Source of the DNA: Dehalococcoidia bacterium
Lineage (GTDB): Bacteria; Chloroflexota; Dehalococcoidia; UBA2979
Assembly: GCA_019694855.1 (NCBI GenBank)
Contig: JAIBBD010000012.1
Coordinates: 1 to 45,472, forward strand
DNA length: 45,472 bases
Direction of reading: 5' to 3'
Under the pieces are notes generated by a model that worked only from the letters and a program-made list of their open reading frames with translations, was not told the origin of the DNA and made no database searches. Made by a program: the position numbers and the translations under genes. This document shows, in pieces, positions 1 through 45,472 of this stretch. The first letter of the stretch is position 1. Every line of letters begins with the position of its first letter.

Positions 1-1877
1 GACAACACCTCGACATCGAACTGGCCATCGGTCGCCGCGATCAGCCGGTCGGCCACCGCGTGGCTGTCGGCTCCCGCGCGCAACCGTACGAGGTAATCGG
101 TCGGCGGTTGTTCGAGCGTCACGGTGCCGGGCACGGTCGTCAGGACCTCACCTTCTGTGCTCGCGTAGATGCCGACGACGCGCACAGAAGGGAGCGGGCC
201 CGCCCCATCGCCGCGGGTCAATGGGATCTCGTCGCCGACGGTCGCATGAAGCCGCTCGGCGAGCACCGTGCTGAGGGCGGCTTCCCCGGGACGGGCCGGC
301 ATGCGGCCCGACCGCACCGGCCAGGCGGTGCTGTCGAGCACGCCGTCGTACGTGAAGACCCGGAACCCGAGGTGGCCGACGCGCGCGTCCGTCTGGTAGA
401 GCGCGAGCATCGCCTCGACGTCGGGGTCGTTCGCGATGACCGCTCTCGCCCGTGCATCCTCCACCGTGTCGCGGTCGATCCCGAGGCCGAAGGGCGGGCC
501 GCCGATCACACTCGGGTCGCGCATCGTCTTCGCGAAGGTCGCCTCGATCCCCAGGGTGAACGTCGCGGTGATCACGGCCAGGATGAGGGCGACGAGCGTG
601 AACGCGGTGCGCGCACGGCGCCGTCCGAGGTCGCCGACGCCGAGGGCTGCTGCGGGAGGGAGGCGGAAGGCGAACGTCCCAAGGCGCGAGAGCCGCACCG
701 GGCGGGTCGCGTCGCCGCGACCGAGCGCCGCCACGGGGCTGGTACGCGCCGCTCGCCAGGCGCCGACAACCGTGAACAGGCCGACGACCGCCAGCACGGC
801 CAGGAGCGGCGCGGCGATGGCGAGGGTGGAAAGGCGCGGCGCTGCCGGCACGCCGAGGACCTCGGCGGTCTGCCGCAGCAGGAGCGGTGCGAGGGCGATG
901 CCGAGCACCGTCCCGGCGATGGCGGCGGCCGCCGCCAGCGCGAGGTTCTGCAATACCAGGCTGGCCGTCACCTGAGCCGGGGTGAACCCGATCGCCTTGA
1001 GCACGCCCACGTCACGCAGCTGGGCGAGCACCTGCCCGCCCACGGAGTTCGCCACGATCAAACCCGCCGCCAGCAGCGCGAAGGCGGCGAACACCTGCAG
1101 GAAGATCACGTTGAACTGATTCGCCTCCTCGATGTTGCGCTGCACATCGCTCGCCAGCCGCACGCTGATCTGGCCGCCGACCGCGGCCCGCGCGCCATCG
1201 AGGAACGCGATCACCGGGGTGCCCGGTCGCAGGCGCACTCCCACGCGCAGACCGTGCTCCTCGTCGGCGCCGAAGACCGCGCCGGGGTTCAGTTCCCGCA
1301 ATGTGTCGGGCAGCACATACGCAAACGCCGGGTCGTTGATCGGGTCGGGCGCGCGGCTTGCCGTCGCGGCGAAGCCGACGACGGTGAACTCCACGGACCC
1401 GCTCGCGCGGAGCAGGGCGACCTGCTCACCGACGCGGAGGTCGAGCAGGCGCGCGGCGCCCGCGTCGAGCACGAGTTCGCGCCGCCCGTCCGCACCGAGC
1501 CAGCGGCCGGAGGTCACGACGGGATGGTCGAAGGCGGGCAGCGTTGCTCCGAGCCCGACGAGGGCCACCTGCCGCTTCACGCTTCCCTTGCGGATTCCCT
1601 GGTTCTCCCAGGACACCGGGTACGGGTCGCCGATCGATTCGACCTGCGGCAGGGCGGCGAGTGCGGAGGGGGCGGCTCCGGAACTGATGTTGACCCATGC
1701 ATCGGCGCCGCTGCTCCGCTCGCGAAGCCGCAGGTACGGCGCCTCTGAACTGCCCTGCAAGGTGATCGCCAGGGACAGCGTGGCCGCCGCCGCCAGCACC
1801 ACGAGGAACACGAGCGCCGTCTGCAGCGGACGGCCACGCAGGTCGGCGCGTGCCTTGCGCCAGCTCGAACGCCACAT
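1..1877 (-). CDS. ABC transporter permease, FtsX/MacB type (3' end cut by window)
   Basis: Membrane subunit of an ABC exporter of the MacB/LolCE/FtsX class, which usually couples ATP hydrolysis to movement of lipoproteins, peptides or drugs out of the membrane. The frame starts at ATG 1877 and stays open to base 3, giving about 625 residues, so the C-terminus lies outside. Visible are an N-terminal membrane helix, an extracytoplasmic domain, and a helix cluster containing QLRDVGVLKAIGFTPAQV, the typical FtsX coupling segment. A second membrane segment then starts (RRARTAFTLVALILAVITAT), so this is a long duplicated FtsX permease. It begins one base after the stop of the ATPase gene, so the two are co-transcribed behind the PadR regulator. 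Substrate unknown. Confidence 0.9.
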   Translation of the reverse strand, partial: MWRSSWRKARADLRGRPLQTALVFLVVLAAAATLSLAITLQGSSEAPYLRLRERSSGADAWVNISSGAAPSALAALPQVESIGDPYPVSWENQGIRKGSVKRQVALVGLGATLPAFDHPVVTSGRWLGADGRRELVLDAGAARLLDLRVGEQVALLRASGSVEFTVVGFAATASRAPDPINDPAFAYVLPDTLRELNPGAVFGADEEHGLRVGVRLRPGTPVIAFLDGARAAVGGQISVRLASDVQRNIEEANQFNVIFLQVFAAFALLAAGLIVANSVGGQVLAQLRDVGVLKAIGFTPAQVTASLVLQNLALAAAAAIAGTVLGIALAPLLLRQTAEVLGVPAAPRLSTLAIAAPLLAVLAVVGLFTVVGAWRAARTSPVAALGRGDATRPVRLSRLGTFAFRLPPAAALGVGDLGRRRARTAFTLVALILAVITATFTLGIEATFAKTMRDPSVIGGPPFGLGIDRDTVEDARARAVIANDPDVEAMLALYQTDARVGHLGFRVFTYDGVLDSTAWPVRSGRMPARPGEAALSTVLAERLHATVGDEIPLTRGDGAGPLPSVRVVGIYASTEGEVLTTVPGTVTLEQPPTDYLVRLRAGADSHAVADRLIAATDGQFDVEVL

Positions 1878-1878
1878 C

Positions 1879-2616
1879 TCAGTCCTCCACGGTCACGAGT
1901 GCTTGGAGCAGGTCGCTCGAGGGCGTGCGCCCCTCCAGCCGGCTCTCACCCACGATGAGTCCGTCACGCATGCGCAGCACACGGTCCGCTCGGCTCGCGA
2001 CATTGGGATCGTGCGTCACGAGCACGACAGTCTGGCCGCGCTCGTTGGCGCCCCGCAGGATGCCGAGCACGTCTCGCGTGCTGTGTGAATCGAGGTTGCC
2101 CGTCGGTTCGTCCGCGATCAGCAGCGCCGGCTCGTTGATCAATGCCCGAGCGAGCGCGACGCGCTGCTGCTGGCCCCCCGAAATGCGCCCGGGCGGCATC
2201 ACCGCCTGCGCCTCGATGCCGAGCTGCCGCGTCAGCAGCTCTCGCCGCCGCCTCGCCTCCCGCGACGAATGTCCGGCCATGAGCGCGGGCAGTTCGATGT
2301 TGTCCGCCACGGAGAGGTTCGCGATCAGGTTGAAGGACTGGAACATGTAGCCGATCTGTCGGCGGCGCAGCACGGCCCAGGCCGCCTCCCCGAGGCCGTC
2401 CACGCGCCGGCCGTCGAAGTGGATCTCGCCGGAGGTGGGGATGTCCAGCCCCCCGAGCAGATGCAGTAGCGTCGATTTGCCGCACCCGCTCGGCCCCATG
2501 ATGGCAACGAACTCGCCGCGCTCGACAGCGAGGTCTACGCCGCGCAGCGCCGCAACCTCTTCGTCGTTGGCGTGGTACCGCTTCGTCAGCGCGACGGTCC
2601 GCATGAGTTCGGTCAT
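1879..2616 (-). CDS. ABC transporter ATP-binding protein, LolD/MacB type
   Basis: 245-residue ATPase that powers the FtsX-type permease following it. Walker A is GPSGCGKST (residues 41-49), the Q-loop lies near FQSFN (92-96), the signature is ISGGQQQ (145-151, Ile replacing the usual Leu), and Walker B is LLIADE (165-170) followed by PTGNLD, the wording typical of the LolD/MacB/FtsE branch. Its ATG overlaps the PadR stop codon by four bases and its stop is one base from the permease start, so PadR, ATPase and permease form one operon. PadR control of such exporters is common; what induces it cannot be read from the sequence. Confidence 0.95.
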   Translation of the reverse strand: MTELMRTVALTKRYHANDEEVAALRGVDLAVERGEFVAIMGPSGCGKSTLLHLLGGLDIPTSGEIHFDGRRVDGLGEAAWAVLRRRQIGYMFQSFNLIANLSVADNIELPALMAGHSSREARRRRELLTRQLGIEAQAVMPPGRISGGQQQRVALARALINEPALLIADEPTGNLDSHSTRDVLGILRGANERGQTVVLVTHDPNVASRADRVLRMRDGLIVGESRLEGRTPSSDLLQALVTVED

Positions 2617-3155
2617 GGCACTTCCTCCTGGGTCATGCGCTCTTCGCAGAGGTCCATCCAGCGCAGGTCGGCCTGCAAATGCAGCACCGCGCCCTCGATG
2701 AGCAACTGGGTGGTCAGGTCCTGGAGTTTGGGTGCGAGGAGCAGCTCGTTGAGGTCGTGCAGCTCCTGCAGCGCCGCGGTGCGCTGGCCTTCGAGCAGCT
2801 CCGCCGGGGCCGCCAGGCCGGCTGCCCGCGCCAGCACGAGCTTCATGAAGAAGTCCTCACGCAGCCGCACACCGGCGACGGGCGCCCGCAGCCACACCTC
2901 GAGGGCTCCGCGGCCGTCTTCCGTGATCTCATAGAGATGGCGGGCCGGCGCCTCGCCGGTCTCGACGACTCCGTGACGGCGCACGAACCCGTCGCGCTCG
3001 AGCCGCTGCAGCGTCGTGTAGACCTGTCCCACGTTCACGGCCGGCCGGAACGGACTGAAGCGCGCCTCGTAGCTCTGCTTCAGCTCGTAGCCGTGCGCGG
3101 GCCCCGTCGCGAGGAACGCCAGCAGTGGGTACTTCAAAAGCTCGTCTCGCTGCAT
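2613..3155 (-). CDS. PadR family transcriptional regulator
   Basis: 180-residue repressor. The N-terminal winged helix begins MQRDELLKYPLLAFLATGP and continues with HGYELKQ and the recognition region VYTTLQRLERDGFV, all typical of PadR. A helical C-terminal half with ARAAGLAAPAELLEGQRTA should form the dimerisation arm (PadR subfamily 2 type). Translation could run further upstream in frame, but ATG 3155 puts the N-terminus where PadR proteins start and sits directly under a strong promoter. There is almost no Shine-Dalgarno sequence and the leader is about 15 nt. It is first in an operon with the ABC exporter and probably represses the whole unit, as PadR proteins usually do. Confidence 0.93.
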   Translation of the reverse strand: MQRDELLKYPLLAFLATGPAHGYELKQSYEARFSPFRPAVNVGQVYTTLQRLERDGFVRRHGVVETGEAPARHLYEITEDGRGALEVWLRAPVAGVRLREDFFMKLVLARAAGLAAPAELLEGQRTAALQELHDLNELLLAPKLQDLTTQLLIEGAVLHLQADLRWMDLCEERMTQEEVP

Positions 3156-3183
3156 ACCAGGTATGTAGATACGAGGTATGTAG
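3153..3183. promoter_or_regulatory. Probable PadR operator overlapping -10 and start codon
   Basis: CATACC-A-GGTATG (3153-3165) is a perfect six-base inverted repeat that contains the padR start codon. AGGTATGTAG occurs twice as a direct repeat (3159-3168 and 3174-3183, 15 bases apart), the second copy covering the -10. Binding here would block both transcription and initiation, consistent with autorepression. Confidence 0.65.
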
Positions 3184-3205
3184 TGGATTGCAGACGGATT
3201 GTCAA
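3177..3205 (-). promoter_or_regulatory. Promoter of the padR-ABC operon
   Basis: On the minus strand a perfect -35 TTGACA (3205 to 3200) is followed after 17 bases by TACATA (3182 to 3177). Transcription would start near 3170, about 15 nt before the padR start codon. The -10 lies inside the operator repeats. Confidence 0.7.
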
Positions 3206-3253
3206 CTCCCGGGCGTCCGGAGGACACGTATCCTGCGTGAGGAGGCTGAAGAG

Positions 3254-3493
3254 GTGACGTCGAACGGGCGTTTGGAGTCGGAGGCTGGCGCGCCGCAGGA
3301 CCGCTGGCGGGCGCCGGTGCGCTACCTGCGCGGCTACCCCGAGGTGGACCTCGGGCCGCGTGGGTTTCCGTTCTACATCTGCGAGGGCTGCGGCGCACCG
3401 CTGCAGGGACTGCCGCGCACCTCGGCCGAGGGCATCATGCTCGTGTGCGTCTGGGGCTGCGGGCAGCGGTACTGGGTCGACGACCAGCGCTGA
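3254..3493 (+). CDS. Small CxxC-type zinc-ribbon-like protein, function unknown
   Basis: 79-residue protein of unknown function. I choose GTG 3254 because a perfect AGGAGG (3240-3245) lies eight bases upstream. The C-terminal half carries CEGCG and, about 24 residues later, a second Cys pair in VCVWGCGQRY, a pattern expected for one bound zinc or a rubredoxin-like knuckle. The N-terminal half is polar and has no membrane segment. It is transcribed away from padR and ends in a hairpin that contains its stop codon. No family recognised; a regulatory or metal-binding adaptor is only a guess. Confidence 0.7.
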   Translation: MTSNGRLESEAGAPQDRWRAPVRYLRGYPEVDLGPRGFPFYICEGCGAPLQGLPRTSAEGIMLVCVWGCGQRYWVDDQR

Positions 3494-3528
3494 CGTCCGA
3501 CGAGCCGCGGCCCGGCCGGACGTCAGCG
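3488..3528. terminator. Hairpin between convergent genes
   Basis: A 12-base perfect stem (3488-3499 with 3517-3528, core TGACGTCCG/CGGACGTCA) includes the stop codon of the small CxxC gene and stands before the end of the convergent MaoC gene. It has no T-run, so termination in both directions is inferred. Confidence 0.55.
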
Positions 3529-3541
3529 AGTCGGCATCGGA

Positions 3542-3979
3542 CTACTGGCGCGGCAACTCCACGATCGCCACGCCCTGGAGCGGCCGCTCCCCGCGGTCGT
3601 TCTCGAGGTAGACATCGAGCTTCACGATGCCCGCACCGTCCTGCTCCTCGGTGTCCGTGATCAGGCCGAGGGCGCGTAGCTGGTCGCCATGCTCGACCGG
3701 TCGCCGGAAGTCGACGTCGATGGTGCGCAGCTTGCCCTGCGGGCCCATCCAGTCGGTGACCAGACGGGTGAGCAGGCACATGCTCATGACGCCGGGCACG
3801 ATCGGCTTGCGCATGCCGACCGACTCGGCGCCCTCCTGGCTCGTGAAGCGGCCACTGGCGGCGCCGGCGCCGCCCATGTTCATCTCGACGTACGCGGCGA
3901 CCTGTGGGGTCTCCGCCGTCCACTGCTCCTCGAACTCGTCACCCGGGTCGACCTGCTCGAAGTAGCGCTGCTCAACCAC
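3542..3979 (-). CDS. MaoC-like hot-dog dehydratase, C-terminal-type partner
   Basis: 145-residue protein of the MaoC/(R)-specific enoyl-CoA hydratase superfamily, which adds water to 2-enoyl-CoA. The fold shows as an entry segment YFEQVDPGDEFEEQW, a region around PIVPGVMSMCLLTRLVTDWM corresponding to the hydratase active-site helix (usual His replaced or shifted), and strands RTIDVDFRRPVEHGD. GTG 3979 is chosen because GGGAGG lies just upstream; the codon overlaps the stop of the preceding gene. The two short proteins together match the two halves of a double hot-dog hydratase, so they probably form a heterodimer for a CoA thioester, perhaps in steroid- or fatty-acid-type beta-oxidation. Confidence 0.82.
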   Translation of the reverse strand: MVEQRYFEQVDPGDEFEEQWTAETPQVAAYVEMNMGGAGAASGRFTSQEGAESVGMRKPIVPGVMSMCLLTRLVTDWMGPQGKLRTIDVDFRRPVEHGDQLRALGLITDTEEQDGAGIVKLDVYLENDRGERPLQGVAIVELPRQ

Positions 3980-4439
3980 GGTTGACCTCCCGGTGCACCA
4001 TCGACTGCTCCACGGCCGCGACCAGCGTGCCGTGCTGGTTGGTGAACTCGGTGCGGCGCACCACGAAGACCATCGTCCCCGAGCGGCCGGTCTTGGCGAA
4101 CACGTCCTTGATCTGCTGGCGTGCCGTGACGACGTCGCCCGGGCGCACGACGTCATGCAGCTCGGCGCGTTCGCCCGCGTGGAAGGTTGCCTGTCCGAAC
4201 ACCACCTTGGCGTCGGGGCCCTGCCCGAGTTGCAGCGAGTACACGAGGCCGGGGGGCGCGATCACCGCGCCGTACGGCCCGGAGGCCGCAGCCTCATCGT
4301 CCGTGAAGAGCGGGTTCGTCTCGCCCAGCACCTCGCAGAACCGCCGGATGCGCTCCCGCGTGATCTCTTGCGAGCCCAGCTCAAACTGCTTCCCGATGAT
4401 GTCCCGGTCGTACTCGAAGACCGGTTGCTCCGTCGTCAT
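3972..4439 (-). CDS. FAS1-type/MaoC N-terminal-like dehydratase
   Basis: 155-residue hot-dog protein resembling the N-terminal half of FAS1-like dehydratases (MaoC_dehydrat_N). The signature region reads IGKQFELGSQEITRERIRRF, then AVIAPPGLVYSLQL, and near the end GTMVFVVRRTEFTNQHGTLV. A strong AAAAGGAGGG ribosome site precedes ATG 4439. The stop overlaps the GTG of the next hot-dog gene, so the two are translationally coupled and probably make one heteromeric hydratase. A TTGACA box (4492 to 4487, minus strand) lies upstream, but its -10 partner is weak. Confidence 0.85.
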   Translation of the reverse strand: MTTEQPVFEYDRDIIGKQFELGSQEITRERIRRFCEVLGETNPLFTDDEAAASGPYGAVIAPPGLVYSLQLGQGPDAKVVFGQATFHAGERAELHDVVRPGDVVTARQQIKDVFAKTGRSGTMVFVVRRTEFTNQHGTLVAAVEQSMVHREVNRG

Positions 4440-4519
4440 CGTCCCTCCTTTTCGTCGTGGTGGAGCCTCGCCAGCGGCGCGGGCTGTGTCAAGCGGAGGC
4501 GGCCCCCGCCGGGCAGCCG

Positions 4520-5803
4520 TCAGACCTCGCGCAACGAGCGCCAGAATAGTCCCATCAGCACGAAGACGACCGCCGAGACCAGGAAGAAGGCGCCGAGCGC
4601 GTGCGCGGCCCCCCAGCGGTCGATCGCGGCCCCCATCGGCAGGACGCCGATCGGCATCAGCGCGAAGCCCATCTGGAACAGACTCGTCGTGCGCCCACGC
4701 ATGTCGTCCCGCGCGAGCATCTGCACGAGCATCTGCTGCAGATTGAGCGAGACGCCGTGGAAGACGCCCGCGATCGTGAGCAGCAACAGCGCCGCGAGCA
4801 GGGTCGTCGACTGGCTGAAGGCGATCAGCGCGATGGCGTAGCCAACCATGCCCCAGATCGCGATCGTGCCGCGGCGCTTGACGCTGCTGGCAACGAATGC
4901 GAGGCCGAGCAACCCGACGATGGAGCCCCAGCCGATGGCCGCCGCCAGCAGGCCGAACGTGATCGCGTCGCCGTCGAGGACGTCTTTCGCGAACACCGGC
5001 AGCAGCTGTACGTACGGGTAGACGAGCAGCGCCGGCACAGTCCCGATCACCATCAGGCCGAGCAACGCGTGCTCCCGGCGCACATATACGAAGCCCTCGA
5101 GCGGCCCGCGCAGCGGGTGGATCGACACCCGCGCTGCCTGACGGCTGCGGCGGCTGATTGCGAGCGTCAGCACCGCGGCCAGCACGTGCAGGACGGCCAG
5201 CACCACGAACGGCGATGAGCGGCCCATGAAGCCGATCATGACCGCCGCCAGCGGTGGTCCCGAGATGCGCGAGAGGTTCTGGGCGATCGCGCTCAACGCC
5301 ATCGCGTTCGGCATCGTCTCGTTGGTGGTGATGTCGTAGACGTACGCCTGCCGCGCCGCCTGGTTCGTCGTCGAGAAGATGCCGTCGAGCACCATGAAGA
5401 TGTACAGGTGCAGGACGTGCGCGTACCCGCTCACCACCAGCGCCGCCAGCAGGGAGCCCTGCAGTGCGCTCAGCAGCGTCGAACTGACGAGCACCTGACG
5501 CCGGTTGTAGCGGTCGAGTGCCGCCCCCACGAACGGGCTCACCACCAGCCGCACGACGCCGCCCGTTGCGGAGACGGCCGCCAGCTGCAACGCCGAGCCG
5601 CCCGTCAGCTGATACGCCAGCCAGCCGATGCCGATGCTCTGCGCCCACTGCGCGTAACCCGCGCTCACTGTGCTGAAGAAGAGGAACCGGAAGTCGCGCA
5701 TGTGCAGCGACTCGAACGCGGCACCGAAGCGCGGCGCGGGTCTGGGGGCGGGGAGGGCGACTGCGGCGGCGGAGGCGCCGTTGCGCCTGCGGGTTCCGAG
5801 CAT
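4520..5803 (-). CDS. MFS transporter, EntS/MFS_3-type exporter
   Basis: Twelve-helix major facilitator of 427 residues. After a basic cytoplasmic leader it reads FESLHMRDFRFLFFSTVSAG and AQSIGIGWLAYQLTGG, then the loop FVGAALDRYNRRQVLV, which corresponds to the MFS A-motif. This arrangement is typical of the EntS/MFS_3 group that exports siderophores, macrolides or similar small molecules. A longer frame starts at ATG 5860, but a good -10 (CATAAT, 5864 to 5859) would place transcription start after it, so ATG 5803 is preferred. It stands alone; substrate unknown. Confidence 0.9.
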   Translation of the reverse strand: MLGTRRRNGASAAAVALPAPRPAPRFGAAFESLHMRDFRFLFFSTVSAGYAQWAQSIGIGWLAYQLTGGSALQLAAVSATGGVVRLVVSPFVGAALDRYNRRQVLVSSTLLSALQGSLLAALVVSGYAHVLHLYIFMVLDGIFSTTNQAARQAYVYDITTNETMPNAMALSAIAQNLSRISGPPLAAVMIGFMGRSSPFVVLAVLHVLAAVLTLAISRRSRQAARVSIHPLRGPLEGFVYVRREHALLGLMVIGTVPALLVYPYVQLLPVFAKDVLDGDAITFGLLAAAIGWGSIVGLLGLAFVASSVKRRGTIAIWGMVGYAIALIAFSQSTTLLAALLLLTIAGVFHGVSLNLQQMLVQMLARDDMRGRTTSLFQMGFALMPIGVLPMGAAIDRWGAAHALGAFFLVSAVVFVLMGLFWRSLREV

Positions 5804-5858
5804 ATGTGGGACGCCTTTCGATCTCCGCCGGGACCCCGGTCGGTGCCGAAGCAGCGCC

Positions 5859-5864
5859 ATTATG
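5859..5864 (-). promoter_or_regulatory. -10 element for the MFS gene
   Basis: CATAAT on the minus strand (5864 to 5859) matches the bacterial -10 at five of six positions. It predicts a leader of about 49 nt to ATG 5803. No convincing -35 is visible. Confidence 0.4.
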
Positions 5865-5933
5865 GCGGGTGGCGCCGCTGTTTCGCTACCACGATTGTTG
5901 CCCTGCCGCCAAGCGCCGGATGAGCGGACACGA

Positions 5934-5961
5934 CGAGGCCGCGGGTGATTCCGCGGCCTCG
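5934..5961 (-). terminator. Terminator hairpin after the enoyl-CoA hydratase gene
   Basis: An 11-base perfect stem CGAGGCCGCGG/CCGCGGCCTCG with loop GTGATT lies 17 bases beyond the stop of the minus-strand hydratase gene and before the MFS promoter. Confidence 0.65.
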
Positions 5962-5977
5962 GGGTATCGGGCGCTCG

Positions 5978-6874
5978 CTACGGGGCGGTCATCGAGAGGG
6001 GCGCCGGGGGCGGGGCGACGGACCAGTGCGCGATGCCGTCCTCGGGCGACCCGATCGGCATGTGGTCGTCATGGACCTCGGCCCAGTGCGAATGGTTGGC
6101 CTGGTGCAGCGTGAAGCAGGCCTGCAGCGCGTTGTAGAAGCCCTGGTTGTCGAGGGTCTGGTTCACCGACTCCTTCACGAGTAGCGCGGTGACGGTCGGC
6201 AGCTTCGCGATGCGGCGGGCGAACTCGAGCGTGTCCGCCTCGAGCCGTTCGCGCGGGAAGACTTTGCTCACCATGCCGAGTCGGTGCGCCTCCTCGGCGC
6301 CCAGCGAGTCGCCAGTAAGCAGCAGCTCCTTCGTCTTGCGTGCGCCGAACTCCCAGGGATGCGCGAAGTACTCGACCCCGCACATGCCGAGGCGCGTGCC
6401 GACGACATCGGCGAACTCGGCATCCTCGGAGGCGACGATCAGGTCGCAGGCCCAGGCGAGCATGAGCGCGGCCGCGTAGCACTTGCCCTGCACCTGCGCG
6501 ATCGTGACCTTGCGCAGGTTTCGCCAGCGCAGCGTGTTCTGAAAGAAGAAGTGCCATTCCTGGCGCATCCGCGACTCGAGGCCAGCATAGGTGCCGCCGT
6601 AGCCGCGCACCGTCGGGTGCTCGTCCGGTCCGCCGCGGGTGCGCTCGGCGATCGACTCCGGCGTGCCCATGTCATGGCCGGCCGAGAACGTCGGCCCCGC
6701 GCCGCCGAGGATGATCACGCGCACGCGGTCATCCGCCTCGGCCCGCAGCAGCGCGTCATCCAGCTCGACCAACAGGCCGCGGCTCTGCGCGTTGCGGAAG
6801 TCCGGACGGTTGAGCATCACGCGCACGATCGCGCCGTCGTCGAGCGTCTCTGAGGTGACAAAGCGGTAGTCCAT
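5978..6874 (-). CDS. Enoyl-CoA hydratase/isomerase (crotonase) family protein
   Basis: 298-residue crotonase-fold enzyme acting on a CoA thioester. Typical features are MLNRPDFRNAQSRGLLVELDDAL, the oxyanion-hole segment FSAGHDMG, and the second oxyanion loop VQGKCYAAALMLAWACDL. At the place where hydratases carry the first catalytic Glu the sequence reads FADVVGTRLGMCGVEYF, without an evident Glu, so hydratase activity is not assured; isomerase, hydrolase or decarboxylase are alternatives. ATG 6874 is preferred to a TTG seven codons upstream because AAGGGATGG precedes it. The gene is divergent from mutS and ends at a strong hairpin. Confidence 0.88.
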   Translation of the reverse strand: MDYRFVTSETLDDGAIVRVMLNRPDFRNAQSRGLLVELDDALLRAEADDRVRVIILGGAGPTFSAGHDMGTPESIAERTRGGPDEHPTVRGYGGTYAGLESRMRQEWHFFFQNTLRWRNLRKVTIAQVQGKCYAAALMLAWACDLIVASEDAEFADVVGTRLGMCGVEYFAHPWEFGARKTKELLLTGDSLGAEEAHRLGMVSKVFPRERLEADTLEFARRIAKLPTVTALLVKESVNQTLDNQGFYNALQACFTLHQANHSHWAEVHDDHMPIGSPEDGIAHWSVAPPPAPLSMTAP

Positions 6875-6949
6875 GGCATTCCATCCCTTCGCCAAGCGTC
6901 ATGCGAGCGCATTGTACGCCGCGGTCGCCGGCGCTCGGACGGCCGTGCG

Positions 6950-6979
6950 TTGAGGAGCGTCCGCAGGGACGGGTAGACT
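6950..6979 (+). promoter_or_regulatory. Predicted promoter of mutS-mutL
   Basis: TTGAGG (6950-6955), an 18-base spacer and TAGACT (6974-6979, followed by GG) predict transcription start near 6986. The only in-frame ATG (6901) lies upstream of this promoter, whereas AGAGGG (7001-7006) sits five bases before a CTG at 7012. Confidence 0.5.
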
Positions 6980-7011
6980 GGAGGCGTCTCCCCAGGGACG
7001 AGAGGGCGCAG

Positions 7012-9618
7012 CTGAGCGCTCCCACTGCCGGACGCACCCTCACGCCCGCGCGGGCACAGTACTTCGCGCTCAAACAACAGCACCCCGACGCGCTGCTGCT
7101 CTTCCGCATGGGCGACTTCTACGAGACGTTCGACGCGGATGCCGAGACCGTCGCAGCCGTGACGGGAGTGGCGCTGACGTCGCGCCCCATGGGCAAGAGC
7201 GAGGGGCGGGTGCCGCTGGCCGGCGTCCCCTATCACGCCCTCGAGCGCTACCTGGACCAACTCGTCGCCGCCGGCCACCGTGTCGCGATCGTGGAGCAGG
7301 TCAGCCCGCCGGGCCGTGGCCTCGTGGAGCGCCGCGTCGTGCGGGTCGTCACCCCGGGCACGGTCGAAGCCGGAGCGCTGCTCGAGGAACGCGGGCACAA
7401 CTGGCTCGTCGCACTGGCGCCGGAAGGGCCCGCTGAGGCGCGTTGGGGGCTCGCGGCCTGCGACGTCACCACGGGCGAGTTCGTCTGCCAGCTCGTCAGC
7501 GGGGAGGAGCTCGCGGGCGAGTGGGCGCGGCTGCAGCCGCGCGAGGCGCTGCTGCCCGAGGAGGCGGCGCTGCCCGCGCCGCCGGCGGACACCCGAGCAT
7601 TGATCACGCGACGGCCCGCGCGCTGGTTCGCGCCGGTCCGCGCCGCCGAGACGCTGCGGGAGCGACTCGGCGCGCGCGGCCTCGACGGCTTCGGGCTGGA
7701 GGGGCTGGATCCGGCGGTGCGGGCGGCGGGGGCGCTCGTGGCGTACCTGGCCGAGTCCTGGCCAGACGCCCTGCGTCATCTGCGAGCCCCGCGCGCCCTG
7801 CGGGCGGCGGACGCCGTCTACCTCGACCCACAGACCCGCCGCAACCTCGAACTGTTCGCCGGGCGGCAGAGCGGCGCGGGCTCGCTCGTCGAGGTGCTCG
7901 ACCGCACGCTCACGCCCGGTGGAGGCCGGCTGCTGCGGGCGCGGCTCGGCCAGCCATCTCGCCAGCGCGCCGTGATCGAGGCGCGGCTGGACGAGGTCGA
8001 AGCGTTCGTACGCGCGCCGCTGGCGCGGCTCGCCCTGCGCCGCGAGCTGCGGGGCATGCCCGACCTGGAGCGGCTGCTCGGCCGCGTGCGCGCGGGCACG
8101 GCCTCCGCGCGTCAGCTCGTGCTGCTGCGCCGGGGGATCGAGCGGCTGCCGGCGCTCGCCGCCTGCGCGGCTGATGCGGGGCCCGGGGCAGCGTCCGCGG
8201 CCGGCGGCCTGCTCGGCCCTGTCGAGGCCGCCGCGGCGATTGCCGTCGCGCTGTCCGACGATCCCCCGGCTGACCCGGGCGACGGCGGGACGGTGCGTGA
8301 GGGCTTCGACGCGGAGGTGGACGAACTGCGGGAGCTGTCCGGCAACGCGCGCTCGGCGCTGCTGCGCCTGGAGGCCACCGAGCGCGCGCGCACCGGCCTG
8401 GGCGCGCTCAAGGTCGGCTTCAACCGCGTCTTCGGCTACTACTGGGAGCTGCCGCAGTCGCAGGCCGGGCGCGCGCCGGAGGAGTACGAGCCGCGCCAGA
8501 CGCTCGTGAACGCGCGGCGCTTCCGCAGCGCGGAGCTCAGCGCGCTCGAAACCCGCATCCTCGACGCGCGCGAGCGGCTCGAGGAACGGGAGCGCGCGCT
8601 GCTGGACCGCGTGCGTGCGCAGGTGGCGGATGCAGGACCCGCGATCGAGCGCGCGGCGGACGCGGTGGCCCGCCTCGACGTGGCGGCGGCACTGGCGGAG
8701 GTCGCCGCGGACAGCCGGCACGTGCGGCCCGAGCTGGCGGAGCAGGGGCCATTCGAGATCGTCGGCGGGCGGCACCCGGTCGTCGAGGCCGGGCTGCCGG
8801 CGGGCGCGTTCGTCGCGAACGACTGCGCGCTCGGCGATGGCGCGGACATCGTCGTGCTGACCGGACCCAACATGGGCGGCAAGTCCACCTACCTGCGCCA
8901 GGTCGCGCTGATCGCACTGCTCGCGCAGTGCGGCGCCTTCGTCCCGGCGGAACGGGCGCGCGTCCCCCTTGTTGACCGCATCTTCACGCGGGTGGGGGCC
9001 CAGGACGACCTCGCGGCAGGCCAGTCCACCTTCATGGTGGAAATGCTGGAGACCGCTGCCATCCTGCACGGGGCGACCGAGCGCTCGCTTGTGATCCTGG
9101 ACGAGGTCGGCCGCGGTACCTCGACGCAGGACGGGCTCGCCATCGCGCGCGCCGTGATCGAATACCTGCACCACCGCCCGGGCGGAAGTCCGCACACGCT
9201 GTTCGCGACCCACTACCAGGAGCTGGTCGGCCTCGCCGCGCTGCTGCCGCGAGTGGCGAACGCCTCGGTTGCGGTGCAGGAGGAAGCCGGCGAGGTCGTC
9301 TTCCTGCACCGCATCGTGCCCGGCGCCGCCGACCGCTCCTACGGCGTGCATGTCGCAGCCCTCGCGGGGCTGCCGCGGCCGGTCGTGGCCCGGGCGCGCG
9401 AGCTGCTGCGTGAGCTCGAGGCGGCCGTGCTCGCCCGGCCCGCGCTGCCGCCACCGCCGACCTCGCCGCTCCAACCGTCGCTGCTGGCCGGGCGCGCGGA
9501 CGACCTGCTTGAGGAGCTGGCGGAGCTCGACCCGGACGCCCTGACGCCGATCGAGGCGCTGCAGCGCCTGTACGAACTGCGTGGCGTCGCGCGGCGGCGG
9601 CTGGCGCTCGAAGGGTGA
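7012..9618 (+). CDS. mutS: DNA mismatch repair protein MutS
   Basis: MutS binds mismatches and small loops as a sliding-clamp ATPase. Counting from CTG 7012 (868 residues), the mismatch-wedging motif in GDFYETF has Phe36 and Glu38, as in Escherichia coli MutS, and Walker A GPNMGGKST starts at residue 618. Connector, lever, clamp (GFNRVFGYYWEL) and ATPase signatures (VILDEVGRGTST, LFATHYQEL) follow in the usual order. The frame extends to ATG 6901, the only canonical start, but the extra 37 residues do not look like MutS and lie upstream of the predicted promoter. The CTG start is inference. The stop overlaps the mutL GTG. Confidence 0.97.
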   Translation: MSAPTAGRTLTPARAQYFALKQQHPDALLLFRMGDFYETFDADAETVAAVTGVALTSRPMGKSEGRVPLAGVPYHALERYLDQLVAAGHRVAIVEQVSPPGRGLVERRVVRVVTPGTVEAGALLEERGHNWLVALAPEGPAEARWGLAACDVTTGEFVCQLVSGEELAGEWARLQPREALLPEEAALPAPPADTRALITRRPARWFAPVRAAETLRERLGARGLDGFGLEGLDPAVRAAGALVAYLAESWPDALRHLRAPRALRAADAVYLDPQTRRNLELFAGRQSGAGSLVEVLDRTLTPGGGRLLRARLGQPSRQRAVIEARLDEVEAFVRAPLARLALRRELRGMPDLERLLGRVRAGTASARQLVLLRRGIERLPALAACAADAGPGAASAAGGLLGPVEAAAAIAVALSDDPPADPGDGGTVREGFDAEVDELRELSGNARSALLRLEATERARTGLGALKVGFNRVFGYYWELPQSQAGRAPEEYEPRQTLVNARRFRSAELSALETRILDARERLEERERALLDRVRAQVADAGPAIERAADAVARLDVAAALAEVAADSRHVRPELAEQGPFEIVGGRHPVVEAGLPAGAFVANDCALGDGADIVVLTGPNMGGKSTYLRQVALIALLAQCGAFVPAERARVPLVDRIFTRVGAQDDLAAGQSTFMVEMLETAAILHGATERSLVILDEVGRGTSTQDGLAIARAVIEYLHHRPGGSPHTLFATHYQELVGLAALLPRVANASVAVQEEAGEVVFLHRIVPGAADRSYGVHVAALAGLPRPVVARARELLRELEAAVLARPALPPPPTSPLQPSLLAGRADDLLEELAELDPDALTPIEALQRLYELRGVARRRLALEG

Positions 9619-11420
9619 GCGTCCCGGCGGGCGCCGCCTGGCCGCGCATCCGGCTGCTGCCACCCGAGGTCGCGGCACGCATCGCGGCGGGCGAGGTGAT
9701 CGAGCGGCCCGCCTCCGTGGTGAAGGAGCTGATCGAAAACGCGCTCGATGCGGGCGCACGCACCGTCGAGGTCGCCATCGAGGGCGGCGGCTGTGAGCGC
9801 ATCCGCGTGCGCGACGACGGCTGCGGGATTCCGGCCGACCAGCTCGCCGATGCCTTCGAGCGCCACGCGACGTCCAAGCTACGGGACGAGCACGACCTGT
9901 TCGCCGTTCGCACGCTGGGGTTCCGCGGCGAGGCGCTGGCGGCGATCGTGGCGGCGGGCGACGTTGAACTGGTGACCCGCCCGGCCGCCGACCCTGTGGC
10001 CGCGCTCGCGCGCTACCGCGACGGCCGCCGGGAGCGCCTCGGCGGCGCGGGGGCCGCGGCCGGGACGAGCATCGAGGTGCGCGACCTCTTCGCCGCACTG
10101 CCGGCTCGGCGGCGCTTCCTGCGCGCGCCGCAGGCGGAGGCGCGCGCGGTGGCGCAGGTCGTGCAGGCGTACGCGCTCGCGCGGCCAGATGTCTCCTTCC
10201 GGCTGAGCGTCGACGGCCGCGCCGCGCTGGTCACCGACGGGGCGGGCGACGCGCGGGCCGCGTTCGCCGCCGTGCATGGCGAGGCACGGGCACGCGCGCT
10301 GCTCGCGGTCGATCACGAGCGGGCGGGGGAGGATGGCCGGGTGCGTGTGCAGGGCCTGGTTGGACCGCCCGCGGAGCATCAGGCGAGCCGGCGGGCGCTC
10401 TACCTGTTCGCGAACGGCCGCTCGGTCGTCTCGCGTCCGCTGACGCACGCCGTCGAGGAGGCCTACCACGCACTGTTGCCGGCCGGCCGCCACCCGATCG
10501 GCATCCTTCAGATCGAGGTTCCGCCGGACGAGATCGACGTCAACGTGCACCCGACGAAAGCCGAGGTGCGCTTCCGGCATGAACGGCTCGTCTACGCGGC
10601 CCTGGCGACTGCCGTCCGCGAGACCCTGCGCGGCGCGCCGGCCCCCGGCTGGACGCCGGCCGTTCCAGGCGATCAGCAACGCTGGGAGGCCGCTCGTGTG
10701 CTGCTCGCGCCGCGCCCCGCCGGGCTGCCCGTCGCGCGGCCCTCATTCGGCGTCTCGCCCGAGGGATCGCGCCCCGATGTCGAGGGTCACGCCTCTGTCG
10801 CGGGGGACATGGCGGCGGGCCACGGGCAGGAGCCCCTGCCGCTCAGCGAGCGACTGCCGGCGCTGCGAGCGCTCGGGCAGGTCGACGCCACCTACCTGGT
10901 CGCCGAGGCCCCCGACGGGCTCTACCTGGTCGATCAGCACGCGGCACACGAGCGGGTGCTGTACGAACGGATTGCGGCGGCGCGCGCAAGCGGGCGGCCC
11001 GAACGCCAGCCGTTGCTCGCCCCGGTTGTCGTCGCCCTGCCGGTGGCCCAGGCGTTGCTGGTCGGGCAGCAGGAGGAGGCGCTCGCCGCCTTCGGCTTCG
11101 AGCTCGATGCCGCCGACGGCCGTGCGGTGATCGTGCGTGCCGTCCCCGCCGTGCTCGCGGACCGCGATCCCGCGGCGGCGCTACTGGCCTACCTCGACCG
11201 TTTCGAGCGTGAGACGCGACTTTCAGGCCCCGATCGCGCCGTCGCGTCGCTCGCCTGTCGCGCGGCGGTGATGGCCGGGGACCGCCTCGACCTCGAACAG
11301 CAGCGAGCGCTGCTGCGCGCCCTGGAGGCCACGGAGACCCCGCAGACGTGCCCGCACGGACGCCCGACGCTCCTGCATGTGAGCAGCGAGGCGCTGGCGC
11401 GCTCGTTCGGCCGCCGCTAG
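9615..11420 (+). CDS. mutL: DNA mismatch repair endonuclease MutL
   Basis: 601-residue MutL, partner of MutS. The N-terminal GHKL ATPase shows ENALDAGA (41-48), RDDGCGI (66-72) and TLGFRGEALAAI (100-111). The C-terminal domain carries DQHAAHERVLYE (440-451), which fits the DQHA-x2-E-x4-E metal site of nicking MutL proteins, and CPHGRPT (579-585), the second endonuclease motif. It is therefore the self-nicking type found in bacteria without MutH. A Pro/Ala-rich linker separates the halves. GTG 9615 overlaps the mutS stop (GTGA), indicating translational coupling. The TAG stop sits in a CTAG shared with the stop of the convergent gene. Confidence 0.97.
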   Translation: MSVPAGAAWPRIRLLPPEVAARIAAGEVIERPASVVKELIENALDAGARTVEVAIEGGGCERIRVRDDGCGIPADQLADAFERHATSKLRDEHDLFAVRTLGFRGEALAAIVAAGDVELVTRPAADPVAALARYRDGRRERLGGAGAAAGTSIEVRDLFAALPARRRFLRAPQAEARAVAQVVQAYALARPDVSFRLSVDGRAALVTDGAGDARAAFAAVHGEARARALLAVDHERAGEDGRVRVQGLVGPPAEHQASRRALYLFANGRSVVSRPLTHAVEEAYHALLPAGRHPIGILQIEVPPDEIDVNVHPTKAEVRFRHERLVYAALATAVRETLRGAPAPGWTPAVPGDQQRWEAARVLLAPRPAGLPVARPSFGVSPEGSRPDVEGHASVAGDMAAGHGQEPLPLSERLPALRALGQVDATYLVAEAPDGLYLVDQHAAHERVLYERIAAARASGRPERQPLLAPVVVALPVAQALLVGQQEEALAAFGFELDAADGRAVIVRAVPAVLADRDPAAALLAYLDRFERETRLSGPDRAVASLACRAAVMAGDRLDLEQQRALLRALEATETPQTCPHGRPTLLHVSSEALARSFGRR

Positions 11421-12892
11421 AGGATCTCGGGCAGGCCCTCGCGGCGCTCGCGCCAGCGCAGCAGCGTGTCGACGGCATGGGCGGCGTCCGGCACAGAAAA
11501 GAAGGAGCCGACGCCGAGCCGCTGTGCTTCGACGTGGAACTCGCCCGCGGGCTCGGGCGCGTACTCCCGGCGCACGGCGATCACGGGACGGCCGCTGCGC
11601 TCCTGGATCGCCGCCAGGGTGCGCGCCGATTCTAGGGCGCGCTCGCGGCGGCGCGTCTCGCGGTCGGCGCGCTCGTCGGCGTCGGCCGGCTCGTCGCCCG
11701 GGCGGGGCGGGCTCATGCGGAAGTCGCCGCGGCTCGCGATCACGAAGTCGTAGCCGGGGGCCTCGGCGGCCACGGCGGTCACCTCGTCGGCCACGCCGTG
11801 ACGGTCGCCCACGAAGCCCGCGTCGATCGGGTTGTGCACGCTGTTGCCTGCGACCGGCACCCATTCCCGCAGCCGCTCCTGCGTCTCGGCGGGCAGGTCG
11901 GGCATCTCGAGGCCCGCGCGCGCGATCGCGTCCGCCGAGAGCACGGAGAAGCCGCCGCCGCCCCCGGTGAGCACCGCGCGCCGGCCGCGGATCTGCCGCG
12001 CGCGCGTCGTTACCGCCACGGCCATGTCGAACAGCTCGTCGAGCGAGTCGACGCGCAGCGCGCCGGTCTGCCGGCACATCGCTTCGAAGATCGCGGCGGA
12101 GCCAGCGAGCGACCCGGTGTGCGAGCTCGCGGCCCGCGCCCCGGCGTCGGTGAATCCGCCCTTGAGGATGATCGTGGGCTTGACGCGGGCGCAGCGCCGG
12201 ACGGCCTCGAGGAAGCGGCGGCCGTCGGGAACGCCCTCGATGTACGCGAGCACGAGCTCGGTCTCAACGTCGCTGCCCGCGTATTCGAATAGCTCGGCGG
12301 CGTCGATGTCGGACCCGTTGCCGAAGGAGACGACTTTCGAGAATCGCAGCCCGCGCGGCGCGAGCCCGCTGACCACGCCGCCGGCGTTCGCGCCGGACTG
12401 GGAGATCATCATCACGTTGCCGGCGTCGGTCGGGAAGCCGAGGCTGAACGAGATGCGTTCCCCGGGCACGTAGAGCCCCATGCAGTTGGGGCCCAGGACG
12501 CGTACGCCGCCTGCCCGCGCCCGGGCCGCGAGTTCACGCTCCGCGGCTGCCATGCCCTCTTCGCCGCTCTCGGAGAAGCCGGCGGTGAAGAAGTGCAGGG
12601 AGCGCACGCCCTTCTCGACGCACTGGTCGACGAGCGTGGAGACGAGGTGACGCGGGATCAGCGAGATCACGTGGTCAACGGGGTCGGGGCAGTCGAGCAG
12701 CGTCGGGTAGGCCTTGATGCCCCGGATCTCGCTCGCCCGCGGGTGCACGATGTAAACCGGTTTGCGCTCATGGAACCCCTGGTCGAGCAGCGCGAGGAAG
12801 AAGTCCGCGCCACGGCCGTCGAGCCGCTCCGGCACCCCGACGAGCGCGATCGCGCGCGGATGAAAGACCGGGTCCAGTGGATGCTCGCTCAC
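11417..12892 (-). CDS. NDP-forming acyl-CoA synthetase, alpha (CoA-binding) part
   Basis: 491 residues resembling the alpha part of ADP-forming acetyl/acyl-CoA synthetases and succinyl-CoA ligase, enzymes that make ATP from acyl-CoA. The CoA-binding Rossmann domain begins HPRAIALVGVPERLDG. The ligase domain contains VLGPNCMGLY, MMISQSGANAGG and, near residue 260, the segment SSHTGSLAGS that in this family carries the phosphorylated His. No ATP-grasp beta domain is fused and none is adjacent. GTG 12892 is chosen because the CoA-binding domain starts about ten residues later. Whether it works as a synthetase with a distant partner or in another acyl-CoA role is open. Its TAG stop shares CTAG with mutL. 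Confidence 0.85.
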   Translation of the reverse strand: MSEHPLDPVFHPRAIALVGVPERLDGRGADFFLALLDQGFHERKPVYIVHPRASEIRGIKAYPTLLDCPDPVDHVISLIPRHLVSTLVDQCVEKGVRSLHFFTAGFSESGEEGMAAAERELAARARAGGVRVLGPNCMGLYVPGERISFSLGFPTDAGNVMMISQSGANAGGVVSGLAPRGLRFSKVVSFGNGSDIDAAELFEYAGSDVETELVLAYIEGVPDGRRFLEAVRRCARVKPTIILKGGFTDAGARAASSHTGSLAGSAAIFEAMCRQTGALRVDSLDELFDMAVAVTTRARQIRGRRAVLTGGGGGFSVLSADAIARAGLEMPDLPAETQERLREWVPVAGNSVHNPIDAGFVGDRHGVADEVTAVAAEAPGYDFVIASRGDFRMSPPRPGDEPADADERADRETRRRERALESARTLAAIQERSGRPVIAVRREYAPEPAGEFHVEAQRLGVGSFFSVPDAAHAVDTLLRWRERREGLPEIL

Positions 12893-12986
12893 GTCGCCAC
12901 GTCCTTCGTTCCTCCGCCGGCAGTCGCGCGGACGCCCCAGCGACGCCACCTGCGTCGAGGCGGGACGCGTCCGGCCGCGGTCGGGC

Positions 12987-13163
12987 TCAGCTCAGTTCAG
13001 TCGATGTGAACTCGTGCCAGTCGGGACACTCCGCGCAGAACTCGCGCTTCTCGGGCTCACCGGGGACGTCCTCGAGGACGTGCGCCTCCTCGATGTGGCC
13101 ACAGCGCGCGCATTCGTCACGCGCGACCTGCACCGTGACGAGATCGACCGACCAGCTGTTCAC
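12987..13163 (-). CDS. Small double-CxxC zinc-ribbon-like protein
   Basis: 58-residue protein with two Cys pairs, ECARCGH and EFCAECPDW, about 20 residues apart, which would coordinate one zinc. The rest is acidic, ending HEFTSTELS. I start it at GTG 13163, removing an upstream extension that does not look like protein; TACGAT just upstream could be a -10, making the mRNA nearly leaderless. It lies between an acyl-CoA synthetase-like gene and the divergent DUF35 gene. No function recognised; a small zinc-ribbon adaptor is a guess. Confidence 0.6.
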   Translation of the reverse strand: MNSWSVDLVTVQVARDECARCGHIEEAHVLEDVPGEPEKREFCAECPDWHEFTSTELS

Positions 13164-13245
13164 GACCGTATCGTAGCAACTCCCGCCCGTTGGGGCCCCG
13201 GCCCGGCGGTCGGGCACGGGCGATCACCGCGGCGACCCATCACCT

Positions 13246-13274
13246 TTGACATTCTGAGATGGGGATGCTACATC
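13246..13274 (+). promoter_or_regulatory. Promoter of the DUF35/thiolase-like operon
   Basis: Perfect -35 TTGACA (13246-13251), 17-base spacer and -10 TACATC (13269-13274). It predicts a leader of about 77 nt before the DUF35 start codon. Confidence 0.75.
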
Positions 13275-13357
13275 GATGCAGGGTTCCCGTCGCCGAATGT
13301 GCACGGCACCATACGGGCCACAGCAAACGGGCGCAGTGAGAAGAACGAGGGGGAGAC

Positions 13358-13771
13358 ATGCCCAAACAGTCACCAGTTCCGGAGGATGTGGACAGGGGCT
13401 TCTTCGAGGCGGCCAACCAGGACCGGCTCGTGATCCAGAACTGCACGGCCTGCAACCGCCTGCAGCACCCGCCTCAGCCGGCGTGCGGCGCTTGCGGCTC
13501 GGCCGACCACCTCGAGTGGAAAGAGATGAGCGGCAAGGGCACGATCTACAGCTACGCCGTCGTCTACGACTCGCCGGTCGCGTCGCTCCAGGCCGACCAG
13601 CCGTACAACTGCGCGATCATCGCGCTGGATGAGGACCCGGGCATCAAGATGCTCTCGCACCTCCCCGGCACGCCGGTCGACGAGGTCCCCATGGACGCCC
13701 CCGTACGCGCCATCTTCGAGGTGACGCAGGCGACCGGCCAGAAGGTCGTCGAGTGGCAGGTCGTCAACTAG
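13358..13771 (+). CDS. Zn-ribbon/OB-fold (DUF35) acyl-CoA-associated protein
   Basis: 137-residue protein of the DUF35 class: an N-terminal rubredoxin-like zinc ribbon (CTACNRLQHPPQPACGACG) followed by an OB-fold with GKGTIYSYAVVYDSP. Members bind thiolases, or thiolase-like aldolases in sterol side-chain degradation, and help hold acyl-CoA. Here it lies directly before a thiolase-like gene with only 39 bases between, so the two very probably form one complex. Start ATG 13358 has the ribosome site GAGGGGGAG. The strong promoter at 13246-13274 should drive both genes. Confidence 0.92.
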   Translation: MPKQSPVPEDVDRGFFEAANQDRLVIQNCTACNRLQHPPQPACGACGSADHLEWKEMSGKGTIYSYAVVYDSPVASLQADQPYNCAIIALDEDPGIKMLSHLPGTPVDEVPMDAPVRAIFEVTQATGQKVVEWQVVN

Positions 13772-13810
13772 CGTCGACCCGGCCCGCCTGACGGCGGGGA
13801 AAAGAGGGAC

Positions 13811-15136
13811 ATGATGGTTACTCCGATCGCTCCGGCGTCGATGTACCGGACGCGCGAAGGGCTCGGGCTCTGGGAGCACAAGGGGAAGGTGGCCGCCGTC
13901 GGCGTCGGCCACTCAAAGACCGCTCGCCGCTGGGATGGCACCGCCGAGAACTGCATCGGCGCGTGGGCCATTGAGGCCATGCGCAAGGCGATCGAGGACG
14001 CCGGCATCTCGCCCAGCGAGGTCGACGGCATCGTCCTCGACACGACGACCACGACCGGCGCCCACTGGCCGGCCGGCCGCCCGATCCCGACCGAGGTCGT
14101 GAACGCCTACAAGCCCACCGACGACCCGCTCGACGGCATCGCCAAGCTCAGCGCCGAGTGGCTGATCAACAACATGCCCGAGCTGACGAACGTGAAGTTC
14201 ACGATGGTCGGCCCCGGCTGCATGTCGAACGTGATCGTCGTCGCCTCGCAGGCGATCGGTGACGGCCTCGCCAACACCTGTCTGCTGGTCAAGGCGTGGC
14301 ACAACCTCGACGGCCGCTACTACCAGGGTGGCGCGAACGCCGAGCCCACGATCTCCGGGTACGCGAAGTGGAGCAACTGGGCCGGCCCCGCCTCCTTCGG
14401 GACGGCGACCCAGTTCCAGCGCTACCTCCACAAGTACAACAAGAGCCACGACATGATGGCTCCGTTCATGATCAACTCGCGCGAGAACGGCCTGAAGTTC
14501 CCCGAAGGCTACTGGTACCAGCACCGGCCGGAGCACCTGACCTACGAGGACTACGTCAACGCGCGCTGGGTCGCCAAGCCCGCGAACCTCTATGACAACG
14601 ACATCCCGATCATGGCCGCGGCCTCCTACTTGTTCACGACCGCTGACCGCGCCAAGGACATGAAGCAGAAGCCGGTCTACATCCTCGGCCACGCCACCAA
14701 TGCGACGCCGAAGATTCGCTCCGGCCAGCCCACGCTCGAGGAGTGCGAGGACGCCTGCGCCACGACCGGCCGCCAGCTCTACGAGGCGGCGGGCATCAAG
14801 GCCAGCGACCTCAGCTTCGAGAACATGTACGACGGCTTCAGCCTCTTCCACGTGTTCCACCTGGAGGGGCTGCGGTTCGCGAACATCCAGCCGGGCGAGG
14901 CGCTCGATTACTTCCAGTCGGAAGACATCAGCATCCACGGTCCGAACCCGATCTCGCCCAGCGGCGGCAACGTCGGGAGCGGACGTACCCGCTACTGGAA
15001 GCACACGGACTGCATCCAGCAGATCCAGGGCCGCGCCGGCGAGCGGCAGATCTCGAAGCCGGCGGAGATCGGCGTTTCCGGCGGTCCGATGCCGACGGGC
15101 GGGAACTTCACGGTCTGGGGAGCGAACCCCGACTAG
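13811..15136 (+). CDS. Thiolase-like protein (SCP-x/lipid-transfer type)
   Basis: 441-residue thiolase-fold protein that would act on an acyl-CoA held with its DUF35 partner. It opens with KVAAVGVGHSKTARRWDG, carries the nucleophile-type Cys in MVGPGCMSNVIVVASQ, FENMYDGFSLFHVF at the place of the His loop, and SPSGGNVGSGR where thiolases have NPSGG-GHP. The final Cys/GHP signature of true thiolases is absent or altered, so it may be an aldolase-like or non-degradative member of the family rather than an acetyl-CoA acetyltransferase. A second ATG follows immediately (13814). The unit ends at a strong hairpin. Confidence 0.88.
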   Translation: MMVTPIAPASMYRTREGLGLWEHKGKVAAVGVGHSKTARRWDGTAENCIGAWAIEAMRKAIEDAGISPSEVDGIVLDTTTTTGAHWPAGRPIPTEVVNAYKPTDDPLDGIAKLSAEWLINNMPELTNVKFTMVGPGCMSNVIVVASQAIGDGLANTCLLVKAWHNLDGRYYQGGANAEPTISGYAKWSNWAGPASFGTATQFQRYLHKYNKSHDMMAPFMINSRENGLKFPEGYWYQHRPEHLTYEDYVNARWVAKPANLYDNDIPIMAAASYLFTTADRAKDMKQKPVYILGHATNATPKIRSGQPTLEECEDACATTGRQLYEAAGIKASDLSFENMYDGFSLFHVFHLEGLRFANIQPGEALDYFQSEDISIHGPNPISPSGGNVGSGRTRYWKHTDCIQQIQGRAGERQISKPAEIGVSGGPMPTGGNFTVWGANPD

Positions 15137-15160
15137 ACCGGAACCCGCAGTTCAACCTAG

Positions 15161-15200
15161 ATTAGCTACCCGGTGGCCCCACGGCCGCCGGGTAGCTAAT
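15161..15200 (+). terminator. Long hairpin after the thiolase-like gene
   Basis: A 13-base perfect stem (15161-15173 with 15188-15200) encloses an inner GGCC/GGCC stem with loop CCAC. It lies 24 bases after the stop codon. It has no T-run, but its strength and position support a terminator. Confidence 0.75.
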
Positions 15201-15244
15201 AACGTGCCGGTCCCAGCTCGGCGACCAGTAGTGGAGGCGCTCCC

Positions 15245-15631
15245 TTGGCGGTGTTCGTGATCAGCTTCGACATCGACGGCACGCTCGAGGTTGGCGATCC
15301 GCCCGGCGGCATCACGCTGGACATGGTCCGCAAGGCGCGGAACATGGGGTTCATCATCGGAAGCTCTTCGGACCGTTCACCGTCCTCGCAGCAGCGGGTC
15401 TGGGACAACGCCAACATCGTCCCCGACTTCGTCGCGCCCAAGCACCAGCTGGAGACGGTGAAGGACAAATTCCCGGCGGACCGGTACCTCCACATCGGTG
15501 ACCGGGACCTCGACCAGCAGTTCGCCGGCCAGGCCGGCTTCGAATTCCTCTGGACCCACGAGGCGCTGGACGAGCCCTGGCTCAAGTGGCTCGAACAGCC
15601 TGCCGGCAGCCCGCCCGCCTTCGAGGGGTAG
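15245..15631 (+). CDS. HAD-fold hydrolase-like small protein
   Basis: 128-residue minimal HAD-fold protein. Motif I is ISFDIDGTLEVGD, with both Asp residues of DxD. IIGSSSDRS fits motif II, KDKF can supply the motif III Lys, and HIGDRDLDQQFA fits motif IV. There is no cap domain, so a macromolecular or large substrate would be expected. TTG 15245 is chosen because GGAGG lies seven bases before it; GTG 15251 is the alternative. It stands between two hairpins as a monocistronic gene. HAD phosphatase activity is likely, substrate unknown. Confidence 0.75.
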   Translation: MAVFVISFDIDGTLEVGDPPGGITLDMVRKARNMGFIIGSSSDRSPSSQQRVWDNANIVPDFVAPKHQLETVKDKFPADRYLHIGDRDLDQQFAGQAGFEFLWTHEALDEPWLKWLEQPAGSPPAFEG

Positions 15632-15657
15632 CACCGTTCGAGCGGCGCGATGACTAT

Positions 15658-15679
15658 AGGCCCGGAGCAATCCGGGCCT
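15658..15679. terminator. Bidirectional terminator hairpin
   Basis: AGGCCCGGA (15658-15666), loop GCAA, TCCGGGCCT (15671-15679): a nine-base perfect stem between the ends of the convergent HAD and CaiB genes. Confidence 0.75.
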
Positions 15680-15700
15680 CGTCCGTTCCGCTGCCGGATC

Positions 15701-18229
15701 TCAGGCCACCGTGGGTGCGTAGTCCATCCCGATGTGACCGAGCGCCTCGAAGCGCCGGTACTCCTCGTCGGAGAATCCGAGCAGCTCGCGATAGACATAC
15801 TCGTTGTCCTCGCCCAGGCGAGGGGCGTGTCGCGGCACCGGTCGCGTGGAGGCGCTTGCCCGCCACGCCGGGGCGAGGTGTAGTTGGGCCCCCGTCTCGG
15901 GATGCTCGACCGGCCGGAAGAATCCGCGGGCGTTGAGGTGTCGGTCCTCGAAGACGTCGGCTTCAGTCATGACCGCGCCCGCCGGTACGCCCGCCCGCTG
16001 GAGCCGGTTCATCACCCAGTGCGCGTCGCGGTCCGCGACCCACGCACCGATGATCGCGTCGAGCTCCGCCCGGTGCTCGTGGCGGCCGGCCATGGTGTCG
16101 AAGCGGATGTCGTCGACGAGGTCCTGGCGGTACATCGCCTCGCAGAGTGCGTGCCAGTCGTCATCGTGGCGGACGGCGATCGTGACCCAGTCGTCAGCGC
16201 CTTTGCAGCGGTAGACGTTGTGCGGCGCCAGCCACGCATGGTCGTTGCCCATCTGCGACCACAACCGCTGGTTCATTGTGTAGTCCATGACGAAGTCCCC
16301 GATGAGCGGCACGAAGTTCTCCGCCGTCGCCTGCTCGATGTACAGTCCCTGCCCCGTGCGGTCGCGGTACCGCAGCCCGGAGAGGAACGCGAACGCGCCC
16401 GCGATTCCGGACGCGGCGTCCGAGGGCACCCCGAGCGGAATGTACTCATAGCTCAGCCCCGGGTACGTGCGGATCGCGGGATGTCCCGCCATCGCCTCCA
16501 TGAAGTGGCCCATGCTTCGTAGTGAGCGGTAGGGGCCTTCGATGCCGAAGCCCGGAATGCGCAGCATCACGAGGCGCGGATTGATCGCGGAGAGGCGCTC
16601 CCACGTCACGCCTTGCTTCTCGATGTTCGGGGGCAGGTTGTTCTCGATCACCCCGTCCGCCATCGCCACGAGTCGTTCGAGCACCGCCTGTCCTTCGGGT
16701 GTCGCGAGGTTGACGGTCATCGAGCGCTTCCCCCGCGCGTGCGCGTTGAACGCCGATGACCGGTTCCATGCCCGCGGCTCGATTGGGCCGTCCGCGTATC
16801 CCGTTCCGGCTGCCCCGCTCGCCAGCGCGTCCACCATCTCTTGCGGCGGGTGCGCGAGCTGCCCGCGTGTCGACGGCGCGAAGTGGTGCAGAGACTCCAC
16901 GCGGATCACCTCGGCGCCCCAGTCGGCGAGCTGCATCGTGGCGTAAGGCCCCGCGAGGACCACGGTGAAGTCGAGGACTCGCACCCCCTCGAGCGGCAGC
17001 CGCGAGCGCGGCCGTGCGGGCTCCCGAGCCGGCTCTGTCGCCGGGGGCGTGACGAGCGGGTGTGCGATGGTAGCGAGGACCTCCCCGGTGTGCTCGCCCA
17101 GCAGCGGGGCGCGCCGACGCGGCGGCATCGGCTCGTCTGGACGGCGCAGCTGGAAGTGATAGCCGGGGTAGAGCAACGGCCCGGTTTCCGGGTGGTCGAT
17201 CTCCTGGAAGAACCCGCGCTCGACGAAGTTCGGGTCCTCGAGGAGGTCTGCAATCGTGTTCACCGGTGCGCCGAGGACGCCGTGCTCCATGCAGCCCGCC
17301 AGGATTTCCGTCTTGGTGTGAGACAGCGTCCACGGCAACAGGTAGCCGAGGAACTCCTCGGCCCGTCCCGGCTGCACGCGTGCCGCGACCGTGGCGTACT
17401 CAGGCGTCTCCAGCAGCTCTGGCATGCCGATCAGCCGAATCACCGTATCGAGGCGTGCCGGGCCGGCCCCGAGCATGAACCAGCCGTCCGCACAGGGCAC
17501 GACCCCGCCGCCGATGTTCGACGCGAGCGGCGGCCGCCCCGAGTACTTCCCCGTGAACTGGTACTGCATCAGCCGCGCCAGTCGCAGGTCGATGGAATGC
17601 ACGGCCGTCTCGAAGATGGAGACGTCCACGTGCTCACCGTCGCCGTGCTGCTCCGCGGCGCGCAGTGCCGTCAGCGTCGCCAGCGCGGCAACCATTCCGG
17701 TGTAGAAGCCGGTCTGTCGGCCCGCGACCTTCAGCGGCTCGTGGTCGCGCTCCCCCGAGGCGTACATGACGCCGCCCATCCCGTAGAGCGTGAGATCCAT
17801 CCCCTGCCAGTCCCGGTACGGTCCGTCCTGGCCGAAGTTGCTAATCGAGGTGAGGACGACCTTCGGATTGAGCGCGCGCAGCGTTTCGTACCCCAGGCCA
17901 AGTCGATCGAGCGTGCCGGGGCTGAAGTTCTCGATCACCGCGTCCGACTCGCGCACCAGGCCCCGCAGCTGGTCGCGGTCGGCCTCCCGCCGCAGGTCGA
18001 GGATCACCGACCGTTTGTTGGTGTTGAGGAACAGGAAGAGACCGCTGCGTTCGGGCCCCGGAATGTCCTGAAAGAACGGCGGCAGCGCGCGTGCCGGGTC
18101 GCCACCCGGCGGTTCGACCTTGATTACGTCAGCGCCGTAGTCGGCAAGCAACCGGGTGCAGAACGGCCCCGACGTGTACCAGGTGAGGTCGAGGATCCGG
18201 ATGCCATCGAGGGGCAGGGGTGTCGCCAT
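15701..18229 (-). CDS. Two-domain CaiB/BaiF family CoA-transferase
   Basis: 842-residue tandem fusion of two family III CoA-transferase domains (about residues 5-385 and 412-830). These enzymes move CoA between carboxylic acids through an aspartyl-CoA thioester. Domain 1 has LDGIRILDLTWYTSGPF and WQGMDLTLYG, where Asp145 fits the catalytic Asp. Domain 2 has LEGVRVLDFTVVLAGPY, but the equivalent segment reads RSMGHFMEAM, with His575 instead of Asp, so it may be inactive or structural. Family III enzymes are interlocked dimers; the fusion could supply both chains. ATG 18229 is preferred to the long upstream extension because domain 1 starts directly after it. Substrates unknown. Confidence 0.9.
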   Translation of the reverse strand: MATPLPLDGIRILDLTWYTSGPFCTRLLADYGADVIKVEPPGGDPARALPPFFQDIPGPERSGLFLFLNTNKRSVILDLRREADRDQLRGLVRESDAVIENFSPGTLDRLGLGYETLRALNPKVVLTSISNFGQDGPYRDWQGMDLTLYGMGGVMYASGERDHEPLKVAGRQTGFYTGMVAALATLTALRAAEQHGDGEHVDVSIFETAVHSIDLRLARLMQYQFTGKYSGRPPLASNIGGGVVPCADGWFMLGAGPARLDTVIRLIGMPELLETPEYATVAARVQPGRAEEFLGYLLPWTLSHTKTEILAGCMEHGVLGAPVNTIADLLEDPNFVERGFFQEIDHPETGPLLYPGYHFQLRRPDEPMPPRRRAPLLGEHTGEVLATIAHPLVTPPATEPAREPARPRSRLPLEGVRVLDFTVVLAGPYATMQLADWGAEVIRVESLHHFAPSTRGQLAHPPQEMVDALASGAAGTGYADGPIEPRAWNRSSAFNAHARGKRSMTVNLATPEGQAVLERLVAMADGVIENNLPPNIEKQGVTWERLSAINPRLVMLRIPGFGIEGPYRSLRSMGHFMEAMAGHPAIRTYPGLSYEYIPLGVPSDAASGIAGAFAFLSGLRYRDRTGQGLYIEQATAENFVPLIGDFVMDYTMNQRLWSQMGNDHAWLAPHNVYRCKGADDWVTIAVRHDDDWHALCEAMYRQDLVDDIRFDTMAGRHEHRAELDAIIGAWVADRDAHWVMNRLQRAGVPAGAVMTEADVFEDRHLNARGFFRPVEHPETGAQLHLAPAWRASASTRPVPRHAPRLGEDNEYVYRELLGFSDEEYRRFEALGHIGMDYAPTVA

Positions 18230-18266
18230 ACCGCGTGGACCTCGCTGCGTGTCGAGGCGCGGAGGC

Positions 18267-18286
18267 CTCGAAATTGGCTCGAAATT
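18267..18286. repeat. Direct repeat CTCGAAATT, possible operator
   Basis: CTCGAAATT occurs at 18267-18275 and 18278-18286, 11 bases (about one helical turn) apart, just downstream of the predicted CaiB transcription start. The palindrome ACGGCCGT (18287-18294) follows. Confidence 0.4.
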
Positions 18287-18294
18287 ACGGCCGT

Positions 18295-18323
18295 ATTGTA
18301 GCGGGAAAAAACGCGTGTGCCAC
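18295..18323 (-). promoter_or_regulatory. Predicted promoter of the CaiB gene
   Basis: On the minus strand GTGGCA (18323 to 18318), a 17-base spacer and TACAAT (18300 to 18295, near consensus) predict a transcription start near 18288, just before two direct repeats. Confidence 0.6.
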
Positions 18324-18388
18324 CAATAGATCCTGTAGTAGCATCCCACGAACGCACGTGGTGGGGACAACGACTGGAGGGGATGCTG

Positions 18389-20191
18389 GTGGACGACATC
18401 ACGACGACGGAGCGCATCGCGGGATGGCGCCTGGATCGCCGCGCCGCGCTGCGAGGCGGTACGCTGGCCCTTGGGGGCCTCGCGGCCGCGGCGTTGATCG
18501 GCTGCGGGGGCAGCGACGACAACAAGGACTCGGGCTCCGGTGGTGCGACCGCGACGGGCACCTCGGCTGCGAGCAACGTCGACAAGGGCGACGCCCAGCG
18601 CGGGCTCTTCGTCAAGGACGACGCGCTGCCCTACCCGTACAACTACCCGGAACCCAAGAAGGACCCCAAGCCGGGTGGGACGCTGCGCGTGGCGGCGACC
18701 TGGGACGTCGGCCCGATGGACCCCACTGTTTCCGCCGCCGGCGGGACCGTCACCGTGCCGAACATGGTCTACAACCGGCTAATCGGCGTGAAGCGCGGGC
18801 CGACCGCGGACCCGTTCAAGATGGAGCTGCAGCCGGAGCTGGCGCAGTCATGGGAGCGCACCCCGGACGGGCTGACCTACACCTTCAAGATCCGCAACGA
18901 CATTAAGTGGCAGAACATCGCGCCGCTCAATGGCCGCCAGTTCGTCGCTGCTGACGCCGCCTTCGCCCTCAACCGCTACATGACCGAGGGCGTGCACAAG
19001 GCGTACTACGTCAACGTCGACTCCATCGAGGCGGTCGACGCCAGCACGCTCAAGATCAAGATGAAGCGTGCCGTCGCCGACTTCCTCAACCCGATCGCGA
19101 GCGACAAGCAGACGATCTTCCCGAAGGAACTCGTCGACAATGGCGAGATCGGCAAGAAAGTCATCGGCACCGGTCCGATGATCCTGCAGGAGGCCACCGC
19201 CGGTCAGCGCGTGACCTTCACTAAGAACCCGGACTACTTCGCCCGCAAGGTTCTGCTCGACGGGTTCGAGTTCAAGATTATGCCGGACCTCGCCGCCCGC
19301 GTCGCAGCGTTCCGCACGGGGCAGGTTGAGTACGCCTACTCGCCGATCTCGACCCCCAGCGAGCTCGACAACCTGAAGAAGTCGAACCCGGACATTCAGA
19401 TCAACATGGTGCCGCTGACGTACATGACGTTCACGCTCGCCATGAACCTGACCGACCCCAAGTACCAGGACGAGCGCGTCCGACGCGCCCTGTCGATGGC
19501 CATCAACCGCCAGCAGCTGGTGCAGTTCCTCGGCGAGGGCCTGGGCAAGGCGCTCAACATCATTCCGTGGACCTACGTCCTGGACAAGGAACCGACGATC
19601 GAGTCGGGCGCCCTCGGTAAGTGGATGAAGTACGCCCCGGACGAGTCGAAGGCACTCCTCGCCGCGGCCGGCGCTGACAAGCTGCAGATGAAGCAGATCT
19701 ACTACGCCTACAGCGCGGCGAACGACAAGACCGTCGAGGTCGCCGTTCCGATGCTGCAGGCCGTCGGCGTCAGCATCAGCGGTGGCAAGGTCGACTACAA
19801 CGAGTTCAATTCGCAATGGGTGGGTGCGAAGCTCCCGGACGCCACGATGTCCGGCTGGGGCACCGCCGGCTTCGACGCTGACAACTGGTTCTACGCGCAG
19901 GTGCAGTCGAAGTCGCCTGGCAACCGCTGGCGCATCAACGACCCGCAGATCGACGCGTGGGCGGATCAGCAGCAGACGACGCTCGACCCGGCCGCACGGC
20001 GCGAGATCCAGAAGAAGATCTGGGATCGCGACCTCGACATGATGTACCGGCCTTCGTTCCCGGCCGGTTTCGGCTACGAGGTCCTGGCCGCCTCGCTCCG
20101 AGGCGTCCGCTGGGGGCAGGGGTCGCCGAACTCCAACAGCTCCTACTACAACTGGGGCAGCCAGGTCGAGAACGCCTGGCTCGACAAGTAA
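18389..20191 (+). CDS. Oligopeptide/nickel-type ABC substrate-binding lipoprotein (SBP_bac_5)
   Basis: 600-residue extracytoplasmic solute-binding protein of the DppA/OppA class. I choose GTG 18389 because GGAGGGG lies six bases upstream; ATG 18383 touches that site. The N-terminus has a twin-arginine motif (LDRRAALRGG, Arg17-Arg18), a hydrophobic stretch and lipobox LIGC with Cys39, so it is probably Tat-exported and lipid-anchored. The mature part shows PKPGGTLRVAATWD, then ELAQSWERTPDGLTYTFKIR and DERVRRALSMAINRQQLVQ, typical of the family. No permease or ATPase lies nearby, so the transporter must be encoded elsewhere. A strong terminator follows. Confidence 0.93.
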   Translation: MDDITTTERIAGWRLDRRAALRGGTLALGGLAAAALIGCGGSDDNKDSGSGGATATGTSAASNVDKGDAQRGLFVKDDALPYPYNYPEPKKDPKPGGTLRVAATWDVGPMDPTVSAAGGTVTVPNMVYNRLIGVKRGPTADPFKMELQPELAQSWERTPDGLTYTFKIRNDIKWQNIAPLNGRQFVAADAAFALNRYMTEGVHKAYYVNVDSIEAVDASTLKIKMKRAVADFLNPIASDKQTIFPKELVDNGEIGKKVIGTGPMILQEATAGQRVTFTKNPDYFARKVLLDGFEFKIMPDLAARVAAFRTGQVEYAYSPISTPSELDNLKKSNPDIQINMVPLTYMTFTLAMNLTDPKYQDERVRRALSMAINRQQLVQFLGEGLGKALNIIPWTYVLDKEPTIESGALGKWMKYAPDESKALLAAAGADKLQMKQIYYAYSAANDKTVEVAVPMLQAVGVSISGGKVDYNEFNSQWVGAKLPDATMSGWGTAGFDADNWFYAQVQSKSPGNRWRINDPQIDAWADQQQTTLDPAARREIQKKIWDRDLDMMYRPSFPAGFGYEVLAASLRGVRWGQGSPNSNSSYYNWGSQVENAWLDK

Positions 20192-20218
20192 GCGCTTCCC
20201 GAGGCGCGCGCATCGCAC

Positions 20219-20248
20219 CGAGGGCGCCGGCATCTGCCGGCGCCCTCG
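20219..20248 (+). terminator. Strong terminator hairpin after the substrate-binding gene
   Basis: A 13-base perfect stem (CGAGGGCGCCGGC/GCCGGCGCCCTCG) with loop ATCT lies 28 bases after the stop and also faces the end of the convergent Nramp gene, so it may work both ways. Confidence 0.85.
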
Positions 20249-20260
20249 TCATTCCCGGCG

Positions 20261-21562
20261 CTAGTAGAGGGTGACGAGCAACGCCAGCGCGGCGAGTCCC
20301 ATGAGCCCGGCGGTGGCCCAGCCGACCACAAGCGTCGCGGCCCCCGGCCGGAATGCCCCAAGGATGCGCCGGTCGTGTGCGGACACCATCAGGAACACGA
20401 GTAGCACAGGGGCGATGATCCCGTTCACGATCGCCGCGATGAAGAGGGCCCGCATCTCCGGCAGTGGACTGAAAACGATCCCCGCTCCGCCGCAGGTCGC
20501 GAGGATGATGACCGCGTAGAACTGCGGCGCCCGGCGGAAGGTCTCATTCAACCCCTCGGGCCAGTCGAAGAGTTCCGCGCTCGCGTACGCGACGGAGCCG
20601 GCCAGGACCGGCACCGCCAGCAGTCCCGTACCGATGATCCCGAGGGCGAACAGCAACGATGAGGCGTCACCCGCGAGCGGCCGGAGTGCCGCCGCCGCGT
20701 CGGCCGCCGTCTCGATGTCGCTGCGGCCCGAGCTGTGCAGCGCCGCGGCGGCGGTGAGGACGACGAAGTAGAAGCCGAGGTTCGCCATGAGCATGCCGAT
20801 GCCCACGTCGGCGTCGGCGGCCCGCACCAGGGCGCGGACGTGCGAGGCGGGCTCCCGGCGCGCGAGGACTCCGTGTGCGCGCTCTTCCTCAGCTTCCTGC
20901 GAGGTCTGCCAGAAGAAGAGGTACGGCGAGATCGTCGTTCCGAGTAGCGCCACCAGCGTCGCGAGGGTCTCGCGGTCGGCTTCGAAGCGCGGGGTGAACG
21001 TGCCGGCCAGCGCCGCCCGCCAGTCGGGTGATGCCGCGAATGCCCCCAGCACGTAGGCGAACACCACCAGCGTGAGCAACTTGAGATAGCGCGCGAACTG
21101 CGGGTACGGGATCGCCACCTCGAGGGCGGCAATGCCGAGGCCGATCGGGACGACGATCGCCCCCGCGGGCAGGGGCGTGAGCAGCGCGGTCACGGCCGCG
21201 ATCGCGCCGATGTCCGCCGCGATGTTCACCACGTTGGCGACGAACAGCAGCAGCACGATGATGCGCAGCCAGCCCTTGCCGTAGTGGCGCGCGATCGTCG
21301 CGGTCAGCCCCTCCCCGGTGACGACGCCGATGCGTGCGCAGATCGACTGCACCGCGAAGTTCATGGGTAACGTCACGAGGCTCGTCCAGAGCAGCGAGTA
21401 TCCGTGCGTCGCCCCGGTCACCGTGTACGTCGAGATGCCCGAGGGATCGTCGTCCGCCACGCCGGTCACGAGCCCGGGCCCGAGGCCGTGCCAACCCGCC
21501 CGCGCTCGCCGCGCGGCGAGGATCAACGGAAGGTCGATGCGGCTTCGCGCGCGCGCCAGCAC
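20261..21562 (-). CDS. Nramp-related divalent metal transporter
   Basis: 433-residue, eleven-helix-type carrier of the Nramp superfamily (metal ion import, usually with protons). The first-helix motif, normally DPGN, here reads DDDPSGIS. The sixth-helix motif, which has a metal-binding Met in canonical Nramps (MPHN), reads TTISPYLFFWQTSQEAEEE. Loss of Asn and Met places it with divergent members, some of which move Mg or Mn rather than Fe; the ion cannot be fixed from sequence. GTG 21562 starts six bases after a TAGACT -10, so the mRNA may be leaderless. It is divergent from a manganese riboswitch, which suggests linked metal homeostasis. Confidence 0.88.
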   Translation of the reverse strand: MLARARSRIDLPLILAARRARAGWHGLGPGLVTGVADDDPSGISTYTVTGATHGYSLLWTSLVTLPMNFAVQSICARIGVVTGEGLTATIARHYGKGWLRIIVLLLFVANVVNIAADIGAIAAVTALLTPLPAGAIVVPIGLGIAALEVAIPYPQFARYLKLLTLVVFAYVLGAFAASPDWRAALAGTFTPRFEADRETLATLVALLGTTISPYLFFWQTSQEAEEERAHGVLARREPASHVRALVRAADADVGIGMLMANLGFYFVVLTAAAALHSSGRSDIETAADAAAALRPLAGDASSLLFALGIIGTGLLAVPVLAGSVAYASAELFDWPEGLNETFRRAPQFYAVIILATCGGAGIVFSPLPEMRALFIAAIVNGIIAPVLLVFLMVSAHDRRILGAFRPGAATLVVGWATAGLMGLAALALLVTLY

Positions 21563-21568
21563 TCCGCC

Positions 21569-21574
21569 AGTCTA
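21569..21574 (-). promoter_or_regulatory. -10 element of the Nramp-like gene
   Basis: TAGACT followed by GG on the minus strand (21574 to 21569) is the same motif as before mutS. Only six bases separate it from GTG 21562, so the transcript should start at or near the start codon. Confidence 0.5.
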
Positions 21575-21612
21575 GTGTTGGCCGCGACGCGAAGCCACGA
21601 CGGAGCCGTGGA

Positions 21613-21640
21613 CGCCGAGGCAAGCCTGGTCGCCTCGGCG
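21613..21640 (-). terminator. Hairpin after a possible small minus-strand ORF
   Basis: CGCCGAGGC (21613-21621) pairs with GCCTCGGCG (21632-21640) around a 10-base loop. On the minus strand it lies just after the stop of the 41-codon frame at 21649-21774. Confidence 0.5.
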
Positions 21641-21648
21641 CGTTCCCC

Positions 21649-21774
21649 CTACTTGTCGAGCCAGGTGGTCGGGATCTGGCCCCCCGGTCGTAGAACGACG
21701 AGGTGGGTCTGAGCAGTCCGCCCCGGCGCGCCCCGCGCAGCCAGCCCTGGTACGTCGTGGCTTAGGGGCGGCAT
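21649..21774 (-). CDS. Possible 41-residue small protein or gene remnant
   Basis: A short frame (ATG 21774, TAG 21651-21649) encodes a peptide ending VVLRPGGQIPTTWLDK and is followed by a hairpin. Its last 16 bases before the third stop-codon base (CCTGGCTCGACAAGTA) are identical to the 3' end of the substrate-binding protein gene at 20191. No clear ribosome site is seen. It could be a real small gene, a decayed copy of a related 3' end, or chance. Otherwise the stretch between the Nramp start and the riboswitch promoter holds no gene. Confidence 0.3.
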   Translation of the reverse strand: MPPLSHDVPGLAARGAPGRTAQTHLVVLRPGGQIPTTWLDK

Positions 21775-21833
21775 TCGGCACGGCACCGTACCGCTGGTGG
21801 TGATACTTGTTCCAGATCTCAGTCAGCAGATTC

Positions 21834-21862
21834 TTGACATGCGGCCCACAACTCGCGACAAT
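21834..21862 (+). promoter_or_regulatory. Promoter of the riboswitch-terC transcript
   Basis: Perfect TTGACA (21834-21839), 17-base spacer and GACAAT (21857-21862). Transcription should start near 21868, exactly at the first base of the riboswitch. Confidence 0.8.
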
Positions 21863-21867
21863 CATTT

Positions 21868-21974
21868 CGTAAGGGGAGTAACCGACTCGGCCCTGGGCCG
21901 AGGATCGCGGTCGTCAGTACGGGCTTCGGCCCCGGCCGCGAATGAGCGCCCTCGCTCAGCGGTGAGACTTTGCG
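21868..21974 (+). ncRNA. yybP-ykoY manganese riboswitch aptamer
   Basis: The conserved blocks of this class occur in order: AAGGGGAGTA (21871-21880), a GC-rich hairpin (CTCGGCCC/GGGCCGAG), TCGTCAGTACGG (21911-21922), further hairpins, then GGTGAGACTTTGCG (21961-21974). The closing stem pairs 21868-21874 with 21968-21974, two pairs being G-U. The class senses Mn(II) and controls exporters such as MntP, YebN and Alx/TerC proteins. A terC-type gene follows, as expected. Identification is by eye from the known consensus; a covariance-model hit would confirm it. Confidence 0.9.
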
Positions 21975-21986
21975 CATCCAGCCGTG

Positions 21987-22003
21987 GGTGCGCGAAGCGC
22001 ACC
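21987..22003 (+). promoter_or_regulatory. Expression-platform hairpin next to the ribosome site
   Basis: GGTGCGC-GAA-GCGCACC forms a perfect seven-base stem directly before GGGAGAGAGGG, the ribosome site of the small ORF at 22022. There is no T-run, so translational rather than terminator control by the riboswitch is more likely. Confidence 0.5.
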
Positions 22004-22021
22004 GGGAGAGAGGGTCGTTTC

Positions 22022-22228
22022 ATGTTCGATGAGCTGTTCGAGCTGTTCGAACGGGATCGCGGGCGCCACAAGAACGGTGCTCGACCGGGGCTGTTTGGGC
22101 GCCTCTTCGGCCATCACGCGGCCGCCGAGCCGCGCGATGACACTCGTCGCCACGTCGATGAAGACGATGACCAGCGCGACGAGCGCCGCCGGCCCCGCCG
22201 GCGCGACGAAATCGATTTCGACGACTAA
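22022..22228 (+). CDS. Small charged protein between Mn riboswitch and terC
   Basis: 68-residue protein beginning MFDELFELFERDRGRHKNG, with a Gly/Phe/His segment (GLFGRLFGHH) in the middle and an Arg/Asp-rich, probably disordered tail ending DEIDFDD. ATG 22022 has a strong GGGAGAGAGGG site and is the first start codon after the riboswitch. The downstream TerC gene follows after 60 bases, so both should be manganese-controlled. The Asp/Glu/His-rich sequence could bind metal, but this is a guess; I know no family. Confidence 0.7.
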   Translation: MFDELFELFERDRGRHKNGARPGLFGRLFGHHAAAEPRDDTRRHVDEDDDQRDERRRPRRRDEIDFDD

Positions 22229-22288
22229 CTGATCTCCGACGGAGCGATGACGCCGAGCGCGTGCTCGGCCTCATCGCCACGCTGAAAG

Positions 22289-23275
22289 GTGCATCCGTTG
22301 TCCGAGCTGTTGCCCTGGGTCCTCTTCACAGCCTTCGTCATCGGCATGCTGGCCGTCGACCTCGGCTTTTTCCACCGCGAGGCGCACGAGGTGCGCCGCC
22401 GCGAGGCGCTGGCCTGGTCCGCCGTCTGGGTCGGCCTGGCAGTCGTCTTCAACATCGGCATCTACGCTACTCGAGGCGGCGCCGACGGCATCGAGTGGAC
22501 GACGGGCTACCTGATCGAGAAATCCCTTGCCGTCGACAACGTCTTCGTCTTCCTGTTGATCTTCTCGACGTTCCAGGTCCCCGCGATCTACCAGCATCGC
22601 GTGCTGTTCTGGGGTGTCCTCGGCGCCCTCGTGATGCGCGGCGCGCTGATCGCGGCCGCCGGTGTCCTCCTGAGCACGCTCCACTTCGTGATCTACGTCT
22701 TTGGCGCGCTGTTGATCGTCACGGGGATCAAGTTCCTGCGCGACCAGGAGCACGCTCCCGAGCTGAACAGGAACTGGCTCGTCCGGTTCGCCCGGCGATT
22801 CCTGCCGACGACCGAGCGCTACGAGGGCCAGCACTTCTTCATTCGGCGGAGCGGCGTCCTGTACATGACGCCGCTCTTCCTCGTGCTGCTGCTCATCGAG
22901 GCGACCGACCTGGTGTTCGCGGTCGACTCCATACCCGCCATCTACGCGGTGACAGACGACCCGTTCATCGTGTTCACCTCGAACGTCTTCGCGATCCTGG
23001 GGTTACGGGCGATGTACTTCGTCCTCGCGGGCTACCTCAGCGCGTTTCGCTACGTGAAGCCCGCGCTCGCGGCGATTCTCGTCTTCGTCGGTGTGAAGAT
23101 GCTGCTCACGGACATCTACAAGATTCACCCGTTGATGAGCCTCGTGGTGATCGTCACGATCCTTGTCGTGGCCATCGGCGCGTCGATCCGCACGAACCGC
23201 GCGGAGCAACGGGCCGCACCGCTCGCGGCGGAGCGAGGTGGCGGGCTCCCCGGCGAGCGTTTCGAAGCATCCTGA
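22289..23275 (+). CDS. TerC/Alx family membrane protein, probable Mn exporter
   Basis: 328-residue membrane protein with about nine helices. The TerC signature EKSLAVDNVFVFLLIF and its repeat EATDLVFAVDSIPAIYA place acidic residues in the membrane, as in Alx/TerC manganese exporters. The intervening loop is basic. GTG 22289 is the longer start; TTG 22298 has the better ribosome site (GAAAGGTG, six-base spacing) and may be the true one. It lies behind a yybP-ykoY riboswitch and a small charged ORF, which strongly supports a role in removing excess Mn, or in supplying Mn to secreted enzymes as proposed for TerC proteins. Confidence 0.93.
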   Translation: MHPLSELLPWVLFTAFVIGMLAVDLGFFHREAHEVRRREALAWSAVWVGLAVVFNIGIYATRGGADGIEWTTGYLIEKSLAVDNVFVFLLIFSTFQVPAIYQHRVLFWGVLGALVMRGALIAAAGVLLSTLHFVIYVFGALLIVTGIKFLRDQEHAPELNRNWLVRFARRFLPTTERYEGQHFFIRRSGVLYMTPLFLVLLLIEATDLVFAVDSIPAIYAVTDDPFIVFTSNVFAILGLRAMYFVLAGYLSAFRYVKPALAAILVFVGVKMLLTDIYKIHPLMSLVVIVTILVVAIGASIRTNRAEQRAAPLAAERGGGLPGERFEAS

Positions 23276-23288
23276 CACGCCCGATGAG

Positions 23289-23322
23289 CGCGGGGAGGGA
23301 GGCGACGGCCCCCCTCCCCGCG
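23289..23322. terminator. Bidirectional terminator hairpin
   Basis: CGCGGGGAGGG (23289-23299) pairs perfectly with CCCTCCCCGCG (23312-23322) between the ends of the convergent terC and VOC genes. Confidence 0.75.
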
Positions 23323-23808
23323 TCAGGCCACCGGTTCGTCACCCGCCCAGGCGTGGCGCAATCCCTCGACATCGATCTTGGTCATCTGCAACATCGCCTG
23401 CACCACGCGGCCGGCGCGCTCAGGGTCGGGGTCCCCCATCAACTCCCCGAGCGCCGAGGGAATGACCTGCCACGAGACGCCGAAGCGGTCCTTCAGCCAG
23501 CCACATTGGCCCGGCTCGCCACCATCGGTGAGGCGCTCCCACAGCCGGTCGACTTCCGCCTGATCTGCACAGTCGACGTACAGCGAGATCGCCTCGGTGA
23601 AGTTGAACTCCGGTCCGCCGTTGAGTGCCGTCAGCTGTTGCCCCGCGAGCTCAAATGACACCGTCATCACGGTGCCCGCCGTCCCCGGGCTGCCGTCACC
23701 GAACCGAGCGACATCCGTGATCCGCGAGTCGGGGAACAGCGAGGTGTAGAACTCCGCTGCCTCCTCCGCCTGTGTGTTGAACCACAGCATCGGGTGAATC
23801 TTCTGCAT
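23323..23808 (-). CDS. VOC superfamily protein, PhnB-like
   Basis: 161-residue vicinal-oxygen-chelate protein of the PhnB/3-demethylubiquinone-methyltransferase-like class. It starts MQKIHPMLWFNTQAEEAAEFY and has the internal repeat typical of the fold (FELAGQQLTALNGGPEFNFTEAISLYV) and WLKDRFGVSWQVIP near the end. Enzymes with this architecture are usually uncharacterised glyoxalase-like proteins. ATG 23808 has an AAGGAG site. It is encoded just after an SRPBCC protein and an ArsR regulator on the same strand, and such proteins are often found together, so one unit is plausible. Confidence 0.9.
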   Translation of the reverse strand: MQKIHPMLWFNTQAEEAAEFYTSLFPDSRITDVARFGDGSPGTAGTVMTVSFELAGQQLTALNGGPEFNFTEAISLYVDCADQAEVDRLWERLTDGGEPGQCGWLKDRFGVSWQVIPSALGELMGDPDPERAGRVVQAMLQMTKIDVEGLRHAWAGDEPVA

Positions 23809-23832
23809 CGTGTCTCCTTCCTCGCGAGCGGC

Positions 23833-24324
23833 CTACGCGAGGCCCGCGAGATGCGCGTCGAGGCGGCGGAACCCTTCCGCCATCCCCTCCTCCATGCCGG
23901 TTTGCAGCGCCCCGTCGCGCGCTTCTTTCGAGGCGTACAAGACGCGGAGCGTCATCGTCGTGATCCCGCCGTCGTCCTCGTCGAAGGTGATCGTGTTCAC
24001 CGTGCCGCCGCCCATGGCCTCGAAGTACGGCTCGTCGAAGCGCTCGGTCGACACCAGTCGATGGGGCGGGTCGACCTCGAGGTACTCGCCGCTGAGTCCG
24101 AGTTCCATGCCGTCTGGCCCCAGGTGGACGTACCGCCACGCGCCGCCGGGCCGCAAGTCGATCTCGCAGACCGGTAAGGACCAGCCGTCACGGCCGAACC
24201 AGCGACGCAGATGCTCCGGTTGCGTCCACGTTGCGAATACGAGCGCCACCGGCGCTCGAAACTGCCGCATCACCACGATCTCCACGTCCGAGGGCAGACG
24301 CAGCACGGTGTCACCCGCGGTCAT
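23833..24324 (-). CDS. SRPBCC (AHSA1-like) domain protein
   Basis: 163-residue START/Bet v1-fold protein with a hydrophobic ligand pocket, of the group paired with ArsR regulators. Diagnostic pieces are MRQFRAPVALVFATWTQPEHLRRWFG, then DLRPGGAWRYVHLGPDG, GEYLEVDPPHRLV and a C-terminal helix (EEGMAEGFRRLDAHLA). ATG 24324 has a GAGGAGGGG site and lies 14 bases inside the ArsR gene, so translation is coupled. The ligand is unknown; the role is probably a small-molecule or stress response gated by ArsR. Confidence 0.92.
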   Translation of the reverse strand: MTAGDTVLRLPSDVEIVVMRQFRAPVALVFATWTQPEHLRRWFGRDGWSLPVCEIDLRPGGAWRYVHLGPDGMELGLSGEYLEVDPPHRLVSTERFDEPYFEAMGGGTVNTITFDEDDGGITTMTLRVLYASKEARDGALQTGMEEGMAEGFRRLDAHLAGLA

Positions 24325-24679
24325 CGTTCCCCTCCTCGCCGCCCGGCGTAGCCGCCGCGCTGGCCTGCAGTTCCTCGAGGTATCTGTCCAGGTATCCAAG
24401 TCGCGTCTGCCAGTACCGCCGGTAGGGCTCGACCCACTCATCAACCTGGCGCAGCGCGTCGCCCCGCAGGTGGGCCGGACGCCACTGTGCGTCGCGCCCG
24501 CGCTCGATCAGGCCCGCGCGTTCGAGGACTTTGAGGTGCTTGGACACCGCCGGCAGGCTCATCGCAAATGGCGCGGCCAGCTCCTTCAGCGGCGCGTCGC
24601 CCTCGGTGAGTCTCGCGAGGATCGCCCGCCGCGTCGGGTCGGCAAGGGCGGCGAACGTGAGGCTGAGCGGGTCGGTCAT
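24311..24679 (-). CDS. ArsR family transcriptional regulator
   Basis: 122-residue winged-helix repressor: LTFAALADPTRRAILARL, then LKELAAPFAMSLPAVSKHLKVLERAGLIERGR, the standard ArsR recognition helix and wing. It lacks the metal-binding ELCVCDL motif of metal sensors, so it belongs to the group coupled to SRPBCC proteins. A long palindrome touches its start codon and is the probable operator. The C-terminus (PYRRYWQTRLGYLDRYLEEL) resembles the helix seen in this subfamily. No clear ribosome site precedes ATG 24679. Confidence 0.94.
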   Translation of the reverse strand: MTDPLSLTFAALADPTRRAILARLTEGDAPLKELAAPFAMSLPAVSKHLKVLERAGLIERGRDAQWRPAHLRGDALRQVDEWVEPYRRYWQTRLGYLDRYLEELQASAAATPGGEEGNDDRG

Positions 24680-24718
24680 GTATGAACCTAGCGGTTAATT
24701 AACCTGAAGGTTGTATAC
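24680..24718. promoter_or_regulatory. Probable ArsR operator, 39-base imperfect palindrome
   Basis: The centre GGTTAATTAACC (24693-24704) is a perfect 12-base palindrome. AACCT and AGGTT flank it symmetrically and GTAT/ATAC close the ends. The element lies directly upstream of the arsR start codon, the expected place for autorepression. Confidence 0.7.
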
Positions 24719-24767
24719 GTGAGACATTCCTGGCCCGTCAAGCCTGCGAGGGCCCCTTCGGCTCCGC

Positions 24768-24773
24768 TACACT
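24768..24773 (+). promoter_or_regulatory. -10-like TACACT upstream of the crotonase gene
   Basis: TACACT (24768-24773), followed by GC, matches a -10 motif seen before other genes in this window. It lies 58 bases before ATG 24832. The -35 is weak. Confidence 0.4.
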
Positions 24774-24831
24774 GCATCACGATACGCGGTTGTTATTCGA
24801 GGTACTTGGTTGATACGGAAGGAGCACCTGC

Positions 24832-25689
24832 ATGACCAGCGACCGCTACGGTTCGAATGTCTCAGCGCCGATCGAGCGTGTCCCGCTGCCAGACTGGCCC
24901 CACAAGGAGCTGCTCTACGAGACCATCGACAACGGCCGTATCGCCCTCATCACGATGAACCGGCCGGAGCGGATGAACTCGAGCGACCCCGACATGGGCT
25001 TCCGCTGGTACGACGCCTGGACGCGATTCGCCAACGACGATGAGCAATGGGTCGCCATCGTGACCGGCGCGGGTGACCGCGCCTTTTCCGCCGGGCAGGA
25101 TCTCAAGATCCGCGCAGAACTCGAGGAGCAGGGCGGCGACGCGCCCTATCAGCGTCGCGCCCCGAACGTCACCCCCATCGGCGAGAAGCTTGGCTGCTGG
25201 AAACCGACGATCGCCGCCATCAACGGCTTCGCCATCGCCGGTGGCTGGGCTACGGCACAGAACTGCACGTTCCGCATCGCGGACGAGCATGCCGAGATGA
25301 ATATCGCCGAGGCGCGCTGGAACCAGGCTGCGGGCTTCGTCGCCTGGCTGCCCCGCCTCATGAATACGAGTCATGCCCTCGAGGTGTGCATCATGGGCGA
25401 CCGTCGCATCAGCGCGCAGCGCGCGTACGAAATGGGCTTCGTCAACAAGGTCGTCCCGAAGGGCGAGTGTGTGAACGAGGCCGTCGACTGGGCACGCACC
25501 ATCTGCCGCATGGCCCCTCGCACCGTGCGCAACTTCCACCAGATGGTCTACCAGTGCTTCAACATGACCATCCCCGAGGCGCAGGCCTTCGCGAGCGCCC
25601 TTGAGTTCAACCTCCGGGGGATGGAGGACTCGCTCGAAGGCCCCAAGGCCTTCGCCGAGAAGCGGCCCGCGGTGTTCAAGAACCGCTGA
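24832..25689 (+). CDS. Enoyl-CoA hydratase/isomerase (crotonase) family protein
   Basis: 285-residue crotonase-fold protein. It shows NGRIALITMNRPERMNSSDPD, the oxyanion segment FSAGQDLKIRAELEEQGG and the second loop INGFAIAGGWATAQNC. In the hydratase active-site region it reads EMNIAEARWNQAAGFVAWLP, with Glu near one catalytic position but no Gly-Gly pair, so hydratase activity is likely but not certain. ATG 24832 has a GGAAGGAG site. It differs clearly from the crotonase at 5978-6874, so it is not a recent duplicate. It is followed by a hairpin and the convergent SDR gene. Confidence 0.9.
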   Translation: MTSDRYGSNVSAPIERVPLPDWPHKELLYETIDNGRIALITMNRPERMNSSDPDMGFRWYDAWTRFANDDEQWVAIVTGAGDRAFSAGQDLKIRAELEEQGGDAPYQRRAPNVTPIGEKLGCWKPTIAAINGFAIAGGWATAQNCTFRIADEHAEMNIAEARWNQAAGFVAWLPRLMNTSHALEVCIMGDRRISAQRAYEMGFVNKVVPKGECVNEAVDWARTICRMAPRTVRNFHQMVYQCFNMTIPEAQAFASALEFNLRGMEDSLEGPKAFAEKRPAVFKNR

Positions 25690-25699
25690 GTTCCCGCTC

Positions 25700-25728
25700 G
25701 CGGGGCGGGCGCGTGTCGCCCGCTCCGC
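25700..25728. terminator. Bidirectional terminator hairpin
   Basis: GCGGGGCGGGC (25700-25710) pairs with GCCCGCTCCGC (25718-25728) with one G-U pair, between the convergent crotonase and SDR genes. Confidence 0.75.
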
Positions 25729-25733
25729 AGGCG

Positions 25734-26489
25734 TCAGCGCGCGACGTAGCCTCCATCGACGGGGAAGACACCGCCCGTGATGAACGAGGCGGCGTCCGAG
25801 GACAGAAACAGCACGGTCTGCGCGATCTCCTCGGGCGTTCCCATACGCCCGAGGGGCTGCATCGAGGCCATCGCGTCACGGACCGCCGGGCTGCCCTGGA
25901 TCACCCGCTCAACCATCGGCGTATCGATCACGCCCGGGCAGACGCAGTTCACGCGGATACCCTGGGCCGCGTATTCGAGCGCCGCCGTTCGCGTGAGCTG
26001 GACGACTCCGCCTTTCGAGGCGGTGTAGGCGGAAGCGCCGGCGAATCCGACGAGTCCGGCCACCGAGGCGTTGTTCACGATCGCCCCGCCGCCGGCGCGC
26101 AGCAGCGCGGGGATCGCGTATTTCATGCCATAGAACACGCCGCCGAGGTTCACCGCGATCACTCGGTCCCAGTTCTCGAGCGTCGCCTCGGCCGTCGGCG
26201 CCTGCTGGCCTTCGATTCCCGCGTTGTTGAAGAGGCAGTCGATGCGGCCGAAGCGCGCCTCGGTTGCCTCCATCAACGCGGCTACTTCCGGCGCGCGCGC
26301 AACGTCGACGCGCACGAACACCGCCTCCGCCCCGCTCGCCCGAACCTCCTCGGCAACGGCTTCGCCGGCGTCCCCGTGGTCCGCAACCACGACCGACGCT
26401 CCCGCGCGCCCAAATGCCAGCGCGGTCGCGCGCCCAATGCCATGCGCCGCCCCGGTCACGACGGCGACGCGTCCCTCGAAGTCGGCCAT
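25734..26489 (-). CDS. Short-chain dehydrogenase/reductase (SDR)
   Basis: 251-residue classical SDR using NAD(P). The cofactor motif is TGAAHGIG, with the acidic residue in VVVADHGD favouring NAD. The structural motif is NNAG, and the catalytic YTASK follows an Ser-containing NNASVAG. A closing NAD-contact region (CVCPGVIDTPM) and a C-terminal GGVFPVDGGYVAR complete the fold. ATG 26489 has AGAGGTG upstream. The substrate is probably a hydroxyacyl or alcohol in the acyl-CoA network, but this is inference. Confidence 0.95.
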   Translation of the reverse strand: MADFEGRVAVVTGAAHGIGRATALAFGRAGASVVVADHGDAGEAVAEEVRASGAEAVFVRVDVARAPEVAALMEATEARFGRIDCLFNNAGIEGQQAPTAEATLENWDRVIAVNLGGVFYGMKYAIPALLRAGGGAIVNNASVAGLVGFAGASAYTASKGGVVQLTRTAALEYAAQGIRVNCVCPGVIDTPMVERVIQGSPAVRDAMASMQPLGRMGTPEEIAQTVLFLSSDAASFITGGVFPVDGGYVAR

Positions 26490-26517
26490 TAGCACACCTC
26501 TTCGCCGTTCGGGCTGT

Positions 26518-26554
26518 CCCCGCCGCCTCGCCTCAGTACTGGCAGGCGGCGGGG
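26518..26554 (-). terminator. Terminator hairpin after the DUF1508 gene
   Basis: CCCCGCCGCC (26518-26527) pairs perfectly with GGCGGCGGGG (26545-26554), 28 bases beyond the stop of the minus-strand DUF1508 gene. Confidence 0.75.
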
Positions 26555-26581
26555 CTCGAGGCTCGACGAGGACACCTGCGG

Positions 26582-26908
26582 CTACGTCTTGTCGTCGATA
26601 CGGGTCGACGAGCCCTCGGTCATCGTCGCGGCGACAGCGGCGTCGCGCGCCGCCTCGGTCGCGAACATCGGACTCGTGCCGATCACCTGGCCATTGCCCG
26701 CCTTCAGGTTGAAATAGGCGCGCCCATCGCTGGCCGTCAGGCGGTCGTAGCGCGCCTCGTTGCCCGAGTTCGACTGCACGGACTCGATCCCGTTCTGCGC
26801 GGACGCCTTCTGGACGTAGGTCTCGCTGTTCAAGAGCGTGTCGCCCTCGGCGGTTCGCAGCGAGAAGCGAAACTGCCCGTTGCTCGCGGTCGTGAGTTCG
26901 AATGGCAC
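26582..26908 (-). CDS. Double DUF1508 (YegP-like) protein
   Basis: 108-residue protein made of two DUF1508 repeats, each about 48 residues: FELTTASNGQFRFSLRTAEG with ETYVQKASAQNGIESV, and YDRLTASDGRAYFNLKAGNG with MFATEAARDAAVA. YegP-like proteins form beta-alpha dimer units of unknown function. GTG 26908 has a perfect AGGAGG six bases upstream; the frame extends further but without a better start. It follows the HerA-like ATPase gene on the same strand at a distance of 86 bases. Confidence 0.92.
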   Translation of the reverse strand: MPFELTTASNGQFRFSLRTAEGDTLLNSETYVQKASAQNGIESVQSNSGNEARYDRLTASDGRAYFNLKAGNGQVIGTSPMFATEAARDAAVAATMTEGSSTRIDDKT

Positions 26909-26994
26909 CTGGATCCTCCTGTTCCTCGCCCCCGCTCGTCGATGCTGACACATTTACCGCTGGCTCACCAGAGGCCGGGGAACCGCGGCGCCGT

Positions 26995-29424
26995 CTAGTT
27001 GCCGACCGGAATCCAGGCCAGCGCCACCTCCTGCACGGACACGTCGGTCTTCTCGAGTGGCACCTCGACGGTCTCGACGTCGCGCGCCACGTCTGCCCAG
27101 CGGTCGTTGATCTCGGCGATCTCTCGCGCGAGCTCGGCCTCCAGCTCGTCGAGATCCTCCTGGCGGTCCTGCAGCTGTGACTCCGCCACGTCCAGCCGTT
27201 GCGAGGTGCGCGCGCTCTGGCCCCGCCGCGAAGACGCCCCGCGCAAGATGCGCCCCGCCCCGCTCGCCATCGACCGCGTCGTGTGCCGGCCCCCGAGGAA
27301 CGCGCCGAGCAGGTCACCGGCCGCCCCGAGGATCTCCGAGGTCCGCCGTGTCGAAGTGTCCGTCTTCAGGACGTCGACGCGGTCCTCAGCCCGGTTGATG
27401 GCGTCTCGGATGCGGTCTGCCTTTGCGTCGTAGCGGTCCCGCAGCTTCGCGGCCTCAGCGTCGGCGGCATTCTGTCCGGCCTGGTCGCACCGCTTCGCGA
27501 ACTCCTCTGGCGTCTCTCCCGCGCGCGCCGCCAGCTTCAATTTGCGGTTGACCTGCACCTCCATCCGCTGCGCCCTCGTGACCTGGTCCTTGAGATCGCG
27601 TTCGAGGTCACGGAAGAAGCTGGACTCGCCGAGCGGTGCGTCCGAGAACGCGTACGACGCGCCCGCGGGCGCTTCGCTGCGTAGATCGCGGGCGTCGTAG
27701 TCCACGTTTCGCGCGTCCGCCACGTTCGCGATCCGGCCCAGCGGGAACAGCACCGCTTCCCACTCGTCCGAGTGGTCGAGGTCGAGCGACGCCTCATCGA
27801 ACCGCAGGTACAACCGTGCCACGATCGCAGGTTCGAGTCGGGTACCAGGCCGTCCGCCGACCTCTGCCAACCACGGCGCGGCCGAATCGACATAATACGA
27901 TGCGACGCCAGCGGCGACGGTTGGCGGCACGAGGCTCGCGTCTGACGCGGCAGCTGTCGGTTGAGGTACTGCCGCCGGGGCGGCAGTGGCCGTGCTGGAG
28001 GGTGCGCTCACGTTCGCGGCGGGCGCCGGGGTTGCGGTGGCCGCCGGCGTAAGGGACGCGATCTGTTCGCGAGTGAGCGGACCTCGCAGGTACGACATAG
28101 CCCAGCGCGGCGTGAACAGCCGAGGTCCGCCGCGGTCGTGCGTGTTGTGCATCAGGAACTGCCGGGGACCCAGGTTGGCGAGCAGCGCCTCGATGCTCCC
28201 GGCGTCCAGCTCCGCAGACGCCGAGCGCAGGCCTTCGAGGACACGCTCCTTGTCGCGCTCAGTCTGCAGGCGGCCGATCATCCATGTCCCCGCGTTGGAC
28301 ATCGCCTTGTAGTCGAGGTCGACGGGGTTCTGCGTCGAAAGCAACAGGCCCACGCCGTACGCCCGCGCCTGCTTGAGCAGTGTCAGCAGCGGCCGTTTCG
28401 CGGGCGGCTCGGCCGTCGGCGGAGCGAAGCCAAACAGCTCGTCCATGTACACGAGCGCGCGCAGGTCGGTCGTCCCCGACTGTGCCCGCATCCACGTAAT
28501 CACCTTGGTCAGCACCAGCGACACCACGAATTGCCGCTCTGCGTCGGACAGGTGCGCGAGGTACAGGATCGATACCCGTGGCCGTCCGTCCGGGTCGCGG
28601 AGCAACTGCCCGACGTCGAGCGGCTCGCCTGCCGTCCAAGCTGCGAAGCTTGCGGATGCGACGAGCGCGTTGAGCCGCAGTGCGAGGGCTCGCCGGTCAT
28701 CCGCGGGGAAGAAGGTGTCGATCTCAAATACCCCGAGCTTGCGTACCGGGGGCTCCAGCGTCCGCGCGATCAGGGTCGCGAGGTCGAGCTGATCGCCGCC
28801 CGCCCATGCCCCCTCAATCAAGTTCGAGAGCAAGATGTGTTCGCGGCTCGCCAGCGGGTCCGCCTCGATCCCCACGAGATTGAGCAGGCCGGTCGCGATC
28901 GCCGCCGCCTCTTCGCGCACGGACTCCGCGCCCGAGCCCTCCGGGGGGGCGGCCATATTGCCGATCACGTTGAGCGGCGCGCCGGACTCGGAGCCGGGGG
29001 TGTAGATCGTGACGCGGCCCGAGGCATGTAACTGCTCGATGTCCGCAGGCCCGAGCCCGGAGCGCTCGAGACCGCTCCGCCACTGTTCCGCCTGCGCGGC
29101 GGCGAACTCATCGACCGATTGACCGGCCCGCTGAGCGTCGCCCTCATTCACCCAGGGGCGGAAGTCGGCGCCACTCAGCCCCGGGAAGGTCAGCGCGAGG
29201 TTCCCCATGTCCCCCTTGGGGTCGATCACCAGGGTAGGCACGCCGGCTGTCAGCAGTTCCTCAATCGCCACGATGCCGAGGCCGGTCTTGCCCGACCCTG
29301 TCATGCCGACGATCACGCCGTGCGTGGTGAGGTCGGTCATGTCGTACGTCATCGCCTCGTCCGTGCGCTGCCCGGAGGCATCGAGCACCTGCCCGAGGTA
29401 GAGTTCGCCTGCTGTTCGCTCCAC
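26995..29424 (-). CDS. HerA/DUF87-type ATPase with C-terminal coiled coil
   Basis: 809-residue ATPase of the HerA-FtsK superfamily (DUF87/DUF853-type). Walker A is GMTGSGKT (40-47), LVIDPKGDMGN follows (65-75), Walker B is LVYMDE (324-329), and STQNPVDL (363-370) is the sensor segment. After about residue 400 comes an Ala/Pro/Thr-rich linker, then a unique region and a long charged helical part (about 620-790) with a basic Gly-rich interruption, probably coiled coil. GTG 29424 has AAGGAGG five bases upstream. Relatives are DNA translocases or conflict-system ATPases, but the substrate here is unknown. No nuclease partner lies beside it. Confidence 0.88.
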   Translation of the reverse strand: MERTAGELYLGQVLDASGQRTDEAMTYDMTDLTTHGVIVGMTGSGKTGLGIVAIEELLTAGVPTLVIDPKGDMGNLALTFPGLSGADFRPWVNEGDAQRAGQSVDEFAAAQAEQWRSGLERSGLGPADIEQLHASGRVTIYTPGSESGAPLNVIGNMAAPPEGSGAESVREEAAAIATGLLNLVGIEADPLASREHILLSNLIEGAWAGGDQLDLATLIARTLEPPVRKLGVFEIDTFFPADDRRALALRLNALVASASFAAWTAGEPLDVGQLLRDPDGRPRVSILYLAHLSDAERQFVVSLVLTKVITWMRAQSGTTDLRALVYMDELFGFAPPTAEPPAKRPLLTLLKQARAYGVGLLLSTQNPVDLDYKAMSNAGTWMIGRLQTERDKERVLEGLRSASAELDAGSIEALLANLGPRQFLMHNTHDRGGPRLFTPRWAMSYLRGPLTREQIASLTPAATATPAPAANVSAPSSTATAAPAAVPQPTAAASDASLVPPTVAAGVASYYVDSAAPWLAEVGGRPGTRLEPAIVARLYLRFDEASLDLDHSDEWEAVLFPLGRIANVADARNVDYDARDLRSEAPAGASYAFSDAPLGESSFFRDLERDLKDQVTRAQRMEVQVNRKLKLAARAGETPEEFAKRCDQAGQNAADAEAAKLRDRYDAKADRIRDAINRAEDRVDVLKTDTSTRRTSEILGAAGDLLGAFLGGRHTTRSMASGAGRILRGASSRRGQSARTSQRLDVAESQLQDRQEDLDELEAELAREIAEINDRWADVARDVETVEVPLEKTDVSVQEVALAWIPVGN

Positions 29425-29552
29425 GAGGCCTCCTTCGCTCGCCGCACCGCCGCTGCGCCGCACTCCGGCCGATCTTAGCCGCGGCGCCGGGACAAATCGA
29501 TTCATTCCAGGCCGTATGATCCTGCTCGAGTAGGGCCGAGGGAGGTTGGTTC

Positions 29553-30458
29553 GTGCGCTTTGACGATGACGCTCAGCTCGACACGTCACAGATCGAAGAC
29601 CGACGAGGGCGCCGGTTGGCCGGTCGTGGCGGCATCGCCGCGGGGGGTGCGGGCGGGCTCGTAGCCATCATCATTGGTATCGTCGTTGCCCTCTCGGGCG
29701 GTGGGGGCGGCAACGGCTCGCTCGCGCTGAGTCCTGAGCTTGAACAGCTGCTCAACCAGACCACCGGCGGCGCTGACGTCCCGTCAACACTCGCCCAGGA
29801 TTGCCGCACGGGCGCGGACGCCAACGCGCGCGAGGACTGCCGCATCGTGGCGGTCGTGAACAGTGTTCAGGCGTGGTGGCAGAGCGAGTTCGCGTCCGCC
29901 GGCCAGCGATACACCCCCTCACAGACGCAGTTCTTCGTTGGGCAGACGGTCACCGGGTGCGGCTCGGCGACCTCGTCCGTCGGGCCGTTCTACTGCCCGC
30001 CAGACCAGAAGGTCTACATCGACCTCGGGTTCTTCGATGAGCTGCGCAGCCGCTTTGGCGCCACGGGCGGCCCGTTCGCGCAGGCCTACGTAATCGCGCA
30101 TGAGTACGGGCACCACGTGCAGGATCTGACGGGCGACCTCGACCGTATCGGGAACGATCGCTCCGGGCCCACGAGCGCGGCGGTCCGCAGCGAGCTTCAG
30201 GCGGATTGCCTGGCCGGAGTCTGGGCGCACAACGCCGTCGGCACCGGTTTTATCACGCAGTTGACACCGGATGCGATTGCGGACGCCCTCGACGCTGCCG
30301 CCGCGGTGGGGGACGACCGCATTCAGGCCTCGATTCAGGGCCAGGTCAACCCCGAGTCCTGGACGCACGGTTCCGCCGAGCAGCGGCAGCGCTGGTTCCA
30401 GCGCGGCTACGACCAGGGTAAGCGCGCGAGCTGCGACACCTTCAGCGGCAGTATCTGA
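29553..30458 (+). CDS. Neutral zinc metallopeptidase, YpfJ family
   Basis: 301-residue membrane-anchored metalloprotease of the YpfJ/Zn_peptidase family. A cytoplasmic Arg/Asp-rich start is followed by one helix (about 32-48). The outer domain contains four Cys and the zinc motif HEYGHH (183-188), with ELQADCLAG as the probable third-ligand segment. The family name predicts zinc peptidase action, but substrates are unknown. GTG 29553 has GGGAGG upstream. It is divergent from the HerA-like ATPase gene, with 128 bases between them. Confidence 0.94.
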
Positions 30459-30562
30459 CGGCGATTCGGTATACCTGAACGTGGATTCCTGATTCGCCAC
30501 CTGTTCCGTCGCATGGCAACCTGAATCGAGGACTGCGGAGACTCGGAAGGAACTCGGCGAGG

Positions 30563-31654
30563 GTGCTGGCGATTCGGGAGATGCGGCGCCGGAAACTCCA
30601 GTTCGCGCTGGTGACCGGCGTGGTGGCTCTGGTGTCGTTCCTGATCATTATGGTCACGGGGCTCGGCCTTGGCCTCTACCAGCGCGCCGGTACGGCCCTG
30701 CTGTCGCTCAACGGCGACCAGCTCGCCTATGCGGACAACGCGAACCTCTCCCTCATCCGCTCACGGCTTACAGAAGCGCAGGTGCGCGACATCGAGGCGA
30801 AGTCGGGGGCCGACGACGCGACGCCGCTTGGCTACATCGCGGCCGTCATCGAGTACGCGCCCGGGCGACGAGATACGGCGGCTGTCGTTGGCCTGGTTCC
30901 GGGATCCTTTGCCGAGCCACGGACCATCGAGGGACGCGCGCTCTCCTCGCCGGATCAAATCCTGGTCGACCGCTCGTGGGCGCGCCTCGCTGGCACCAGG
31001 GTCGGTGACGTCCTGCCGCTGCCGGTCGGCTTCGATCGACGCAACTTCACGGTGGCCGGCATCGTGGATCAGGGGTACTTCTTCTTCCAGCCTGCGGTGT
31101 ACGTCTCCCTCGAGGCGTGGCAGGCGATCGCGTACCAGGGCGACGCGAGTCAGCGGCCCGCCGCCAGCGTCGTGCTGCTCAAGGGGAAGACGCTCGATGC
31201 GTCTCGCGGAAGCGGCTGGGAGGCCGTCACGAAGCGGACCGCGTTCGACAACATCGAGGGTGTTCAGGCCCAGCAGTCGACCGTCAATGCGCTCCGCTAC
31301 ATGGGACTGCTGATCGGCGCGATGGTGATCGGCGTCTTCTTCTACGTCATCACGCTCCAGAAGGTGTCGCTGCTCGGCATCCTCAAAGCGATCGGAGCGT
31401 CCGGCTTCTACCTCGTGACGCAGGGGCTGCTGCAGGTCGCGGTCGTCTCGGCCGTTGGCGCACTGCTGGCCGTGGGGCTGGCGGTACTGCTCCAAACCAC
31501 GGTCCTCGCCTCGAGCAGTGTGCCGATCGCCTTCACGACCAGTGCCGTTCTGACGACCGCGCTCTCGGTGCTGGTCGCGGGCATGATTGGCGCCGGCCTC
31601 TCCGTGCGACAGGTCGCCGCCATCGATCCGATCATCGCGATGCAGCAGCAATGA
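30563..31654 (+). CDS. ABC transporter permease, FtsX/DevC type
   Basis: 363-residue permease with one N-terminal helix (LVTGVVALVSFLIIMVTGLG), a large extracytoplasmic domain, and three C-terminal helices beginning MGLLIGAMVIGVFFYVITL, followed by KVSLLGILKAIGASGFYLV, the FtsX coupling segment. This four-helix layout is that of MacB/DevC permeases. GTG 30563 is the only suitable start; GGAAGGA lies about 12 bases before it. The ATG of the ATPase gene overlaps its stop, so the two form one exporter. Substrate unknown. Confidence 0.93.
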   Translation: MLAIREMRRRKLQFALVTGVVALVSFLIIMVTGLGLGLYQRAGTALLSLNGDQLAYADNANLSLIRSRLTEAQVRDIEAKSGADDATPLGYIAAVIEYAPGRRDTAAVVGLVPGSFAEPRTIEGRALSSPDQILVDRSWARLAGTRVGDVLPLPVGFDRRNFTVAGIVDQGYFFFQPAVYVSLEAWQAIAYQGDASQRPAASVVLLKGKTLDASRGSGWEAVTKRTAFDNIEGVQAQQSTVNALRYMGLLIGAMVIGVFFYVITLQKVSLLGILKAIGASGFYLVTQGLLQVAVVSAVGALLAVGLAVLLQTTVLASSSVPIAFTTSAVLTTALSVLVAGMIGAGLSVRQVAAIDPIIAMQQQ

Positions 31655-32370
31655 CGGACGCCATCCTCGAACTGCGAGGCGTCTCCAAGTCGTTTGGCGA
31701 AGGAGACCGCCGCGTCGACGCCGTCCGAGATGTCACGCTCGATATCGATCGTGGCGAGATGGTGTCGCTGGTTGGACCGTCGGGTTCCGGGAAGTCGACC
31801 CTCCTCGCGATGGTGGGAGGCCTGCTGCAGCCCACCGCGGGCGCCATCGTCGTGGACGGCGAGGACATCACTCGACACGGCAAGGGGGCGCGTACGCGCT
31901 ACCGGCGCGATCGGGTGGGCTTCGTGTTCCAGGGCAGCAACATGGTGCCCTTCCTGACCGCTCGCGAGAACCTGCTCATTGTCGGCGAGTTCGGCGGCGT
32001 CGACCGCGGCGCGCTGCGTCATCGCGCGGACGAGCTGCTCGAGGAGCTCGGTCTCGCCCGCGTGCGTGACCAGGTCTCATCACAGCTCTCCGGTGGCGAG
32101 CGTCAGCGGGTGGCGATCGCGCGCGCCCTGATGCGTGACCCCGTGCTCATCCTCGTGGACGAGCCGACCGCGAGCCTGAACAGCGAACTGGGTTCGAGGG
32201 TGGTGGACGCGCTGAAGGAAGAGATCCATGGCCGCAGCAAGGCCTGCATCATGGTGACCCACGACGAACGCATGGCCGAGCGTGCTGACCGCCTGATCGA
32301 GTTTCGAGACGGGCGGCTGCACTCGGCCGACGCCCGCCCCGAAACCGTGCGCTCGTCTGAAGCTCGTTAG
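31651..32370 (+). CDS. ABC transporter ATP-binding protein, MacB/LolD type
   Basis: 239-residue ATPase partner of the preceding permease. Walker A is GPSGSGKST (42-50), Q-loop FQGSN (93-97), signature LSGGERQ (146-152), Walker B LILVDE (166-171) followed by PTASLN. The ATG overlaps the permease stop codon (ATGA), so translation is coupled. It is distinct from the ATPase at 1879-2616. Its TAG stop shares a TTAG with the TAA of the convergent trpB gene, so the two genes end nose to nose with no spacer. Confidence 0.95.
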
Positions 32371-33728
32371 GCGAGCTGGGGCACTCCCGCGAGTGCCTGT
32401 TGCACCAGCTCCGCGGGGTACTCGTAGTCCTCGAGCTCCCCGTTGAAGTACTGCTCGTAGGCGCCGAGGTCGAGGAACCCGTGGCCGGAGAGGTTGAACA
32501 GGATCACCCGTTCCTCGCCCGCTTCCTTCGCCTCCAGCGCCTCGTCGATCGCCGAGCGGATTGCATGCGCGGATTCCGGCGCCGGGACAATGCCCTCGGC
32601 GCGTGCGAACTGCACGGCTGCGGCGAACACCCCGAGCTGCGGATGCGCTACGGCGTCGATGTAGCCTTCCTCGTGCAGCTGGCTAATCAGTGGCGACATG
32701 CCGTGGTAGCGCAGGCCGCCCGCGTGGATCGAGGGCGGCATGAAGCTGTGCCCGAGCGTCGACATCTTCACGAGCGGTGTCAGCTCCGCCGTGTCGCCAA
32801 AGTCGTAGGTGTACACGCCCTTCGTGAGCGTGGGACACGAGGCAGGCTCAGCCGCCACGAACCGGGTGTTGCGGCCGCCGTTGAGCCGTTCCTGCATGAA
32901 CGGGAACGCGAGACCGGCGTAATTCGAGCCGCCGCCGACGCACCCGATGACCACATCCGGGTACTCGCCAGCCAGCTGCATCTGCGCGATCGCCTCCTGG
33001 CCGATCACCGTCTGGTGCAGCATGACGTGGTTTAGCACAGACCCGAGCGAGTACTTCGTGTCCTCGTGGGTCGCCGCGTCCTCGACCGCCTCCGAGATCG
33101 CAATGCCGAGCGATCCGCTCGAGTTCGGATCGCGCTCGAGAATAGTGCGGCCGGCGTTCGTGTCCTGGCTCGGGCTCGGCACGACCGAGGCGCCGTAGAC
33201 GTTCATCATCGCCTTGCGGTACGGCTTCTGCTCGAACGAGACGCGCACCATGTAGATCTTCAGTTCGATGCCGAACATCTGACACGCGTACGCGAGAGCC
33301 GTCCCCCACTGACCGGCCCCGGTCTCGGTCGTGATGCGGCGGACGCCCTCGAGGTGGTTGTAGTAGGCCTGTGCGACGGCAGTGTTCACCTTGTGCGAGC
33401 CGGCCGGGCTCACGCCTTCGTACTTGTAGTAGATGTGCGCCGGCGTCCCCAGTGCCTCCTCGAGGCGATGGGCGCGAAACAGGGGCGCCGGACGATAGGT
33501 TCGATACACGTCGAGCACCGGCTCCGGAATGTCGATCCAGCGCTCCGTGGAGACTTCCTGCTCGATGACCGCCATCGGGAACAGCGGAGCGAGGTCGGCC
33601 GGCCCGAGCGGTTGACCGGTGCCCGGGTGGAGCGCGGGAGCGGGCGGGTTCTTCAGATCGGCCGCGATGTTGTACCACCGCGTCGGCACCTGATCCTCGG
33701 GCAGGAGGTACTTGTACTGTCGGGCCAC
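32367..33728 (-). CDS. trpB: Tryptophan synthase beta chain, TrpB2 type
   Basis: 453-residue PLP enzyme that joins indole and serine to tryptophan. [18 protein letters not shown] places the Schiff-base Lys at 113, the catalytic Glu lies in TETGAGQWG (135), and [10 protein letters not shown] is the phosphate loop. The extended N-terminus and about 450-residue length fit the TrpB2 branch, which can work without a close TrpA; none is nearby, nor other trp genes. GTG 33728 has AAAGGGAG upstream. A TATACT -10 (33801 to 33796) is visible. A role as indole-salvage enzyme is possible. Confidence 0.94.
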
Positions 33729-33795
33729 GGATCCACTCCCTTTCGCACGACCGGGTGGCGAGCGCCAGCGCCCCGGTTCAGTAGACGCGCCCGGC

Positions 33796-33801
33796 AGTAT
33801 A
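33796..33801 (-). promoter_or_regulatory. -10 element of trpB
   Basis: TATACT followed by GC on the minus strand (33801 to 33796), five of six matches to consensus, predicts a leader of about 60 nt. The -35 is weak. Confidence 0.45.
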
Positions 33802-33823
33802 GTCCCCGCGCGATCGAGGGAGC

Positions 33824-33839
33824 AGGGCCGTTCGGCCCT
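33824..33839 (-). terminator. Hairpin after the ferritin-like gene
   Basis: AGGGCC-GTTC-GGCCCT (33824-33839) lies directly beyond the stop of the minus-strand ferritin-like gene. Confidence 0.5.
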
Positions 33840-33843
33840 CGCC

Positions 33844-35076
33844 TCAGGAGAGCTGCCGCACCACGCCTCGGAAGGTCTTAGCCACCTGCTCGAGCTCCGG
33901 GAGTCCGGCCCTGGACAGCTCGTCGGCGTGGTCCGCGAGCTCGCCGAAGCGCTCCCGGAGCAGCCGCCAGGCGGCGTCTTTGTAGGGCAGCGGGTGCAGT
34001 GTCCGCACGACGAAGCTCGGTCCGGCGGTACGACCCGGGTGGCGCACCCCCGCGGGCATGCGCGCGAGCAGCTCACCGAGCGGCACGAGCGTGCCCGCCA
34101 TTGTCTCGATCGCCGTGTTGCACAGCGCGTCGGCCTCCTCGTCGCTCTCGTCCGTCATCACGAAGAAGCGCGCGAGCAGATGGAGCATCGAGACGTACGC
34201 CTCGTTGAACAGGTCGCTGAGCCGAATCGCCGGCTCGTGATCGATCAGGTTGACTGGACCGTTCGCTTCCGGAGGCGTGCGCGTGAACGGGTTCTCGAGC
34301 ATTGGGTATGCCGGCTCGAAGCCCGGGTGCGTCTCGCGGAAGGCGAGATACTCCTCGAGGATGCGATTGAAGCGAGCGTAGTGAGAGTCGGGATTCCCGC
34401 TCGAGTCGCCCTCACCTTGCTCGACGACGTGCGCGAGGTTGCGCGCGGTCGTTCCGATGTCGACGATCGGTTCCCACCCGCTGGACTCGAAGAAGCGCCG
34501 GAATGCCGGCCGCGGGGGCGGGCCCACGAAGACGTTTTCTTCGCCCAGCCGCTCGACAAGCGCGCGCAGACTGTTCTCGGCCACTGAGTACACGTCGCCC
34601 TGGGAGTCGAACTGGCGGGGGTCGGCCCCGATCTTGTTGTCCATATCGCCCTCGATGCGCTGGAGCCGCTCGGGGGAGGTGTACGCGGGGAGGTTCGAGC
34701 CGTCCGGCTGCTCGACCGCGATGAAGTGGCGCAGCACCTCCTCGCTGAACGGTCGTAGCTCGATCTGGTAGTCGGGCAGGTACCATGCGCAGTCGTGAGG
34801 GAAGTTCGGGCGGTCGAAGTTCGGAGCTGCCCCCAGCGCGGTCAGCAGGTTGTTGACGACCGCGAGGTGGAACATCTCCTCGACGGCCACCTGGATGATG
34901 CTGCGTTTCCAGCCGAGCACCGACTCTACCGCGTCGGCGGGCAGTCCTTCCTCGACGCTCTTCTTCAGGGAGAAGGCCGTGAACAGGTAGCTGCACGACA
35001 GGCTGTGTTCCAGCTCGGTCGCCTGGTTCAGCATGAAGACGAGTTCATCTCGGTGGGATGCGACGACGTCGGTCAC
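33844..35076 (-). CDS. Ferritin-like domain protein, VioB/PF12902 type
   Basis: 410-residue protein whose first half is a ferritin-like four-helix domain of the type in VioB and related oxidative coupling proteins. Candidate di-metal ligands are in [16 protein letters not shown] and [16 protein letters not shown]. The second half is helical, with [13 protein letters not shown], and has no recognised domain. VioB-like members bind iron or other cofactors, and catalysis here is not assured. GTG 35076 has GGAGAG upstream. It is divergent from the double-CDGSH gene; that pairing suggests iron or redox work. Confidence 0.85.
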
Positions 35077-35270
35077 GAGCGCTCTCCGTTTCGACTGGAA
35101 GGACGCAACGCACCACGCTCGCGCGGACTGCGCTGCCGAGGCGCGAACGGACGGTACTCCGGCGACCGATCGCGAGCAACGCCGCTCCAGGAAAACCGCG
35201 AGATAAGCATGTTTCGCCGGCGATCACTATGCTGTGCGACCGAACAACGACGCTCCGAGGGAGAACAAGA
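35077..35270. other. Divergent intergenic region, ferritin-like and CDGSH genes
   Basis: This 194-base gap holds no gene. A -10-like TATGCT (35228-35233) could serve the CDGSH gene. AGCAT/ATGCT arms flank a CGCCGGCG palindrome. No consensus -35 is seen on either strand. Confidence 0.3.
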
Positions 35271-35939
35271 GTGGACGACCAGCCGCACATCCAGATCGAC
35301 GTCAACGGGCCCTATATCGTGGATGGCCCTGTGCCCCTCACGGAGATGGCGCCAGTGCACACGCTGAATGGCGAGCCCGTCGACTGGCATGTCCTCGGTG
35401 CCATCGAGTCCGAGGAGTGGCCGGCCTATCTGTGCCGCTGCGGAGGCTCGAAGAACAAGCCGTTCTGCGACAGCAGCCATGAGTCGAATGGCTTCGACGG
35501 AACCGAGGCAGCGGATCGCCGCCCGTTCGCGGAGCGCGCCGTTGTGGACGAGGGCGCGCACGAGCAACTGCTTGACGACAAGCCGCTCTGCGTGCGGGCC
35601 GGCTTCTGCCGCACGCGCACGACCAGTGTCTGGGATCTGCTGGCGCTCGGTGGCGACCCCGAGGCCGCCGAACGGCTCCGCGAAATGACCTGGAACTGCC
35701 CGTCGGGCCGACTCGTCCTGCGAGACCTCGATGGCAATGACATCGAGCCCGAGCTCGCGCCCGAGGTCGGGGTGGTCCCCGGCGGTCCGCTCTGGATTCG
35801 CGGGGGCATCCGTGTGACTGGCTCAGACGGCACGGAATGGGAGACGAGGAACCGCGTGGCCCTGTGTCGCTGCGGTGGCTCGGCCAGCAAGCCGTTCTGC
35901 GACGGCGCCCACCTGCGGCGTCATTTCGACGAGCGGTAG
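35271..35939 (+). CDS. Iron-sulfur protein with two CDGSH domains and a Fer4_19-like centre
   Basis: 222-residue protein with two CDGSH Fe-S modules: CRCGGSKNKPFCDSSH (Cys55, Cys57, Cys66, His70) and CRCGGSASKPFCDGAH (Cys199, Cys201, Cys210, His214). Each fits the 3Cys-1His [2Fe-2S] pattern. Between them, LCVRAGFCRT (Cys107, Cys113) and WNCPSGRLVL (Cys143) resemble the divergent 4Fe-4S domain Fer4_19. Such proteins are thought to transfer electrons or clusters or to sense redox state. GTG 35271 has GAGGGAG upstream. Its neighbours are a ferritin-like protein and a heliorhodopsin, consistent with redox stress handling. Confidence 0.93.
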   Translation: MDDQPHIQIDVNGPYIVDGPVPLTEMAPVHTLNGEPVDWHVLGAIESEEWPAYLCRCGGSKNKPFCDSSHESNGFDGTEAADRRPFAERAVVDEGAHEQLLDDKPLCVRAGFCRTRTTSVWDLLALGGDPEAAERLREMTWNCPSGRLVLRDLDGNDIEPELAPEVGVVPGGPLWIRGGIRVTGSDGTEWETRNRVALCRCGGSASKPFCDGAHLRRHFDER

Positions 35940-35970
35940 CACGCCGCAAACGGCTGCTCGGCGCCGCGGG

Positions 35971-36735
35971 TCAGTCCGCGAGCGTCGAGGCAAAGACCTG
36001 CCACGCGAGCGCGGACTTCGCCGTCAGGCTGAGGAAGACGTATACCGTCTCGCCAAAGACATAGTCGCGCCACGGCCCGACCCGCCGGTACTGCAACCAC
36101 ATGTTCAGCGCGAAGACGTTGAAGAACAGAAACAGCGAGATAAAGATCCCGTAGACGAACGCGGGTGGATCCGCTGGCGAACCGGGCGTCACGAAGTAGA
36201 TCGCAATCGCGACCCACGGCACGGCGCCCGCGATGCAGCCCACCCAGAACGGGAGCAACCCGCCGTCGCCCGGCCGCTCTGTGTGCTCCTGCACCAGGCC
36301 GAGCAGGATCATCGTCGCGTTCACCCCGAACAACCCGACGAGCGCGGCGATGTCGCCGATGCCCGTGAGCATCGCAATCAGCACGATCATGATCGAGGCG
36401 CTGAACGCGTACTCGATCCAGCGCGCGTCGTTGCGGCCGCGTTCGAGGTTCCTCGTGTACCACCCGAACACGCCTGGCAACACGAGGAGGAAGTGCGCCG
36501 CCGCCGAGATGAATACGAACGCCGCGACTGCCGGCCCGATGCGCAGATCGAAGAGATGGTCGAGTTCAGCTGGCCCCGAACCCGGTGGGCCCTGCATGAA
36601 CGTCGCGTGCACGGGTAGCGAGAAGTCGTTGCTCAGCGCGAGGAGCGCTAGGCCCTGCGCCAGGTGGAGCACGCCCATCCCGAGGTTGTACCAGCGGAGC
36701 CGCCGGAATCGCCGCGTCGTTGTCTCGTCGGTCAC
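35971..36735 (-). CDS. Heliorhodopsin
   Basis: 254-residue seven-helix retinal protein of the heliorhodopsin family, distant from type-1 rhodopsins and inverted in the membrane. Diagnostic segments are RLRWYNLGMGVLHLAQGLA, GVFGWYTRNLERG, RWIEYAFSASIMIVLIAML and FFNVFALNMWLQYRRVG. The retinal Lys is Lys240 in LSLTAKSALAWQ, with Ser236 four residues before it. Glu108 in WIEY fits the Schiff-base counterion, and His24 and His81 match the conserved pocket His residues. GTG 36735 has GGGAGG five bases upstream. It is divergent from a peroxiredoxin-like gene. The function of the family is unsettled; a light sensor or regulator is likely. Confidence 0.95.
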   Translation of the reverse strand: MTDETTTRRFRRLRWYNLGMGVLHLAQGLALLALSNDFSLPVHATFMQGPPGSGPAELDHLFDLRIGPAVAAFVFISAAAHFLLVLPGVFGWYTRNLERGRNDARWIEYAFSASIMIVLIAMLTGIGDIAALVGLFGVNATMILLGLVQEHTERPGDGGLLPFWVGCIAGAVPWVAIAIYFVTPGSPADPPAFVYGIFISLFLFFNVFALNMWLQYRRVGPWRDYVFGETVYVFLSLTAKSALAWQVFASTLAD

Positions 36736-36763
36736 GCATCCTCCCGCCATCTCGTGCGTCTGA

Positions 36764-36815
36764 ATCCAGCGTAGCGCATCGCCGGAGCGCCGCCCGCGGC
36801 CCCCGTACACTGGAT
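36764..36815. promoter_or_regulatory. Back-to-back promoters of heliorhodopsin and PRXL2-type genes
   Basis: The 103-base divergent gap carries TACGCTGGAT on the minus strand (36773 to 36764) and TACACTGGAT on the plus strand (36806-36815), nine of ten bases shared. Each has a -10 as its first six bases and predicts a leader of about 20-26 nt with a good ribosome site. No consensus -35 is seen on either side. Both genes could therefore share one regulator. Confidence 0.55.
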
Positions 36816-36838
36816 CGTGAAGAGAACGGAGCGCGCAG

Positions 36839-37390
36839 TTGGAGCGAGTGACAACCGAGACGGCAACGCTCAATGTACTTACGCCCGAGGGTGGCTCGCT
36901 TTCCCTCGAGACGCTCTGGGCGGATGCGCCGCTACTCCTGGTTCTCGTGCGCCACTATGGCTGCCAGTTCTGCCGCGAGCAGATCGCGCAGTTGCGTCGT
37001 ATCCTGCCCGACCTGGAGCGGGCCGGGGTGGACGTCGCCATCATCGGCAACGGTACGCCGCTCATGGCGCAGGCATTCGTCGAGGAGACGGGTCTCGAGG
37101 TTCCGCTCTATACGAACCCGGGCCGTGAGGTCTACCGTGCACTCGGCGCGCGGCGTCCCTCGCTGCTCGCCATGCTCGACCCGCGGTTGTGGCTGAACGG
37201 CCTGCGAGCGATGTCGCGCGGCTACCTCCCCCACCGCGTCCAGGGCGACGCCGCGCAGCTCGGTGGCGTGTTCTTGATCCTGCCCGATGCCTCGATGCCG
37301 TTCGCCCATCGGAGTGACCGCGGAGGCGACTACCCGTCGAACGCCTCTATCCTTGACGCCGTCCGTTCCCTTGAGCGGATGGCGGCCTGA
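36839..37390 (+). CDS. Peroxiredoxin-like protein, AhpC-TSA_2/PRXL2 type
   Basis: 183-residue thioredoxin-fold protein of the AhpC/TSA_2 (PRXL2) group. The active-site motif is RHYGCQFCREQ with Cys42 and Cys45, followed by VDVAIIGNGTPLMAQAF and EVPLYTNPGREVYRALGA, typical of this family. Enzymes here are thought to reduce peroxides or act as thiol oxidoreductases, but few are characterised. TTG 36839 has GGAG seven bases upstream; GTG 36848 is the alternative. It is transcribed away from the heliorhodopsin gene with mirrored promoters, suggesting common control. Confidence 0.92.
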   Translation: MERVTTETATLNVLTPEGGSLSLETLWADAPLLLVLVRHYGCQFCREQIAQLRRILPDLERAGVDVAIIGNGTPLMAQAFVEETGLEVPLYTNPGREVYRALGARRPSLLAMLDPRLWLNGLRAMSRGYLPHRVQGDAAQLGGVFLILPDASMPFAHRSDRGGDYPSNASILDAVRSLERMAA

Positions 37391-37405
37391 CGCGCGTCAG
37401 CCGCC
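37381..37405. terminator. Short hairpin covering convergent stop codons
   Basis: GGCGG-CTGACG pairs with CGTCAG-CCGCC around a CG with one bulged base. It covers both stop codons of the peroxiredoxin-like and SUI1 genes. Confidence 0.5.
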
Positions 37406-37756
37406 GGCCTGTTTGACACGCAGACCGCCCTCTTCGAGCCGGGCCTGCACGCGGTCGCGATGGTCCCCCTGGATGACCAGGACGTCGCCGTCGCGCGTCC
37501 CTCCGGCGCCGCAGTGCGCCTTCAGCAGCTTCAGCCAACGGTCGAGGTCGGCGGCCGTCCCCTCGATGCCCGAGACCACAGTCACGGTCTTCCCGCCGCG
37601 ACCCTTCTTCTCGCGCCGCACTCGCACGTATCCGTCGCGCGGGTCCGCCGGGCGCGGCGCCGCCTGCGACGAACCTCTAGGCGTGACGGGTGGCCGCACC
37701 CTCCCACCGTCGGTGCCATCGGTGGAGTAGACGAGGCGCGAGTTTGCGTCGGGCAT
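37397..37756 (-). CDS. SUI1/eIF1-type (YciH-like) protein
   Basis: 119-residue protein with a C-terminal SUI1 domain: DGYVRVRREKKGRGGKTVTV, then VVSGIEGTAADLDRWLKLLK and GDVLVIQGDHRDRVQARLEE. The N-terminal part is a polar Pro/Arg linker. Bacterial SUI1 proteins of the YciH kind resemble eukaryotic initiation factor eIF1 and may discriminate start codons or act in stress. ATG 37756 is chosen because MPDANSRLVYSTDG opens YciH proteins in this way and GGAG precedes it. It is convergent with the peroxiredoxin-like gene. Confidence 0.94.
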   Translation of the reverse strand: MPDANSRLVYSTDGTDGGRVRPPVTPRGSSQAAPRPADPRDGYVRVRREKKGRGGKTVTVVSGIEGTAADLDRWLKLLKAHCGAGGTRDGDVLVIQGDHRDRVQARLEEGGLRVKQAGG

Positions 37757-37940
37757 CGAGGCTCCAATCGCGTGCTTCCTCAGGGCCTCCATTGTCGCCC
37801 GCAAGGCCCGTGCCTGCCTGTCACAAATCGAGATGGAGGCGCGACGTTCGCCCGCACATGTTCGATGTCGTCGTCCGCCGTCCTCAATCACGATGTACAC
37901 GGGAGAGACGGTGGCGGCGGGCGTGGGAAGGGGTCACAGG

Positions 37941-38204
37941 GTGAGTGTCATAGCCTGGATCGTGCTCGGCCTGATTGCGGGAGCGCTGGCGAAGATGCTG
38001 ATGCCGGGACGCGACCCCGGGGGCATCCTGGGCACCATCCTGATTGGCATCGGCGGGGCAATCGTCGGCGGCTTCATCTGGAATGCGTTCACCGGCAACG
38101 ACAGCTACGGCGACTTCGATATCGGCGGGATTCTCATCGCCGTCCTTGGCGCCATCATTCTGCTGTGGGGGTATCGCGCCCTCGTGGCGAATCGCGCGCA
38201 CTGA
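37941..38204 (+). CDS. GlsB/YeaQ/YmgE-type membrane protein
   Basis: 87-residue membrane protein of the transglycosylase-associated family. It has three helices: VIAWIVLGLIAGALAKMLMP, GILGTILIGIGGAIVGGFIW and GGILIAVLGAIILLWGYRAL, with GRDPGG between the first two. These proteins are linked with envelope stress, but the function is not known. GTG 37941 has AAGGGG eight bases upstream. The 184 bases before it hold no gene. It is convergent with the glycosyltransferase fusion gene, with 36 bases between stops. Confidence 0.92.
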   Translation: MSVIAWIVLGLIAGALAKMLMPGRDPGGILGTILIGIGGAIVGGFIWNAFTGNDSYGDFDIGGILIAVLGAIILLWGYRALVANRAH

Positions 38205-38240
38205 GGCATTCGTGCGCACTTCGACACCCCGAGGTGGACA

Positions 38241-40571
38241 CTACTCCGCGGCTGGAGTGCTCGCCCCGGCCTGCCGAGGCGTGACGCGCCAGTTGCGCTC
38301 GCCCATCAACTGCTTGAACTGACCGATGCGGACGATGATGTTCTTCATTTCGGTGTAGAACAGCGTCGCGAAGAACAGGTAGACGAAGAACCAGCCCTTA
38401 TGGCGCTTGATGTCGGGCGCCGCCGCGAAATAGGCAAGCAGCGTCTGGCCTGGCCCGACGATGAACGTGAAGATCGATGTGAATACGAACACGGGCACGA
38501 ACCAGTCGAGTGAGCTGGTCGTGAGCCAGAAGGCGACGATCGGGAAAATCTGCAGGGAGATCCACGGATACAGCTCGCGCCATACGAGCAGGTGCAGCAT
38601 TCCCAGTTTCTGGCGGAACGAGAGATGCCGCGAACGCATGCTCGGGATGAAGTGCAGCAGCGAGACCTGGAACCAGCCCTGCGACCATCGCATCCGCTGA
38701 TTCCAGAGCTGCTTCAGCGTCACCGTCGCGAGTTCTGCCGAGATCAACCGTCCGTCCGAGGCGATGCGTGCGCCCACCTCGACCGCTCGCATCGAGGAGT
38801 CGATGTCTTCCGTGAGCATCGTGCTGCGCATACGCGTGCGGTGCAGCCGGTCGGTGCGCCAGAAGCCGTTGGACCCGCCGAACAACCCAAAGCCGTGGAG
38901 GACGGTCCGCCCCGGATGGCTGACCGCGTAGATCCCCTCGAACTCGATGGCAACCATGCGGGCGATCCAGGAGGCCGTCCCGTTCCGCACCATGCAATGC
39001 CCCTGGACGATGTCGTAGCCGTCTGAAATCCAGCGCCAGGCGCGCTGGAAGCTACCCGGTGCCGGCATGTGATCCGCGTCGAACACGCCGACGAATTCGC
39101 CCGTCACCTGCTCGAGCGCCCCGTTCACGTTCTGGGCTTTCGAGGTGCTGCCATCCACCTTCAGCGCCAGGAAGTGGGGGAACTCGTACGTGAGTTGCTG
39201 CAGGCGTGCCTCGATCGGCATCGGTGTGGGGGTGTTGTAGGCAAGGATGACCTGGAGCGTATTCGGGTACTCAATGTGGAGGAACGTCTCGAGCGTCTGC
39301 ATGATGGTCGCTGCTTCGTTCGGCAGGTAGGCGGCAATGATCGCGGTGGCTGGCGGGTATGGCTGCCGCGGCTCCTCGGGCGGCTGTGGCGCCCGAAACG
39401 AGAGGATGCCCTCAATCCAGATCAGCGTGCCAGTGATCAGAAGCGCCACCACGACCGTGAGGTACATCGGGTAGCTGATGTCCCAGCCTGCCCGGTACAG
39501 CGCGAGGTACCCGAAGTACGGAAGCACGATCCCGACGGCAAGTGTCAGGACGATCTGGATCGGCAAGCGCAGCGCGCTGAAGAATCGGCGCCAGAGTGCG
39601 CGTCCGCTCGCTCCTCGCGCCGAGCGTTGTGCGCGCGCCCAGGCGATGACCCGGTCGTCGGCGATCACCGGACGCAGGTCGCCCTGGCTGGCGGCGAACT
39701 CGTAGGCGAAGGAGGCCAGCTCGAGCCAGTCGTCTGCCGACTTCGCCTTCGTGCTGGCGGAGTACCCCATGTTCGGGGTGAGCAGTACCCGCTGCCCCTC
39801 GATGTTGAACGTGCGCCCGGTAATGTCGAGCGTGAGCCGCCGTAGCACTTGAATCGCCTGGTCGGCGTCAGTCTCGGGCATCATCACCCAGATCGTGTCC
39901 GACCCGATGCCAGCCACGAGGTCAAGGTCGCGCAGCGCGCCACGCGTCACGTGCACGCCGTCTCGCATCGCCCGCGCCGCCGCCACCCCGCCGAGGCGGC
40001 CCCGGATGACGTCCATCTCCTGGAACGAGATCCACGCCAGGGTGGCGGGCAGGCCGCCCCGCTGGAAGCGCGCGAACTCCCGACCCAATTCTTCCCGGAA
40101 GCTCCGCTCGGTCAGCAGACCGCTGCCCGGGTCACGGTCGAGCATGGGCGCGGGCACGGGCACGCGCGCCAGCTTGGCGCGCACCCGTGCGGCCAGCTCC
40201 TCGCCCTTGAATGGCTTCGTGAGGTAGTCGTCGCCTCCGAGTTCGAGCGCCCGGACGATGTCCGAGGTTTCGCTCATCGAACTCAGGAATACGACCGGGA
40301 TACGCGTCAGCTCCGGGTCTTCACGCAGATGCCGCACGAGCTCGAGGCCGCTGACCGTCGGCATGTCGACGTCCGTGAGCACGATGTCTGGACGCAGGCT
40401 ATCGATGAGTTCCATCGCCTCGGCGCCGTCGCGCGCCGCGATGACTGAGAGCCCCTCTGCCTGAAGGACGCGCGTCGCAATCGCCAGAATCAACTCATCG
40501 TCGTCGACGGCGAGGACGAGCTTGCCGGCGATCGGGTTGGCCACGTTCGTCACGCTCGTGTCGGTGGTCAT
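38241..40571 (-). CDS. Response regulator-GGDEF-like-glycosyltransferase 2 fusion protein
   Basis: 776 residues in three parts. (1) Receiver domain (about 17-135): acidic pocket VDDDE, phospho-Asp67 in LTDVDMP, Lys119 in LTKPF. (2) GGDEF-like domain (about 145-300), degenerate: the active-site site reads GIGSDTIW instead of GGDEF, so diguanylate cyclase activity is unlikely. (3) Two helices, then a processive GT2 domain resembling cellulose/hyaluronan synthases: DAD (498-500), TED (587-589) and QRMRW (625-629), with several C-terminal helices. This suggests a polysaccharide synthase switched by phosphorylation. Its ATG overlaps the stop of the histidine kinase gene, so the pair is co-translated. 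Confidence 0.93.
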   Translation of the reverse strand: MTTDTSVTNVANPIAGKLVLAVDDDELILAIATRVLQAEGLSVIAARDGAEAMELIDSLRPDIVLTDVDMPTVSGLELVRHLREDPELTRIPVVFLSSMSETSDIVRALELGGDDYLTKPFKGEELAARVRAKLARVPVPAPMLDRDPGSGLLTERSFREELGREFARFQRGGLPATLAWISFQEMDVIRGRLGGVAAARAMRDGVHVTRGALRDLDLVAGIGSDTIWVMMPETDADQAIQVLRRLTLDITGRTFNIEGQRVLLTPNMGYSASTKAKSADDWLELASFAYEFAASQGDLRPVIADDRVIAWARAQRSARGASGRALWRRFFSALRLPIQIVLTLAVGIVLPYFGYLALYRAGWDISYPMYLTVVVALLITGTLIWIEGILSFRAPQPPEEPRQPYPPATAIIAAYLPNEAATIMQTLETFLHIEYPNTLQVILAYNTPTPMPIEARLQQLTYEFPHFLALKVDGSTSKAQNVNGALEQVTGEFVGVFDADHMPAPGSFQRAWRWISDGYDIVQGHCMVRNGTASWIARMVAIEFEGIYAVSHPGRTVLHGFGLFGGSNGFWRTDRLHRTRMRSTMLTEDIDSSMRAVEVGARIASDGRLISAELATVTLKQLWNQRMRWSQGWFQVSLLHFIPSMRSRHLSFRQKLGMLHLLVWRELYPWISLQIFPIVAFWLTTSSLDWFVPVFVFTSIFTFIVGPGQTLLAYFAAAPDIKRHKGWFFVYLFFATLFYTEMKNIIVRIGQFKQLMGERNWRVTPRQAGASTPAAE

Positions 40572-43054
40572 GGGCGTCTCCCCCGTGCGATCACGAGGAA
40601 GCGGTCGAGCGATGTCGCCAGTCCGGAGACCGTTTCGGCGCTCACCGCCGTGCCAGCCGCCCCCGCCTGCTCGACGCTCGCGGCGTTCGAGGACAGCGCG
40701 ACCGCGCCCACGCTGGCGGAAAGCCCCTTCAGCGAATGCGCGGCCTGCCGGCTCTCGGCGGCGTCGGCCCGCTCCGCGGCGCCGCGCAGCGTCTCGAGCC
40801 GCGTCCGAGCCTCGTTCGCGAACAGCTCGAGGAGCGATTGCTCTCCCGGCTCATCGAGTTCCAGCAGTGCATCGAGACGGTCGAAGTCAATGGCGTCGTC
40901 CACGAAGTCCTCCCCTGTCGGCGGCTCCGGTGTCTGCGCATTGCGGTGCAGACTCTCGGTAAGCTGGGCGAGCGTGAACGGTTTCGGGAGGATGTCGTTG
41001 AAGCCGGAACGCAGGCAATTCTCGCGTTCCTCAGGAGTGACGCTCGCGGTCATCGCGAGGATCGGCAGTAGCCCTCCGGCGTCGCGGATCCGACGGAGCG
41101 CCTGGAAGCCGTCCATGATTGGCATTGAGATGTCCATCAGGATGAGGTCGTAGTCGCCTTCAGCGGCGGCACGCACGCCCGACTCCCCGTCGCTTGCGAG
41201 GTCGGAGGGGATTCCGAGGCGCGCCAGCATTCGCGAGGCGATCACGCGGTTAGTCTCGTTGTCGTCCACCACGAGGACGCGGCGGATGTTCAGTGCCTCG
41301 GCTGCGGCCGCACTCACTGGCGTCGCGGCGGAGGCGGAGTCGGTCGGTTCCGTCCACGCCGGCAGCGGCAGCAGCACGCGGAACACTGAGCCGCGTCCTG
41401 GCTCGCTCTCCACCTCAATCGCCCCACCCATGAGCTTGACGAGGCTCAATGAGATCGAGAGACCGAGGCCCGTGCCGCCGAACCGCCTCGTCGTGCTCGA
41501 CTCGGCCTGCTCAAATGGCTCGAAGATCGCTGCGAGGCGGGACGGGTCAATGCCAATGCCCGTGTCGCGCACCCGGATTTCGACACCGCTTCCGCCATCT
41601 AGGCGAGGCGCGGTCTCCACCGTGACCTCCCCGGTCGGCGTGTACTTCACCGCGTTCCCCACGAGGTTCATCAGTACTTGGCGGATGCGCGTCCGGTCTC
41701 CTACGAACTCGGATGGTAGTCCTGGGTTCGTCTGCTGCCGCAGCCGGAGGCCCTTCGCGCCCGCGGTGGGCCCGATCATCTCGATCGCCTCGCGCACCAC
41801 CGCCGCGAGCTCGAAACGGGCGTCTTCGAGCGTCAGCTTTCCGGCTTCCAGCTTCGAGAAATCGAGGACATCGTTGATGACATCCAACAGAGCGTGCGCG
41901 GAGACATCGAGTGTGTTCGTCAGGCCGGCCTGCTCGTCATCGAGCGGCGTGGAGCGCAGTAGCTCCACCATGCCGATGACGCCGTGGAGCGGTGTCCGGA
42001 TCTCGTGGGACATACGTGCAAGGAAGTCGGCGCGCGCTTGGTACGCCGCGTCGCGCTCCTGTTCGGCTCGCACGCGGGCGAGACGGCCGCTGACCCAGTT
42101 CGCCATCACGTTCTGCAGGTCGACCTCGCGGGCCTCGAAGGGCCGCGAGTGCGCGGCTAACCCGAAGAAGCTGATGCAGCCGTAGACCGTGCCATCGACG
42201 ATCAACGGCGATCCGAGGTATGCCTGCAATCCGAAGTCGCGGTAGGCCTGGCGTTCCGAGAAGACAGTCCCGGCCACGTCGGCGATCGCCGCCGGCTGGC
42301 CGCTGCTGATCACCTCCGCGCAGAACGTGTTCTCGACGTCCAACATCTGGCCCCGCCGCAGTGGGAATACGTCCGGTCCGTACACCTCGTCGATTTCGTA
42401 GCCGGTGCTGGTCATGTGACCGATGAGGCCTGCGTCCATCCCAAAGAGCTGGCAACCGAAGTTCAGCAGCCGATTGAGCTGTTCGGACAGGTCGAGGCCC
42501 GCGTCGGCGGTCAGGGTGTACAGGCTGCGCAGCGCGTCCTCTTGCTCGAGGAGTGACAGCAGCAGGTTGCTCCGTCGCAACTGCAGCCGGTCCATGACAT
42601 GTCGGCAGAGCAGCTGCAACGCGTTCTGCTGACTTGCGGAGAGCGTGGCCGGCTCGCTCCCAAGCACCATGACCGCCCCGACCCGGATCCCCTCCGGCGT
42701 GGTGAGCGGCGCTGCCGCGACGAAGTGGACGCCGTAAGTCGTGAGCAGTGGGTGGGCGGGCCACCGATCGGCGATCGCCTCACCGCTGACGATGAGTGCA
42801 TCGCCGCTGCCCGCGACCAGGTCTCGAGTGAGCGACTGGCTCATTGGCAGGGAGGCGGCTTCGAAGCCGACCGTGGCCTTGAACCACTCCCGCTCTCCGT
42901 CGAGGAACGAGATCGTCGCCATCGACGTTCCGCAGGCGAGGGCGGCCAGCGAGGCGAGGCCGTCAAGCTCGGGTTCGGATCGCGCCTCGAGCACCTCGAG
43001 GTCACGCAGCGCGCCGAGCCGCTCTTCCACTCGGTCCACGATCTGCTCAGTCAT
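40568..43054 (-). CDS. Hybrid histidine kinase: GAF-GAF-HisKA-HATPase-REC-HPt
   Basis: 828-residue soluble sensor kinase. Two GAF-type sensor domains (about 20-155 and 180-335) lead to a HisKA helix with His350 in ARMSHEIRTPLHGVIG, an HATPase with N-box LMNLVGNAVKY and G boxes RDTGIGI and FGGTGLGL, a receiver with Asp641 in LILMDISMP, and an HPt with His773 in AAHSLKGLSA. A complete His-Asp-His relay is thus inside one chain and could pass phosphate to the fused receiver of the next gene. No membrane helix is seen. ATG 43054 is the likely start though no ribosome site precedes it; a longer frame from GTG 43129 is possible. Confidence 0.93.
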   Translation of the reverse strand: MTEQIVDRVEERLGALRDLEVLEARSEPELDGLASLAALACGTSMATISFLDGEREWFKATVGFEAASLPMSQSLTRDLVAGSGDALIVSGEAIADRWPAHPLLTTYGVHFVAAAPLTTPEGIRVGAVMVLGSEPATLSASQQNALQLLCRHVMDRLQLRRSNLLLSLLEQEDALRSLYTLTADAGLDLSEQLNRLLNFGCQLFGMDAGLIGHMTSTGYEIDEVYGPDVFPLRRGQMLDVENTFCAEVISSGQPAAIADVAGTVFSERQAYRDFGLQAYLGSPLIVDGTVYGCISFFGLAAHSRPFEAREVDLQNVMANWVSGRLARVRAEQERDAAYQARADFLARMSHEIRTPLHGVIGMVELLRSTPLDDEQAGLTNTLDVSAHALLDVINDVLDFSKLEAGKLTLEDARFELAAVVREAIEMIGPTAGAKGLRLRQQTNPGLPSEFVGDRTRIRQVLMNLVGNAVKYTPTGEVTVETAPRLDGGSGVEIRVRDTGIGIDPSRLAAIFEPFEQAESSTTRRFGGTGLGLSISLSLVKLMGGAIEVESEPGRGSVFRVLLPLPAWTEPTDSASAATPVSAAAAEALNIRRVLVVDDNETNRVIASRMLARLGIPSDLASDGESGVRAAAEGDYDLILMDISMPIMDGFQALRRIRDAGGLLPILAMTASVTPEERENCLRSGFNDILPKPFTLAQLTESLHRNAQTPEPPTGEDFVDDAIDFDRLDALLELDEPGEQSLLELFANEARTRLETLRGAAERADAAESRQAAHSLKGLSASVGAVALSSNAASVEQAGAAGTAVSAETVSGLATSLDRFLVIARGRRP

Positions 43055-43155
43055 CGTCGGGCGTGGCGGGTGCCACAGCGCGACCCGCGCTCGGCCGGAA
43101 CGCGAAGCGGGCGCGGTCGGCAACACCAAATTGAGGCGCCGGTCTCATCGAGGTA

Positions 43156-43185
43156 GTCAGTCCTCGAATGCTGTGCTGTCAGTCC
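43156..43185. repeat. Direct repeat GTCAGTCCT upstream of the kinase operon
   Basis: GTCAGTCCT occurs at 43156-43164 and 43178-43186, 22 bases apart (two helical turns), about 100 bases before the kinase start on the minus strand. This spacing suits a dimeric activator. The rest of the 210-base gap holds no gene. Confidence 0.4.
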
Positions 43186-43264
43186 TTAACATCGCGGACG
43201 CGTGGCGACTTCCATGCGAGTCTCGATGCTGCCGAAGCATGCCGCGAACGTCCGAAGCGCGCAA

Positions 43265-44545
43265 CTACGGTGCGAAGCGATAGCCACCGGTCGTCGCCAG
43301 GATGTAGTAGGCGCTGGAATCGATGAACCGCTGCCAGGAAGGGGCGCTCGCCCCACCGGTCTCCACCCAGTCCACCCAGCCTCCACGGACGCCGTTACCG
43401 TCAGGCGTCACCTGGTGCAATCCACTCCCTGCCGCCCACGAACTGGTGGAGCTGCAGTACGTCTGCTGCCCGGTGTCCAGCCAGACGAGACATGCCTGGA
43501 AGGAGTATCCCGGCGAAAGGCGGTCCGCCTCGGAGCCGTCGTTCCAGACGGCCGCGCCGGTGGCGGCGTTCACGAGGTGAGCCTGGATCCAGCTGCCGAC
43601 CGCGGCGCCAACGCCCGCGGCGGGGACGTCGAGCATCTGCGGTGCGTAGTTGATCCATTCGTGCTCGGTCAGCGTTGACACGCCGTTCTCGTCGATCGCC
43701 CCGTACCAGACTGGCGAGCCGGGGTCTTTCAGCCGCGTATTGATGCCGTTCAAGATGCGACCGCTGGCCGCCGCATAGCGATTCGCGCGCACGGCGTCGC
43801 CCTGTGTGCGCGCCCACTTCTCCGCGGCCTTCAGCGCCTGATACCCATATGAGTTGTCAGATGTCCAACGCCAGCGGAGATAGCTGCCGTTCGAGTCCAG
43901 ACCGCCGCCGAGCAGTCCGTCGTCGGCCCCGCCCTTGTTCGTGGGGTCCTGCAGGCGCACGAGGAAGTCGGCGCCCCCCATCATCGCGGCGTACCAGCTC
44001 CGGCTGAATCCGAGCCGGTCGAGCGCGAGCATCACCTCGGCGGTCTGCGTCGGCGACTTGCTCAGGACTACGGGGGCAGCGTACGAGTACTGGTCGTACC
44101 AGCTGCCGTCGCTCGCCTGCATCCGCACGAGATAGTCCGCGGCCTGCTGTGCGCGCTGGCGGTAGCTCGACGCTCCAAGGCAGTCGCTCGCCCGCACGAG
44201 CCCAAGGATCGCCATCGCATTCTCGCGCGGCACGACCCAGGTCGGTGCGCCGAAGACGTTGTTGATGGCACCGGACGCACGGTCGTTCTTCTTCACGTAC
44301 TGCGACGCGACGATGTAGTCAGCCTCGAGCTGAACGTCAGCGGCGTTCGCGCACGCCGCGAGAGCCGGCGTCGCGGCCCCCGAGTGCTGCAGCCGCGGCG
44401 TCACCACGAGCGCGAGCATGCCGATCAGCGGCGCCAGCACCAGGTGCAGGCCGCGACGACGCACCAGCACCAGGGATTTGGGCCCGCGCCGCTCTTGCCG
44501 TGCCGCCTCACGAGACGGAGCTGCGCCCCGCCGGTCTGTCCCCAT
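43265..44545 (-). CDS. Secreted alpha/alpha-toroid protein (glycosidase/prenyltransferase-repeat fold)
   Basis: 426-residue exported protein. A basic leader and one helix (GLHLVLAPLIGMLALVVTP) form a signal anchor. The rest shows repeated helical hairpins with Gly/Trp turns, e.g. AADYLVRMQASDGSWYDQY, then ADFLVRLQDPTNKGG and SYGYQALKAAEKWAR, which fits an alpha/alpha toroid as in six-hairpin glycosidases or squalene-cyclase repeats. I cannot assign catalytic residues. ATG 44545 removes an implausible extension; no ribosome site is clear. It is upstream of, and on the same strand as, the kinase-glycosyltransferase pair. A role in cutting or modifying the polymer is plausible but inferred. Confidence 0.75.
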   Translation of the reverse strand: MGTDRRGAAPSREAARQERRGPKSLVLVRRRGLHLVLAPLIGMLALVVTPRLQHSGAATPALAACANAADVQLEADYIVASQYVKKNDRASGAINNVFGAPTWVVPRENAMAILGLVRASDCLGASSYRQRAQQAADYLVRMQASDGSWYDQYSYAAPVVLSKSPTQTAEVMLALDRLGFSRSWYAAMMGGADFLVRLQDPTNKGGADDGLLGGGLDSNGSYLRWRWTSDNSYGYQALKAAEKWARTQGDAVRANRYAAASGRILNGINTRLKDPGSPVWYGAIDENGVSTLTEHEWINYAPQMLDVPAAGVGAAVGSWIQAHLVNAATGAAVWNDGSEADRLSPGYSFQACLVWLDTGQQTYCSSTSSWAAGSGLHQVTPDGNGVRGGWVDWVETGGASAPSWQRFIDSSAYYILATTGGYRFAP

Positions 44546-44725
44546 GACGCCAGAATCGCAGAACCCGTACGCGCGCACGTCCGCACAGTGCTGTATCCGA
44601 CGGCATACGTCACACATCACGTTCGTAGCGCCTCTCGGCGCCGTTTATTACCCTACCGTCGTCGGGTAGAGGTATGTGCGATGTACGACGTGACAGCCTT
44701 GCATGGGCTCAATTAGGCAGCTGAC
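44546..44725. other. Divergent intergenic region without a gene
   Basis: This 180-base gap separates the divergent toroid and HAF-like genes. I see only a weak CTACC/GGTAG hairpin near 44660 and no clear promoter or RNA element. Confidence 0.3.
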
Positions 44726-45472
44726 GTGTACGGGTTGAGTTCAGCAGGTGACGCGGTGGGCGTCTCCTACGCGTCCGGCTGGGTCGGTTCTCGCTGGCAA
44801 AACGCCGCCCTTGCCTACGCGATGCCGCCCGCGAGCATGAGCGTCCTCTATGGCGTGAACACCGCTCGTGTCGCGGTGGGGCGGCAGCTCGTTTCCACCT
44901 CGCCATCCGCCGGCATCGTTGCGAAGGGTGGTGCGGTGTTCAATGTCTCGGACGACGTCGGTCCGGATGCCTTGCTCACCGAGGTGAACAACGCTGGTAT
45001 GGGCTGCGGGTGGAATCTTCAGAGCGGACGCGGGTTCCTGTATGACGTGAATTCGATGACGGTCGCGCGCTGGATCGACCCGTTCGTCGGTGACGAACCC
45101 ATCTCACTCTTCGCCGTGAATGCAGCCGGTCATGTCGCGGGCTTGAGCGGCCACCGAGCGTTCGTTGGCGGCTCCTCGCTTACGGATCTGGGACCTGCCG
45201 GATTCGTAAGTGACTTGAACGACTCAGACGTTGTCTGCGGTTCGGTCGAGGCGTCCGGTCCCGCCGGCTTCCTTCCCGCGGCGTGGACTCCCGGACAGAG
45301 CGGCGCCAGAGCGATCCCGCTGCCCGGGGGCTTTGTGGGTGGCCACGCCGCCGCCGTCAACAACCAGGGGGACATTGTCGGCACCTGCTGGCGGGGCGGG
45401 CTGATGGACCGGACGCAGTCCGCCTTCATCCACCGATCCGATGCCACCGTCGACCTCAACACCCTGCTCAAC
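44726..45472 (+). CDS. HAF-repeat-like beta protein (3' end beyond window)
   Basis: Open frame from GTG 44726 to the window edge, 249 residues seen, ending HRSDATVDLNTLLN. It carries repeated segments of the HAF type: YGLSSAGDAVGVSYASG, then VNNAGMGCGWNLQSG, VNAAGHVAGLSGHRAF, LNDSDVVCGSVEASG and VNNQGDIVGTCWRGG, expected to form beta blades. Such proteins are usually extracellular, yet no signal peptide is visible, and an in-frame TAG lies 12 bases upstream of the GTG. TTG 44735 is another possible start. Either it is cytoplasmic, or the 5' end has decayed. Function unknown. Confidence 0.7.
   Translation, partial: MYGLSSAGDAVGVSYASGWVGSRWQNAALAYAMPPASMSVLYGVNTARVAVGRQLVSTSPSAGIVAKGGAVFNVSDDVGPDALLTEVNNAGMGCGWNLQSGRGFLYDVNSMTVARWIDPFVGDEPISLFAVNAAGHVAGLSGHRAFVGGSSLTDLGPAGFVSDLNDSDVVCGSVEASGPAGFLPAAWTPGQSGARAIPLPGGFVGGHAAAVNNQGDIVGTCWRGGLMDRTQSAFIHRSDATVDLNTLLN

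Follow-up and report, generated by a model that had tools for sequence, protein, structure and literature searches.

The window analysed here, a stretch of 45,472 nucleotides from a Dehalococcoidia bacterium (phylum Chloroflexota; contig JAIBBD010000012.1 of assembly GCA_019694855.1), carries a genuine heliorhodopsin (HeR) gene back to back with a genuine gene for a CxxC thiol redox protein of the SelL/PRXL2 type. The explanation that we favor, with a probability of roughly 0.55, is that the adjacency of the two genes is specific to this lineage, and that in relatives each of them separately belongs to a set of light and photo-oxidative stress genes arranged around a B12-dependent photoreceptor repressor of the CarH/LitR type. 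Positions of the relevant features are collected in Table 1.

Table 1. Features of the HeR/redox gene locus (positions are those of the window)
Feature	Position	Strand	Basis and remarks
Heliorhodopsin (HeR) gene	35971..36735	-	254 aa, GTG start at 36735; PF18761, NCBIfam HeR, PDB alignment
Divergent intergenic region, 103 bp	36736..36838		Without sigma-70-like promoter, CarH-type 11-bp repeats or TGACGAA box
Inverted repeat, left arm ATCCAGCGTA (minus strand TACGCTGGAT)	36764..36773	-	9/10; HeR '-10' of the initial annotation
Inverted repeat, right arm TACACTGGAT	36806..36815	+	9/10; peroxiredoxin '-10' of the initial annotation
SelL-related/PRXL2-type thiol redox protein gene (PF13911)	36839..37390	+	TTG start, fits the starts of relatives; PF13911, NF040769, alignment
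CxxC active-site codons (Cys42, Cys45) of the redox gene	36962..36973	+	Cys42 position corresponds to an in-frame TGA in many relatives

Both genes proved to be what the initial annotation had taken them for. It had described a complete heliorhodopsin with Lys240, Ser236, Glu108, His24 and His81. The protein matches the PF18761 profile over its full length with 337 bits (cut-off 26.7) and the NCBIfam HeR equivalog with 322 bits (cut-off 100). In the comparison with the PDB the top match is a heliorhodopsin, with the 48C12 HeR a near second, and the solved HeRs, 48C12 included, align with the window protein from end to end. The GTG start codon has a GGAGG ribosome-binding site and agrees with the start of the homolog in one genome of the same family (G008). 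Numbered from this codon, all five residues fall where they had been placed (H24, H81, E108, S236, K240), so that the SxxxK motif of helix 7 and the conserved Glu and His residues are all present. In the HeR tree, the window protein stands apart from most HeRs of its own family and clusters with those of f33, a different family in the class (L104, L088, L086, L119), to which it is up to 81% identical; this grouping suggests gene transfer. A search of the window's genome for the retinal-cleaving enzyme BCD (PF15461) gave no match, the same search being silent in its control too.

The second gene had been described as an AhpC-TSA_2/PRXL2-type gene divergent from HeR across 103 bases, and the gap is indeed exactly 103 bp. 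Its product scores 65 bits against PF13911 (cut-off 27), with PF00578 also matched, and 132 bits against the NCBIfam model SelL_rel_redox (NF040769; cut-off 120). Because the nearest solved structure is that of prostamide/prostaglandin F (PGF) synthase, 'PRXL2-type' is a fair label. The protein has two cysteines, both in a single CxxC motif (C42QFC45). A single in-frame TGA occurs in 31 of the 60 class-wide matches of this gene, and in every TGA-bearing locus inspected (for example, L342-L345, L347-L352 and L194-L196) it takes the place of the first CxxC cysteine (RHFG-U-xFC). Judged from this pattern, such relatives appear to be putative UxxC selenoproteins, a kind that is already known (PMC2398784). 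Like the Prx-like UxxC selenoproteins of the GOS survey (PMC2398784) and the members of NF040769, the window protein is peroxiredoxin-like with a Trx fold and has its redox motif at the same place; unlike the selenoproteins, it is the Cys form, with CxxC. Since TGA occupies the first-Cys position in relatives, Cys42 is probably the redox center of the window protein.

We then asked how widely the arrangement of the two genes is shared. HeR loci were gathered from the family (8 of 44 genomes), the class (76 of 393), the phylum (56 of 400) and a named genome collection (20 loci). Their flanks were compared over about 7 kb (as much as 10 kb in the named collection), as far as contigs allowed, using our own gene calls in draft assemblies. 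An upstream gene could be called at 109 HeR loci, and a Pfam scan of these detected a PF13911/PF00578 gene immediately upstream of HeR in the window only; neither Pfam family is found among the upstream families with at least two members, which makes the window the sole case. A profile of the redox protein, run over all HeR flanks, gave the same picture, with a match adjoining HeR in the window alone and another one 8.5 kb away in G008. The notion of a conserved divergent HeR-peroxiredoxin pair was therefore dropped after inspection of about 120 HeR loci and the Pfam tally of immediate neighbors. The initial annotation had itself proposed scoring PF13911 genes as divergent HeR neighbors across Chloroflexota; the count finds one at no other HeR locus examined. 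For adjacency, this lack of conservation in relatives is what the initial annotation had named as refuting its proposal. At a larger distance the two genes do meet again. The class-wide search with the redox protein revealed nine other genomes having both genes, and in two of the nine these lie within 13 kb of each other (8.5 kb in G008 and 12.7 kb in G023; 0.11 expected, p about 0.006).

The other genes of the window do not accompany HeR consistently either: CDGSH, ferritin-like, SUI1, TrpB and kinase genes were looked for in the HeR flanks, and none recurs. A second genome (L126) also has TrpB close to HeR, which we judged a coincidence. Just downstream of the window HeR (33844-35939) lies a divergent gene pair that encodes a double-CDGSH/Fer4_19 iron-sulfur protein and a ferritin-like protein (PF12902); the pair has an iron/redox theme and is not conserved with HeR. 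A receiver-GGDEF-glycosyltransferase protein (38241-40571, minus strand) and a GAF-HisKA-HATPase-receiver-Hpt hybrid kinase (40568-43129, minus strand) are encoded at about 1.5-6 kb from HeR. In the compared flanks these two are not conserved HeR neighbors; two-component genes near HeR were known earlier (PMC8612252).

Such a lack of conservation raises the question of whether rearrangement or transfer simply put HeR beside the redox gene, with no functional tie between them. We consider mere chance neighborhood unlikely as an explanation, though it comes closest among the alternatives. It agrees with the uniqueness of the arrangement among all HeR loci examined, with the unconserved state of the other window neighbors, with the grouping of the window HeR among f33 HeRs, as expected after transfer, with the frequent pairing of redox relatives with CaiB genes and with an intergenic region that holds nothing outstanding. 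What speaks against it is that both genes are recurrent members of CarH-type light clusters in the same family, and that adjacency within 200 bp is very improbable under random placement (0.0017 expected for the nine further genomes that carry the two genes), a figure to be read with the window having been chosen for its pair.

At the other extreme, the initial annotation had proposed a dedicated HeR-peroxiredoxin unit, responding to light or redox state through one bidirectional control region with mirror-image promoters. The divergence over merely 103 bp, a 9/10 inverted repeat roughly at possible -10 positions, and the enrichment of HeR regions in redox proteins, peroxiredoxin being named among them (Bulzu et al. 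2021, PMC8612252), are compatible with such a unit. However, the pair is not conserved, and the supposed two -10 regions, ATCCAGCGTA and TACACTGGAT, are the arms of a single inverted repeat, complementary at 9 of 10 bases, which is within chance: 31 of 150 dinucleotide-preserving shuffles of the 103 bp hold a repeat of at least 9/10. A scan of positions 36650-36950 detected no sigma-70-like promoter on either strand. With the repeat equaled so often in shuffles and no sigma-70 match, it is no evidence of shared control, and we dropped the mirror promoters. Across the 76 kb of the genome that were scanned, the decamer TACRCTGGAT has no further copy and thus shows no sign of being a general promoter element. 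Altogether, a dedicated unit seems improbable to us. From the proposal of one light- or redox-responsive unit, the light and redox theme survives by way of the CarH/LitR clusters of relatives, in which both genes occur; one shared control region draws no support from anything in the window.

A direct interaction, in which HeR would bind the product of its neighbor and modulate the redox enzyme in light, is by analogy conceivable and in our estimate the least probable reading of all. HeRs have been reported to regulate proteins encoded adjacently, namely glutamine synthetase, photolyase and an ABC transporter (PMC9529153, PMC11109279), but in the cases of glutamine synthetase and the ABC transporter the partner is encoded in an operon with HeR, whereas the gene in the window is divergent and the pairing has been seen once.

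The case for the favored explanation comes from the relatives, where HeR repeatedly occurs beside a regulator of the CarH/LitR type. Within the family, HeR is found with a CarH-like regulator in three genomes (G008, G022 and G023). The loci of G008 and G023 have in common a regulator composed of MerR, B12-binding_2 and B12-binding domains, and their clusters include genes for a TIGR01777/DUF1731 SDR, an SRPBCC-like protein (our own label for a protein without a Pfam match), DUF2177, an SDR, an FAD amine oxidase and DUF1365. In G023 photolyase, MpaB and fasciclin genes are present in addition. Two more family members (G032 and G033) have HeR divergent from the genes for the TIGR01777/DUF1731 SDR and the SRPBCC-like protein. 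In a class-wide profile search, 40 of 386 genomes proved to have CarH-like genes, and 17 genomes of the class sample code for both HeR and CarH. The two genes are within 12 kb of each other in seven of these 17 (0.17 expected) and within 2 kb in five (0.03 expected), the expectations, like all others for co-location given here, assuming random gene placement and counting related genomes as independent. In the phylum and named sets, 115 distinct HeR loci were compared, and 15 of them have a CarH-like gene in their flanks, where 0.64 would be expected if each genome carried a single copy; these 15 are partly dependent, since G220 contributes two of them with its HeR copies and several belong to related genomes. 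The immediate upstream neighbor of HeR is a MerR+B12 protein in 5 of 109 loci. In six of the 15 cases CarH and HeR are no more than 260 bp apart, and in four of the six they are divergent, with 175-209 bp between the matched domains. The CarH-linked HeRs are dispersed on the HeR tree, a quick one, in which well-supported branches force at least five changes. A DICT-domain gene is present at L079:5637-6740 and L080:5576-6694.

Residue conservation suggests that these regulators can perceive light. They combine a MerR DNA-binding domain with two B12-binding domains, and their best solved relatives are the CarH proteins of Thermus. In CarH, adenosylcobalamin is contacted by W131, E141, H142 and H177 (PMC11796333), and counterparts of all four are present in the HeR-linked regulators. 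GxxW and EH are kept in 15 of 15 HeR-linked CarH-like proteins, and the cobalt-ligating His and GxxxP in all 14 that do not run into a contig end. Of the published GxxH motif, the His is retained, but the Gly varies in most of the family. The four proteins compared with the NCBIfam CarH equivalog missed its cut-off (121-147 bits versus 400). We thus refer to the regulators beside HeR as CarH-like, predicted B12 photoreceptors and do not call them CarH proper.

The redox gene also has a place near CarH, as one of its two usual contexts in the family. In the first context, seen in nine genomes (L235-L243), it diverges from a gene for a CaiB-type CoA-transferase, with some 70-160 bp between the two. 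In the second, it lies within or adjoins the cluster of CarH, SDR and SRPBCC-like genes (G008, G009, G012, G013, G014, G016 and G023). Of the 18 genomes with both, four have the redox gene within 2.2 kb of CarH (0.045 expected), a count in which the near-identical copies of G013 and G023 possibly represent one transfer. By tree path, the nearest relatives of the window redox protein are those of the CaiB/CoA-transferase-linked group, and as the tree does not place the window gene in the CarH-linked clade, orthology with that clade was rejected. The G008 entry, a fragment, was set aside in this tree; the full-length G008 protein is 44% identical to that of the window.

Possible operators were sought at two levels. 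A TGACGAA box, derived from the CarH/SDR promoters of the family, has four sites in 1338 bp of family HeR upstream regions (0.21 expected); p-values are optimistic here, since the box had been spotted by eye before counting, and two related genomes (G022 and G023) account for three of the four sites. The published CarH operator consensus is nAnnTnnACAn, arranged as 11-bp tandem repeats (PMC8156234). Three 11-bp repeats fitting it occur in the HeR/CarH intergenic regions of two f33 genomes, G312 and G332 (5 of 300 and 0 of 300 shuffles, respectively). These f33 regions alone stood out in the repeat test; repeats in the family HeR promoters (G022, G023, G032 and G033) are not clearly above those in shuffles. 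The intergenic region of the window contains no TGACGAA box, and its best two-repeat score is matched or beaten by 285 of 300 shuffles.

In the window's own genome, the CarH-like regulator is encoded off the window contig, on contig C12. The cluster there (L277:7108-10632) consists of the regulator and genes for the SRPBCC-like protein, a TIGR01777-type SDR and fasciclin, and includes neither HeR nor the redox gene. With no operator in the intergenic region and no CarH on its contig, the window pair was rejected as a CarH-controlled unit. The regulator on C12 makes joint control of the pair in trans possible, if unsupported.

Weighing these observations, we count the co-location of HeR with CarH, of the redox gene with CarH and of HeR with the redox gene, together with the operator matches, in favor of the explanation given at the outset. 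Counting against it are the absence of an operator from the window, the position of CarH on C12 and a redox gene copy from outside the CarH-linked clade. The back-to-back arrangement would accordingly be a lineage-specific juxtaposition of two genes from one light and photo-oxidative guild, perhaps co-regulated. As for the mechanism, HeR, whose sequence contains the lysine that binds retinal together with the residues conserved among HeRs, would sense light, and the redox protein would reduce peroxides or oxidized thiols formed in light. In the relatives, light would make CarH leave its operator, thereby turning on the synthesis of HeR and of the redox protein.

Parts of this picture have precedents. 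Bulzu et al. 2021 (PMC8612252) found HeR regions to be enriched in redox proteins, among which they name peroxiredoxin and catalase, and proposed a role in light-induced oxidative stress; the window likewise has HeR adjoining a thiol/peroxide-defense gene. However, their list of transcriptional linkage comprises co-directional genes at less than 10 bp (glutaredoxin, GSHPx, glyoxalase), whereas the window has a divergent gene of the SelL/PRXL2 type, found next to HeR in one genome. The HeR neighbor groups of Cho et al. 2024 (PMC11109279) include MerR, SDR, DUF2177 and photolyase, and the same gene types recur next to HeR in this phylum; peroxiredoxin is outside their ten groups. Whereas the main text of that study speaks of the 'MerR family' only, here the regulator is resolved as a MerR+B12-binding protein with the CarH photoreceptor residues, and the separate gene types are joined into one cluster. 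Known CarH/LitR clusters (CarH of Thermus and Myxococcus; class II LitR of Pseudomonas, PMC9758184) similarly have a MerR+B12 regulator by genes for photolyase, short-chain dehydrogenase and FAD oxidoreductase. They differ in that HeR as a cluster neighbor was not found in the open-access papers searched, and the window pair lies outside such a cluster. More generally, none of these open-access papers was found to join heliorhodopsin with B12/CarH regulation.

The window pair is thus one more HeR-redox neighborhood and not a conserved module. The linkage of HeR with CarH-type regulators is the more useful and less expected result, and a lead worth following while the function of heliorhodopsins is still unsettled. 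It supplies a candidate light-sensing regulator, a searchable operator and relatives suited to tests of HeR induction by light. We see about an even chance that in Chloroflexota a B12 repressor of the CarH/LitR type, responding to green light, controls the synthesis of HeR as a second photoreceptor, based on retinal, within one photo-oxidative stress regulon, with HeR reporting or adapting to light after the B12 switch and the window pair being a detached part. If this is true, the regulon would also cover photolyase, the TIGR01777/SDR protein, DUF2177, DUF1365 and, in some genomes, the SelL-type redox protein.
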